From Fibrobacter sp. (GTDB lineage Bacteria; Fibrobacterota; Fibrobacteria; Fibrobacterales; Fibrobacteraceae), in assembly GCA_017550445.1 (NCBI GenBank), contig JAFZOV010000144.1:1-48092 (forward strand): a DNA stretch of 48,092 bases. The letters run 5' to 3'. This document shows positions 1 to 48,092 of the stretch, in pieces. A model generated the notes under the pieces. The model was not told the origin of the DNA, searched no databases, and saw only the letters and a program-made list of their open reading frames with translations. The translations under genes and the position numbers were made by a program. Each line of letters opens with the position of its first letter. Positions within the stretch are counted from its first letter, which is position 1.

Positions 1-807
1 GACGTGACGTTCCTTCTGCTTTTTAGGCTTCGGTACTTCGGGGCCTTTTTCAGCTTCGGCTTTCGCAGCTTCGGCCAACAGCATCTCTAGCGACACGCGC
101 GATGCCTCCTGCTCAGCCTTCTTCTTGTTGCCGCCCTGTCCGCGCCCATAAACTTTCCCATCTACGTGAACTTCGACGGTGAAAAGTTTCTGGTGTTCCG
201 GACCCGATTCATCGACCACCACATACTCCGGAACCGTGCGGAGCTTACCCTGCAGGTATTCCAGCAGTTCACTCTTGTGGTTAATGAAGTCTTCGGCAGA
301 GATAATCTCCTGCACGCGCGGAAAGTGGAACCTATTCAGAATCGCGCGGACTTCTTCGAGGCCGCCATCCAGGTACACGGCACCGAGTACCGCTTCGTAG
401 GCGTCGGCCAGAATGCTTTCTTTGCCGCGGCCGCCGAGTCTTTCTTCAGCCTTGCCCACCTTTACGTATTCGCTCAGGCTCCATTCCTTGGACGACTGCG
501 CGCAGGCATGTCCCGAAACAATCGCGCTCTTCCGCTTGGAAAGTTCGCCTTCCGGGTCGTCGGGGTAAGTCCTGTAAAGGTATTCAGTGGTAAGCATGTT
601 CAACACCGAGTCGCCCAGGAATTCCAGACGTTCGTTGTTGCTTTCGTAAGGCAAATCTGTGCCCGTCAAAAAGGAGCGGTGCACCAGGGCGTGCGCTAAC
701 AGTTCCGGATCCTTGAACCGGTACCCGAGCTTCGCCTCAAGCCCGCCATCGGACTTCTGGCGAAACCAGAGCTTTAGAACTTTGTGTAATAGAGTGTTCT
801 TTTCCAT
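1..807 (-). CDS. rnc: Ribonuclease III (3' end beyond window)
   Basis: Endoribonuclease that cuts double-stranded RNA during rRNA and mRNA processing in the cytoplasm. The frame is open from ATG at 807 to base 1 (269 residues, no stop seen), so the C-terminus lies outside the window. The catalytic signature NERLEFLGDSVLN is at about residues 58-70, and a second acidic stretch LADAYEAVLGAVYLDGG follows near residue 140. A double-stranded-RNA-binding domain follows (TVEVHVDGKVYGRG, then GGNKKKAEQEAS), ending in a Lys/Glu/Pro-rich tail (VPKPKKQKERHV). The tail is longer than in typical ~230-residue RNase III. It lies downstream of acpP as in many bacteria, but separated by a repeat and a possible terminator, and without the usual fabF between. 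Confidence 0.95.
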   Translation of the reverse strand, partial: MEKNTLLHKVLKLWFRQKSDGGLEAKLGYRFKDPELLAHALVHRSFLTGTDLPYESNNERLEFLGDSVLNMLTTEYLYRTYPDDPEGELSKRKSAIVSGHACAQSSKEWSLSEYVKVGKAEERLGGRGKESILADAYEAVLGAVYLDGGLEEVRAILNRFHFPRVQEIISAEDFINHKSELLEYLQGKLRTVPEYVVVDESGPEHQKLFTVEVHVDGKVYGRGQGGNKKKAEQEASRVSLEMLLAEAAKAEAEKGPEVPKPKKQKERHV

Positions 808-823
808 ATAGAGGTATCAGGTG

Positions 824-924
824 TTAGACGAGAGACGAGAGATTTTTCAGTTAATACTGCGCGAAGCGCCATTATATTCTTTCGTCTTTCGTCTGTAGCC
901 GCGTAGCGGCGTCCTTTCGTCTAA
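824..924. repeat. Modular palindromic intergenic repeat, copy 1
   Basis: About 100 bp between acpP and rnc. It starts with iterated AGACGAGAG units and ends with inverted CTTTCGTCT units, so the ends can pair (TTAGACG...CGTCTAA). Inside are two small hairpins, GCGCGAAGCGC and GCCGCGTAGCGGC. A copy about 90% identical and in the same orientation lies at 2051..2156. It does not resemble an insertion sequence and encodes nothing. Confidence 0.85.
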
Positions 925-928
925 ATAA

Positions 929-955
929 GAAAGGGCAACCCTGTCCGGGCCACCC
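929..955 (-). terminator. Possible terminator after acpP
   Basis: On the minus strand GGGTGGCCC (955-947) can pair, with three G-T wobbles, to GGGTTGCCC (941-933) around a 5-nt loop. The tail is TTTCTTATTT. It lies about 30 nt past the acpP stop. The stem is wobble-rich, so confidence is moderate. Confidence 0.45.
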
Positions 956-984
956 AATCCAGTTTCGTATTCGAAGCTAGCTAA

Positions 985-1224
985 TTAAGCCTTCTTAGCT
1001 TCGATGAAGGCGACCACGTCGGCAACCTTGGCGAACTTTTCAGCGTCGGAATCGAGGATTTCGACTTCAAATTCGTCTTCGAGAGCCATCACGAGTTCCA
1101 CGCGGTCGAGGGAGTCGGCACCGAGGTCGTTACCGAATTCAGATTCGGGCTTCACGTCTTCAGCCTTAACGCCGAGCTTGTCAACGATAACAGCGGTGAC
1201 CTTCTTGAAAATTTCTTCGTTCAT
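985..1224 (-). CDS. acpP: Acyl carrier protein
   Basis: Carries growing acyl chains on a phosphopantetheine arm during fatty acid synthesis. It is 79 residues, acidic, with the attachment motif [10 protein letters not shown] (the serine of DSL is modified). ATG at 1224 is chosen over the in-frame start at 1260 because GGAGAT lies 5-10 nt before it and the protein then begins MNEEIFKKV as in the family. It follows fabG by 52 nt and is probably co-transcribed with it. Confidence 0.97.
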
Positions 1225-1276
1225 TGTAATCTCCATTTGGATTTGATTGTTTGAGTTCAAATTTAGTAAAAAATGC

Positions 1277-2017
1277 CTAGGCGTTCAACCCACCATCTAC
1301 ACCGAGAATCTGGCCGGTGATGTAGCAGGCGTCGTCGGATGCCAAAAATGCGGCCGCATTGGCAATATCTTCGGGTTTTCCGATACGTCCGAGGGGAATC
1401 TGGGCGGCATATTTTTCCTTGGTGGCTTCATCCATGGCGGCGGTCATGTCGGTACCGATAAAACCGGGGGCAATGGCGTTCACGGTAATGCCACGGGAGG
1501 CAAATTCCATAGCGTTCGAGCGGGTCATGCCAATGATGCCAGCCTTGGCAGCGGCATAGTTAGCCTGACCGGCCTGGCCGTGCAGGGCGTTAATGCTCGA
1601 AATGTTGATAATACGACCGGTGCGCTTGCCCATCATGGTGCGGGCCACGGCACGGGTGCAAAGGAACACGGAACGCAGGTTGGTGGCGATCACGGCGTCG
1701 AAGTCTTCATCCTTCATGCGCATCAGGAGTCCATCGCGGGTAATACCGGCGTTGTTCACCAGAATGTCGACCGTGCCCATGTCAGCAATAATCTGCTTGA
1801 ACACGTTCTGCACCGTTTCGGAGTCGGCCACGTTGCAAGCATAGCTCTTGACCTGCACCCCAAGTTCGGCGGAAAGTTTTGCAGCCAGTTCTTCCTTGAC
1901 CGAGGTCGAAAGAATGGCGACGTCTGCCCCTTCGCTTGCAAGCTTGGTGGCAATGGCAAGACCGATACCGCGAGAAGCACCGGTGACAATGGCCTTTTTA
2001 CCTGTAAGTTTACCCAT
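1277..2017 (-). CDS. fabG: 3-oxoacyl-ACP reductase FabG
   Basis: NADPH-dependent reduction of 3-oxoacyl-ACP, the first reductive step of each fatty acid elongation round. It is 246 residues, normal for a short-chain dehydrogenase. The cofactor motif TGASRGIG is at residues 12-19, the structural motif is NNAG, and the catalytic Ser-Tyr-Lys set lies in [11 protein letters not shown]...NYAAAKAG. The C-terminus [14 protein letters not shown] is typical of FabG. AAGGA stands 5 nt before ATG. It lies between fabD, separated by a palindromic repeat, and acpP. Confidence 0.97.
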
Positions 2018-2050
2018 AGTAGTCCTTTTTAGTAGGAGGTTAATAGTTTC

Positions 2051-2156
2051 CAGACGAGAGACGAGAGACGAGAGATTTTTTAATTAGAACTGCGCGAAGC
2101 GCCATTATATTCTTTCGTCTTTCGTCTGTAGCCGCGTAGCGGCGTTCTTTCGTCTA
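2051..2156. repeat. Modular palindromic intergenic repeat, copy 2
   Basis: Second copy of the element at 824..924, with three instead of two AGACGAGAG-type units at the left arm. It has the same two internal mini-hairpins (CGAAG and CGTAG loops) and inverted CTTTCGTCT units at the right arm. The fabD stop codon TAG (2156-2154) lies within its outer end, so the element abuts the gene exactly. Confidence 0.85.
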
Positions 2157-3068
2157 TAAAGCCTGGAATGCCTCGATCGTTTCCACCGGAGTGACCTTCA
2201 CATCGCGGCTGATCTTGCGCATCAGGCCCATGAGCACCTTGCCGGAGCCCACTTCAACACCCTGGGTCACACCCAGAGACATGGCCTTGTTCATGCAGTC
2301 GTTCCAACGGACCGGAGACACCAGCTGGCGCACCAGGAGGTCAGCAATTTCAGAGCCCTTCGTGACCGGTTCGGCAATCACGTTGGCAATGACCGGCTTT
2401 TCGACATCGTTAAACTTGGTCTTAGCAATAGCTTCAGCAAGGCCTGCCTGAGCAAACTGCATCAGCGGGCTGTGGAAGGCGCCCGACACGGCGAGCGGAA
2501 TAGCCTTGATGCCAGCGGCGGCGCAGTTTTCGACCAGCTTGTTCACGCCAGCGACAGCACCAGAGACCACAATCTGGCCCGGGCAGTTGATGTTTGCCGG
2601 AACCACGGTACCGGCGTCCTTCACGGCTTCGCAAAGTTCAAGAATCTTGGCTTCGTCCTGACCCATGATGGCAGCCATGGCACCCGGATTCTTGGAACCG
2701 GCGCTGGCCATGAGTTCGCCACGAGTACGCACCAGACGGAGGCCTTCTTCAAAGCTGAAACCACCGGCGGCGTAGATTGCGGAGTATTCACCGAGGGAGT
2801 GACCTGCCACGTAGTCAAAAGCAAAACCTTCGGACTTCAGGAGTTCCATCACCATCGCAGACACGGTAAAGAGAGCCGGCTGGGTGTTATCGGTGCTCTT
2901 CAAGACATCTTCGGGGCCTTCGGCCATGAGCTTGGAAAGCGAGAAGCCGAGGATTTCGTCGGCCTGCTGCATGAGTTTCTTGGCGGGTTCAAAAGTAGAA
3001 GCAAGAGTCTGACCCATGCCCACATACTGAGCACCTTGGCCAGGGAAAAGAAGAATCGTCTTAGACAT
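2154..3068 (-). CDS. fabD: Malonyl-CoA:ACP transacylase FabD
   Basis: Transfers malonyl from CoA to ACP to supply extender units for fatty acid synthesis. It is 304 residues. The N-terminal LLFPGQGAQYVGMG is the family's oxyanion-hole region, GHSLGE places the nucleophile Ser at residue 91, and SGAFHSPLM holds the catalytic His. ATG at 3068 follows an AGAGG ribosome site and gives the canonical N-terminus. The frame stays open upstream to about 3524, but that extension crosses the plsX terminator and is not protein-like. The gene starts a new unit after that terminator. Confidence 0.96.
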   Translation of the reverse strand: MSKTILLFPGQGAQYVGMGQTLASTFEPAKKLMQQADEILGFSLSKLMAEGPEDVLKSTDNTQPALFTVSAMVMELLKSEGFAFDYVAGHSLGEYSAIYAAGGFSFEEGLRLVRTRGELMASAGSKNPGAMAAIMGQDEAKILELCEAVKDAGTVVPANINCPGQIVVSGAVAGVNKLVENCAAAGIKAIPLAVSGAFHSPLMQFAQAGLAEAIAKTKFNDVEKPVIANVIAEPVTKGSEIADLLVRQLVSPVRWNDCMNKAMSLGVTQGVEVGSGKVLMGLMRKISRDVKVTPVETIEAFQAL

Positions 3069-3204
3069 TATAAACCTCTGCGGACATCCGCAATAATTTT
3101 GTTCGCCCCCTAATTTAGAAAATACGGACCGGCAGGCGTGCCCCTCCCGCCCCTGTATACAAAAAATTGTAAATATAAGGTTTTTGAAGTGATTTCGTAA
3201 GAAA

Positions 3205-3229
3205 GATTCCGGATCAAGCCCGGAATGAC
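3205..3229. repeat. Dispersed hairpin repeat ending in AATGAC
   Basis: ATTCCGG and CCGGAAT flank a 7-nt loop and are followed by GACA. The architecture matches hairpins at 7829, 17203 and 46215. It lies in the fabD 5' region, downstream of the plsX terminator. Confidence 0.6.
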
Positions 3230-3275
3230 ACTTTTGTCTTTTCACAAAAAACAGAGCCCGCTGTTGCGAGCTCAT

Positions 3276-3306
3276 AAAAAAAAGAACCTGGCGAGCGACC
3301 AGGTTC
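3276..3306 (-). terminator. Rho-independent terminator of yceD-rpmF-plsX
   Basis: On the minus strand an 8-bp stem GAACCTGG/CCAGGTTC (loop 3292-3298) is followed by eight T. It lies about 20 nt past the plsX stop and separates plsX from fabD. Confidence 0.9.
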
Positions 3307-3328
3307 CAAAATTTCGCACAAATTAGCG

Positions 3329-4312
3329 TTACTTTGCTTCGGAGGAATCGTCCTTGATTGCGAGCAAGCGTTCGTTCACGTTCTTGGACACACCCTTTTC
3401 GGCATACTTGGCAGCAACTTCGACAGCCTTCTCGATTGCGAGAGCGTCGGAGCGGCCGTGGGCGATAATGCCCGTACCGTTCAGGCCGAGGAGAAGAGCG
3501 CCACCCGTCATGCGGTAATCCCACATTTCGTCGAAGCGGCGGCCGTTCGGAGTGTCAATAACACCGAACATCTTCTTGTGCAGTTCATAGAAGCCTTCGA
3601 GCATCTTCAGAACAACGTTACCCGTAAAGCCAGAAGTCACGACCACATCGGCGACACCTTCGATAAGGGTTTCGCCTTCGATGTTACCGATAAAGTTTAC
3701 CGGAGCAACCTTGAGCAGCTGGTGAGCTTCCTGGAGCACAGCCGGGCCCTTGTGTTCTTCTTCGCCCATGTTCAACAGGCCGACCTTCGGATTTTCGTAA
3801 CCGAAGTAGGTTTCGGCGAAAGCAGAACCAGCGATAGCGAAGTCAACGAGCGTCGAGGCGCGTTCATCGACGTTTGCACCGGCATCGACCAAGATGATCG
3901 GACGGTCAGCAGTCGGAATCACGCAACCAATAGGCGGACGGCTGAACTTGTCTGTAGTACGACCCAAGAGCATAAGGCAGCTAGCCATCATGGCACCGGA
4001 ATTACCGGCACTCACGGAGGCATCGACCATGCCCTTCTTCTGCAAGGCAACGCAGGTCACCAAGCCAGAGTGGGGCTTCTTCTTGAGCACTTCGACGGGG
4101 TGTTCGTCCATGGCCACCGGATCCGGTGCATCGACCACAGAAATACCGTTGCCAGTATAACCAAGCTTAGCAAGCCCGGCCTTGACCTCGGCCTCCGGTC
4201 CGCACAGAACCACATGCAGGTTAGCATTCTTGTTGACGGCGTTAACAGCACCTTCAATCACTACAGCAGGGGCGAAATCGCCACCCAGCGCATCAAGAGC
4301 AACTTTTACCAT
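3329..4312 (-). CDS. plsX: Phosphate acyltransferase PlsX
   Basis: Makes acyl-phosphate from acyl-ACP, the donor for glycerol-3-phosphate acylation, linking fatty acid and phospholipid synthesis at the membrane surface. It is 327 residues. The N-terminal VALDALGGDFAP is the PlsX hallmark; SAGNSGAMM and the C-terminal GIIAHGRSDALAIEKAV region also fit. Two ATGs are close together. The upstream one (4318) abuts AAGGAG directly, whereas ATG at 4312 is 6 nt from it and is preferred. It follows rpmF by 30 nt. Confidence 0.95.
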   Translation of the reverse strand: MVKVALDALGGDFAPAVVIEGAVNAVNKNANLHVVLCGPEAEVKAGLAKLGYTGNGISVVDAPDPVAMDEHPVEVLKKKPHSGLVTCVALQKKGMVDASVSAGNSGAMMASCLMLLGRTTDKFSRPPIGCVIPTADRPIILVDAGANVDERASTLVDFAIAGSAFAETYFGYENPKVGLLNMGEEEHKGPAVLQEAHQLLKVAPVNFIGNIEGETLIEGVADVVVTSGFTGNVVLKMLEGFYELHKKMFGVIDTPNGRRFDEMWDYRMTGGALLLGLNGTGIIAHGRSDALAIEKAVEVAAKYAEKGVSKNVNERLLAIKDDSSEAK

Positions 4313-4342
4313 GGACATCTCCTTACAACGAAAGAACCGTAA

Positions 4343-4531
4343 TTAGGCTTCGGCGTCCTTCATATTGATCACTTCGACACCATTGTAGTAACCGCAAACC
4401 GGGCACACACGGTGCGGGCGCTTCACGGAACCGCAATGATCGCAGGTAGCCATAGCGGGCACTTCCATCTTCCAGTGGGTGCGGCGCTTGTCACGACGGG
4501 CGGTCGAGGTTTTTCTTTTAGGTACTGCCAT
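4343..4531 (-). CDS. rpmF: Ribosomal protein L32
   Basis: Small protein of the 50S subunit, 62 residues. The start MAVPKRKTSTARRDKRRTHW is characteristic, and a zinc-binding set CDHC...CPVC follows at about residues 30-46, so this is the zinc-bound form. It starts 2 nt after the yceD stop, the classic yceD-rpmF pair. Confidence 0.97.
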   Translation of the reverse strand: MAVPKRKTSTARRDKRRTHWKMEVPAMATCDHCGSVKRPHRVCPVCGYYNGVEVINMKDAEA

Positions 4532-4533
4532 TT

Positions 4534-5049
4534 TTAACTCCTATTTTCCATTTTGCTCTTAAGAGCCTTGAGTTTGTCCCAACGAGGGTCGCTTTGAGGT
4601 TCCTCGTCGGCGGGTTTGTTTGATACAAAGATAAAATCTTCGTCAGGATTTTTCACGGGCGCTTGCGGTTCTTGTAGAATAACCAGCTGTCGGATGCACT
4701 CGGAAAGGTCCACGAAGTTCTGCCCCTGGGGAATTCGGTAGGCAAAGACGTCTACATCGTCTTCATCGAGTTCCTGTTGCGAAACCCCGGTACGCGTCAC
4801 TTCTGCCACGATTTCGGTGGAAAAGGGGCGGTCGAACGGCTCCAGGGTACGGGAGCAGGTCAGAGTTTGCACTCCGGAGATTGTACCAGTCACAAGACAC
4901 TTGCTTTCGCCTTCGGGGCTTACCAGCACCTCGGCTACCAGATCGCCCTTGAGGTGCAGTTCGTCGAAGATTTCGGGGGCATCGGTACGGCACCAGACCA
5001 CCCTGCGGTCTTCGGAATCAGTAAGTTTTTGTGCGATATCAAATCTCAA
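4534..5049 (-). CDS. YceD/DUF177 family protein
   Basis: YceD family, the usual partner upstream of rpmF; in other bacteria it is linked to 23S rRNA/ribosome maturation. It is 171 residues. The family core is seen in the segments VTGTISGVQTLTCSRTLEPF and DVFAYRI...NFVDLSECIRQLVIL. The usual two-cysteine pair is reduced to one clear Cys here. The only start compatible with the upstream in-frame stop at 5062 is TTG at 5049. There is no Shine-Dalgarno site; a TAAATTTG -10-like element ends 7 nt before it, so the message may be leaderless. Confidence 0.85.
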   Translation of the reverse strand: MRFDIAQKLTDSEDRRVVWCRTDAPEIFDELHLKGDLVAEVLVSPEGESKCLVTGTISGVQTLTCSRTLEPFDRPFSTEIVAEVTRTGVSQQELDEDDVDVFAYRIPQGQNFVDLSECIRQLVILQEPQAPVKNPDEDFIFVSNKPADEEPQSDPRWDKLKALKSKMENRS

Positions 5050-5301
5050 AGTAGCCCAAATTTAGTAAAAAAAGGGGGTAAAGTCAATGGTGGACCTAAG
5101 GGCTCCGCCCTTAAGAACCCGATAATGCGGGAGGAAACCCAGCTCAGAGTTGCGAAGGCCGCACGGTTCCCTCCCTGCACCCACCCTTTCCTTGGCCGAC
5201 GCTCTATTTTGGTTAGCCAAGCGCCGTTCTTCTTACTTGTCTTGCCCGCGAAAGCGGGCGCCTCCTCTCCAATCCGAGAAAAAGAAGCTTCATTTTTGGT
5301 A
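5050..5301. other. Intergenic region with small hairpins
   Basis: No gene is supported here. It holds a TAAGGG/CCCTTA mini-hairpin (5097-5113) and GCCCGC-GAAA-GCGGGC (5244-5259). Both resemble the small hairpins of the dispersed repeats elsewhere in the window. The left end carries the putative yceD promoter. Confidence 0.5.
5056..5063 (-). promoter_or_regulatory. Putative -10 element of yceD operon
   Basis: TAAATTTG on the minus strand fits the TAnnTTTG -7 element of the FCB group. It ends 7 nt before the TTG start of yceD, which implies a leaderless transcript. Confidence 0.45.
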
Positions 5302-5682
5302 TCAAACTTCTAATTCGGCATTTATGGCTGCTAATGCATTTTGGGCTTCGCTCTTAGCGAGTGCAAAAGCTTGAGAAATGTCCGATTTGACGTTATCGCC
5401 AACATCTTTTAAAAAGTCAGAAACATTCGAGAACGCATCACCATTTGCGTCATTCAAAGTCAAACCAGAGGTCTTAATATCAGATGTATAACTGGAAACT
5501 TTACTATCAAGATTAGATTCAATAGAATCATACAACGCAGTTAATTGAGTATTCAGTTCATTATTGTCTGAAAAATCAATTACAGGATCCGCGCTCATCA
5601 TCAGGCGCGGTTCAAGAGGCTCAATCTTGTAGTTCTTACGAGTGGAATTTTTCTTGTTGTTCTTAATGTTCTTCTTGGACAT
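5302..5682 (-). CDS. Short LEPR-XLL motif protein
   Basis: 126 residues. A Lys/Asn-rich basic start is followed by IEPLEPRLMMSADPV (about residues 22-36). This matches the LEPR-XLL motif normally seen at the N-terminus of very large exported repeat proteins. The rest is hydrophilic, Ser/Asp-rich and probably helical (AFALAKSEAQNALAAINAELEV). No signal peptide or membrane helix is seen. ATG at 5682 is preferred over 5700 because GGGAG lies 5 nt before it. The coding region is AT-rich compared with the fab cluster. It is either a stand-alone small protein or the remnant head of a giant adhesin gene; no continuation is visible downstream. Function unknown. Confidence 0.75.
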   Translation of the reverse strand: MSKKNIKNNKKNSTRKNYKIEPLEPRLMMSADPVIDFSDNNELNTQLTALYDSIESNLDSKVSSYTSDIKTSGLTLNDANGDAFSNVSDFLKDVGDNVKSDISQAFALAKSEAQNALAAINAELEV

Positions 5683-5695
5683 AATAACTCCCAAT

Positions 5696-5715
5696 GGCAT
5701 TCCGTATGGAATGCC
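5696..5715. promoter_or_regulatory. Perfect hairpin just upstream of LEPR gene
   Basis: GGCATTCC and GGAATGCC form a perfect 8-bp stem around a 4-nt loop, 4 nt before the GGGAG ribosome site of the 5682 start. No T-run follows on the minus strand, so it looks like a 5' leader structure rather than a terminator. On the plus strand a T-rich run does follow. Confidence 0.5.
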
Positions 5716-5767
5716 TATTCTTTATTGTTTTTTTGTTAAATTTTTTTTGGTGAATCCAAAGTGACGG

Positions 5768-6958
5768 CTACTTAACCATCACACAACGAATGGAGAATCC
5801 ATGCGTTTTATACGTACTGTAATTAGAGTTTGCCGTTGAGGATTTACTTTGTAGACCCGCTAATGCTGATGGTTGATCTAGAGTACCCTCTTCAGGATAA
5901 AACCAATATGTACTGCTATTTAATTTTTCAAATTCATGATTCCAAAGATACCCAGCCCCAACCAAGCTGTACCCCGTATAATTATGTCCCCCAAACGCTT
6001 TAGCACGCACCCCTTTGACACCTGCATCATTATCATCAGCATGCACCACTATATAAAAATCATTATAAGTCAACAAGCGCCATCCATCTGGACAAATGCC
6101 TTGGTGATTCGGTTTAATCAGGTCAGCACAACTCTTGGTATTGCATTCGCTAGGCAACTGCATCGCTTCAGCCCACTGATAAAGCCCCCCATACGTAAGA
6201 CATACGACAGTGTCATTGTCATAACAATATCGTTCTATTTTAGAGTCATCTGACTGATCTTTAGAACCATCAACCATTTCACCAATATTCAGGTTTTCGG
6301 CCATAACATTTATAGTTTCGCTCTGACCATCAGCATTCTCTCCCGTAATCGTTCGATATTTATAAACTCGATGATTTCTAGAATCCACAAATTCACCATA
6401 CGAAAGATTTGGACTGAAATACTCTACTTTTACAACACTACTACTCGATTCTTCCACCACACTACTGCTCGAAGCAACAACACTCGAAGAAGACTGCTTA
6501 ACTTCTTCGCTGCTGCTCGACTTCGGCGTTACACTGGAAGAGGAGGCCTTCACAGCGCTGCTGCTAGAATCTTCTTTTTTGGCAGAGGAAGAACTATTCT
6601 TATCGCCATCAACGGAGCTAGAAGAATTCTTGGTTGTTGTTGAGGAACTAGATTCCTTCGCATTCTTCTCGCTAGAAGAAGACTTTTCCTTATTGGCGCT
6701 CTTTTGCGAACTCGAGGAATTCTTGGAAATTTTTTCACTGCTAGAACTTACATTATCGCAGTCATCGCTCTGTTCCTCGCACTGGCGGGGTTCCGGCGAA
6801 ACAGAAGAAGAGGATTCATCGCCACATGCGGCAAACAGGGCTAGGAGAATGGACAGAGCCAATAACATGCGAAGCGAATGCCGCGGCAGGCTGCTTGCAG
6901 ACTGACATGGCTGAGCTGATGCTGTTATGCGCTTGCGCAATGCGTTAAAAATCTTCAC
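5768..6958 (-). CDS. FISUMP-domain lipoprotein
   Basis: Probable outer-membrane/surface lipoprotein of 396 residues. GTG at 6958 is chosen because GGAGGT lies 5 nt before it. The hydrophobic segment MLLALSILLALFAAC (about 31-45) ends in a lipobox (C45). A long poly-Ser/Lys/Glu linker follows, with blocks of SSSS. The C-terminal ~200 residues are a Fibrobacter major paralogous domain (VMAENLNIG...CYDNDTVVC...YGGLYQWAEAMQ...GICPDGWRL...FSIRCV). The first 30 residues before the signal core are unusual and share a 19-bp DNA match with an intergenic site at 12385; an internal ATG at residue 31 is an alternative start. Ligand and role are unknown. Confidence 0.85.
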   Translation of the reverse strand: MKIFNALRKRITASAQPCQSASSLPRHSLRMLLALSILLALFAACGDESSSSVSPEPRQCEEQSDDCDNVSSSSEKISKNSSSSQKSANKEKSSSSEKNAKESSSSTTTKNSSSSVDGDKNSSSSAKKEDSSSSAVKASSSSVTPKSSSSEEVKQSSSSVVASSSSVVEESSSSVVKVEYFSPNLSYGEFVDSRNHRVYKYRTITGENADGQSETINVMAENLNIGEMVDGSKDQSDDSKIERYCYDNDTVVCLTYGGLYQWAEAMQLPSECNTKSCADLIKPNHQGICPDGWRLLTYNDFYIVVHADDNDAGVKGVRAKAFGGHNYTGYSLVGAGYLWNHEFEKLNSSTYWFYPEEGTLDQPSALAGLQSKSSTANSNYSTYKTHGFSIRCVMVK

Positions 6959-6963
6959 AGAAG

Positions 6964-7012
6964 ACCTCCGGTTATACAAATCCCACCAAACTTTCAATTC
7001 TACGCAAATATA
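6964..7012 (-). promoter_or_regulatory. Promoter -10 and ribosome site of 5768 gene
   Basis: TATATTTG (7012-7005) matches the -10/-7 type seen before several genes in this window. The strong GGAGGT at 6969-6964 sits 5 nt from GTG at 6958 and decides that start. The region 7013-7144 shows nothing else recognisable. Confidence 0.55.
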
Positions 7013-7144
7013 ACAAAACCAAGACTACTTTAAATACTAGCAAGTCAATTATATCACCAACCACGTCTTGAGATTTTTTTTTGTAAAATTTGAGGATTTT
7101 TGTCAACTGTAGGTTGCAAAACGAATGCTTTTCTATAAACACAC

Positions 7145-7173
7145 TTGATTTTCCTAAACCAATTAGGTATATT
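7145..7173 (+). promoter_or_regulatory. Promoter of small two-gene unit
   Basis: TTGATT (7145-7150), a 17-nt spacer and TATATT (7168-7173). The spacer contains the palindrome CCTAA-ACCAA-TTAGG, a possible operator. The predicted leader (about 7180-7269) is long; no known riboswitch pattern was recognised. Confidence 0.6.
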
Positions 7174-7269
7174 ATAACTACGCCGGTTCAATAGAGCGTT
7201 GCCGGGCTTTCACCTGTTTAGTGCTAGCTCCAGAGTTAATATATTCACCTTCAGAATAAGGATAAGGCT

Positions 7270-7422
7270 ATGGCTATTCGTTGCAAACCGGCAAGATTTC
7301 CCAATTGCAAGCCAGTTGTGGTTCCGCCCTCGCAGGTTGAAAGGGTCTTGAAATACCTTAGGGGCGAAATAAACGTCCCAGTGGTTGATCGCCCGATTAT
7401 AGACAAGCCTGACGATCAGTAA
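7270..7422 (+). CDS. Small hypothetical protein (50 aa)
   Basis: Runs from ATG at 7270 to TAA at 7420-7422 and encodes 50 residues. It begins MAIRCKPARFPNCKPVV, has two cysteines at residues 5 and 13, and an acidic tail (RPIIDKPDDQ). AAGG lies 5 nt before the ATG. The next gene starts 4 nt after the stop, so the two are probably co-transcribed from the promoter at 7145. No family was recognised. Codons are AT-rich like the neighbour, which suggests an accessory origin. Confidence 0.55.
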   Translation: MAIRCKPARFPNCKPVVVPPSQVERVLKYLRGEINVPVVDRPIIDKPDDQ

Positions 7423-7426
7423 GCAG

Positions 7427-7735
7427 ATGCTTCAACCTAATGATTTTTCTTTACTTCCTTGCACAAAGGAAGATGTTTCAGCTATTGCTTCTCGGGGACA
7501 TTTCTGTTTTCCTCCATTTGATCCGGTAAAGGACGATGATCCAGTCTCTTTGGATACATTCTTTTGTAAAGTTGTCCCTAATGAGGATGAAGAACATTTT
7601 TCCAAAACATATAAATTGGTAAAAAATGTAAAACCGAATGATATGCTTGGTTGCATAGAGGTGTTTAACGAAGAAATTGAAGATGAGGCAGAATTCATGT
7701 TCATTGATATTTGGAAAACATCCCCTAAAAATTGA
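7427..7735 (+). CDS. Small acidic hypothetical protein (102 aa)
   Basis: 102 residues, acidic, cytoplasmic in appearance. It begins MLQPNDFSLLPCTKEDVSAI and contains KNVKPNDMLGCIEVFNEEIE. There is no signal peptide or membrane helix. It starts 4 nt after the 50-residue protein and ends just before a strong terminator, giving a compact bicistronic unit. Family not recognised. A toxin-antitoxin or immunity pair is possible from size and spacing but nothing in the sequence proves it. Confidence 0.65.
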   Translation: MLQPNDFSLLPCTKEDVSAIASRGHFCFPPFDPVKDDDPVSLDTFFCKVVPNEDEEHFSKTYKLVKNVKPNDMLGCIEVFNEEIEDEAEFMFIDIWKTSPKN

Positions 7736-7751
7736 GTTGTTTCTAAAAATT

Positions 7752-7790
7752 ATTTAGCAGGAAAATAATTTTCCTACTAAATATTTTTCT
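7752..7790 (+). terminator. Terminator of small two-gene unit
   Basis: ATTTAG-C-AGGAAAA pairs with TTTTCCT-A-CTAAAT around TAA (7752-7782), with one mismatch, followed by a T-rich run to 7790. Confidence 0.85.
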
Positions 7791-7828
7791 TGACAAACAC
7801 AACTAGCTTGCTTTCTTATAAACAGGAG

Positions 7829-7850
7829 ATGCCCGCTCGGCGGCGGGCAT
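7829..7850. repeat. Dispersed hairpin repeat ATGCCCGC/GCGGGCAT
   Basis: Perfect 8-bp stem with a 6-nt loop, followed by GACA, as in the copies at 3205, 17203 and 46215. It lies past the end of the adaptor gene but lacks a T-run on that strand. Confidence 0.6.
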
Positions 7851-7876
7851 GACATTTAACTTTTTGCGAATTTAGC

Positions 7877-9232
7877 TTACTTCTTTTTCTTGCCTGGCGG
7901 AGTGGGCATGAAAGGGCTGGAGGCTTTGGACTTTTCGGTGATGCCGGAGGTCAGGGTTTCTTGGCTTACGACCACGGAGTCGCCTTCGCTTAGGCCCTTG
8001 AGGATTTGCACGTTCACGCCATCGCTAATGCCGATTTTAACCGGGCGGGGTGCGGCCTTGCCATCGATACTTACCCACACATGATTGCCGGAAAGCTTGG
8101 GGCGCTGGCCCTTTTTCTTGCCGCTTTTACCCATGCCCGGGGGGCCGAAGCCGCCGGGACCGCCTGCGGGCGGGCCACCCGCGCCCATGTCAGGGGGCGG
8201 GGGCGGAAAGTCGTCACTTTTCGCGGCGGCGCTATCGCCAGCGGCATTCGCCGCAAATTCACCCTTCGCGGGTCTCGGGAAATCCTTCGGGTCTGCCATC
8301 GGAGTGCCTTCGGCAGGAGTAAACTTGAGCGCCTTCACCGGAATCGACACGGCATCCTTGACTTCCTGCGTCACGATGGTGCAAGTCGCCGTCATGCCAG
8401 GGAGCAATTTCTGATCGGGGTTCTCCGCCGAGATTACCACGGTGTAAGTCACCACGTTGCTCGTGGTCGTCGGACTCAGGCGCACTTCTTGCACGGTACC
8501 GCTGAATTTTTCATCCTGATAGGCATCCACCGTGAATTCCACGCGCTGTCCCGCCTTCACTTGACCGATGTCAGCCTCGTCCACATCCGCCATCACCTTC
8601 ATCTGGCTTAAATCTTTCGCTATTACAAACAAAGTAGGAGTACTCATGGAAGCCGCCACCGTCTGCCCCACTTCTACGGCGCGCTTCAAGACAACACCGC
8701 TAATCGGGCTCTTGATGGTCGCATAGCTCAAGTTGAGTTTCGCCTGGTTCACCTCGTTTTCGCTACGTTCTACAGCCAGTTTTGCCGAATTCATGTTATA
8801 TTCGGCAGTTTCCAGCTCTACGGCACTAGCCGAATTGCTTTCAGAGAGCTTTTTCACGCGATTGTAGGTAGATTCCTTATAATTGTAGTCGGCCTGGGCG
8901 CTCTTGTAGGCGATTTCGGCCTGCGTGAGGGTGGCGCGGAGTTTGGATTTATCGAGTTCCGCAATGACCTGGCCCTTCTTGACCTTGGTGTTAAAGTCCA
9001 CGTAAATCTTGCTGATATCGCCTGACACCTGCGTACCAACTTCCACCTGGTCCACCGGTTCAAGGGTGCCCGTAGCAGAGATAGTGGTGGCGATAGTTGC
9101 CAGCGTGACCTTGGCACTTACCAGCGGACCTACCGCCGTATCGGCCTTGGCGTCAAAAAAGAATGTTTTCGCCCCAAAGGCAATGCCCGCAATCACAGCG
9201 AGCAAAATGACGAATTTCAGCAACTTTTTCAT
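7877..9232 (-). CDS. HlyD/MacA-like periplasmic adaptor protein
   Basis: Membrane-fusion protein of the RND/MacA type, expected to bridge an inner-membrane transporter and an outer-membrane channel. It is 451 residues from the ATG at 9232 (MKKLLKFVILLAVIAGIAFG, one N-terminal membrane anchor). A barrel-sandwich start TGTLEPVDQVEVGTQVSG is followed by a helical hairpin with coiled-coil character (about 100-180), the lipoyl half KSPISGVVLKRAVEVGQTV and beta-barrel domains. Near residues 330-380 a Pro/Gly/Met-rich insertion (FPPPPPDMGAGGPPAGG) interrupts the C-terminal domain, and the tail is basic (GKKKK). No MacB permease or TolC gene is adjacent. The ribosome site is weak; an in-frame ATG at 9277 is an alternative. 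Confidence 0.88.
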   Translation of the reverse strand: MKKLLKFVILLAVIAGIAFGAKTFFFDAKADTAVGPLVSAKVTLATIATTISATGTLEPVDQVEVGTQVSGDISKIYVDFNTKVKKGQVIAELDKSKLRATLTQAEIAYKSAQADYNYKESTYNRVKKLSESNSASAVELETAEYNMNSAKLAVERSENEVNQAKLNLSYATIKSPISGVVLKRAVEVGQTVAASMSTPTLFVIAKDLSQMKVMADVDEADIGQVKAGQRVEFTVDAYQDEKFSGTVQEVRLSPTTTSNVVTYTVVISAENPDQKLLPGMTATCTIVTQEVKDAVSIPVKALKFTPAEGTPMADPKDFPRPAKGEFAANAAGDSAAAKSDDFPPPPPDMGAGGPPAGGPGGFGPPGMGKSGKKKGQRPKLSGNHVWVSIDGKAAPRPVKIGISDGVNVQILKGLSEGDSVVVSQETLTSGITEKSKASSPFMPTPPGKKKK

Positions 9233-9381
9233 ATAACAGACCCAAAAATAAAAAGAATTATCAATGTTTTCGCACATTTAGGTGCACGAAAGCAGAGTTT
9301 GGTTGCAGAATTTGTTGAAAATTATTTATATTTAGAGAGTATTAAACCAACCGTCTTTTATAGACAAGAATAGGGAAAAAA

Positions 9382-9975
9382 ATGAAAAAAGCGTTTTGGG
9401 GGCTTTCCATTTTGCCCATAGCTTTCATTTCTGGCTGTGGCGACAGTGATTCAACTTCCTCTCCGGATTCTACCGCAATGCCCGACGGCGTTGTCAGGAC
9501 TACAGATGACCTTGGCACCTGCGACCGTTCCAACGAAGGAAAAAGTCTTCAGGTTATCGCCGAAGGCGCATATTTCCTGTGCACTGACGGCAAATGGGTC
9601 AATAACGGCTGGTGGAAGGACCTGCCGACACCCTCTAGCAGCTCCAGATACGAAGAAACTTCTTCGTCTGCCAGAAGTTCCAGCTCCATAGATGACGAAG
9701 AAGAGGAAAGTTCCTCTTCTATAGCATCCAGTTCCAGCATTGCAGACCTGTCCAGCTCTAGCGAAGATGAAGATTTGAGTTCTTCTTCCGAAGATGAAGA
9801 TCTGTCCAGCTCCAGCGAAGACGAAGATTTGAGCTCTTCTTCCGAAGACGAAGACCTGTCCAGCTCCAGCGAAGAAGATGAAGATAGCTCCTCTTCCTCC
9901 GAAGACGAAGACTTGTCCAGCTCCAGCGAAGATGAAGAAGAAAGCTCTTCTTCGGCTGAACCTGACGACCTTTAA
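9382..9975 (+). CDS. Lipoprotein with acidic-serine tandem repeats
   Basis: 197 residues. The signal MKKAFWGLSILPIAFISGC has a lipobox Cys at 19. A short globular part (to about residue 85) contains two further Cys (LGTCDRS, FLCTDGKW) and a Trp-rich turn. The rest is low-complexity: a run of 9-residue repeats DLSSSSEDE, extremely acidic. The globular part may bind something at the surface; the tail looks like a flexible stalk. Family unknown. A clear terminator follows at 10004. Confidence 0.8.
   Translation: MKKAFWGLSILPIAFISGCGDSDSTSSPDSTAMPDGVVRTTDDLGTCDRSNEGKSLQVIAEGAYFLCTDGKWVNNGWWKDLPTPSSSSRYEETSSSARSSSSIDDEEEESSSSIASSSSIADLSSSSEDEDLSSSSEDEDLSSSSEDEDLSSSSEDEDLSSSSEEDEDSSSSSEDEDLSSSSEDEEESSSSAEPDDL
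9745..9950 (+). repeat. In-gene tandem repeat (27-bp unit, 54-bp pattern)
   Basis: Seven units encode DLSSSSEDE or close variants. Odd and even units use different serine codons (TCCAGCTCCAGC against AGTTCTTCTTCC types), so the DNA shows a 54-bp higher-order period. This suggests growth by duplication of a two-unit block. Confidence 0.8.
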
Positions 9976-10003
9976 TTTTCTTCGCCAATAAGCAAAAAAG
10001 TTT

Positions 10004-10034
10004 TCCGCCGGTTTCGTCCGGCGGATTTCTTTTT
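10004..10034 (+). terminator. Terminator of 9382 gene
   Basis: TCCGCCGG and CCGGCGGA form an 8-bp stem with a 6-nt loop (10004-10025), followed by TTTCTTTTT. Confidence 0.92.
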
Positions 10035-10042
10035 ACAAAAAA

Positions 10043-10068
10043 AATCCTGGTTTAAAAACCAGGATTTT
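10043..10068. terminator. Bidirectional terminator between convergent genes
   Basis: AATCCTGG and CCAGGATT form the stem, with A-run before and T-run after, so it works in both directions. It serves the minus gene ending at 10092 and backs up the plus terminator at 10004. Confidence 0.88.
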
Positions 10069-10091
10069 TTGCTTTATAATTCTACCGGACC

Positions 10092-11405
10092 TTAGTCTTC
10101 GTCGATATCAACGATAGAGGGAATCTTGTAGGTAACGGACGGAGCATCTTCGAAGTTAGCTTCGACACCGTCTTCGCTGTAAGGCAGCACGATGAAGCTG
10201 ACCTGCTTTACAGAGCTAGAGAGGTAGTCCGTATCGAAAGAGTAGGTCGTTTTTGTAGAAGAAACCGTTGTATACTTCACAAAGTCCGGGTTCACATCGG
10301 TCATGTAGTAGATGGTGTAACCGCCAATGTCGCCCTTAGGAGCAGTCCAAGACAGGTTGGCATAGTCTGAATAGTCCGGATCCTGTTCGACAGTCAAGTT
10401 CTTGACCTGGGCAGGAGCGTCACCGGTAGACTTTGCACCGACGCTGAAGGTTGTTGTGACAGTGGATGTTGCGCCTTCAACAGAGTAAACCGTACCACGA
10501 ACCGTGTAGCTAGTTTCAGTATTCCACTTGCCAGAATACGGAGTAACCTTAATGGTACGCATGTCGCTGCCCAGAGACACCGCAGAAAGCACCACTGAGC
10601 CGCTATTGTTGGTAACAGTCCAGTGATCCTTCGTGACAGAATCCTTCACGAGTTCGGCAGCGAACGTCATGGAGAAGTCGGAAGTTGCAGACATATCTGC
10701 AGCGTTGTCCGAGACCTTGACAATAGAGGCAGACAGCTTTTCAAGGCTGATTGTAGCAACGTTGATCTGGTCGCCAGCCCTGTAAGTTGCACCACCGACG
10801 GTCTTCACGTCGTCACCAATGTACTTCTGGGAATTGATCGTTTCCTGACCCACATAGATAGAGATTTCGACACCTTCAGGCAGGTTTTTGAAAGTATATT
10901 CACCTTCGGCAGAAGTCGTGTCGCTGATTTCAGACGGGACAAAGTAGTTCGGGAGCTTGGCGTAAACGGTAACGCCCTTAGCGGCACCCACCTTGCCCTT
11001 GTCGTTGGTGTAAAGGACGATACCCTTAGCAACGACGCCAGCCTTGTACATGGGAACGATCTTAACGACATCGCCTACGCGAGGAATGTCGCCTTGCCCC
11101 TGTTCTTCGAGAGTGACCGCGGTCTGCACCGTAGCGTAGCCTTCCTTAGAAATCTGGAATGCATGGTCACCGAGAGCACTTTCTTCCCAAGTCGAATTTC
11201 CGAGATCATCGGAAACAACCGTCTCGTCATCTACGACAGAATAAACAGTCACGTTGGGCAGAGCTGCACCAGAATGATTGTCTACAACTCTGATGGTAAT
11301 CGTACCTTCAGCCTTAGAATCATCGTTGATGTTGGTTACAGTGCTATCGCATGCAGCAAGGAAAGCGCCGGATGCAAGAATCGAAATAATATGCTTGAGA
11401 TGCAT
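10092..11405 (-). CDS. Lipoprotein with carboxypeptidase-regulatory-like and Fn3 domains
   Basis: 437 residues. The signal MHLKHIISILASGAFLAAC ends in a lipobox Cys (19). Next comes a beta-sandwich of the carboxypeptidase regulatory-like type (ITIRVVDNHSGAALPNVTVYS...ISKEGYATVQT, about 35-105), and a second similar module near 125-200 (YTFKNLPEGVEISIYVG). An Ig-like region follows (about 220-330), and then a fibronectin-III-like domain (NLTVEQDPDYSDYANLSWTA...YTIYYM) at the C-terminus. No catalytic motif is seen. It is probably a surface or periplasmic binding/structural lipoprotein. GGAGG lies close before the ATG. Exact function unknown. Confidence 0.85.
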   Translation of the reverse strand: MHLKHIISILASGAFLAACDSTVTNINDDSKAEGTITIRVVDNHSGAALPNVTVYSVVDDETVVSDDLGNSTWEESALGDHAFQISKEGYATVQTAVTLEEQGQGDIPRVGDVVKIVPMYKAGVVAKGIVLYTNDKGKVGAAKGVTVYAKLPNYFVPSEISDTTSAEGEYTFKNLPEGVEISIYVGQETINSQKYIGDDVKTVGGATYRAGDQINVATISLEKLSASIVKVSDNAADMSATSDFSMTFAAELVKDSVTKDHWTVTNNSGSVVLSAVSLGSDMRTIKVTPYSGKWNTETSYTVRGTVYSVEGATSTVTTTFSVGAKSTGDAPAQVKNLTVEQDPDYSDYANLSWTAPKGDIGGYTIYYMTDVNPDFVKYTTVSSTKTTYSFDTDYLSSSVKQVSFIVLPYSEDGVEANFEDAPSVTYKIPSIVDIDED

Positions 11406-11457
11406 GTTTCCTCCATTAGTTAATATGTAAAATATAATAAAAAATCGGGTAATTTGT

Positions 11458-11463
11458 TATATT
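11458..11463 (+). promoter_or_regulatory. Putative -10 of cation exporter gene
   Basis: TATATT ends 9 nt before the ATG at 11473 and there is no ribosome site, so the message may be leaderless or nearly so. The opposite strand carries a TATATTTT element for the divergent gene at 11405. Confidence 0.4.
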
Positions 11464-11472
11464 ATTTACAAA

Positions 11473-12381
11473 ATGACTCGTATCGCCAAAAAAGATGACA
11501 GTTCCGAAGTCCGCCGCGTCACGTGGGTGGGTCTTGGCTGGAACGTCGTCTTATCCGTGGGCAAGTTTTTTGCCGGTTATTTTGGCGGTTCCCAGGCCTT
11601 GATTGCAGACGCCATCCACAGCGCTTCGGATTTTACTACAGACATTGCCATTATTGTCGGAGCCCGTTTCTGGAACGCACCGCCCGACGCAGATCACCCT
11701 TACGGGCACCGCCGTTTCGAGACACTGATTTCGGTCGGAATCGGACTTGCTGTCTGCGCCGTGGGTCTCGGTCTCGGCTACAACGCCGTCGTGGCACTCA
11801 AGAACGGGGAACAGTCCCATCCGGAATGGATTGCCGCAATCATGGCGCTGGTTTCCATAGTTATAAAAGAGGCGCTTTTCCGCTACACCCGGACCAAGGG
11901 CCGCGCCATTCGCAGCGAGGCCGTAGAGGCAAACGCCTGGCACCACCGGAGCGACGCTTACAGTTCCATTCCGGTGCTTGTGGCTGTACTTTTTGGGATC
12001 ATTGTGCCGGAACTATGGTTTGCCGACTCCGTGGGCGCGATTATCGTTTCGATTTTCATTTTGCATTCGGGATTTGAAATCGCCTGGCCGGGCATTCACC
12101 GAGTGGCCGACGAAGGCGCAAGCGTCGAGGTCGCGCAGAAGCTGCGTGAAGTGGCACTCGCTTGTCCGAATGTAATCAGCATTCATGGGTTCCGCACCCG
12201 TTACGTGGGTTCTGACTTGCATGTAGATTTGCATGTGGTAGTCCCCGCCGAAATGTCCTTGCTTGCGGCCCACGACTTGGCCGAAGAAGTCGAACGCCGT
12301 ATTATTGATGCAGGCGAAAATGTAGTCGATGCGCTTGTGCACATCGACCCGTATGATCCACAGAAAGTAGATAAAGAATAA
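11473..12381 (+). CDS. CDF-family cation efflux protein
   Basis: Inner-membrane exporter of divalent metal ions (zinc, iron, cobalt or manganese class), driven by proton exchange. It is 302 residues. The family signature lies in SQALIADAIHSASDFTTD (residues 37-54, metal-binding Asp/His), followed by DADHPYGHRRFE. Six hydrophobic segments are visible; the second metal motif is AWHHRSDAYSS. The C-terminal cytoplasmic domain is of the expected type (VISIHGFRTRYVGSDLHVDLHVVVPAEMS). It lacks the His-rich loop of zinc-specific CDFs, so the metal cannot be named. Confidence 0.93.
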   Translation: MTRIAKKDDSSEVRRVTWVGLGWNVVLSVGKFFAGYFGGSQALIADAIHSASDFTTDIAIIVGARFWNAPPDADHPYGHRRFETLISVGIGLAVCAVGLGLGYNAVVALKNGEQSHPEWIAAIMALVSIVIKEALFRYTRTKGRAIRSEAVEANAWHHRSDAYSSIPVLVAVLFGIIVPELWFADSVGAIIVSIFILHSGFEIAWPGIHRVADEGASVEVAQKLREVALACPNVISIHGFRTRYVGSDLHVDLHVVVPAEMSLLAAHDLAEEVERRIIDAGENVVDALVHIDPYDPQKVDKE

Positions 12382-12384
12382 TTA

Positions 12385-12403
12385 GTTATGCGCTTGCGCA
12401 ATG
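12385..12403. repeat. 19-bp sequence shared with 6924..6942
   Basis: GTTATGCGCTTGCGCAATG occurs here between convergent genes and, identically, inside the 5' coding region of the FISUMP gene (6924-6942). It contains the TGCGC/GCGCA mini-hairpin. It is too short to be an insertion sequence. Confidence 0.6.
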
Positions 12404-12413
12404 ACGTAGATGA

Positions 12414-13883
12414 TTACTTCTTCAGCAGGAAGCCGGCGACGCTCTTTTCGCGGACGAAGGTTTTCTGAGCGGCTGCTTGAACGTCAGCGGCAGTGACTTT
12501 GTTGAGTTCATCCGCCCAGTTGAGGAAAATGCGGTAATCGCCGAACATTTCGTACCACGCAAGCATCGTCGCGACATTTTCCATATCAGTCAGGCTGCGC
12601 ACGAGTCCAGCGTAAGCGTGATTCTTCACCTTCTGGAAATCGCGTTCGCTCACGGTTTCGGTCTTCAAGCGTTCCAATTCTTCCCACACGATTTTTTCGA
12701 CCTTCGCGGGGTCGGCATCCGGACGCAAGTTCACCGTCACGCCGAATTCAGACACGTACTTGTTCGGCGAGTTAGACGCCTTCACACTCACGGCGAGCTT
12801 TTCTTCTTGAATCAGACGCTTGTAAAGTCTGCCGGAGCGGCCATTCAAAACACCCTCGGCAATATCGAGCGGGTACAGAATCTGGTCGCCCACTTCGGGA
12901 GTTGTAAAAGTGAGCGTATACAAATTCGGAGCATCGGGACGCTTCACCGTCAGGCGCTTTTCGCCGGCCTGCTCAGGGTCGCGAATCGTAAGCGGCGGGA
13001 ACGCCTCGCCAGTGGGAATCGGGCCAAAGTACTTTTTCACCAAATCCATCGTGGCTGTCGTATCGATATCACCTGCAAGCACTAGAATCGCATTGCGCGG
13101 CTTGTAATACTTGCGGTAATGTTCGTCGGCCATTTCGCGAGTCAAGTTCATAATGTCGCTCGGCCAACCAATCGTCGGCACGCGATACGGGAACGCCTCG
13201 TAAATCATGGAATTCAGCGTTTCGTAAAAACGACCCGTGGGCCTGTCATCGTAGCGCATGCGACGTTCTTCGCGCACCACCATGCGTTCGGAATAAAATT
13301 CACGCAGCACGGCATTCTGCATACGGTCCGCTTCAAGCCACATGAAAAGTTCGATTTTGTTCTTCGGAAGCGTCACGATGTAGGCTGTCATCAAGTCGCT
13401 CGTGAAAGCATTCAAGCCCGTACCGCCCGCGGCCTGGTAGGCGCCCCAAAGTTCGTCCTTCACAAAAATTTTGCGGTGTTCATTCAACACAGAATCGTGC
13501 TCGGCAGTGAGCTTTTTGACCTTTGCGGTATCGCCTGCAATAATCGCGGGGCGTATCAAAGCCTGCAGGCTATCTTGTACAGCCATGAACCTAGCATCGG
13601 CAATGCTGTCCGAAATTCCCACCTTCTTGGTGCCCTTGAAAAGTTCGTGTTCCAAAATGTGCGCAAGGCCAGACTTACCCGGAACCTCGTGCACGGAACC
13701 CGTCACATAAAACAGGCGGCAACTCACCGTAGGCGCCTGCTTATTCGGGTGCAACAATACCGTGAGCCCGTTCGGCAGAACCTCTTTGTGTACAATCAAG
13801 TTCACCTGAGCAAGCGACGGAGCCGCAAACATCGCAGCACACAAAGCCGCCACGCTCCACGAAAATTTCTTAAACAAATTCAT
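12414..13883 (-). CDS. M16-family zinc peptidase
   Basis: Secreted or periplasmic metallopeptidase related to mitochondrial processing peptidase and pitrilysin. It is 489 residues with a signal peptide (SVAALCAAMFAAPSLAQ). The inverted zinc motif HILEH with following ELFKGTKKVG is at about residues 80-95; the distal Glu is likely in the REERRMRYDD region. An M16 C-terminal domain follows (LVLAGDIDTTATMDLVKKYFG). A large insertion after the zinc motif (SIADARFMAVQDSLQALI...) is atypical. The ATG overlaps the stop of the upstream gene by one base, so translation is probably coupled. Confidence 0.9.
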   Translation of the reverse strand: MNLFKKFSWSVAALCAAMFAAPSLAQVNLIVHKEVLPNGLTVLLHPNKQAPTVSCRLFYVTGSVHEVPGKSGLAHILEHELFKGTKKVGISDSIADARFMAVQDSLQALIRPAIIAGDTAKVKKLTAEHDSVLNEHRKIFVKDELWGAYQAAGGTGLNAFTSDLMTAYIVTLPKNKIELFMWLEADRMQNAVLREFYSERMVVREERRMRYDDRPTGRFYETLNSMIYEAFPYRVPTIGWPSDIMNLTREMADEHYRKYYKPRNAILVLAGDIDTTATMDLVKKYFGPIPTGEAFPPLTIRDPEQAGEKRLTVKRPDAPNLYTLTFTTPEVGDQILYPLDIAEGVLNGRSGRLYKRLIQEEKLAVSVKASNSPNKYVSEFGVTVNLRPDADPAKVEKIVWEELERLKTETVSERDFQKVKNHAYAGLVRSLTDMENVATMLAWYEMFGDYRIFLNWADELNKVTAADVQAAAQKTFVREKSVAGFLLKK

Positions 13884-14833
13884 TATACCGCCTCGTCGCT
13901 ATTTTTTCCTTCGGCACTTCTTGCTTTAGCAAACTTGACTATTTCTTCTGCGATTTCGTTTGCCTTCTGCGTATCTTCGTTGTAAATCGCATCGATTTTC
14001 TGGCAGCCGAGTTCCAAAATTCGGCGAGCGAGCGCCGAGTCCTTTTGACTGCGCAGGTCACGAACGGCAAGGTCAATCAGCTTAATATCGGCTTGGGCCG
14101 GGTAGCCCTTCATAAAGTCATAGAACAGTTTTATCTGTTCGTTGTACTGGGCATCGGTTTCAAGAGCCAGCAAAAACGGTATCACGCGCACATTCAAAAG
14201 CTTGCCGAGGTCGCCCACAAAGGTATTCAGCGTAAGCCCCTTCGGGAACAATTCTTCGGAATCGTTCTGTAAATCTTCGGTATCCAGGAATTCGCCCGAT
14301 TCAATCTGCGAAAGCGCCTCGTTCAAGAAATCCATTTCTTTTTTGCGAGCCTGTTCGCGGAATCGCGCCTGGTAATAAATCGGGAGCGTCGTGAGGCAGA
14401 AATGCGCTTGCCCCGCCCCGATAAATTCACCGATGTAGTAAATGTCGGCGTCTTCGTTCAGGATATCTTCTTCGCGGGTAAAGTTGCCAATCTTCGCCGG
14501 AATCGGAATCACTTCCATGCTCGATAGTTCATGCAGGCGTTCGCGCATCTTTTCGACATCCATATCCGACGGCAAATCTACGCCCTCGGCTTCCATCGAT
14601 TCAAGCATATCATTCAGCTTGTCATCGACCGCGCGGTCAAGCATCTTTTTGCTAGGCACCTTCGGCGAGAACATACGGAAATCACCTTCCAACGCCAACA
14701 GACCATTCTTGATCATATCGTCAAAGGGGGTGCCGCTATCCTGTTCATCAGGGTTCGGCAAAATCTTCGCGTACGCAATCATGCGCCCGCACAAGCTATC
14801 GTCATTTCCTTTTTTCTGCTCAATACCTAACAT
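13883..14833 (-). CDS. Hypothetical protein coupled to M16 peptidase
   Basis: 316 residues, acidic, no signal peptide or membrane helix, so cytoplasmic. Helical, charged stretches dominate (MEAEGVDLPSDMDVEKMRER; REQARKKEMDFLNEALSQIE). The C-terminal half could be helical repeats (VRDLRSQKDSALARRILELG). The stop TAA shares its last base with the ATG of the M16 peptidase, the tightest form of translational coupling. No family was recognised. Partnership with an exported peptidase is odd for a cytoplasmic protein; operon membership may reflect shared expression only. Confidence 0.8.
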   Translation of the reverse strand: MLGIEQKKGNDDSLCGRMIAYAKILPNPDEQDSGTPFDDMIKNGLLALEGDFRMFSPKVPSKKMLDRAVDDKLNDMLESMEAEGVDLPSDMDVEKMRERLHELSSMEVIPIPAKIGNFTREEDILNEDADIYYIGEFIGAGQAHFCLTTLPIYYQARFREQARKKEMDFLNEALSQIESGEFLDTEDLQNDSEELFPKGLTLNTFVGDLGKLLNVRVIPFLLALETDAQYNEQIKLFYDFMKGYPAQADIKLIDLAVRDLRSQKDSALARRILELGCQKIDAIYNEDTQKANEIAEEIVKFAKARSAEGKNSDEAV

Positions 14834-14848
14834 ACGAAGGGGAATATA

Positions 14849-14990
14849 GTAAATTCGGAATTCGGAATTCAGAATTTCGAGTTACTAGTTCTGAGTTCCT
14901 AGTTATTAGCCGCTAAATTTTCACTAGGCTATTCTAGGAACTGGGAACTAGTAACTTGCCCGAAGGGCAAAATAACTGTGCCGTAGGCAC
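14849..14990. repeat. Second family of modular palindromic repeat
   Basis: Left arm AGTTACTAGTTCTGAGTTCC... (14880-14902) and right arm (14934-14956) are inverted copies matching at 21 of 23 positions. They are followed by mini-hairpins TTGCCC-GAA-GGGCAA (14956-14970) and GTGCC-GTA-GGCAC (14978-14990). A TTCGGAA-rich iterated tract (14853-14878) precedes. The plan (iterated inverted arms, CGAAG hairpin, CGTAG hairpin) is that of the elements at 824 and 2051, but the arms differ. Confidence 0.8.
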
Positions 14991-14991
14991 C

Positions 14992-17112
14992 CTACTTCAC
15001 GCGGATGATCTGCTGGCGGAATATGGAACCGTCACCCCGTTGCAGCAAATACAAACCCGGAGCAAGGTTTTCCGTTTCTAGCGAAGAGCCTTCGCGCAGC
15101 AGCTGGCCCGTCAAAGTAAACAGGCGTACGCGAGTAGTCATGGGAGTTATCTGCAGGTGCGGAGTTACAAACCCACGAACAGAAGTTGTCTCGTCAGCCT
15201 TAACCAAAGTGAATTCCAACTGGTCCAAGTTCGGGCCATCATTGCCACCAATTGTAGCAAAGGTAAAGAAACCTGCACCTTGAGGCAATTTCGCATTCAT
15301 CGAAACCGTTTCCCAGGTAGTCCAGTTTTCGGTCGGCTCGAACGCGAGCGTTTCTGCACTCTTGCAACCATCAATTCCAGCGCTGCAAACTCCCGGAGCC
15401 GCAGCCGCGAGGTTGCGCGCCTTGCCGCTCCCGTTCGCATAGCGAATCTCGACCTTATACTCGCCCGCGACATCAGCATATACAGGGACCTGTATCATGC
15501 TCAAGTCGCCAGCTCCAAAGTTCACGAAACCCGTTCCTTCGAACCCAGCATTGTTGCTTTCAACGGCGGCATTCGTGATGATTCCGTCTTCGGCCTGGAA
15601 CACCGTCGTACCCTTTGCGATAAAGCTCGGCGTGAGTTCGATGTCGCGATCTGCGGTAATTTCGAGAGTTGCCTTACTCCCGTCGAGGCCGAGATCGGCA
15701 ACGCTCTTTCCGCTCTTGCCGCCAAAAATCCAGCCGTCAAAAGTCCAGCCAGCGTTCGGAACCGCGGTAAAGGTCGCCTTCTTGCCTTCGGCCACCTTAT
15801 TGCCCGAGAAATTCGTTTCGACTTTGCCACCGATTGCATCACCAATCGTTACTTTGTAATAAGTCACATTCGCTTCGACTGTCGCAACTTCGTTGGAATA
15901 GCTACCGAGGCCGCCCATGCTGTTTGCGGCCCGCACCGTAATCTTAGAACCCGTTGCCACGCCATCGAGCGAGAAACTAGGCGCAGTCACATTCGCCTTG
16001 TACTTGCCGTTTACAAACACCACCCAGGCGCGAGCGTTATCATCATCGGCCCAGACGATTTCTGCGCCTTCTTGCTCAATTTTCGGAGCACTCACCTGCG
16101 CCGTGAGCTTGTTCGGAGCCCAGCCATCGGAACCGCCCATCACGTTTGCGAGCGTATACTTTGCGGCATCGCTTGCACTCCAGACCGTCTTGAGCGTCGT
16201 TGCGGTAGAGGCGTCTTTACCGCCGTTAAAATAGGTTTTTCGTTGGCTCGTATTGATGGTTCCACCGCTAGCATTCTTGCTGTTATATTCGCCAAAAACC
16301 TGTGGTGCAGAATTCATGTCAGGGCCCCAGCCTTCCGCTTTAGGTTCCGCCTGCATCGTCGTGTTCAGAAAAACAGTCTTGGCATGTCCCCAAGAGCGTC
16401 CCAAATAAAAATCCTTGTTATAGCTACTGCTAATCGTCGTATTATTGAAGACATAGCCCCAGTCGCCCGGATTCTGCGACGCCGTGATATAGCCGCCACT
16501 TCGTGTCACGACAAGCTTAGTGCCTTCGAAAAGCACATCGCCGCCACCACAGATAAAGTCGACCGTACCATTGATTTCGCCGCCTTCCCAATAGGTGCGG
16601 CCCTTCTTGGTGTAGTACGTATCCTGACCGCTCAAGAGTCGTACGTTCTTGTAGATGTACTTGTCACCTTCGTTTTGCTGCAACGCCACCTGGCGGCAGG
16701 CGCTCTGTCCACAAGCGGTACTCTTGTTTTGCAGAGTGATATCCTGCAGATACATTTCGTTATTCTTCGGAAAATACAGCGTCGCCGTATGGCCGATAGA
16801 TTCGGTATCGGTCTTGTTCGCGATAATCGTCTTTTCAAGGCTCTGACCGATGATGGAGAGATACGAGGCGCTCACGGTCGTTTTGCCGTGACGATCCGCA
16901 GTAAGATTGGTGAGGTCATATTCGCCATCCGGCACAAAAATCACAAAACGCTTGGACGCAGACGCACCCGAAGCACTCGCTGCCGCAAAGGCCGCCTTAA
17001 AGTCGCCATCGACACCTACGACAAAATCAATCTTGCGTTTTTCAACCGCGGAAGAACACACCGCCAAACCAAGCGTCGTTACAAGAAGAAATTTACAAGT
17101 TTTCATCATCAT
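14992..17112 (-). CDS. Secreted pectinesterase (CE8) with CBM
   Basis: Removes methyl esters from pectin, preparing it for lyases. It is 706 residues from ATG at 17112 (the frame is open further but crosses repeats). After a signal sequence, the right-handed beta-helix domain spans about 25-350 with all family motifs: RQVALQ (140-145), SGQDTYY (catalytic Asp 164), VDFICGGG (Asp 185) and LGRSWG (Arg 239). Next are an Ig-like/bacterial-repeat region (about 390-550), a CBM6/35-like domain (VFQAEDGIITNA...YKVEIRYANGSGKARN, about 555-650) and a C-terminal sorting-type tail (VRLFTLTGQLL...LAPGLYLLQ). It lies downstream of the pectate lyase; both act on pectin. The Cys in AVCSS could make it a lipoprotein. 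Confidence 0.92.
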   Translation of the reverse strand: MMMKTCKFLLVTTLGLAVCSSAVEKRKIDFVVGVDGDFKAAFAAASASGASASKRFVIFVPDGEYDLTNLTADRHGKTTVSASYLSIIGQSLEKTIIANKTDTESIGHTATLYFPKNNEMYLQDITLQNKSTACGQSACRQVALQQNEGDKYIYKNVRLLSGQDTYYTKKGRTYWEGGEINGTVDFICGGGDVLFEGTKLVVTRSGGYITASQNPGDWGYVFNNTTISSSYNKDFYLGRSWGHAKTVFLNTTMQAEPKAEGWGPDMNSAPQVFGEYNSKNASGGTINTSQRKTYFNGGKDASTATTLKTVWSASDAAKYTLANVMGGSDGWAPNKLTAQVSAPKIEQEGAEIVWADDDNARAWVVFVNGKYKANVTAPSFSLDGVATGSKITVRAANSMGGLGSYSNEVATVEANVTYYKVTIGDAIGGKVETNFSGNKVAEGKKATFTAVPNAGWTFDGWIFGGKSGKSVADLGLDGSKATLEITADRDIELTPSFIAKGTTVFQAEDGIITNAAVESNNAGFEGTGFVNFGAGDLSMIQVPVYADVAGEYKVEIRYANGSGKARNLAAAAPGVCSAGIDGCKSAETLAFEPTENWTTWETVSMNAKLPQGAGFFTFATIGGNDGPNLDQLEFTLVKADETTSVRGFVTPHLQITPMTTRVRLFTLTGQLLREGSSLETENLAPGLYLLQRGDGSIFRQQIIRVK

Positions 17113-17164
17113 AAAAATTCTTTTTCCTCTTTCGTTGTCTTCTCCGTTCCTCTCACTCTGTCTT

Positions 17165-17273
17165 CCCCGACTTGATCGGGGACCTCCTTTTCTAATAAGG
17201 GAGATCCCCGCCTGCGCGGGGATGACAATATCATCGAGGCCGGGAAGACATGCTGGATTGCGCGGGGATGACA
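17165..17273. repeat. Cluster of dispersed hairpin repeats
   Basis: Three pieces lie side by side between the pectate lyase and pectinesterase genes: CCCCGA-CTTGA-TCGGGG (17165-17180), ATCCCCGC-CTGC-GCGGGGAT followed by GACA (17204-17227), and a partial GCGCGGGGATGACA (17250-17273). They belong to the same class as 3205, 7829 and 46215. The reading frame of the pectinesterase stays open through them, which is why the far upstream start was rejected. Confidence 0.75.
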
Positions 17274-17282
17274 CTTTGCGAG

Positions 17283-19040
17283 TTACCTCTTCACACCTTT
17301 GATATTAAACACTTTCCCGTTTGACTTCTTCAGGTACACACCGGCGGGGGTATTGCTGCCGCCAAAATCTACATAGTAGCGGTCAGCAGTTTTTGCCGGC
17401 GCAGATTGCACCGCGCGAGCCCCGATTGCAGTCGTAGAGTCGCCACCTTCGCTGCCAAGATCTTTTTTACCCGCGTACAAATCCGCACTCATCCAGCCGA
17501 TGTAATCGATGTTCGCCATGCCGTCTTTCGAGAGGCTTTCGAACTTGAGTTCGCTGTAGCCCGTATCGAGCTCCACTTCGACGGATTGCGTTTTCCAGGT
17601 AGTCCAAGCACCGGTAGATTCCATACTGCCGTCTTCAATGAGCGTCTTGTCGCCTACGCTGATGCTGTAGCCACGGGCGGAGCTGCCGCCGTTCGCGAAG
17701 CTGATGTACAGAGTGTACTTGCCTGTGGTTGCCGCGGTCACGCCGTAGGTCACGTAGCTGCCCTTCTCGTTATCCACGTTCGCGTAGCCTTCGCCCGTGA
17801 AACCGGTATTGCTCGCTTCCTTCACGCCCTTGATGTCGATGAACTTCACGCCGTCGATGGAGGCCTTGCAGGTATCGTTCCCGCAAAGTACTGCCGGAGG
17901 GGGCGGCTCCACATAAGTGCCAGCGGACTTTTCAAGTGCCGTCAAGTACGCGGCTTCCGTATTGATGAGTGCCGTGCCGTAATCGCCCGCCCACTGGTAG
18001 CCCGTGCGACGCTCTTCGCTAATCTTCGTGAAGTCCTGCGTCTTGGTAGTTGCGCCGCCGCGGTCGCAGAAGAAGTAATTGTCGTTGTTGACCTCATAGA
18101 AGCGGTACCAAAGCACGCTGCCTTCGCGTTCTTCGAAACGGCCCTGCTTTTTGTTGAAGTAGAGGCCAGTCACCTTCGTTTTCTTGTACCAAGCGATTGC
18201 GCTCTTGATAGACTTCTGAATCGCCTCGGTCTGGTTCGGCCAATTCATCAGGAACCACACCACACCGGCAGATTCGCTGCCCGACTTAGATTCCAGTTCG
18301 TAGGCACGTGCCGAACGCGGAGCATAATTTGCAGTATCGTGCTGGGCACACCACACCGTAGGCGTACCGTTATTTACAATTTGCGCCTTGAGCAAATAGT
18401 CAATTGCCTTTTCAAGCGCACCGTTCATCTTAGAGCGGGTCGCATCGTCAATAATATCGCTGTCAAAAGGCGAAGTCTTGTTCGCAACGTCCATCATCGT
18501 AACCATCGCACGAATCATGGCATTATCGTTCAGCGTAATGTGGTCGCTGTATTCACCACGCTTGGGCCACACCTGCGGAAGTCCGCCCGAAGCACGCTGC
18601 ATCGTGAGCAAAAAGTTCACGGCCTTGTTGAAACTCGTCTTGAATGCGGACTTGTAATTTGCATTGGTCGTTTCTTTGTAACGTACGGCCAGCAGGCGCA
18701 TTTCTTGCACCGTTGCATCGTTATCGATTGTGCCAACATAGCCACCCGTTGCCGACTTCCAACCGGGGGACTTGTCTCCACCCGAATAAGGACTCTTGTA
18801 ACTGTCGGCCATCGCCTTGAAAAAGCCACCGTTGTCAATCTGCCAGGTGGTCATGTTGTAGGTGTACTGGTCGATATCCATGCCGCTCGCAGCACTCGTG
18901 AGTTCCGAATAGCTGCGATAACTATTGATTTTAGAAACCGCCGTTGCAGGGGGTTCATAGGCATCGGCAAAAACAAACGTCGTTGCCATCAGCGGCGCAC
19001 CTAAAACACCGATCATCAACGATCTTGTCCAAACACTCAT
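17283..19040 (-). CDS. Pectate lyase family PL10 with CBM
   Basis: Cleaves de-esterified pectin by beta-elimination. It is 585 residues with signal peptide (about 1-26). The PL10 (alpha/alpha)3 domain spans about 30-380, with family motifs GGLPQVWPKRGEYSDHIT (152-169, then NDNAM) and ARAYELESKSGSES. A CBM6/35-like domain (about 395-525: NTGFTGEGYANVDNEKGSYV...YTLYISFANGGSSARG) follows, then a short basic C-terminal module ending GVYLKKSNGKVFNIKGVKR. GAGGATGCT precedes ATG, and a CGGGA/TCCCG hairpin (19057-19069) sits just upstream. It is followed by the pectinesterase gene, giving a two-gene pectin unit. Confidence 0.93.
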   Translation of the reverse strand: MSVWTRSLMIGVLGAPLMATTFVFADAYEPPATAVSKINSYRSYSELTSAASGMDIDQYTYNMTTWQIDNGGFFKAMADSYKSPYSGGDKSPGWKSATGGYVGTIDNDATVQEMRLLAVRYKETTNANYKSAFKTSFNKAVNFLLTMQRASGGLPQVWPKRGEYSDHITLNDNAMIRAMVTMMDVANKTSPFDSDIIDDATRSKMNGALEKAIDYLLKAQIVNNGTPTVWCAQHDTANYAPRSARAYELESKSGSESAGVVWFLMNWPNQTEAIQKSIKSAIAWYKKTKVTGLYFNKKQGRFEEREGSVLWYRFYEVNNDNYFFCDRGGATTKTQDFTKISEERRTGYQWAGDYGTALINTEAAYLTALEKSAGTYVEPPPPAVLCGNDTCKASIDGVKFIDIKGVKEASNTGFTGEGYANVDNEKGSYVTYGVTAATTGKYTLYISFANGGSSARGYSISVGDKTLIEDGSMESTGAWTTWKTQSVEVELDTGYSELKFESLSKDGMANIDYIGWMSADLYAGKKDLGSEGGDSTTAIGARAVQSAPAKTADRYYVDFGGSNTPAGVYLKKSNGKVFNIKGVKR

Positions 19041-19354
19041 AGCATCCTCATTCTTACGGGATTTTCCCGAACATCCATTTTAAATCTACGTTATTTTCGC
19101 CTAAAGCGGTAATCCGGCTATCTTATTTTTAGTCCACATTTTGGCGAATATTAAGGTTTTACAGGACAATCATGCTAAAAATTTACAGAAATTGCAGTCA
19201 ACAGTTCAAAAGAATAGAGAAGCGTCGCTACAGCGTATCATATTTTTATAATAATTTTATAAAAACTGCAAAATTATTCATTTTTTACAAAATTTCTAAC
19301 ATTTGTATTATGAAACGTATTGCACCGAGCAATTTTAAAATATAATTTATAGGC
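19041..19354. other. Divergent intergenic region, 314 bp
   Basis: No gene is supported. The left side holds the leader of the pectate lyase with a 5-bp hairpin (19057-19069). The right side is very AT-rich and ends in TATAATTTATAGGC directly before the ATG at 19355; no ribosome site is present there. Two imperfect GTATT half-sites (TGTATTATGAAACGTATT near 19306-19323) recall the TGTATTC sites upstream of 44881, but less convincingly. Confidence 0.5.
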
Positions 19355-20176
19355 ATGGAACCGATCACGTCTTACCAAGATTATCGAAAGTACATGCAAG
19401 ATTATTATGAAGAACGCAAGCGCAGTTCTTTGTTTTCTTGGCGTGAATTTTCGCGATTGGCAGGATTCAGTTCGCCCAACTACCTCAAGCTCGTCTGCGA
19501 AGGGAAAAGTCGAGTCAGCAAAAAAGGGGTTGAAGGCGTTGCCGACGCCATGGGCCTCGAAGGAATTGACCGCGACTACTTTTACGCGATGGTGCGTTTT
19601 GGAGACGCCAAGAATGACGAAAAGAAATTGCAAGCATTCAACGAGATGCAAAAAATAGCGAAGGAAAATCGCCTGCACATTGTTGATGCCGAAGCATTTC
19701 AATATTTTCAATCGTGGGTAAACCCGGTGATGCGAGAACTTGCGCCAATCATGCCCGGCGCAAAACCGCTGGAACTCGCACGGCAGTGCTACCCAGTAGT
19801 GAGCGCTGCAGATGTCCGCTACGCTCTAGACTTTATGACGCATGCGGACTTTTTGAAAAAGACCGGCGAAGACACTTACGAGCAAACCGAAAAGGTGGTG
19901 ACAGGGTCTTCTGAGGCGATTCCCCTCGCGCTGCGTTCCATGAACCGACAAATGTCCAAGTTTGCAACATCCGCCATTGACGAGGTTCCGCCAAAAGAGC
20001 GTCATATCGCAGGCGTGACGCTCGGCTTATCCGAAACCACTTACCAGTGGCTTGTCGAAAAACTGGAATTGCTGCGGCAACAAGTTGTTGCCATGGCTGC
20101 TAAAGAAAAAGATTACGATAAAGTCTATCGATTGAATTTGCAATTGTTTCCGCTGACTAAAGGGAAGGAGGCTTAA
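19355..20176 (+). CDS. TIGR02147 family putative regulator
   Basis: Member of the Fibrobacter paralogous family TIGR02147 (DUF4423-type), thought to be transcriptional regulators. It is 273 residues. The N-terminal MEPITSYQDYRKYMQDYYEE and SWREFSRLAGFSSPNYLKLV segment looks like a helix-turn-helix; the C-terminal half is helical (VVSAADVRYALDFMTHADFL, a winged-helix-like piece, then LRSMNRQMSKFA and VYRLNLQLFPL). The paralogue at 44018 aligns along the whole length. AAGGAGG at its 3' end serves the next gene, which starts 1 nt after its stop. No Shine-Dalgarno site precedes its own ATG. Confidence 0.88.
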   Translation: MEPITSYQDYRKYMQDYYEERKRSSLFSWREFSRLAGFSSPNYLKLVCEGKSRVSKKGVEGVADAMGLEGIDRDYFYAMVRFGDAKNDEKKLQAFNEMQKIAKENRLHIVDAEAFQYFQSWVNPVMRELAPIMPGAKPLELARQCYPVVSAADVRYALDFMTHADFLKKTGEDTYEQTEKVVTGSSEAIPLALRSMNRQMSKFATSAIDEVPPKERHIAGVTLGLSETTYQWLVEKLELLRQQVVAMAAKEKDYDKVYRLNLQLFPLTKGKEA

Positions 20177-20177
20177 C

Positions 20178-20993
20178 ATGAAAAATCTATACAGAATAAT
20201 TATTGCAGGGATAGTCGCCATTTGCGTTTACTGTTCAGACGACCCAAGTACAGCAGGAGCAACCACAGAACCGAGTTCCTCACCAATAGCAAACTCCGAC
20301 CCAATTGACATTGTCGACACACCATCGACAAAAATGCCAATTTCCGTTCTAGTAAGGGCTGTAGAAACATTGATTGACATTTCGCCATACTATCCACAAT
20401 TATGCGACTATGATTCCCTTGCAAATTTACCCGATACAATCTTTATGGATTTTGTCCATTTACAGTTCTCAACAGACGCTAACCCCGGGCCTACACAAAC
20501 TTACGTTAGCAAGGATCAGCGCAACAAATGCACCGTTACGCCCTATCCAGAAGACGCCATTGTCACATTTAAAGATCAACTTAGCTATCGTGAAGATTAC
20601 ATATCACTCTACACTGCATCTAAGTTTGTCCAAATTGAAGGCTATTCCGTCATTATTAAGACAATTGTAGACGGCGGCTATTGGGGATATGGAGTCAGTT
20701 GCCCTGAATATTTAGCACAGTTCAAAAAATCCTGTGAAGAATCCAACGGCTATTTCAAAAATTTAGGATCCAACATCTTTAACAATTATATGAACGCCGA
20801 ATGCTATGTTGAACCAACCTCTTTTGCATGTTCGATGCCAGCACCGAAGGGAATGGATGCAAACACCGCAACCGAAATATTCTTAGAAGAAGCCAAGAAC
20901 GCCTGCATCGAAGATTCCCTAAGGTACGCCCCTTTCGACAACGAACAAGACACCATCATTTCACGCTTTTCTGAAGGAGATGTCCTTAATTAG
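20178..20993 (+). CDS. Exported hypothetical protein paired with TIGR02147
   Basis: 271 residues. The N-terminal signal MKNLYRIIIAGIVAICVYC may end in a lipidated Cys (19), but the lipobox is not canonical. A short Ser/Pro/Thr linker is followed by a globular domain with many Cys (for example YPQLCDYD, KCTVTPY, SCPEYL, KSCEESN, AECYVE, FACSMP), which suggests disulfides outside the cytoplasm. No family was recognised. It starts 1 nt after the TIGR02147 stop with a strong AAGGAGG, so the two form an operon. Confidence 0.8.
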   Translation: MKNLYRIIIAGIVAICVYCSDDPSTAGATTEPSSSPIANSDPIDIVDTPSTKMPISVLVRAVETLIDISPYYPQLCDYDSLANLPDTIFMDFVHLQFSTDANPGPTQTYVSKDQRNKCTVTPYPEDAIVTFKDQLSYREDYISLYTASKFVQIEGYSVIIKTIVDGGYWGYGVSCPEYLAQFKKSCEESNGYFKNLGSNIFNNYMNAECYVEPTSFACSMPAPKGMDANTATEIFLEEAKNACIEDSLRYAPFDNEQDTIISRFSEGDVLN

Positions 20994-21026
20994 ATAGAGC
21001 CGTACGGCAAATGAATATCCATATAG

Positions 21027-23249
<2,223 letters not shown>

Positions 23250-23257
23250 AAAAGAGA

Positions 23258-23277
23258 ATGCCCGCGTAAGCGGGCAT
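23258..23277. terminator. Bidirectional terminator of icd and 23283 gene
   Basis: AATGCCCGC and GCGGGCATT pair around GTAA. T-rich sequence follows on plus, and a TTTTTT run follows on minus, serving both convergent genes. Confidence 0.85.
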
Positions 23278-23282
23278 TTCTA

Positions 23283-26210
23283 TTATCTCAATCTTCTCAA
23301 TCCCCTGGGCATCGGCACTTCGGTGCCATCTTCGCCAAGCAGGTAGATGTTGTCGAGGCTGATGTAGCCCTTGCCGCTGTAGCGGGCGCGCCAGGAGAAG
23401 TTCTTGATTTGCTTCGGGTCCAGCTGCGGGATAGTCTTGCCCCAGCCTTCCTGCTTCATGTTTTCCCAGATGAGGGTATCGCGGACCCAGCTGCCGTGGG
23501 TATTTTTCAGGCGCACCATGAATTCGTCGTAGTCCTTGACCTGTTCGCTGGCGATTTGCACCTCGAAATAGCCGTCGGGATTGTTATGGTTCGTGGCGTA
23601 GTCGAATACAATGCCGACGGACTTCTTGACTTCGGGAGGAATCACGTAGTAGGCGCCCGCAAAGTTCGGCCAGCCCTGTGTAGGCGGCTGCTCGATTACA
23701 AAGTCGTGACGGATAAAGCCGCCGTGCGGGGGAGCACCGTTAAAGACCTTGGCTTCGATGGCGGTGGCATTGTCGCCGTTTGCCACGGGGAACCAGTCAA
23801 CGGCATCGAGGCCGTTGTCGAAATTCTGCATCACGCTGGTGGTGCGGTAAGCGCCGCGAACGCGGAACGGGATTTCAAGGGCAGTCACCTTGCCGCCAAG
23901 GCCTTGCACAACCACGCGAACGGTGCGGGCGGCAGAGCGCATGTCAGCCGGCACAGGAATCGTGACATGGAAGCTTTCAATCGAAGCGTTCCACTTGCCG
24001 TCATCGGGGGTTACAGCAACTTCGTAGGCACCCTGCTTGCCCCAGTTATTCACGGTCACGGAGCCATTTGTCAGCTGGCCGTTCGGCTGGGTCGCCGTCA
24101 CAAAGAGGTCGATGGTATCGCCCGCCATCAGCACCTTCTTTTCAAGAGCCGCGGCAAGAATCACCGGCTTTGCAGCCTTATCCTTAGTCGCTGCGTCAAG
24201 GCCCACCACCTTCGGATTAATTTGTACAACTGCGAGCCCATAAGGAGGAATTTCAACATCCTTACTCTTGCTGGGGTTCAAGCGGCGACCGCTCGGGCCC
24301 ATTTTCGGATACGGGTAGGCATTCTGCGAAGTTCCCACCCACTTGAACTGATCTTCACCAAAGATTTCAACCTGCGTACGCACCAAATCCGAAGCTTTAC
24401 TTGCGCGATCAATTTGCACGACCTGCTTTGCTCCGGACAAATTCACCAACAGCACGCGAGCCGAATCTCCCTTGCCAATGGCATAGGCCGCAATATCGGG
24501 GTTCGTACTTTCAACAGGCATTACAGCGTAGCCGTCCTGCAAGAAATCCATGAAGGTCATGTAGAGACCATAATATTCCGCGGTGGGTTCCAGAGACTTC
24601 CAGTAATTCCAGGAGCCTTCCTTGGCGAGGGCCGTCATGCTGATAGTGCCCCAGGTGTCATCGGGGCCCTTGAACACGTTGCCAAAGGCATCCCAGGGGA
24701 GCACCTGCAACCGGTTGCCAAAGCGCATGGCGTGCTGCGCAAAAATGCTTGCCACGGCAGAAGCCTGCGGGTAATCCATAAGCAGGCTAAAGCCCTGCAC
24801 GCAGGTACTGAATTCCGAAAGGAACACGCCGCGTTCGCCCTCGAGATGGCGTTTCATCCACACATTGAGCGTATCCATATTCGGGCCCACGTCGAGCATG
24901 GCCTTGAGCATTTCGGCAGGTTTCGGTTCGTTGGGCGTCCAGTACGGATAATTATGCAAGTCGACAACATCGAGATAGCGCTTGCCGTCTTTCTTTTCGG
25001 CCTCGCCCACGATGCGCAGGAATTCTTCCATCCAGTACTTGCCATCGAGCAAGCCGGCACCCTTCTGCGTCATCTTGTGCGTGCTGAACAGCGGGCCGTG
25101 CAAAATGATGGTAGAATCTACCGCCTTCATGGCGCGGGCGTATTCCAGAAATCGCGCGGCGTAATGCCTTGCCGAAATCGGGCCGGATTCTTCCCATTCG
25201 CCGTCGAGTTCGTTACCGATTTGCCACTGCTTAATGTTGTAGCCCTTTACTTTATTTGCATAACGCACCCAGGCGGCAGCTTCCTTCGAAGTACCCGTGC
25301 CTGCATTCACGCAAATCACAGCCTTCGCGTTCGGAAGCATTTTGATGTACTTCATGAATTCTTCGAAATCCCACTTGATGTCGGTCCAGTCGGTACGGGC
25401 CTTGTCGCCGTTGCGGGTAGACATCGCGTAGAACTTGTAGTTGTTACCGCCGAGCAGGTCGGTTTCGCCGCTATAAAGCTTCATTTCGCGAATCTGCACG
25501 CCCTTGGTGGGCAAATCGGACGTCTTGAAGCGTATAGCCACATAGCGGGTACGCAGCTGCTTGAACTTGTACTTGGTGGTAGCACCATTGACCTTGACGG
25601 TCCCGGCTACCTTCAACTTGTTTTCCAAGGCCTGATGCACGCCCGGATATTCGGCGTAGTCTTCAGTCCAATAAGCAAATTCAAATGCCTTGGGGCGGAG
25701 GTTTCCCCAGTCAATCTGCAAGGAATCCAGGTTCATCTTTTCGGGGAATTCCACCACGATCCAGGGCGGATCAACGGGGTCCAAAATTTCGCCCCACCAC
25801 ATGGTTTCCATGTTGTCGTCGGCCAGGTGGCTGCGGCGCACAAAGCCGTAGTTGTCCTTGGTGGTGCCGCGATAAATGGTTTCACCTAAGAAGCCGCGAG
25901 CCCACTTTTTTTCGTCGGGGGTCCAGAGGCCCGTGCTGTCGTAACTGCCGATACCGTTCCAGTGGTAATCATTGGAAAGCGATCCGTTGGGGAAGCGGAA
26001 CAGGGTGTAGCCACCATCCACAAGGGCCTGGGTCATGTCGTAATAGCGGCTAGGCGGATTCCAAATAGCCAAGTCCGCAGACATCATGTTGTCCTTGTTG
26101 ATGACGATTCCCGGATGCTTGTCATCAACGCGAACGACGTTCTGCGCGGCAAAAGAAGTGGCGCAACAGGCTAAACCCGCCAAGGCGGCAAAAGCAAAAT
26201 GATTTTTCAT
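23283..26210 (-). CDS. Secreted GH51-like glycoside hydrolase, multidomain
   Basis: Probable endoglucanase or arabinofuranosidase of clan GH-A, 975 residues. ATG at 26210 has GAGAGG upstream and starts a signal peptide (FAALAGLACCATSFAA). The barrel contains WQIGNELDGEW (acid/base Glu 334) and FLSEF (nucleophile Glu 466). Between about 120 and 250 a discoidin (F5/8 C)-like domain interrupts the barrel (DDNMETMWWGEIL...IVVEFPEKMNLDSLQIDWG...YVAIRFKT). After the barrel come a beta domain, an Ig-like region (about 700-820) and a CBM11/30-like domain (MQNFDNGLDAVDWF...) to about 970. The overall plan recalls F. succinogenes endoglucanase F (Cel51). It lies 132 nt past the GH9 gene. Confidence 0.82.
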   Translation of the reverse strand: MKNHFAFAALAGLACCATSFAAQNVVRVDDKHPGIVINKDNMMSADLAIWNPPSRYYDMTQALVDGGYTLFRFPNGSLSNDYHWNGIGSYDSTGLWTPDEKKWARGFLGETIYRGTTKDNYGFVRRSHLADDNMETMWWGEILDPVDPPWIVVEFPEKMNLDSLQIDWGNLRPKAFEFAYWTEDYAEYPGVHQALENKLKVAGTVKVNGATTKYKFKQLRTRYVAIRFKTSDLPTKGVQIREMKLYSGETDLLGGNNYKFYAMSTRNGDKARTDWTDIKWDFEEFMKYIKMLPNAKAVICVNAGTGTSKEAAAWVRYANKVKGYNIKQWQIGNELDGEWEESGPISARHYAARFLEYARAMKAVDSTIILHGPLFSTHKMTQKGAGLLDGKYWMEEFLRIVGEAEKKDGKRYLDVVDLHNYPYWTPNEPKPAEMLKAMLDVGPNMDTLNVWMKRHLEGERGVFLSEFSTCVQGFSLLMDYPQASAVASIFAQHAMRFGNRLQVLPWDAFGNVFKGPDDTWGTISMTALAKEGSWNYWKSLEPTAEYYGLYMTFMDFLQDGYAVMPVESTNPDIAAYAIGKGDSARVLLVNLSGAKQVVQIDRASKASDLVRTQVEIFGEDQFKWVGTSQNAYPYPKMGPSGRRLNPSKSKDVEIPPYGLAVVQINPKVVGLDAATKDKAAKPVILAAALEKKVLMAGDTIDLFVTATQPNGQLTNGSVTVNNWGKQGAYEVAVTPDDGKWNASIESFHVTIPVPADMRSAARTVRVVVQGLGGKVTALEIPFRVRGAYRTTSVMQNFDNGLDAVDWFPVANGDNATAIEAKVFNGAPPHGGFIRHDFVIEQPPTQGWPNFAGAYYVIPPEVKKSVGIVFDYATNHNNPDGYFEVQIASEQVKDYDEFMVRLKNTHGSWVRDTLIWENMKQEGWGKTIPQLDPKQIKNFSWRARYSGKGYISLDNIYLLGEDGTEVPMPRGLRRLR

Positions 26211-26225
26211 AAAAACCTCTCGGGG

Positions 26226-26233
26226 TAAATATA
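26226..26233 (-). promoter_or_regulatory. Putative -10 of GH51-like gene
   Basis: TATATTTA on the minus strand, about 16 nt before the ATG at 26210. A terminator (26285-26308) closes the upstream gene, so the gene has its own promoter. Confidence 0.45.
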
Positions 26234-26240
26234 CTAAAGC

Positions 26241-26280
26241 AATGTGTAATGTGGAATGTGGGGTGTGGAATGAGGAATGT
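26241..26280. repeat. Iterated GGAATGTG-type tract
   Basis: Degenerate 7-8-bp units of the type GTGGAATG are repeated five times in the leader of the GH51-like gene. It resembles the iterated arms of the modular repeats (for example 14853-14878) but lacks the inverted partner, so it may be half of such an element. Confidence 0.5.
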
Positions 26281-26284
26281 AAAC

Positions 26285-26308
26285 AAAAAAGGCGGAACAA
26301 AGTCCGCC
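26285..26308 (-). terminator. Terminator of GH9 gene
   Basis: On the minus strand GGCGGA-CTTTGT-TCCGCC is followed by six T. It lies about 35 nt past the GH9 stop. Confidence 0.9.
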
Positions 26309-26342
26309 TAACAATTACAATTAATTCAAAGCTAGCAACCTT

Positions 26343-28151
26343 TTACTTAATCCTATGACCATTCAGGTTGAAGCGCTTGCCGTTCTTTTCGACGAAGAGC
26401 TTCTGGTTGGCAAAGCGCAGGCGCGGAGCAGCCTCGGCGTTAACCTTGCGAGAGGTCAACGGACGCTTCTCGATGCTGGCAACACCGGCCACGGCGGGAA
26501 TGAATCCATTGCTCATGGCTTCGATAGCACCGGCGAGGTAGGCAAAGGGTGCATTCCAGTTGATAGCCACTTCGTTGGTGGCATAGCTGCAATTGTTGTC
26601 GATATAAGAAGTTGCCGCATTGCCCGTTCTGTAATCCTTGCATTCCCAGGTTTCAGAGCCGATGTCTTCGCCACCGGGCTGGGGGCCACCCACGAGCATG
26701 CCCGGAATCGGGGCCGTAATCTTGTCAGAAGTACTGGGGCGGTGGTGAGGCTTCATGGGAGTCTTGGTGCCGTAACCGGTCAAGAAGGACATATCCAGCG
26801 GGTTCTTGCCCAGCAGGTAATCCAGAACCTTGACGGCAGCCTGGTAATACTTCTTTTCGCCAGTGATGTAGTAGGCATGCAACAGCCAAACACCCTGGTT
26901 TGCGGCCACTGCATTGGAACCCCACACAAAATCGTTCTTGGCCATTACCACACCAAAGCCAGTCTGGGCACGGGCCACAAAGACGTCGGCCACCTTCAGC
27001 AAGCTATCCTTTGCCGCCTGGGCCACATTGCCAAATTCGGGGGCATGGGTTACAATACCGTAAGTAGCGAGGCCACCCACATCGGCCCAGCTGGGGATAT
27101 TTCCCGAGGCGCTATCGGGCTTGTAGGATGCATCACCGGTAGTCACGAAGAGTTCCGTAGAAGCGAAGAGCTTTTCATCTTCTAGCCAGTTGTCGCCATA
27201 TTCACCGGTCTGCACGCCGGTGGGGTTGTGGTAAGCCTTGTTCGGATTCTGGGCACCCCAAGCGTAAGCCTTCTTGGCTGCTTCAAGGCACTTGCTGGCA
27301 TAAGTTGCATCGAAAGGCTTGTACACGCGGGCAGCCACGGCCATGACGCCTGCAAAGTCAAAGGTAGCGGCAGTGCCCTTGCCAATCACGTAAATGGGGT
27401 CGGTATCCTGCGCCGGCATCACGTCGCCCGGGAATCCGAGAGAGGTGAGCTTGTGGTAAACGCCACCATCGGAGGCCTGCATGGTCAGCATCCAATCCAG
27501 ATTCCACTTGATTTCGGCAAGGAGATCCGGCAGGGTTCCGTCGGCAGGAATATTCCACCTGAGGGTATTAAAATAGTTGGGGAAATGTTCGTACAGAGAA
27601 AGGAGCGTATAAGTAGTAATGCCCGAATTCACGATGTAGCGGCCATAGTCGCCAGCATCGTACCAGCCCTTTGTAGAGTTGATGGAGCCGGATTCGCCGG
27701 TAGAGTTATGGAGCTGCGAACTGGCATTGGTATGGCCTGCGGCACGTTTCCACTGACCGGCATAGGTTTCGTCCAAAGCCATGGAGGCACGCTGGTAGTA
27801 GTACCACTTCAAGGAGGCCTTGACCACGTCTACATAGGTATTGGCGGCAATTTTAAGGTCTTGGCGGAGTTCCTGGCCACCTACCTTAATCTTATAGGTA
27901 CCCGGGGTGTTCAAATCCGAGAAATCCACCAGCTGCACGTTTTGGCCGCTGGCGCTCCAATTCGAGGCTACCGAAGGGGTCACCGTGAGTACCGCAGTTC
28001 CCGAAGCATCGGTAATTTCCACCGTGCCGTTAGCGTCGGTCAGGGCGAACTCCTTGATATCGCCGGGGCGGTAACCCACCTGGTTAATATAGGCCGTAGC
28101 GGCAGAGGCAACTGTCGCCAGGGAAAGCATCGCTATACCAAATTTGAGCAT
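26343..28151 (-). CDS. GH9 cellulase with basic C-terminal module
   Basis: Secreted endo-beta-1,4-glucanase, 602 residues. ATG at 28151 is preferred since AAGGAG lies 8 nt before it; the in-frame GTG at 28160 overlaps that site. After the signal peptide comes an Ig-like CelD-N domain (AYINQVGYRPGD..., about 20-100). The (alpha/alpha)6 barrel holds GWYDAGDYGRYIVN (Asp 165/168), the HHRPS motif and the general acid in NEVAINWNAPF. After the barrel, residues about 545-602 form a basic tail ending KLFVEKNGKRFNLNGHRIK, comparable with the pectate lyase tail; such basic terminal domains are known on Fibrobacter hydrolases. Confidence 0.95.
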   Translation of the reverse strand: MLKFGIAMLSLATVASAATAYINQVGYRPGDIKEFALTDANGTVEITDASGTAVLTVTPSVASNWSASGQNVQLVDFSDLNTPGTYKIKVGGQELRQDLKIAANTYVDVVKASLKWYYYQRASMALDETYAGQWKRAAGHTNASSQLHNSTGESGSINSTKGWYDAGDYGRYIVNSGITTYTLLSLYEHFPNYFNTLRWNIPADGTLPDLLAEIKWNLDWMLTMQASDGGVYHKLTSLGFPGDVMPAQDTDPIYVIGKGTAATFDFAGVMAVAARVYKPFDATYASKCLEAAKKAYAWGAQNPNKAYHNPTGVQTGEYGDNWLEDEKLFASTELFVTTGDASYKPDSASGNIPSWADVGGLATYGIVTHAPEFGNVAQAAKDSLLKVADVFVARAQTGFGVVMAKNDFVWGSNAVAANQGVWLLHAYYITGEKKYYQAAVKVLDYLLGKNPLDMSFLTGYGTKTPMKPHHRPSTSDKITAPIPGMLVGGPQPGGEDIGSETWECKDYRTGNAATSYIDNNCSYATNEVAINWNAPFAYLAGAIEAMSNGFIPAVAGVASIEKRPLTSRKVNAEAAPRLRFANQKLFVEKNGKRFNLNGHRIK

Positions 28152-28183
28152 CTCAAACACTCCTTATAACATCCATTTTTTCA

Positions 28184-28191
28184 CAAATATA
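28184..28191 (-). promoter_or_regulatory. Putative -10 of GH9 gene
   Basis: TATATTTG, identical to the element before 5768, 44881 and 41461. It stands 32 nt before the GH9 ATG and directly follows the terminator of the esterase gene. Confidence 0.5.
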
Positions 28192-28195
28192 TTTC

Positions 28196-28226
28196 AAAAA
28201 AGGCGGGAAAGGGGTCCCTTTTCCGC
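28196..28226 (-). terminator. Terminator of esterase gene
   Basis: On the minus strand GGCGG-A-AAAGGG pairs with CCCTTT-C-CCGCC around a short loop, followed by TTTTTT. Confidence 0.9.
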
Positions 28227-28255
28227 CAAAACTGGATACAAGTGTACCCAATGTA

Positions 28256-29515
28256 TTACTTTTTCGAGAATTTCAGGCTTTTTTGTATTCCAGATGGGAA
28301 TGTTACAACAATGGCGTAATGCCCCGATGAAAGCCTGGACAGGTCCAGAGCCCCACGGAAGCGACCCCTCCAAACAGTGGCACCATCCATGGAGACGATG
28401 GCGCAACGGTATTCTCCCCCGTTCCCGAAGGCCACCAGTTTGTCGCCCATCAAGCTGACATGAGCCAACTGTTTCCAGTTCGAAGACAAGCGAGTCACCA
28501 CCGAATCGTTATCCAGAGAATCCGTAACCGTAGAATCCGTCTTGGAGGAATCCGCCGTCGAATCCAGAAGGGCTTTTTGCGCCTTGGCTTCACGGGCAGT
28601 ATCAAAGAAACTGACCATCTTGTCCAAATTCTCGGAGACGTACATTTCGTTGCCACCATGGGTTCCACCTGTCACCGAGACCAGCTCCGTCACCACATTA
28701 TGATTTTTAAGGGAATCGTAAAGTTCCTGACTCTGTTCCGGATTCACAATCTGGTCTTTTGTTCCATGGAACATAATGATCGGCGGATCGTCTTCGCTGG
28801 CATAGTAGGGGGAACTGGCAACCATCCATTTGTCCTTGTTCCCTTCGCGTTCAACACCGATGAAGGCGCCTTCGAAAGTTCCGCTGCCCATGAAGCTGTT
28901 GATAGGATTCATGGTGTAAATGTCCGTCGGAGGCGACCAAAGTGTTGCAGCGTCAATACAGCTACTATACTGCGTATAATTGCCTAAGTCACCTACCAAG
29001 TCCACCGTCACGGTGCCAGACTTGCCTTCCTTCAAGCCACAGGTTGTCGCCACAAGGCTTGATAGGTGACCGCCCGAGGAGAACCCGGACATAGCAATAA
29101 AACTCGAATCAATTTTGTACTTGGCCGTATTGCCGCGCAAGAAGCGTACAACAGCCTTAAGGTCATGCAGCTGCGCCGGATACTTGGCATCGTCTGCAGA
29201 ACGGTGGTTCGGGGTCACCACGGCATACCCCGCTTTCAGGAGCGCATTGCAGATGGTTCCCAAGTCCGCAGAGCCTTTGGAATTGTTCATGCTCCAGGCG
29301 CTACCATAGGTGTGAATCACCACCGGATAAGTATCCTTGACCTCTTTCGGCAAGTAAATGTCAAGCGTATGATAAACCTTGTCATCGCCGACATAGTTTA
29401 AATCGGCAAATTTTTCGGAATATTCAATTTTGCCTTGACCTTGCTGGCCGCCAAAACCCTGCGCAAAGGTCGAAACCGTTGCCACAAGGCACAATACACC
29501 CACCATTTTATTCAT
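28256..29515 (-). CDS. Secreted alpha/beta-hydrolase esterase
   Basis: Probable acetyl or feruloyl esterase acting on plant polysaccharide. It is 419 residues with a signal peptide (CLVATVSTFAQG). BD-FAE/lipase-like fold: VVIHTYGSAW is the oxyanion region (usually HGGGW), GFSSGGH holds the nucleophile Ser 146, FHGTKDQIV the Asp and GGTHGG the His. The C-terminal ~110 residues are a Ser/Thr/Asp-rich linker and a beta module (LVAFGNGGEYRCAIVSMDG...YAIVVTFPSGIQKSLKF) resembling a type IX-like sorting tail. AAGGA precedes the ATG. The neighbouring GH9 and GH51-like genes support a role in fibre breakdown; the true substrate is not visible. Confidence 0.85.
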   Translation of the reverse strand: MNKMVGVLCLVATVSTFAQGFGGQQGQGKIEYSEKFADLNYVGDDKVYHTLDIYLPKEVKDTYPVVIHTYGSAWSMNNSKGSADLGTICNALLKAGYAVVTPNHRSADDAKYPAQLHDLKAVVRFLRGNTAKYKIDSSFIAMSGFSSGGHLSSLVATTCGLKEGKSGTVTVDLVGDLGNYTQYSSCIDAATLWSPPTDIYTMNPINSFMGSGTFEGAFIGVEREGNKDKWMVASSPYYASEDDPPIIMFHGTKDQIVNPEQSQELYDSLKNHNVVTELVSVTGGTHGGNEMYVSENLDKMVSFFDTAREAKAQKALLDSTADSSKTDSTVTDSLDNDSVVTRLSSNWKQLAHVSLMGDKLVAFGNGGEYRCAIVSMDGATVWRGRFRGALDLSRLSSGHYAIVVTFPSGIQKSLKFSKK

Positions 29516-29554
29516 TTTAACCCCATTCCTTTTGGAATACTAATAAAATAAATC

Positions 29555-29583
29555 AAAAATCCCCGGAACGAATCGTTCCAGGG
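29555..29583 (-). terminator. Terminator of dxr
   Basis: On the minus strand CCCTGGAACG and CGTTCCGGGG form a 10-bp stem (one T-G pair) around ATT, followed by ATTTTT. Confidence 0.88.
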
Positions 29584-29608
29584 AATTAAGCGTTGTATAG
29601 AACAACAA

Positions 29609-30757
29609 CTACTTGATTAAAGCTGCGGTGAGCCTGCGGGCTTCGGCGTCGGCTTCAAGCACCTGGTCCAGCGTCAAGTGGCCCGTTACGTTCGGGGCAC
29701 CGGCCATAATGGTTTCCACATGGCGCGGAATGTCGGTGAACTTCAGGTTACCCTTGAGGAAGGCATCCACCAGCACTTCGTTGGCGGCATTCATCATGGA
29801 GGGCACGATACCGCCGCGGCGGCCAGCTTCGAAGGCGAGGGCGAGGCAGCGGAACTTGTTGAAGTCCGGTTCGAAGAAGGTGAGCTTTGCAAGAGTCGGC
29901 AAGTCGATGCGCTTGGTATCCAGCGGCAAGCGGTCGGGCCAAGTGAGAGCCACTTGAATGGGGATGCGCATGTCAGGAGCGCCGAGCTGGGCCATCAGGG
30001 AACCGTCGCGGAACTGCACCAGGGAATGCACCATGGACTGCGGGTGAACCACCACCTTGATCTGGTCATAAGGAATGTGGAACAAGAAGTGAGCTTCGAG
30101 CACTTCGAGACCCTTGTTCATCATGGAAGCAGAGTCGATGGTAATCTTCTTGCCCATGCTCCACACCGGGTGATTGAGGGCGTCTGCCACGGTGATGTTT
30201 TCAAACTTTTCAATGGGCCATTCGCGGAAAGGGCCACCCGAAGCGGTGATTTCCAGGAATTCAACTTCGTGTTCGCGCTTGCCGCCTTCGAGGCACTGGA
30301 AAATGGCGCTATGTTCGGAGTCAATCGGCGTAATGAAGGACTTCGGATTTTCAGCAAGCTTGTCCCAAATGACCGGGCCCGCCATAACCATGGTTTCTTT
30401 GTTTGCAAGAGCCACGTGCTTGCCGTGTTCAATAGCGGTAATGGTCGGGAGGCAACCCACGGCACCCATCAGGGAGTTGATGATGATGTCGGCCTTGGGG
30501 TCGGCGGCCAGTTCGCAGAGGCCTTCCATGCCGGCCAGCACCTTCATGCCCAGTTCTTTTTCGAGTTCCTTCGCGGCATTCGGGTCGAACATGCACACGC
30601 GTTCCACCTTGTACTTGCGCACGATTTCGGCAACCTTGGCCACGCTGCTGTTGGCGGCAACGGCGTAGAGATTGAAAATATCAGAATGCTGGTGTATGAC
30701 ATCGACGCTAGAAGTACCGATAGAACCGGTGGCACCGAGAAGGACTACGTTTTTCAT
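29609..30757 (-). CDS. dxr: 1-deoxy-D-xylulose 5-phosphate reductoisomerase
   Basis: Second enzyme of the MEP isoprenoid pathway, converting DXP to MEP with NADPH. It is 382 residues. N-terminal NADPH site LLGATGSIGTSSVDVI; metal and substrate motifs ITPIDSEHSAIFQCL and LEITASGGPFREW; flexible loop and SMMNKGLEVLEAHFLF; C-terminal MMNAANEVLVDAFL. GAGGTCTTAAC stands before the ATG. It is monocistronic, with its own terminator; the usual neighbours (cdsA, rseP) are not here. Confidence 0.97.
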   Translation of the reverse strand: MKNVVLLGATGSIGTSSVDVIHQHSDIFNLYAVAANSSVAKVAEIVRKYKVERVCMFDPNAAKELEKELGMKVLAGMEGLCELAADPKADIIINSLMGAVGCLPTITAIEHGKHVALANKETMVMAGPVIWDKLAENPKSFITPIDSEHSAIFQCLEGGKREHEVEFLEITASGGPFREWPIEKFENITVADALNHPVWSMGKKITIDSASMMNKGLEVLEAHFLFHIPYDQIKVVVHPQSMVHSLVQFRDGSLMAQLGAPDMRIPIQVALTWPDRLPLDTKRIDLPTLAKLTFFEPDFNKFRCLALAFEAGRRGGIVPSMMNAANEVLVDAFLKGNLKFTDIPRHVETIMAGAPNVTGHLTLDQVLEADAEARRLTAALIK

Positions 30758-30820
30758 GTTAAGACCTCAAAATATTTTGACTATAAGATAAAAAATTGAG
30801 ACCGCGGAATTTCAAATATC

Positions 30821-30826
30821 TATTAT
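30821..30826 (+). promoter_or_regulatory. Putative -10 of 30833 gene
   Basis: TATTAT followed by TTAGGC and then ATG at 30833. No ribosome site; leaderless candidate, similar in sequence to the start of the gene at 19355 (TATAATTTATAGGC). Confidence 0.4.
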
Positions 30827-30832
30827 TTAGGC

Positions 30833-31285
30833 ATGCTCCCGAACGATGTAAACGCCCTCATCAAAAAACTCTCCCCCTTCATGGAAGAGGATTCGGAGAT
30901 TTTCCGTGAACTGATGACCTTTTTCGGGCAAGGCTCCAAGATAGACGTTCACCACGGCGACCTGTCCAAATTCCTGGGCCCCAAGCGCCTATACCGCGTG
31001 ATTCGCCTGAAGGGAGAAAGCTACAAGGACTGCGTTTACCAGCTGGTGGACAACTATCCGGAATCCATGGAAGCGCTCGGAATGCTGCGCTACTATAAGG
31101 CACCTACTGGTCCGGTGCGCTGGGAAGAAGTAGAAGCCGCCGAAATCGCCATCGGCAAGGAGCTGACCATGGCTACCTACGGGTGGATGCCCGATGCATG
31201 GACCCTTTTTGAAAAGGGTCCGCAAGGCGATGAAGGCGGCGAGCATGAGCTGGTCGCGATCCTTGCATTCGATTTAGGGGAATAA
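30833..31285 (+). CDS. Hypothetical cytoplasmic protein (150 aa)
   Basis: 150 residues, no signal peptide. It starts MLPNDVNALIKKLSPFMEED and holds a compact region SKFLGPKRLYRVIRLKGESY. The C-terminal part contains several Gly and Glu (GPQGDEGGEHELVAILAFDL). It is codon-biased like the neighbouring housekeeping genes, so it is probably a real gene. No family was recognised. It is convergent with the PBP4 fusion gene (12 nt between stops). Confidence 0.75.
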   Translation: MLPNDVNALIKKLSPFMEEDSEIFRELMTFFGQGSKIDVHHGDLSKFLGPKRLYRVIRLKGESYKDCVYQLVDNYPESMEALGMLRYYKAPTGPVRWEEVEAAEIAIGKELTMATYGWMPDAWTLFEKGPQGDEGGEHELVAILAFDLGE

Positions 31286-31297
31286 CCCGCCCTCTAC

Positions 31298-33433
31298 TTA
31301 GGGCTTCAAGAATTCAAACAGCGTGATGCCGGGGAGTTTGCCCTTGCGGCTGGCCAGGTAATCTTTCAGCGGGAGTTCAATGACCTGCTTTTTCCAGGCA
31401 GCGTGACGCAGAACGGGGAATTCTCCGTTGCGGAAAACGACAAAGCCCGTATGGGTCGCATCCAAGTCATTTGCACTTGCCACAAAGGCCACTCCCGTCA
31501 CCATGAGCGGGCCCTCATAAGGTTTGGAGGCCATTTCTACAGCGCGGTTATAAGGCAAGTAGCGCAAGTCCATGGGAGCATCGGGAATGTCGTACTTGAT
31601 CTTTTTCGCCCTGAAGAAATTCTGTTTGGGCATGGTGCGCTTTACCACCGTATCGCCCGGCACCTGCATGGGGCGGGCATACTTGCCTTCGCCCACCCAG
31701 TCGGCCAGCAGGTAATGCTTGCGGTTCACGAAACCGATTTTGCCGCCCTTGTAGCGGATCTTCTGCAGGGTGTTGAAGATTTCGTTTTCGCTAGGCGCAA
31801 TCGCCATGGCAAGCACATGTTCCAGATAAGTCACGCAGTCCACCGAATCCATGTACACCAGCGGCTTATTTTCGATGGGGTCAATGTAGCTTTCGCCCAT
31901 GGGACCAAGCTTGTAAGGCGTTCCCTTCATCAGACGCGAGAAATATTCAAGCCTTGCGGTAAGCCCCGCCACATTCTGGGCCGCAAGCCACATCTGCTTC
32001 ATTCTCATGAGAGAGGAATAGTTGTCGTTGGCGCGGTACACCAGCCTACTCCACAAAGTATCCAACACATCTTTCAGCTGGGCATCCGAATTTCTGCCAG
32101 TCTCATTCAAGTACATGGCAACCGCAAGGGTATCGCCATCCAGGGTATAAATGTAACCCACCAGGCCATGGACTTCTCCGATAAAGCCTGTCTTGAATCG
32201 AGTGAGCCACGGGTACGGCAAATCCAGCATGCGCTTGCCGCCGGTACCGATTCCAGGGCCAGCAAAGCTGTTGATGTAAAAGCGACCCTTCGGGTGGCGT
32301 GCCATCTTGGCCAGCAAATTCGTTTCGGTAGAAGGTTTCACCTTGTTCTTGGGCGAAAGTCCGCAGCCGTCCCACACTTCAAAGTCCGTAGAATCGATTC
32401 CCACTTCGGCAAGGAACTTCATCTCGGCGCTACGACCGCTTTCGACGCTACCCACACCCGATTTCTGAGCGCCCATGTTGCGGAAGATGGTTTCGGCATG
32501 CAGGTTCTGGCTACGCTGATTGATTTCATCGAGAATGCTCAGGAACGGCGCTGCCGAGAAAGAATAAGAAGCAATCTGGATTCCATCTGGAACATTATTC
32601 TGTTCCTTAAAAGTAATGCCACGTTCCTTAAGGGCATGGATAAAGGCCGCCTTAAAATAAGCCACCGGATTACGCACCGGGAGCACCAGCTGGCTAGAAT
32701 CCACACCGATACCGATGGCACCGCCAATGGTAATTTCAGGTTTCGCAGAATCAAGAGCCCAAGTCCACTTGCGCTTTTTGCCCGGCACCGTCACCATTTC
32801 ATTTTTCAAGACAACGTAACCCACATCGGGCAAAATTTCGGCACGGGCCAAGTCACCCACCTTCAAGCCCGGCTTGAAGCGGATCATGGTGCAGTTGTCA
32901 TTAAAACCAAGTGGAGCGATTTCGGCACCATACCAGGCATCATAAAAATTTTTACGCCAATGTTCGGCACGCCACGGACCCTTGTAATAACTAGAATCCA
33001 GAGTAATCTTACCCGAAATGGAATCTACACCCAAAGCGCGGATAGAATCGGCCATGGCATAAATAATGTGGAACGGATCGGCATAGTAGCGACCCGAAAA
33101 ATTCGGATCTCCGCCACCGCGGACATTGACCGTCCCGATAAAAGTCTTTTTGCGAACGCTACCATTGAGCGACACATCTGTCTTAGGTGCGTAATCCAGC
33201 GGCAGGTAATGAACAGCAGCTGCCGTAGTAAGGGTTTTGAGGGTGCTAGCTGGGGTAAACTTTTCGACACCGCGAATATTTCCCAGTTCCTTACCCGTTT
33301 TTACAGAACGAATAGAAAGCCCATAACGGGAGCCCGGCACCACGGAATCTACATACGCCTGGAAAGAATCCAGTCCAAATTGAGCCAAGGCAATTGTAGA
33401 AAGCAAACAAACTAAGCAGAAAATTTTACGCAT
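31298..33433 (-). CDS. PBP4-type DD-peptidase fused to DUF1460 domain
   Basis: Periplasmic peptidoglycan enzyme, 711 residues. The N-terminal ~470 residues are an S13 DD-carboxypeptidase/endopeptidase: STLK (nucleophile Ser 63, Lys 66) after a signal peptide, SQN (308-310) and KTG (414-416) are all intact. Residues about 480-711 match DUF1460, an NlpC/P60-like amidase fold: YSSLMRMKQMW..., DCVTYLEHVL (probable nucleophile Cys 533), DATHTGFVV and LRHAAW with candidate His residues. ATG at 33433 is preferred over 33439 because GAGA lies 6 nt before it. It starts 20 nt after the solute-binding-protein gene. Fusion of the two activities in one chain is unusual. Confidence 0.88.
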   Translation of the reverse strand: MRKIFCLVCLLSTIALAQFGLDSFQAYVDSVVPGSRYGLSIRSVKTGKELGNIRGVEKFTPASTLKTLTTAAAVHYLPLDYAPKTDVSLNGSVRKKTFIGTVNVRGGGDPNFSGRYYADPFHIIYAMADSIRALGVDSISGKITLDSSYYKGPWRAEHWRKNFYDAWYGAEIAPLGFNDNCTMIRFKPGLKVGDLARAEILPDVGYVVLKNEMVTVPGKKRKWTWALDSAKPEITIGGAIGIGVDSSQLVLPVRNPVAYFKAAFIHALKERGITFKEQNNVPDGIQIASYSFSAAPFLSILDEINQRSQNLHAETIFRNMGAQKSGVGSVESGRSAEMKFLAEVGIDSTDFEVWDGCGLSPKNKVKPSTETNLLAKMARHPKGRFYINSFAGPGIGTGGKRMLDLPYPWLTRFKTGFIGEVHGLVGYIYTLDGDTLAVAMYLNETGRNSDAQLKDVLDTLWSRLVYRANDNYSSLMRMKQMWLAAQNVAGLTARLEYFSRLMKGTPYKLGPMGESYIDPIENKPLVYMDSVDCVTYLEHVLAMAIAPSENEIFNTLQKIRYKGGKIGFVNRKHYLLADWVGEGKYARPMQVPGDTVVKRTMPKQNFFRAKKIKYDIPDAPMDLRYLPYNRAVEMASKPYEGPLMVTGVAFVASANDLDATHTGFVVFRNGEFPVLRHAAWKKQVIELPLKDYLASRKGKLPGITLFEFLKP

Positions 33434-33453
33434 TATCATTCTCGAAATTTCGT

Positions 33454-35022
33454 CTAGTGCTTACGGATGCGGAACGCATAAATCAGCATCATGGCCACCG
33501 CAAGCACTCCAAGAGAAATCACCACAATAAGGCGGATGCTCCATTCCGATTCCTCTTTAACGACACCCAGGCCCTTTGCGTATTTATGTTCATCTACAAG
33601 CAGAGACAACGAGGCGCGGATGCGTTCTTTTACAGCCGTCGCATCTTCAGCGTCCTTGTAGCCAAGAATGTTGTTGATTTTTTGATGCGTTTCTAGCACG
33701 AAACGGTCAATTTCGTCATTTACACCGGGAGCATTTTTCAGCAAGCTTGCCGCAATGGCAGAGACCATGCCGTTTACCGACATTTCGATTTCACTCCATT
33801 CCGGAATGTTCTGGGTGCTGCGGCCATGGTTTTCAAGGCCTTCGATCAAGTGATTATAGCGGGGGTCCTGCATCCAGATGCGAATTAGGCCCCTGTCGGG
33901 GGGAATAAAGCCGCACTGTCTCGAATAGTAGTCGATATTGTCTGCGCGGAGCATGAACAGGAACAAGTCGTAAGCACGATTGCGCTTGATGGGGTTCGCA
34001 TTCTTCGGAAGAGTCAAGTGGCTACCGCCCACAAAGCTAAAGTTCCCGAAGGGGCCCTTGGGGCCGGTAATGGTAATAATGCCGTCTTTAGCAAGAGGGC
34101 TATCCATCAGGCCGCCGATATCGTTATCAAATTCAATCTTGCGGATCAGTTCCGAGGTTCCAAAAATCATCAGCTGCTCGGCACGCACAAAGCGGTCTGC
34201 ACTCTGGGCGGAATTTTCTTTCAAGTTATTCGGAGAAATTTCCAGGTCACGCAACAGTTTCAAATAATGGCGAAGGCCCACCAGTGTCAGAGAATCCGCC
34301 AAGGCGCTGCGATAGCCATTTTCAGTTTCAACCACGAAGTCCCCGCCGAAATTCCAGAGGAAGGGGGACATCTGCTGGAAACCGGTCCAGTCATCCTTGA
34401 CGCCAAATTCAAAGGGAGCGACCTCCACACCCTGTCGGTTGACGACCTTCGCTTCTGAAATGGCGCGCAACACTCCGTAGAACTTCGGGTAAGTCTCGAT
34501 TTCAGAATCATGGAGACCCAGTTCAAGCCAAATGCGTTCGTTGGCAAAAAAGCCACGGACATCCAGGAACCAGGGAATCGCGTACACCAGAGTATCACGA
34601 CCGATATGAGCCGACTTCATGGCTTCTGGATAAAAACGGCTGGTATCGACAGCATCCAGCATCTCCGTAACGGGGGTGATCATCCCCGCCTTGGCAAAGT
34701 AGGGAACCCAAGTGGAACCTAGCTGCAACACATCCGGGTAATCGTTAGCCTCGCCAGCCTCATTCACCAAGGTCTTGTTGAGTTCGGCAAAAGCGGAGCC
34801 CCAATCCAAGAAGCGGATTTTCACCGGGACGCCACTCTGGCGCGTGTACTTTTTCATCAGTTTTTGAAGAGCCGTACCCGCATTAATATCCTGGTCCATC
34901 ACCCAAAGCACCAGCGTGTCGGGAGGAGTCGGCATGGCCCTCAGTTCCGGCACAGCCTGAGCAGTCCCGCACAGAGCGAGGCTCATCAAAAACAGAACTA
35001 TGCCGAAAATACGCTTTTTCAT
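33454..35022 (-). CDS. Extracellular solute-binding protein with C-terminal anchor
   Basis: Type 1 sugar-type solute-binding protein, 522 residues. Signal peptide (about 1-23: GIVLFLMSLALCGTAQA). The fold is visible as DTLVLWVMDQDINAGTALQK, DYPDVLQLGSTWVPYFAKAG, YAIPWFLDVRGFF, FGVKDDWTGFQQMSPFLW and NRAYDLFLFMLRAD. Unusually the C-terminus carries a hydrophobic segment (LIVVISLGVLAVAMMLIYAF) with a basic RIRKH end, which should anchor it in the inner membrane facing the periplasm. No ABC permease or ATPase gene is next to it; it lies between aroA (37 nt) and the PBP4 fusion gene (20 nt). Ligand unknown. Confidence 0.85.
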   Translation of the reverse strand: MKKRIFGIVLFLMSLALCGTAQAVPELRAMPTPPDTLVLWVMDQDINAGTALQKLMKKYTRQSGVPVKIRFLDWGSAFAELNKTLVNEAGEANDYPDVLQLGSTWVPYFAKAGMITPVTEMLDAVDTSRFYPEAMKSAHIGRDTLVYAIPWFLDVRGFFANERIWLELGLHDSEIETYPKFYGVLRAISEAKVVNRQGVEVAPFEFGVKDDWTGFQQMSPFLWNFGGDFVVETENGYRSALADSLTLVGLRHYLKLLRDLEISPNNLKENSAQSADRFVRAEQLMIFGTSELIRKIEFDNDIGGLMDSPLAKDGIITITGPKGPFGNFSFVGGSHLTLPKNANPIKRNRAYDLFLFMLRADNIDYYSRQCGFIPPDRGLIRIWMQDPRYNHLIEGLENHGRSTQNIPEWSEIEMSVNGMVSAIAASLLKNAPGVNDEIDRFVLETHQKINNILGYKDAEDATAVKERIRASLSLLVDEHKYAKGLGVVKEESEWSIRLIVVISLGVLAVAMMLIYAFRIRKH

Positions 35023-35059
35023 GGGTTTTATTCTAAGATACTAATTAACCATTCATCAG

Positions 35060-36391
35060 TTACTGGGCAATTTTCAAAAAATCTTCAAAGTAGCGCGGAT
35101 AGGTCTTGTTGATGCAGGCGGGGTCCATAATCTTGATGGGGACGCCGCCCAAGGCCACCAGGCTAAAGCACATGGCCATGCGGTGGTCGTTGTAGGTCTC
35201 GATAGTCGCGGGCTGCAACTGAGCCGGCGGAGTAATCGTAATGGAATCGGTTGATTCGCGGACTTCGGCGCCCACCTTGCGCAGTTCAGCCGCCATGGCC
35301 GCGATGCGGTCGGTTTCTTTAACGCGCCAGCTGGCAATACCCGAAATGGTCATGGGGGCATCTGCAAACAGGGCGAGCACGGCAACAGTCATGGCTGCAT
35401 CGGGAATTTCAATAGCATTGAATTCGCCGAGGCTCTTAAGCTTGCCCTGAGGGCCTTCACATTCGACCCAATCGGGGCCCATAGTCACAGTCGCACCCAT
35501 TTTCTTAAGCACGTCCACAAACGCAATGTCGCCCTGACGGCAATCTGTACCTACGCCAAGCACGCGGACCTTGCCGCCGGCAATGGCCGCTGCGGCAAGC
35601 GGATAGCTGGCAGAGCTAGCATCGCCTTCGACCATGTAGTCGCCCGGAGACTTATAAACGCCCTTGGGCACAAAGAAGTCCACCAAGTCAGCATGCTTGA
35701 CTTCGATGCCAAAATGCTTCATGACATCGAGCGTCAAAAGAATGTACGGAGCAGAAATCAGTTCGCCTTCCACATGAATGTGCAGCGGAGATTCTGCATA
35801 CGGAGCACAAATCAAAAGTGCCGTGAGGTACTGGCTAGAAATATTGCCGCGCACCGTGACAGAACCGCCCTTAAGACCGTGGGCGTTAATGCATACCGGC
35901 GGGAACCCGTCCGTTTCCATATAGTCAATATCAGCACCCAGCATGCGGAGCGCATCAACCAAGTCGCGGATGGGGCGTTCCTTCATGCGTTCTTCGCCGC
36001 TCAAATGGAATACGCCGCGACCGAGAGCAAGGGCTGCACACAAAGACCTCATGGCCGTACCGGCGTTACCCAAATAAAGGCCCGCAACATAGTTGTCGTT
36101 TTCCACCAAAACAGAAGGAGCATCGATAGGAGCGCCGTTGCCTTCAATAACGGCCTCGGTAAAGTCTTCGGTCATATCGGCCTTGACTCCAAGCGCCTTG
36201 AGAGCCTCACCCATGTAGCGGGTATCATCGCTCTTTAACAAGTTGTGCAAGCGGGTTGTTCCATCGGCTAAGGCAGACACCAAAAGCACACGGTTGGTAA
36301 TACTCTTGGAACCCGGGACGCGAAGTTCACCGTTATAAGACGACAAAGCAGGAATCTGAATATGACTAGGGCGAAAAAAAGGTGTATCCAT
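35060..36391 (-). CDS. aroA: 3-phosphoshikimate 1-carboxyvinyltransferase
   Basis: EPSP synthase of the shikimate pathway. It is 443 residues. N-terminal substrate motif VPGSKSITNRVLLVSALADG; LYLGNAGTAMRSLCA, the PEP-site signature; SSQYLTALLICAPY; EGDASSASYPLAAA; and C-terminal YNDHRMAMCFSLVAL. All catalytic positions look intact. No ribosome site stands before ATG at 36391; TATAAA lies 9 nt upstream, so it may be leaderless. It heads a probable operon with the solute-binding and PBP4 genes and is divergent from the thioesterase gene. Confidence 0.96.
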   Translation of the reverse strand: MDTPFFRPSHIQIPALSSYNGELRVPGSKSITNRVLLVSALADGTTRLHNLLKSDDTRYMGEALKALGVKADMTEDFTEAVIEGNGAPIDAPSVLVENDNYVAGLYLGNAGTAMRSLCAALALGRGVFHLSGEERMKERPIRDLVDALRMLGADIDYMETDGFPPVCINAHGLKGGSVTVRGNISSQYLTALLICAPYAESPLHIHVEGELISAPYILLTLDVMKHFGIEVKHADLVDFFVPKGVYKSPGDYMVEGDASSASYPLAAAAIAGGKVRVLGVGTDCRQGDIAFVDVLKKMGATVTMGPDWVECEGPQGKLKSLGEFNAIEIPDAAMTVAVLALFADAPMTISGIASWRVKETDRIAAMAAELRKVGAEVRESTDSITITPPAQLQPATIETYNDHRMAMCFSLVALGGVPIKIMDPACINKTYPRYFEDFLKIAQ

Positions 36392-36400
36392 ATTTGTAAA

Positions 36401-36406
36401 TTTATA
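36401..36406 (-). promoter_or_regulatory. Putative -10 of aroA
   Basis: TATAAA on the minus strand, 9 nt before the aroA ATG. The 49-bp divergent gap also carries a CATATTTG element (36389-36396) on the plus strand that may serve the thioesterase gene, so the two promoters overlap. Confidence 0.4.
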
Positions 36407-36440
36407 AATTAAAAAAGCAAATAGACAAATGGAGCGTTAA

Positions 36441-37202
36441 ATGATGAGCGAAATCACAGACCTCAAATTCACCGTCCGTTTTTCGGACTGTGACGAGTAC
36501 GGCAGGCTTAAACTGTCGCGCCTGTTCCAGTTCATGGAAGAAGCCGCTATTGCCGACGCCGAACGGAACGGATTTGGCCTGTGGCAAATGATGAAGGCGG
36601 GCTACACCTCGGCCATTACGCGCATGAAGGTCCGCATCAACCACACCCCGCTCATGGGAGAATCCCTCAGCGTTTCTACTTGGATCAAGGAAATCTACAA
36701 AGACAAAGTCGTCCTCAAAGACTACGCCGTTGTCGATAGCCAAGGCAACGCCCTTGCCGAAGGTACTTCGTCCTGGATTCTAGTGAATCTGAAGACCGGC
36801 TACGCCGAGCCCCCCTCGAACAGCCCATTTCCCTTCCCTGTCCAGCTCGAAAAGAGTGCGCTCCCCGAGATGTTGCAAGTTCTGCCCATGGGCGAAGACC
36901 CGCAATTAGTTTATACAGAACACGCCCGCAATAGCGACCTGGACTTGAACCACCATGTAAACCACTGTCGCTACGTGGAATGGATTCTGGATTGCTTGAG
37001 CAGAGAAGAAATCAAGGAACGGGGCATCCGTTCGTTGCAGCTGAATTTTGTGAACCAAGTGCCGCTCGGCGCAAACGTGAACATTATCCGATTCAAGGAT
37101 ACCAACCACCACGCCGTATTCTTCGGCATGAACGCCGACATGGAAAAGAGCCCCACCACGAACCGCTGCCATTTCCAGGCCCGCGTGGGTTTCATGGAAT
37201 AG
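36441..37202 (+). CDS. Acyl-ACP thioesterase
   Basis: Releases free fatty acids from acyl-ACP. It is 253 residues with two tandem hotdog domains (FatA/FatB family). First domain: RFSDCDEYGRLKLSRLFQFM...GLWQMMKAGYTSAITRM. Second domain: TEHARNSDLDLNHHVNHCRY, which contains the catalytic Asp/Asn/His region. GGAG lies 6 nt before ATG at 36441; a second ATG follows at once. Its 3' end overlaps the convergent metallo-beta-lactamase gene by 11 nt. It is distant from the fab cluster. Confidence 0.93.
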   Translation: MMSEITDLKFTVRFSDCDEYGRLKLSRLFQFMEEAAIADAERNGFGLWQMMKAGYTSAITRMKVRINHTPLMGESLSVSTWIKEIYKDKVVLKDYAVVDSQGNALAEGTSSWILVNLKTGYAEPPSNSPFPFPVQLEKSALPEMLQVLPMGEDPQLVYTEHARNSDLDLNHHVNHCRYVEWILDCLSREEIKERGIRSLQLNFVNQVPLGANVNIIRFKDTNHHAVFFGMNADMEKSPTTNRCHFQARVGFME

Positions 37203-38121
37203 CTTCAGGGGCAACCAGCCCGACGCCGGGCCACATTTCGAAACCGAAGCTGCCGTGCAAATCGGTGCGGTACACCGCTGCAGAGTCCCCCGTTACAAAA
37301 CGGAGCTTGCTTAGCACCTCTTCTTTGGGGTGGCCGTAGCGATTGTTTTTGCCGACCCCGATGGCGGCATACCTGGGGGACACTTGCGCCAGGAACTTCA
37401 AGGTGCTGCTGCCCGCCGAGCCGTGATGCCCCACCTGCAAAAGATCCGCCGACAAGTCGTGGGAAAGTTCCATCAGGCGGTTTTCGCCCACGGAATCCAA
37501 ATCGCCCATCAACAAAAACGAACTTTCGCGCCCTGCCAGCGGCCCCGTCATAGCCCCCATTAGCACCACGCTGGCCCGATTTTCGCCAAAACGCCCATAA
37601 CTGACGGGCCACAGGCATTCCAGCCTGAAATTCTCCGCAAAAAACACCGTGTCGCCGCGGACCAGTGTATCCACCGGAATCTTGTACCGCCGCGCCACCG
37701 TGAAAACGCTATCGCCCACAAAGCCCACCGCGGTGTCCGCCCCCACCAGCAGGCGCCCCACCTTGAGCCGACCCGACTTCAGGGCCGCCCCCATTTCCAT
37801 AAAGGCACCGCCGTGGTCCCGGTGAAAATGGCTCACCAGCACCCAGTCGAGCGACTTGACGCCCCTCGCCGCAAGGGAATCCACCAGTCCGGCGGAGTCG
37901 GGTCCCGTGTCGTACAGGGCATACCGTCCCCCGTTTTCCAGCAGCACGGCAAGCCCCTGCCCCACATCCAGAAACGTGATCCGTACCGGTTCCGGGCCCC
38001 CACTCCAACCGGAATCGTAAGTGCAGGCCGACAGAAGCAGGCCAAACAAGGCGCTCCAAAGGGCCCCGCAAAGCAAAATCCACAGGAAAATGCAGCGGTT
38101 CGATTTTCTTGTAACGGGCAT
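37192..38121 (-). CDS. ComEC-like metallo-beta-lactamase lipoprotein
   Basis: 309 residues from ATG at 38121 (AAGGA 9 nt upstream); the longer frame to 38313 crosses a dispersed repeat and is rejected. N-terminal signal LWILLCGALWSALFGLLLSAC with lipobox Cys, so membrane-bound outside the cytoplasm. The domain resembles the C-terminal hydrolase of ComEC: RITFLDVGQGLAVLLENGG, metal motif SHFHRDHGG, FLLMGDLDS, LQVGHHGSAGSS and GVGKNNRYGHP. No transmembrane competence channel is attached, so this is the stand-alone form. It may hydrolyse nucleic acid or nucleotides; its substrate is unknown. Confidence 0.88.
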   Translation of the reverse strand: MPVTRKSNRCIFLWILLCGALWSALFGLLLSACTYDSGWSGGPEPVRITFLDVGQGLAVLLENGGRYALYDTGPDSAGLVDSLAARGVKSLDWVLVSHFHRDHGGAFMEMGAALKSGRLKVGRLLVGADTAVGFVGDSVFTVARRYKIPVDTLVRGDTVFFAENFRLECLWPVSYGRFGENRASVVLMGAMTGPLAGRESSFLLMGDLDSVGENRLMELSHDLSADLLQVGHHGSAGSSTLKFLAQVSPRYAAIGVGKNNRYGHPKEEVLSKLRFVTGDSAAVYRTDLHGSFGFEMWPGVGLVAPEAIP

Positions 38122-38200
38122 ATAACAGCATCCTTTTTTTGAAAGGTTCCTCTTATATACACGCCAAAATCCACAAAACAGGGCTTTTTTAACAGTTTTT

Positions 38201-38235
38201 GGATTGCCACGTCGCGTTCGCTCCTCGCAATGACG
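38201..38235. repeat. Dispersed repeat of the GTCATTGCGAGGAGCG type
   Basis: On the minus strand it reads GTCATTGCGAGGAGCGAACG then CGACGTGGCAATCC. ATTGC/GCAAT ends can pair. This is a form of a palindromic repeat found dispersed in many unrelated bacterial genomes. It lies between divergent genes. Confidence 0.75.
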
Positions 38236-38275
38236 TTCTTTTTTGCTATCTTTACGTCTAACACTCGAGGTTTTT

Positions 38276-38641
38276 ATGCAATTACCTAAGTACAAAAAGA
38301 AAAAGCGCATCAAGTTAAAAGTCTGTCAGGAACCCGGCTGCGGCCGCGAATTCTGGGGCCACCCGATCGCCAAGTACTGCGAATTGCACCGCGACATCAA
38401 GCAGCGCCAGAAGCAGAAGAAGGATGTGGACAACATCGAGTCCAAGAACATCATCTTCCGCCACAACTACACCGAGTCCATGGACCTCACCTTCAAGTGC
38501 TGTCTCGAAGGCTGCAACGAGCTGTTCACTATCCGCGTGTTCCCCAAGCAGTACATTTACCCCCGTTTCTGCGAAGAACACCGCAACGATTTTAAGCGCG
38601 CAAACTACCTGCGCATCATCTCCAAGATGAAAAACGACTAA
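38276..38641 (+). CDS. Double zinc-knuckle-like basic protein
   Basis: 121 residues, basic. ATG at 38276 has GAGG upstream; the earlier start at 38243 overlaps the repeat/promoter region. Two similar modules are present: CQEPGCGREFWGHPIAKYC-ELH (about 17-40) and a second CCLEGCNELFTIRVFP...RFCEEH (about 79-107). Each has the pattern CxxxxC...CxxH and could bind one zinc ion. Between them is a Lys/Gln-rich helix. No named family was recognised; nucleic-acid binding is plausible from charge and zinc-like motifs. A terminator follows. Confidence 0.75.
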   Translation: MQLPKYKKKKRIKLKVCQEPGCGREFWGHPIAKYCELHRDIKQRQKQKKDVDNIESKNIIFRHNYTESMDLTFKCCLEGCNELFTIRVFPKQYIYPRFCEEHRNDFKRANYLRIISKMKND

Positions 38642-38671
38642 AAATCGGGCTTTTTCGTAAAAAATTGGACC

Positions 38672-38703
38672 GCCACCCTTGAAAATCGGGGTGGCTTTTT
38701 TAT
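38672..38703 (+). terminator. Terminator of zinc-knuckle gene
   Basis: GCCACCC and GGGTGGC pair across a 9-nt loop (38672-38695), followed by TTTTTT. It overlaps the promoter of tRNA-His. Confidence 0.88.
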
Positions 38704-38706
38704 ATT
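38679..38706 (+). promoter_or_regulatory. Promoter of tRNA-His
   Basis: TTGAAA (38679-38684), 16-nt spacer, TATATT (38701-38706, within TATATTTG). It lies 15 nt before the tRNA. The -35 is in the loop of the preceding terminator. Confidence 0.65.
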
Positions 38707-38721
38707 TGGGCTCACAATCAT

Positions 38722-38796
38722 GGTGGGTGTAGCTCAATTGGTTAGAGTCCCAGATTGTGATTCTGGATGTTGTCGGTTCGAGTCCGGTCACCCACC
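38722..38796 (+). tRNA. tRNA-His (GTG)
   Basis: Acceptor stem GTGGGTG/CACCCAC, D arm GCTC...GAGT, anticodon arm CCAGA-TTGTGAT-TCTGG with anticodon GTG, T arm with TTCGAGT loop. The extra G at -1 typical for tRNA-His is encoded (38722) and faces C73. CCA is not encoded. Confidence 0.96.
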
Positions 38797-38800
38797 CTTA

Positions 38801-38833
38801 AAAAAGACCTCGCATTCGCGGGGTCTTTTTTTT
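38801..38833. terminator. Bidirectional terminator after tRNA-His
   Basis: GACCTCGC and GCGGGGTC pair around ATTC with an A-run before and eight T after. It ends tRNA-His transcription and also the convergent lipoprotein operon. Confidence 0.9.
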
Positions 38834-38860
38834 GTTCTTATGGAGGAAACAAAAGCGTTT

Positions 38861-40438
38861 TTAATCGTCTTCTTTTTTCGCGGGAATGTAGGGCTTATCA
38901 AGCGAATTGAGCTTGACATAGACTTCTACATAAGCCGTACGCTCTTCAACATCCGGGGCCACCCCAATGGTATATCGAATCGCATATCCCGCAACAGCAC
39001 GAATCTTATCCGAATCAAACTCATACGCCTCCCCAACACAAATGGTATCAAGCCAGATTTCATAATGAACGTTCGGATATCGAGGATCGTCCCACTCATC
39101 GCCATCCCATATTCTAGTATCATGTATCAACACGCTTCGTCCTTTATAAAGATCATCGACACCATACTCTGCTTTAAAGGCGTCCTCATCCATCAAATAT
39201 TCGTCAGCATTCGTTTCTTTATCATCTCGATAAACACCCTGACAACATTCTTTATACAAAGTTTCAGGAGTTTTCTCTTCAAGAACATAATGGTAAATCA
39301 GGTCGTGTAAATCCTGCCATTCCTTCGTATGGCCGGGCGTTTTCGAGGATGATTCATCCTTTTCAGGATCATAGAACGCTTCGGCATAGGCTTCTACATA
39401 TTTTTCAAATTCGGGAACCGATTCCGTGTATTCCCATCCGGCAATATTTTTGCGAATTGTTTCCAATTGGCCGTTTTCTTTAGCTGCATGAGCCCAATTG
39501 GCAATTTTTGTTTTCATTTCAGCATTCCACTCGCCCGTTTTGACATAAGATTTACTTAACGAGTCTACATTATAAGTAAGATGCGCATTCTTTTCGGATT
39601 CCGTCTGCGCCGTCAGGAGCACACTCGCCGCCAAAAGGGCTGCGTTGCCTTCCCCAGGTTTAAGGATATCCAGGTCTGCAAAATCACCGACATCTTCTTT
39701 AATGTCAAACAGCGCAAGGATTTCTTTTTTCGCCAGAGCCTTTGCTTCCGCCACAGGCATTTTCTTTTCTTCCACAAGATACATTATGCGGTCGTATTCA
39801 AGCTGCGTAAACACGTTGATATTCACGGTACTGCGATTTTCCAAATTAACAAAGGCGTGCAGCAATACTTCTTTCTTCGACTTTGCCCCAGTATGTTCAT
39901 CTAGATAATAACCCTTCACTTCGATTTTAGCGCACGAAGAAGCCATGTTAAGATTTTCAACATTGTACACTCCGTTTTCCATATCAATACGAGCATTCCA
40001 AAACTTTTCGTCACCACTCGTTCTTCTTAATGTTTCGCAATTAACTTCTCCCACCCAAACCGAACCTTCAACGAACGGGCCCTTCTGAGCAACGCCACTC
40101 AACGCCTTATTCTCGACCGCATATTCCTTGGAATCTTCAGAACTCGAAGAAACAGCCTTTTCAGAGTCAGAGGATTCTGCCTTTTCGGAACTTGAAGATT
40201 CGATTTTTTCGCTCTTTTCGGAGCTAGAGGACTTAGCCTTCTTGTCTTTTTCAGAGCTCGAAGAAACCTCAATTTCTTCGTTGTCGCCGGATTCCACGAC
40301 TTCGGAGAGTTCTTCTGCATCGCCCCCCGTTACGCTGCCGTTGTCGCCAGAACAGCCCGTCACCAGAGCCGTGCAGAAGTACATCGCCGATACAGACAAC
40401 AGGCCCGCACCAAGCACCTCATACCATTTGTTTTTCAT
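38861..40438 (-). CDS. Surface lipoprotein with GVAQKGPF domain
   Basis: 525 residues. Signal MKNKWYEVLGAGLL... ends in the lipobox LVTGC (Cys 29). A Ser/Glu/Lys-rich linker (about 30-110) follows. Then comes a domain beginning SGVAQKGPFVEGSVWVG (about 115-345) that is shared with the genes at 41716 and 46305; related modules occur in Bacteroidetes lipoproteins. The C-terminal ~170 residues (HTKEWQDLHDLIYHYVLEE...DEDAFKAEYGV...WDGDEWDD) are homologous to the C-terminus of the gene at 40466. It lies 27 nt downstream of that gene and shares its first ~55 residues, so the two are tandem duplicates. Function unknown; probably outer membrane. Confidence 0.83.
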   Translation of the reverse strand: MKNKWYEVLGAGLLSVSAMYFCTALVTGCSGDNGSVTGGDAEELSEVVESGDNEEIEVSSSSEKDKKAKSSSSEKSEKIESSSSEKAESSDSEKAVSSSSEDSKEYAVENKALSGVAQKGPFVEGSVWVGEVNCETLRRTSGDEKFWNARIDMENGVYNVENLNMASSCAKIEVKGYYLDEHTGAKSKKEVLLHAFVNLENRSTVNINVFTQLEYDRIMYLVEEKKMPVAEAKALAKKEILALFDIKEDVGDFADLDILKPGEGNAALLAASVLLTAQTESEKNAHLTYNVDSLSKSYVKTGEWNAEMKTKIANWAHAAKENGQLETIRKNIAGWEYTESVPEFEKYVEAYAEAFYDPEKDESSSKTPGHTKEWQDLHDLIYHYVLEEKTPETLYKECCQGVYRDDKETNADEYLMDEDAFKAEYGVDDLYKGRSVLIHDTRIWDGDEWDDPRYPNVHYEIWLDTICVGEAYEFDSDKIRAVAGYAIRYTIGVAPDVEERTAYVEVYVKLNSLDKPYIPAKKEDD

Positions 40439-40465
40439 TTTTCTTCCTTCCTTTTGAAAAAAATC

Positions 40466-41461
40466 CTAATCTACCCGCATGTACATTACGGGGACATCAA
40501 GCGTGAAGCCATGTTCGGTATTCGGATCAGAATCCAAATAGTAGCTCACCCTATACACAGCATGCACATAAATACGACCATTGCTCCAAGCGCTCAGCAC
40601 CGTATCCAGAACCACAGAAGACTCACCATCTTCAATCGGATTCCAGCCATCCCATTCGCTTCCGTCCCAAAGAATGCCCGCATCCGTAAGCTTATGCATC
40701 ACGTCTTCATTACCATTATAAGCGGCATGAAATTCAGATTCATCCATAGAGCAATCTTCGACTTCGGAGTCCCATTTGCAGCGGGTAATAAACGAATAAC
40801 CTTTATCTTCTAATTTTTGCAAAGCATTCGCATCTCGCCTAGATTCTTCCGCAATGAAATAAGATACGGTATCGCGAAGCCTGTACCATTCTCTTGTATG
40901 TCGCGCAACTTTTTTATCAACATCCGGTTCCACGTTTTCGTTCGGTGCTGTATTGTCCTTCGGTTCCACGTTTTCACCAGGTTCAGTTTCGTTGTTAGGC
41001 TCTTTGGGTTCGGCCGATTCTTCAGATTCCGCATTATCCGGTTTTGCTAATTCCTCGGGTTCGGCGGATTCCTCGCCTTCGGGAGTCGTCAATTTTTCTT
41101 GTGCGTCAACAGATTCTTCTTCAGATTCGACCGGTTCCTTCTTTTCGGAATTAGCGGATTCACCGTCTTCAGTTTTTGAAGATTCTTCCGCTTTCGAAGA
41201 TTCCTTGTCTTCCGATTCTTTTTCATCCGAAGACTTTTCGGCCTTCGAGTCTTTTTCGGTCTTCGAAATTTCTTCGACGTCCGACGATTCAACTTCTTCG
41301 TTGTCGCCGGATTCCACGACTTCGGAGTTTTCGGCTACATCGCCCCCTGTTACGCTGCTGTTGTCGCCGGAGCATCCAGTCACCACTAGAGCCGTGCACA
41401 GGTACATCGCCGTAACAGACAGCAGGCCTGCACCCAGAACTTCATACCATTTATTTTTCAT
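40466..41461 (-). CDS. Surface lipoprotein, paralogue lacking middle domain
   Basis: 331 residues. Nearly the same signal region as the gene at 38861 (MKNKWYEVLGAGLLSVTAMY, lipobox Cys 30). Residues about 31-180 are extremely rich in Glu, Ser, Lys and Pro (EPEELAKPDNAESEESAEP style). The C-terminal domain (HTREWYRLRDTVSYFIAEES...DESEFHAAYNGN...WDGSEWDGW) is homologous to that of the 38861 protein. The GVAQKGPF domain is absent. GGAAG precedes ATG. It is the first gene of a two-gene operon whose promoter region resembles that of the TIGR02147 gene at 44018. Confidence 0.82.
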   Translation of the reverse strand: MKNKWYEVLGAGLLSVTAMYLCTALVVTGCSGDNSSVTGGDVAENSEVVESGDNEEVESSDVEEISKTEKDSKAEKSSDEKESEDKESSKAEESSKTEDGESANSEKKEPVESEEESVDAQEKLTTPEGEESAEPEELAKPDNAESEESAEPKEPNNETEPGENVEPKDNTAPNENVEPDVDKKVARHTREWYRLRDTVSYFIAEESRRDANALQKLEDKGYSFITRCKWDSEVEDCSMDESEFHAAYNGNEDVMHKLTDAGILWDGSEWDGWNPIEDGESSVVLDTVLSAWSNGRIYVHAVYRVSYYLDSDPNTEHGFTLDVPVMYMRVD

Positions 41462-41506
41462 TTTTTCTTCCTTCTTTGTTGGAGTGTTTTTGCATCCCTC
41501 ACACCT

Positions 41507-41635
41507 ACAAATATAGGCTTTTTAAACAATTTAGAACACAAAATCATCATTTTTCTTTAAATTTTACCATTTTCAATGTTTTTATAAAATTTTAAGCAAT
41601 TTGGAATACAAAAGTTGTATTCTTGGAATACAGAG
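41507..41635 (-). promoter_or_regulatory. Promoter/operator of lipoprotein operon, shared type
   Basis: Aligns over its full length with 44886..45013. TATATTTG (41514-41507 region) is the -10. Upstream, a 17-bp palindrome TGTATTC-CAA-GAATACA lies at 41632-41616, another TGTATTC at 41610-41604 and TGTGTTC at 41540-41534. A conserved AATGGTAAAATTT block lies between. The half-site order and spacing (70 and 12 nt) nearly match the other copy (71 and 10 nt). Confidence 0.7.
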
Positions 41636-41644
41636 TCTAAGCCA

Positions 41645-41700
41645 CTCCGATCCATACGAAAAAGGCCCCGCATTAGCGGGGGCTTTTTCGTAGGTCGGAG
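41645..41700 (-). terminator. Large terminator of 41716 gene
   Basis: A 56-nt hairpin: CTCCGA/TCGGAG at the base and TACGAAAAAG...CTTTTTCGTA around CCCCGC-ATTA-GCGGGG at the top. On the minus strand the core GC stem is followed by CTTTTTCG. It insulates the next operon. Confidence 0.8.
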
Positions 41701-41715
41701 CGTTTTTTGACCTAA

Positions 41716-44028
41716 TTAATCTTTTATGCAACGGACAGGGTAGCCAGATCTTTTTTCATATCCATGCAAGCCTACTTCGCCCCCTTTAGACACAGACAAA
41801 GCTACCACAAGTTCATATTCTAGATGATCTCTGATAAAAAGTTCTTCCGAATTCCAATAGTCATCCGTCGAACTCCATATATACCCATACTCGCCATCAT
41901 CGTCATAAATATACTCGCCAATATCCATATAAGCCACCGGAATTCTTTTGCGGCCAGAAGGGAGGAACGAAAAGCCGTAAGGATTTTGTTCATACAAGGT
42001 ACTAGAAGCATTAAGCGCATCTCCGGCATCATTTACCCCACCAACCGCGAGCACCAATTCATAGAGTTCATCACGATTCGGTATATGCCAGCCAGCAGGG
42101 CAAACACCGCGTACAGGGAAAGTCGGAGTACAAACAACACCGTAGCCACAGCCTTTACCGTTTTCGCTCCATGTCGCAGCACTATCCATGGCCGCGCTCC
42201 AAAAATACAGGCGACCATACTTTGCGCAATATTTCAAGGAATCATTGTAGCAGAAACTGGTAGAATCCAAACTATCCGATGGTTGCAAAGAAGCATAATT
42301 CAAATTTTCCGCCATCCACCACTGTTTGCCAATTTTCACAGTCTTGTAAGTTTGACCGTCGCGGTCATCAGTCAAAGTTCCATACTCGCAATCATCCGAA
42401 CCTCTTCTATTGCAAACCCGAGCAACCTCGATGCTGCTAGACGAATTCACCGAAGCAACAGAACTGCTGGAACTAGGCTCAACATCCATCATACAGCGAA
42501 TAGATTTACTTATAGATTTATGATCAAGGAATGTAGCCGCATACTCGTTCGTATCCACATGTATGCCATACGCATAGCTACTGCTTTCATCACTAGAAGT
42601 CCAGAAGAAACCTTCTCGTCCCTCAAATTGGAACACTCCACTCTCATTCTTGAAACCAGCAGGCAACGCAGTAAAGGAATAGTCATCCGTGCCGTTATGT
42701 CCTCCATCCCAACCAGTTGTTGATTTAAGCTTTCCGCCCGCTTCCCATCTTTCTCCAACCAGTTCGATTAGCGAGACAAACTCCTCTACGCTCGGCAAAT
42801 GCCACCCTGTCGGGCAAGCATTCAACGCATCTTTCCAAGCATAAAGATGACCATATTTATCACAATAGCTCGCACTGTCATTATAGCAGTAGCTATTCGG
42901 CGTTTCGTAGTTCAAGTTTTCCGCCATCCACACTTGGCCACCGATTTTAGTCGTTCTATAAGTCCTTCCGTCGCGCAGGTCCTTGAGCGTATTTGCAGCC
43001 GCATCGTACCTACTGCCCGCATCCGCCTTTACGGAACTGCTACTAGACCCTTCGACTTCGCTCAGGGCGACACTACTAGAAGACGAGTCCGCCGAAGATA
43101 CCGAACTACTGGATCGCTTCCCCTCTTCGAGGGTCGCAATGACGTCACTGGAAGAAGATCCTTCGACTTCGCTCAGGATGACACTGTCGCCATCCGTGAC
43201 AACGGCAGGAATGTACTTTTCGAATGCAGGGACCGTATCCGCATAGCCCAGGCCTTCAAGGTTCTTGCGGATGGTTTCAAGTTCACCGTTCGCAGAAGCT
43301 TCGGCAACCCATTCCGCAACAGCATCCTTCGTCTTAGAATCTTTCCACTCACCGCTTTCGGCAAAGGAATCGTCAAAATTGTCGAGGCGCTTGGCAAGTG
43401 CGGTTTCATCGGCATCGCCCTGCATCATCACACTCACGGCGAGCAATGCAGCGTTACCGTCACCCGGTTCAAAGACATTCAGGTTTTCGAATTCATCGAT
43501 TTCGCCCTTGATGTCGAACGCGGCAAGCACTTCCTTTTCGGCCTGAGTTTTCGCCTTGGCCAAAGTCTTGTTCTTTTCTTTCACAAGGAACATCACGCGT
43601 TCGTATTCCAAGTTCGTGAGCAAGTTGACGTTCACGTTCTCGCGATCCTTGAGATCAGTCAGCGCACGCAGCGTCAGTTCGCCACTCGACTTCTTGCCCG
43701 AGACTTCGTTCAGGTACTTACCCGTCACTTCGACTACCGCACAGGAGGTATCGAGAGCAACGCTATCAAGGGCAAAGTCACCCTTGTCGCTCTTAACCGC
43801 ACCTTCAAAAACCTGATCCGTGAATTCCAGCGTCTTACAGTCGATGCCACGCACCGTCACGGCAGAACCCTTTACGAACGGACCCTTCTGGGCAACGCCC
43901 GCCACATCGGCCACAAAGCCGGCATCTTCCGAGACTCCACCCGAAACACGGTCGTCATCGTCGCTGGAGCATGCGGCAAACATTACCGACATTCCCATAA
44001 ACGCCGAAACAAACAGGTTACTCTTCAT
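41716..44028 (-). CDS. Double-FISUMP lipoprotein coupled to TIGR02147
   Basis: 770 residues from ATG at 44028, with GGAG 4 nt upstream; the start overlaps the end of the TIGR02147 gene by 11 nt, so translation is coupled. Signal with lipobox MFAAC (Cys 20), a GVAQKGPF domain (about 44-270), then a linker with SSSS blocks (about 280-335) partly encoded by dispersed repeats (43046-43183). Two FISUMP domains follow: WMAENLNYETPNSYCYNDSA...CPTGWHLP...SIRCM and WMAENLNYASLQ...GVCPAGWHIP...YPVRCIKD, each about 190 residues, separated by another Ser linker. Probably surface-exposed and perhaps substrate-binding; ligand unknown. Confidence 0.88.
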   Translation of the reverse strand: MKSNLFVSAFMGMSVMFAACSSDDDDRVSGGVSEDAGFVADVAGVAQKGPFVKGSAVTVRGIDCKTLEFTDQVFEGAVKSDKGDFALDSVALDTSCAVVEVTGKYLNEVSGKKSSGELTLRALTDLKDRENVNVNLLTNLEYERVMFLVKEKNKTLAKAKTQAEKEVLAAFDIKGEIDEFENLNVFEPGDGNAALLAVSVMMQGDADETALAKRLDNFDDSFAESGEWKDSKTKDAVAEWVAEASANGELETIRKNLEGLGYADTVPAFEKYIPAVVTDGDSVILSEVEGSSSSDVIATLEEGKRSSSSVSSADSSSSSVALSEVEGSSSSSVKADAGSRYDAAANTLKDLRDGRTYRTTKIGGQVWMAENLNYETPNSYCYNDSASYCDKYGHLYAWKDALNACPTGWHLPSVEEFVSLIELVGERWEAGGKLKSTTGWDGGHNGTDDYSFTALPAGFKNESGVFQFEGREGFFWTSSDESSSYAYGIHVDTNEYAATFLDHKSISKSIRCMMDVEPSSSSSVASVNSSSSIEVARVCNRRGSDDCEYGTLTDDRDGQTYKTVKIGKQWWMAENLNYASLQPSDSLDSTSFCYNDSLKYCAKYGRLYFWSAAMDSAATWSENGKGCGYGVVCTPTFPVRGVCPAGWHIPNRDELYELVLAVGGVNDAGDALNASSTLYEQNPYGFSFLPSGRKRIPVAYMDIGEYIYDDDGEYGYIWSSTDDYWNSEELFIRDHLEYELVVALSVSKGGEVGLHGYEKRSGYPVRCIKD
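43046..43183. repeat. Dispersed palindromic repeats inside a coding linker
   Basis: Three repeat-like pieces lie in the Ser-rich linker: 43046-43072 and 43157-43183 (on the minus strand CCTGAGCGAAGTCGAAGG with GTC flanks) and 43115-43144 (CGTCATTGCGACCCTCGAAG type). Similar sequences occur between genes in many bacteria. Here they are in frame and translate to LSEVEGSSSS (twice) and ATLEEGKRSSSS. Confidence 0.75.
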
Positions 44029-44881
44029 GATCTCCATCCTTTTTTGTCGCAATTTTGTCGTCTTTCTTTAAACATTCACTCATCGGGAACAGCTGCAAGT
44101 TCAAGCGGTACACCTGCTCCGTGTCATCGTCTTCGGTCACAATCGCCATAATGCGGCGGCGGCAATCGGCAAGTTCCTTCTTGATCCGCTCGTAAGCGCG
44201 GCGCGTGATTCCCATGGTAAGGCCAGACATGTCGCGTTCCGAAAGCGGCAAGCTAAGCGCCTTGACCGCGAATTCAGCCATCTGGCGTTGCAAATCGCGG
44301 GCCGCCACAGGCACCGCATCTACAGAGCCCATCGAAATGGCCTTGTCTGTCTGGTGGTAATTGCCGTCCTTGTCTTTTTTCAGGAGCTTGGCGCGCAGCA
44401 AAAAGTCGAGCGTCTCGGAGACCTCGGCTGCGGTAATCGGCTGCTTGCAAGCCTTCGCCATTTCAAGCGGCTTTGCCCCGGGCATGTGCGGCGCAAGCTC
44501 TCGCAGCACCGGATTTTTCCACGATTTAAAATACTTGAACTCTTCGTCCCCCAACACACGTACCTTGTGAGCCATGGCCAATGCACAGCGTTCTTCGAAC
44601 GCGGCCCGTTTCGCCTCGTCCCCCTTCGCATGCGCGTAAGAAACCATCAGCACAAAGTACGTGTGCTCAAACCCCACCAACCCCATAGCACTCGCTACGG
44701 AACCTGCAGCCCCTACGCTCAGGTTTTTCTTCCCCTCACAGACATACTTCAGATAAACCGCAGACGAAAAACCCGCGTCTCGCGCAAAGTCTCGCCAGGT
44801 AAACGCAGAAGTGCGCTTACGTTCATCGTAGTAGTCCTGGATGAACTTGCGGTAATCTGTGTATTCTACGATCTCCTTCAT
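44018..44881 (-). CDS. TIGR02147 family putative regulator
   Basis: 287 residues, second member of the family in the window. N-terminal MKEIVEYTDYRKFIQDYYDE and AFTWRDFARDAGFSSAVYLK align with the 19355 protein; the middle keeps FKSWKNPVLRELAPHMPGAKPLE, and the end keeps EQVYRLNLQLFPMSE. A likely helix-turn-helix is at about 25-60. No Shine-Dalgarno site; TATATTTG ends 5 nt before ATG, so the message is probably leaderless. Its last 11 nt overlap the lipoprotein gene start. Its promoter region resembles that of the 41461 operon, so it may regulate both itself and that operon. Confidence 0.88.
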   Translation of the reverse strand: MKEIVEYTDYRKFIQDYYDERKRTSAFTWRDFARDAGFSSAVYLKYVCEGKKNLSVGAAGSVASAMGLVGFEHTYFVLMVSYAHAKGDEAKRAAFEERCALAMAHKVRVLGDEEFKYFKSWKNPVLRELAPHMPGAKPLEMAKACKQPITAAEVSETLDFLLRAKLLKKDKDGNYHQTDKAISMGSVDAVPVAARDLQRQMAEFAVKALSLPLSERDMSGLTMGITRRAYERIKKELADCRRRIMAIVTEDDDTEQVYRLNLQLFPMSECLKKDDKIATKKDGDHEE

Positions 44882-44885
44882 GCAT

Positions 44886-45013
44886 ACAAATATAGCCTAA
44901 TTTCAAAGACTCAGGACACAAATCAGCCATTTTCGTTCAAATTTTACCATTTCTGCAAAATTTTCAAAATTTCAGCAATTTCAAGAATACAATTCGTATT
45001 CTAGGAACACAAG
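44886..45013 (-). promoter_or_regulatory. Promoter/operator of TIGR02147-lipoprotein pair
   Basis: Aligns with 41507..41635. TATATTTG (-10) is next to the start codon. Half-sites: imperfect palindrome TGTGTTC-CTA-GAATACG (45011-44995), TGTATTC (44991-44985) and TGTGTCC (44920-44914). The conserved AATGGTAAAATTT block lies between. Likely autoregulatory region. Confidence 0.7.
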
Positions 45014-45026
45014 AATCATTTTGCTA

Positions 45027-45081
45027 TTGACATATCACTTTACTTTTGGTATATTACTAAAAGTAAGTTACTAAAAGTTAA
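45027..45081 (+). promoter_or_regulatory. Consensus promoter with palindromic operator
   Basis: TTGACA (45027-45032), 17-nt spacer, TATATT (45050-45055). A near-perfect 27-bp palindrome (45040-45066; arms TTACTTTT and AAAAGTAA, 12 of 13 pairs) covers the -10. A third copy of the half-site, GTTACTAAAAGTTAA, follows at 45067-45081. A repressor binding here would block the polymerase. Confidence 0.75.
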
Positions 45082-45092
45082 ATAAGGTCATT

Positions 45093-46211
45093 ATGAAAAA
45101 TCCGTTCTCTCTAGAGCCCTACACCACAAAAGAACACTTTTGCGATCGCGAACAAGAACTTAAGGATATTGTTTCCCTTTTGACCAATGGTTCGAACGTC
45201 ACGTTGATTTCCCCTCGACGTTACGGCAAGACCGGACTCATTTTTAGGACATTTGAAGACCTTCGCGAGAAAAAATACACCTGTATATACGCGGATATTT
45301 TTTCGGCACAAAACCTGGATGACTTTATCAAAATATTATCCGAAGCCATTGTAAACGCTATGGCAAACGACTCCCTGATAAAAAAATTCTTCGTTGCGCT
45401 TAAGAACGTCCGTCCGCTCCTTAGTTACGACCCTATTTCCGGGAGCCCGCAGATTTCGTTTTCTTTCCAAACAGAATCACAAAAAACTCCTACATTGAAA
45501 GCCATTTTTGACTTCCTCGAAAAACAAGGAAAACAAGTCATTTTCGCCATTGATGAATTTCAGCAAATCAGGGAATTCAAGGAAACAAATATCGAAGCCC
45601 TGCTACGCACATACATTCAACAGTTGCATCATGTGAAATTTATCTTCTGTGGCAGCAAAAAGCATTTGATGGCAGACATGTTCACCAACGCAAAGAAGCC
45701 CTTTTACGAAAGCTCCAGAACAGTCTATATTGATCGAATCGATTCCGAAAAATACAAGGCTTTCATCGCAAGTCTTTTCAAAAAAGCCGGTAAATCCATT
45801 GATGACGAAGCCATTGAGTTCATCTTGAATTGGACTAAACGGCACACCTACTACACGCAATTCGTATGCAACCAGGCGTTTGCAGGAGACTCCAAAAGAG
45901 TTTCGTTGGAAGATGTAAAAAACGTTATTTCAAGTATCATTCGATTCGAAATTCCGAACTTCATTGAGCGACGCAACCTGCTCACCGAAAAACAGTGGCA
46001 ATTTTTGATCGCTGTAGCTAAGGAAGGTTCTGTAAAACAGCCCACCGCAGGAGCATTCCTAATGAAATACGGTATAGGAAATAGCGCTACCGCAAAGAAA
46101 ATTCTTACAGCACTCATCGAAAAAGAACTGTTGCTGGAGCAAAGCGATTTAAGCGGCAAGAGTTACAGCGTCTATAACGTATTCATGTCACGTTGGATGG
46201 AAACACTTTAA
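45093..46211 (+). CDS. AAA ATPase (archaeal-type ATPase family)
   Basis: 372 residues, cytoplasmic. Walker A is SPRRYGKTGL (40-49, the family's SPRRxGKT form), and Walker B is VIFAIDEFQQI (Asp 154, Glu 155). A sensor-type segment FIFCGSKKHLMADMF follows. The C-terminal ~90 residues look like a winged helix (LTEKQWQFLIAVAKEG...ATAKKILTALIEKELL). Such STAND/ATPase_2 proteins are of unclear function; some are linked to defence or mobile regions. AAGG precedes ATG. It is divergent from the TIGR02147 gene and has its own operator, so it looks independently regulated. Confidence 0.88.
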   Translation: MKNPFSLEPYTTKEHFCDREQELKDIVSLLTNGSNVTLISPRRYGKTGLIFRTFEDLREKKYTCIYADIFSAQNLDDFIKILSEAIVNAMANDSLIKKFFVALKNVRPLLSYDPISGSPQISFSFQTESQKTPTLKAIFDFLEKQGKQVIFAIDEFQQIREFKETNIEALLRTYIQQLHHVKFIFCGSKKHLMADMFTNAKKPFYESSRTVYIDRIDSEKYKAFIASLFKKAGKSIDDEAIEFILNWTKRHTYYTQFVCNQAFAGDSKRVSLEDVKNVISSIIRFEIPNFIERRNLLTEKQWQFLIAVAKEGSVKQPTAGAFLMKYGIGNSATAKKILTALIEKELLLEQSDLSGKSYSVYNVFMSRWMETL

Positions 46212-46214
46212 AGG

Positions 46215-46240
46215 TCATTCCCGCCTTCGCGGGAATGACA
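46215..46240. repeat. Dispersed hairpin repeat, perfect copy
   Basis: GTCATTCCCGC-CTTC-GCGGGAATGAC, an 11-bp perfect stem with 4-nt loop, 4 nt past the ATPase stop. It is the most symmetrical member of the class also seen at 3205, 7829 and 17203. Confidence 0.8.
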
Positions 46241-46252
46241 AACCATAAAAAG

Positions 46253-46278
46253 ACCCCGCTAGTAAACTAGCGAGGCCA
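46253..46278. terminator. Bidirectional terminator between convergent genes
   Basis: GACCCCGCTAG and CTAGCGAGGCC pair around TAAA. On the minus strand T-rich TTTTTATGG follows; on plus ATTTTCTCTTTT follows. Confidence 0.82.
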
Positions 46279-46304
46279 TTTTCTCTTTTCTGCCCCCCCC
46301 AGCT

Positions 46305-48092
46305 TTAGTCCTTCACACAGCGGACTGAGAACCCGTAGTTCTTATAGCTGTCGTACAGGCCCGCACCCACGTCGTCGCCGCGATAGTACAAGTACATGCC
46401 GTAGGCGTAGTTGCTATCGTTCTCTGTAGCACTCCAAAAATAAGCGTAGAGGCCATCGAAGTCGAAACTGGCATGGCTGTAGCTGCGGCCGACGGACAAC
46501 GCGGTGAACCCGAAAGCGTCCGTACCGTTGCCATTACCATACCAACCGGTCTGGGACTTGAGAAGTGTGCCAGCCTTCCCCGACCCGCCTACAGCCGTGA
46601 ACAGGGAATTCCATTCACCGTTGTTTGGCAAGTGCCAGCCATCGGGACAGATTCCCTGAATTAAGGTCGCTGAGCCTACCGAATCGAGGCCACATTCCTT
46701 GCCATAGCCGCAGTCCAGCGAATTGTCCGCATCGGTAGCAAGTTTCACCGAGTCGATGGCCGCAGCCCACGTATAAAAACGACCAGCCACATCACAGTGT
46801 TCTGCTTTATTGTTGTGGCACCAAGACCAATCGTATTTTGCATCGCCAGAACCACCCTGACCAGGGTCAAAGTTCAAGTTCTCCGCCATCCATACCTGGT
46901 CGCCAATCTTCACCGTCTTGTACTGCTTGTTGTCTCGGGTATCGATCATAGTGCCATAGTCAATATCAGGATTAAAACGACATTCCTTCGGTACATTCCA
47001 GTTCCAGTCTGTTTCGCCTTCCAAAAGCACCAAGCAATTCATCTTGTCCTCGCCACTACTGGAACTTGACTCAGTTTCACTAGAGTTCGGCTGCACTTCA
47101 ACAGAACTGCTCGACTTCGGCGTGACGCCGGAAGAACTGCTGGAGCCAGATACAATCGCTGGGGAGGCGTCCTTCAAGCAACGAACCGACAATGCAAAGT
47201 TTTTACTGTCACCACCTAGGGGCATATACTCGTTGTAGTAGTACAAGAACATGAAGTAGGCGAAATCATCACCGCCCTCAGCGGTAGTCCAGAAGTCAGT
47301 GTATTCGCCATCACAGGTGAATTCGCCGACGGTATCCCTGCGGCCAGCTGGCAATGCGGAGAAGCCGAACGCATCTGTGCCGTTGCCGCCATCGTGCCAG
47401 CCGCTCCGGGACTTGAGGGCCGTGCCAGCAATGGATTGTCCGCCCACCTCCGAGAGAAGTATATTCCATTCTTCTTCGCCGGGCAAATGCCAGCCCGTGG
47501 GGCAGGCGTCCATTGCAGCCGCCCATGTGTAGAGACGGCCATACTTGTCGCAGTATTTTGACGAATCATTGTAGCAGTAGCTCTTTTCCGTTGCGTAGTT
47601 CAGGTTTTCCGCCATCCACACCTGGCTACCGATTTTCACTGTCTTATAAACCTTGCCGTCACGGGCATCCGTCAGAGTATTCTTTTCGGCATTGTATGTC
47701 GTGTCTTGAGAGAAACTGCTACTGGACCCTTCGGCAGACTCAGGACTCTTTGACGAACTACTCAAGACAACGCTGTCGCCGTCTGCGTAGGCTTCGATGA
47801 ACTTTTCGAATGCGGCAACCTTGTCGCCGTCGTTCCAAGCTTCGACGTTCTTGCGGATGGAATCAAGCATGCCGTTCGCCGTCGCCTCGATAGCCCATTC
47901 CGAAATCGCCGTTTTCGTGTCGGAATCTTTCCACTTACCGGTTTCCGCAAACGAGTCCGCGAACTTTTCCATGCGTTTTGCAAGTCCCGTATCGTCCGTT
48001 TCCGCCTGCATCATCACGCTCACGGCAAGCAGCGCCGCGTTCTCGTCGCCCGCCTCGAAGATGTTCAGGTTCTCGAACTCCTCGAAACTGCC
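46305..48092 (-). CDS. Double-FISUMP lipoprotein (5' end beyond window)
   Basis: 595 residues visible; the frame is open to the right edge, and the signal and first part are missing. The visible N-terminal part is the end of a GVAQKGPF domain (NLNIFEAGDENAALLAVSVM...DSIRKNVEAW), the same as in the 41716 protein. A Ser-rich linker follows (SSSSKSPESAEGSSSSF), then FISUMP domain 1 (WMAENLNYATEKSYCYNDSS...CPTGWHLPGEEEW...LSVRCLKD) and domain 2 (WMAENLNFDPGQGGSGDAKY...GICPDGWHLPNNGEW...FSVRCVKD). The order equals that of the 41716 protein, so they are paralogues. Codon use is more GC-rich than in the 38861-41461 genes. Confidence 0.85.
   Translation of the reverse strand, partial: GSFEEFENLNIFEAGDENAALLAVSVMMQAETDDTGLAKRMEKFADSFAETGKWKDSDTKTAISEWAIEATANGMLDSIRKNVEAWNDGDKVAAFEKFIEAYADGDSVVLSSSSKSPESAEGSSSSFSQDTTYNAEKNTLTDARDGKVYKTVKIGSQVWMAENLNYATEKSYCYNDSSKYCDKYGRLYTWAAAMDACPTGWHLPGEEEWNILLSEVGGQSIAGTALKSRSGWHDGGNGTDAFGFSALPAGRRDTVGEFTCDGEYTDFWTTAEGGDDFAYFMFLYYYNEYMPLGGDSKNFALSVRCLKDASPAIVSGSSSSSGVTPKSSSSVEVQPNSSETESSSSSGEDKMNCLVLLEGETDWNWNVPKECRFNPDIDYGTMIDTRDNKQYKTVKIGDQVWMAENLNFDPGQGGSGDAKYDWSWCHNNKAEHCDVAGRFYTWAAAIDSVKLATDADNSLDCGYGKECGLDSVGSATLIQGICPDGWHLPNNGEWNSLFTAVGGSGKAGTLLKSQTGWYGNGNGTDAFGFTALSVGRSYSHASFDFDGLYAYFWSATENDSNYAYGMYLYYRGDDVGAGLYDSYKNYGFSVRCVKD
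47725..47754. repeat. Possible repeat-derived linker segment
   Basis: On the minus strand the tract reads GAGTCCTGAGTCTGCCGAAG and then GGTCC, similar in pattern to the repeats at 43046 and 43157. It encodes KSPESAEGS in the Ser-rich linker, at the same linker position as in the paralogous gene. Confidence 0.45.

Follow-up and report, generated by a model that had tools for sequence, protein, structure and literature searches.

A multi-site promoter element shared by a TIGR02147 family gene and a neighboring lipoprotein operon in Fibrobacter points to a probable autoregulator with its own operator

Our analysis indicates that a TIGR02147 family protein of Fibrobacter is probably an autoregulator whose private, multi-site, and likely looped operator is common to one neighboring lipoprotein operon. 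The evidence comes from a duplicated promoter element, from its conservation and geometry in related genomes, and from the covariation of its half-sites with the DNA-binding domain of the adjacent gene.

Results

Two copies of an approximately 130-bp element lie on the minus strand of the window, the whole 48,092-nucleotide stretch of DNA from Fibrobacter sp., a bacterium of the rumen, that was analyzed (Table 1). They can be aligned end to end with a local alignment score of 50, compared with a maximum of 21 for 2000 Markov-sampled pairs, which rules out chance similarity, and none of the window tiles outside both copies scored above 20. The original prediction of a duplicated promoter/operator of about 128 bp at 41507-41635 and 44886-45013 was therefore correct in alignment and coordinates, and these are the sole strong copies in the window. 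An element profile built from 41 elements gave 84.1 and 81.5 bits for the two copies, which match it by construction because both are among its source elements, and 11 bits for the next-best match in the window. The half-sites start 117, 95, and 25 nt upstream of TATATT in the lipoprotein-operon copy and 117, 97, and 26 nt upstream in the regulator copy, so that the distal-to-proximal spacing is 70 and 71 nt, as had been proposed; the perfect TGTATTC-CAA-GAATACA palindrome ascribed to one copy was likewise located (O1 of the second copy). Bases outside the half-sites, for example in the mid-block, are also common to the copies, which are at most 3.5 kb apart.

Table 1. Positions of the promoter elements and genes at the locus
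Feature	Position	Strand	Basis
Element, regulator copy; ends at ATG of TIGR02147 gene	44879..45014	-	Alignment, profile match
Regulator copy, distal imperfect palindrome O1 TTGTGTTCCTAGAATACGA	44994..45012	-	Sequence; conserved in homologs
Regulator copy, second half-site O2	44982..44992	-	Sequence
Regulator copy, conserved mid-block AAATGGTAAAATTTG within phased A-tract spacer	44938..44952	-	Sequence
Regulator copy, proximal half-site O3 at expected -35 place	44914..44922	-	Sequence
Regulator copy, -10 TATATTTG; TATATT ends 7 nt before ATG at 44881	44887..44894	-	Sequence
TIGR02147 family protein, 287 aa, Xre-like HTH plus DUF4423	44018..44881	-	NCBIfam, Pfam, model
Partner FISUMP lipoprotein	41716..44028	-	TIGR02145, two stretches; lipoprotein signal peptide by eye; start chosen by hand
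Terminator-like hairpin separating the two operons	41658..41688	-	Pattern scan, sequence
Element, second copy, ahead of lipoprotein operon	41505..41636	-	Alignment, profile match
Second copy, perfect palindrome O1	41616..41632	-	Sequence
Second copy, second half-site O2	41597..41611	-	Sequence
Second copy, conserved mid-block AAATGGTAAAATTTA	41558..41572	-	Sequence
Second copy, proximal half-site O3	41534..41542	-	Sequence
Second copy, -10 TATATTTG	41508..41515	-	Sequence
Purine-rich stretch ahead of lipoprotein 1, putatively ribosome-site-like	41462..41475	-	Sequence
Lipoprotein 1 of second operon, 331 aa	40466..41461	-	Lipoprotein signal peptide; family scans
Lipoprotein 2 of second operon, 525 aa	38861..40438	-	Lipoprotein signal peptide; alignment

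Residues 1 to 269 of the regulator match NCBIfam TIGR02147 at 330.1 bits (cutoff, 50), and residues 103 to 267 match Pfam DUF4423 at 102 bits (cutoff, 30). Both profile and model place an Xre-like helix-turn-helix (HTH) domain at about residues 10 to 84, while the second half looks winged-helix-like with two long helices in the structure model; structural matches include the repressors P22 c2 and 434. The partner gene overlaps the regulator gene by 11 nt if its start is the ATG at 44028, and its product matches FISUMP (TIGR02145) at 332 bits (cutoff, 41.65). In the second operon, the signal regions of lipoproteins 1 and 2 are 87% identical; Pfam and NCBIfam scans of lipoprotein 1 gave no match, and lipoprotein 2 has a domain in common with the regulator's partner (40% identity over 240 columns). 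Speaking of two lipoprotein operons, as was done initially, is fair, given a FISUMP lipoprotein after TIGR02147 and two further genes with lipoprotein signal peptides.

The element is conserved, with rigid spacing, ahead of orthologous TIGR02147 genes (close homologs). In the closest clade, the lipoprotein operon is also preceded by a second copy (8 loci), with the three half-sites and their spacing kept in 8/8 cases; it was not found in the L003 locus or in the L008 locus (11.4 kb), a tree neighbor of that clade. Between genomes, agreement among copies of the same kind is 79.5% and 76.5%, and within a genome the two kinds agree at 67 to 80%; judged by sequence, the duplication is old and common to several species. 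In five whole genomes (150 candidates scored per genome), 12 matches reached at least 57.7 bits and the next best reached 33.2. Each genome holds one to three strong copies, all three lying within 7.5 kb in G001, G002, and G003, which rules out an element scattered over the genome. A genus-wide scan with stricter filters left 26/61 genomes without a strong match. Unlike the whole element, the palindrome alone (TGTRTTCNNNGAAYAC) also occurs outside this setting: of its 12 places in three genomes, 6 are ahead of a TIGR02147 gene or belong to the lipoprotein copy and 6 are elsewhere, with zero matches for a reversed-pattern control. Scanning for the half-site plus CTATATTTG returned two places, both in G003, and is too strict for counting copies.

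The A-tracts of the spacer are helically phased, with a z-score of 13 versus a composition-matched Markov control; the relatedness of the 41 elements inflates the close-clade z-scores, and the AT-rich control was less AT-rich (73% versus 82%). Near-class promoters (n = 51), in which O3 overlaps the -35 region, contain no -35 with at least 5 matches, and far-class promoters have a half-site just upstream of an intact -35. The gap between the -10 hexamer and the ATG is 7 nt in 47/47 close-clade genes; a leaderless mRNA is therefore predicted.

Five Fibrobacter genomes carry 22 to 41 TIGR02147 paralogs each (best 150 of 159 matches), and in most cases a lipoprotein gene comes next. Upstream of many lies an array of common geometry and differing half-site sequence, in which a half-site placed at the -35 or close to it is followed upstream by helically phased A-tracts and then by copies of the same half-site at distances of about 71 and 91 nt (both direct) and 82 nt (inverted). 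The 216 profile matches correspond to 186 distinct genes, 183 with at least 200 nt upstream, of which 152 have a -10-like match. Among 61 unselected representatives, proximal and distal sites match better in their own than in mismatched promoters (14.67 versus 12.14; z = 8.6), with only 18/61 promoters individually in the top 5% and a weak result for the inverted own-match test (z = 2.4). The second paralog in the window (19355-20176) fails the own-match test individually, and its only distal site, at 70 nt, is mismatched.

By visual inspection we assigned a proximal site in 44/61 representatives, leaving out 17 in which none could be assigned (12 distant members plus L105, L106, L124, L128, and L139); three genes without an automatic -10 bring the hand-read set to 47. 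In 42 diverged, hand-read paralogs, there were 40 matches to the promoter's own half-site at these distances, compared with 6.3 expected and a maximum of 13 in 300 swaps, a null slightly lowered by the skipping of pairs with identical half-sites. Without hand-reading, the best direct-repeat lag falls at 69 to 75 nt in 10/35 core paralogs (1.8 expected). Lag 21 and multiples of 7 were also prominent in the repeat-lag scan; we think that they are inflated by a 7-nt repeat upstream of L088, which was kept. Hand-reading favors TTTG/TTTA sites and so affects the A-tract, swap, and hand-read promoter-class results and the hand-read rows of the residue-30 comparison below; the own-match test on 61 representatives, the automatic residue test, and the repeat-lag test are independent of it. 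The geometry was absent in 17 distant Fibrobacter members (0/17) and not significant among 30 genes of G066 and G075 (4.3 versus 1.6 expected; P = 0.07), leaving a phylum-wide rule unsupported. For the core of the genus, these arrays suggest that many paralogs may be separate switches of the same kind, each with its own half-site.

The identity of HTH residue 30, Arg versus His, Gln, or Pro, tracks the half-site base, G versus A, in 88/89 genes, representing three to four independent changes when the tree is taken into account (sign test, P = 0.25). The 89 rows comprise 47 automatically read sites, with agreement in 47/47, and 42 read by hand, as five hand-read genes were already in the automatic set; the sole exception is L116:-:1404. 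The half-sites of L125 and L040 were set by eye, and the O1 and O2 columns of the automatic reading, incomplete owing to narrow search windows, were left unused. All eight lipoprotein-operon copies are of the G type, fitting the adjacent Arg30 regulator. Paralog-specific operators, phased A-tracts, the predicted leaderless start, and the missing -35 are features beyond the original prediction.

Discussion

We propose that the TIGR02147 protein acts as a DNA-binding autoregulator, which would recognize the half-site TGTRTTCY both upstream of its own gene and in the promoter of the neighboring lipoprotein operon; its binding to both copies is likely. The placement and locality of the element, together with the repetition of an own half-site in each core-paralog promoter, lend comparative support, short of proof, to the earlier idea that the regulator controls itself and a local regulon. 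In our model, the intrinsically bent A-tract spacer would bring regulator molecules at the distal array, made up of the O1 palindrome and O2, close to those at O3, and since these would be joined across the bend, the promoter would answer to one multimeric complex; we somewhat favor such looping. We also lean toward activation rather than repression, with the regulator recruiting RNA polymerase, because a good -35 is missing and O3 occupies that place, although repression may be added at high regulator concentration. The regulator mRNA would begin at or beside the ATG and also carry the partner lipoprotein, and the second copy would put two more lipoproteins under the same switch.

The protein could instead be a pure autorepressor that, bound to the array, keeps RNA polymerase from working at both promoters until it is released by a signal, which might come from the lipoprotein or its ligand; distal-proximal looping would then strengthen repression. 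Xre-type HTH proteins are often autorepressors, and the structural matches to P22 c2 and 434 and the near-class overlap between O3 and the -35 region agree with this role. However, the near class offers no good -35 to block, and a half-site above an intact -35 in the far class suits polymerase contact better than exclusion. While neither point is decisive, we regard pure autorepression as unlikely. It is quite improbable that a tandem-duplication remnant merely gave the lipoprotein operon a promoter, outside TIGR02147 control: the proximity of the copies and their common bases outside the half-sites would fit, yet the duplication is old and crosses species, and the half-sites and their spacing persist in every lipoprotein copy. 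That the array is read by a general regulator or nucleoid-associated protein, with the TIGR02147 protein acting elsewhere, is hardly credible, because the half-site varies by paralog and covaries with the HTH residue of the adjacent gene, even though the A-tract spacer by itself might be a target for a nucleoid protein or for the alpha subunit of the polymerase.

The autoregulator that we favor has partial parallels elsewhere. Controller (C) proteins of restriction-modification systems are small, little more than an HTH. As portrayed in the portions of PMC4824078 dealing with C.Csp231I and C.Esp1396I, they have an Xre-type HTH, a multi-site operator in their own promoter, and a leaderless message, share an mRNA with the effector gene, and both activate (at low concentration) and repress (at high concentration); in Esp1396I, a second C-box lies ahead of another gene (PMC4824078). 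Set against that account, the Fibrobacter regulator is similar in its Xre-type HTH, its own-promoter array, its predicted leaderless start, and its predicted message with a partner gene and, as in Esp1396I, a second array copy stands ahead of another operon. It differs in its length of 287 aa and the DUF4423 domain that follows its HTH, in distal and proximal sites that are about 71 nt apart across phased A-tracts rather than adjacent like left and right C-boxes, and in its lipoprotein partners and many paralogs per genome. The six locus proteins scanned gave no match to restriction or modification genes, the overlapping gene encoding the FISUMP lipoprotein.

Looping regulators such as LacI, AraC, and lambda CI use separated operators, and, as in these, one half-site is copied at a helically constant distance within the Fibrobacter promoter; unlike in these, the geometry is kept across many paralogs per genome with diverged half-sites and a phased A-tract spacer. 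In contrast to the RRNPP regulators (Rgg, ComR, and PlcR), the second half of the protein is modeled as winged-helix-like rather than as a repeat domain. Compared over the whole chain, ComR and ElrR match the protein very weakly (TM about 0.2), and the alignment with PlcR covers the HTH only. The protein is a clear TIGR02147/DUF4423 member, for which the operator, autoregulation, and leaderless start are newly proposed here from sequence comparison.

The TIGR02147/DUF4423 family (NCBIfam paralog family Fsuc_second) is catalogued without function, and although TIGR02147 is highly expanded in Fibrobacter, our full-text literature searches found no paper naming it. How F. succinogenes S85 controls transcription of its cellulase genes is described as an unanswered question in its genome paper, which mentions few gene clusters that have recognizable regulators (PMC3079729). 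The FISUMP domain, according to sections of a genome survey, occurs 17 to 119 times in all but one of the Fibrobacteres genomes covered and may be a cohesin analog (PMC4704652). We see roughly an even chance that many Fibrobacter surface lipoproteins are run by 20 to 40 mutually insulated autoregulator-lipoprotein cassettes per genome, with operator and HTH exchangeable together, so that specificity would move as one cassette; L010:+:7020 is the one candidate case of such joint recombination. Each private operator would abut its own HTH-coding sequence, often leaderless, with one bent-loop geometry for all, and the rule linking residue 30 to the half-site base would partly predict the target. 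If this is true, targets could be predicted for a large hidden layer of surface-protein control, and the dozens of natural pairs of regulator and operator, all sharing one geometry, would form a test set for the rules of recognition and insulation.

RESULTS

Two copies of the element and their operons

The window is assigned to Fibrobacter because its TIGR02147 protein is 98% identical to its nearest relative, which is encoded in a Fibrobacter assembly from the reticulum of a sheep. The two copies of the element align end to end with a score of 50, whereas the best of 2000 Markov-sampled pairs reached 21, and their parts follow the same order: a distal palindrome (O1), a second half-site (O2) starting 20-22 nt beyond it, an AT-rich spacer that contains AATGGTAAAATTT, then a third half-site (O3) and TATATTTG. 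The regulator copy runs up to the ATG of the TIGR02147 gene, which overlaps the gene for its partner, a FISUMP lipoprotein, by 11 nt, given the lipoprotein start in the table. The second copy stands ahead of two lipoprotein genes; the leader predicted for this operon is about 40 nt long and contains a purine-rich stretch. The two operons are separated by a terminator-like hairpin. Since one of these lipoproteins shares a domain with the regulator's partner (40% over 240 columns), the two operons encode related products.

Features of the window and of locus L010, with coordinates
Feature	Coordinates	Strand
Element, regulator copy	45014-44879	-
Element, lipoprotein-operon copy	41636-41505	-
TIGR02147 regulator gene	44018-44881	-
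Partner FISUMP lipoprotein gene, assumed start	44028	
Lipoprotein sharing the partner's domain	38861-40438	
Second TIGR02147 gene	19355-20176	+
Small lipoprotein gene	20178-20993	+
ATPase_2-type protein gene, divergent	45093-46211	+
Promoter-like TTGACA-17-TATATT	45027-45055	
Further FISUMP protein, truncated at window end	46305-48092	-
L010:+:7020, apparent chimera	L010:6887-7857	+

Upstream of the ATPase_2-type gene, the promoter-like sequence is followed by TTACTAAAAGT repeats, and ATATTACTAAAAGT occurs again 5' of homologues in 2 of 182 loci (L012 and L020). Any regulator of the truncated FISUMP protein lies outside the window.

Conservation and genomic locality

The same element lies directly 5' of the start codon in most close homologues. 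The lipoprotein-operon copy is present in the window and in loci L001, L002, L017 and L024, which together with L006 form one tree group; the L006 locus (8705 bases) stops before this copy could be judged, and the longer L008 and L003 loci yielded no second copy. Three further genomes (L213, L214 and L215) were chosen because their element matches stop short of the start codon, as in the lipoprotein-operon copy; they therefore serve to confirm that a lipoprotein gene follows, and not to estimate how often this occurs. In the eight loci with this copy, the half-sites lie 117-118, 95-96 and 25-26 nt upstream of the -10. Identity between genomes (79.5% for lipoprotein copies, 76.5% for regulator copies), set against 67-80% agreement between the two kinds inside one genome, shows that the duplication is older than these species.

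With a sequence-only profile (R1; 150 candidates scored per genome), five whole Fibrobacter genomes, G001 to G005, yielded 3, 3, 3, 2 and 1 matches of at least 57.7 bits, the next best scoring 33.2 bits. All three strong matches fall inside 7.5 kb in each of G001, G002 and G003, and several weaker ones lie just 5' of other TIGR02147 genes (e.g., G002:C38:42201, G002:C26:165288 and G003:C14:60832). Among 61 genomes from the genus of G001, 35 carry at least one match at 1e-9 (82 places, 1-5 per genome, frequently several on the same contig) and 26 carry none at that threshold; some of the latter are small and probably incomplete, and in others the only paralogues may be ones with a different half-site.

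Probable private operators among the paralogues

TIGR02147 genes number 22, 41, 29, 34 and 33 in G001 to G005, respectively, and 186 distinct genes with upstream DNA were assembled. For 61 representatives, the -10-proximal region scored higher against its own distal region (14.67) than against those of dissimilar paralogues (12.14; z 8.6), and 18 of the 61 promoters reached the top 5% on their own. The inverted own-match was weaker (z 2.4, 7/61). When the proximal half-site of 42 diverged paralogues was read by eye, it was found again 70-74 nt away as a direct repeat (19 matches), 81-85 nt away in inverted orientation (9) and 90-92 nt away as a further direct repeat (3). Between 60 and 105 nt, 40 matches were counted in all, whereas 300 half-site swaps averaged 6.3 and never exceeded 13. 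The window's own type shows this spacing too, with direct repeats at about 70 and 91 nt and the inverted one at about 81 nt. Without hand-reading, the best direct-repeat lag fell at 69-75 nt for 10 of the 35 core paralogues, where 1.8 were expected (binomial p 8e-6). This lag was best in none of the 17 distant Fibrobacter members and, in two other genomes, in 4.3 of 30 genes (p 0.07). These results thus establish the geometry among core Fibrobacter members but do not extend it to the TIGR02147 family as a whole.

The second TIGR02147 gene of the window, which precedes the small lipoprotein gene, has the proximal site TGTATTATG with CGTATCATA 70 nt upstream; it failed the individual own-match test and shows the geometry only with mismatches.

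Of 183 genes checked for a downstream lipoprotein, 8 had too little DNA; in 142 of the remaining 175 the next open frame, often overlapping the regulator gene, carries a lipobox-like motif by a simple pattern, and several of the 33 negative cases look like lipoproteins by eye. Many partners carry, just past the lipidated cysteine, a short motif of the type AGG..EE or AGG..ED, which may be a sorting or signalling tag, and their later domains differ.

Residue 30 and the half-site base

In 47 automatically read genes, G as second half-site base accompanies Arg30 (30/30) and A accompanies His30 or Gln30 (17/17), a split that residue 28 (Thr/Ser) makes just as cleanly. With 42 hand-read genes added, the rule holds in 88 of 89 (His, Gln and Pro with A), the sole exception being L116:-:1404. 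When the HTH region was left out of the tree, the Arg/non-Arg class switched four times and the independent pairs agreed, three on well-supported branches; with so few changes, tree-aware support is not significant (p 0.25). The apparent chimera L010:+:7020 has a His30 HTH and an A-type array, while the rest of the protein clusters with an Arg30/G gene (SH-aLRT 97), making it a candidate for joint exchange of HTH and operator. All eight lipoprotein-operon copies have a G-type site, in keeping with the Arg30 regulator next to them; wherever the locus includes a neighbouring His30 or Gln30 regulator (L001, L002, L017, L024, L213, L214), that regulator has an A-type array.

The predicted model puts residue 30 at the second position of helix 2 (29-36), and its resemblance to known HTH proteins suggests helix 43-48 as the recognition helix. 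Profile alignment places residue 30 opposite the E of S-Q-E in C.BclI. Substitutions of S16-Q17-E18 in C.Csp231I are reported to abolish specific binding (PMC4824078), and from the motif residue 30 may be equivalent to that position.

Spacer and promoter classes

Spacer A-tracts recur every 9.5-10 bp in the close clade and also among the 42 diverged paralogues; for the latter, z is 10 relative to AT-rich control DNA and 13 relative to a Markov control of matched composition. This phasing predicts a curved spacer. Two of the 89 genes have no usable -10, and the others fall into two promoter classes. In the near class (n = 51, including all 47 automatically read genes, which are of the window regulator's type), the half-site begins 24-27 nt upstream of the -10, and a -35 with 5/6 matches occurs in 0 of 51. 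In the far class (n = 36), it starts 36-39 nt before the -10, a shift of about one helical turn, and 20 of 36 have a -35 with at least 5/6 matches and a 16-17 bp spacer (Fisher p 3e-10 between classes, the genes being related and so not independent).

Because the -10 hexamer lies only 7 nt from the ATG in 47 of 47 automatically read genes, transcription should start at or beside the start codon. This codon is probably placed correctly, since paralogues with an ordinary leader and ribosome site open with a like N-terminus (MKDVLEY... versus MKEIVEY...). A far-class subgroup (L040, L038, L035 and others) is not leaderless: its leader is about 45-70 nt long and contains a TAGGAGG ribosome site, and the array upstream has a similar geometry.

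DISCUSSION

All comparisons are sequence based, and the source genomes include metagenome-assembled ones. The proposed system would resemble that of restriction-modification controller proteins in its own-promoter array, its leaderless message (here predicted), its shared mRNA and, as sometimes occurs there, a second array before another gene. Nevertheless, the TIGR02147 regulator is not a controller protein, as protein size, operator spacing and partners all differ.

In the simplest account, the TIGR02147 protein would be an autoregulator with a private, multi-site operator. RNA polymerase would be recruited by the regulator at O3, where the -35 is missing, and a single complex may join the distal and proximal sites, given the predicted bend of the spacer and its constant spacing. 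Dimer formation and sensing are likely placed in the second half of the protein, for which the predicted model shows a winged-helix-like part and two long helices.
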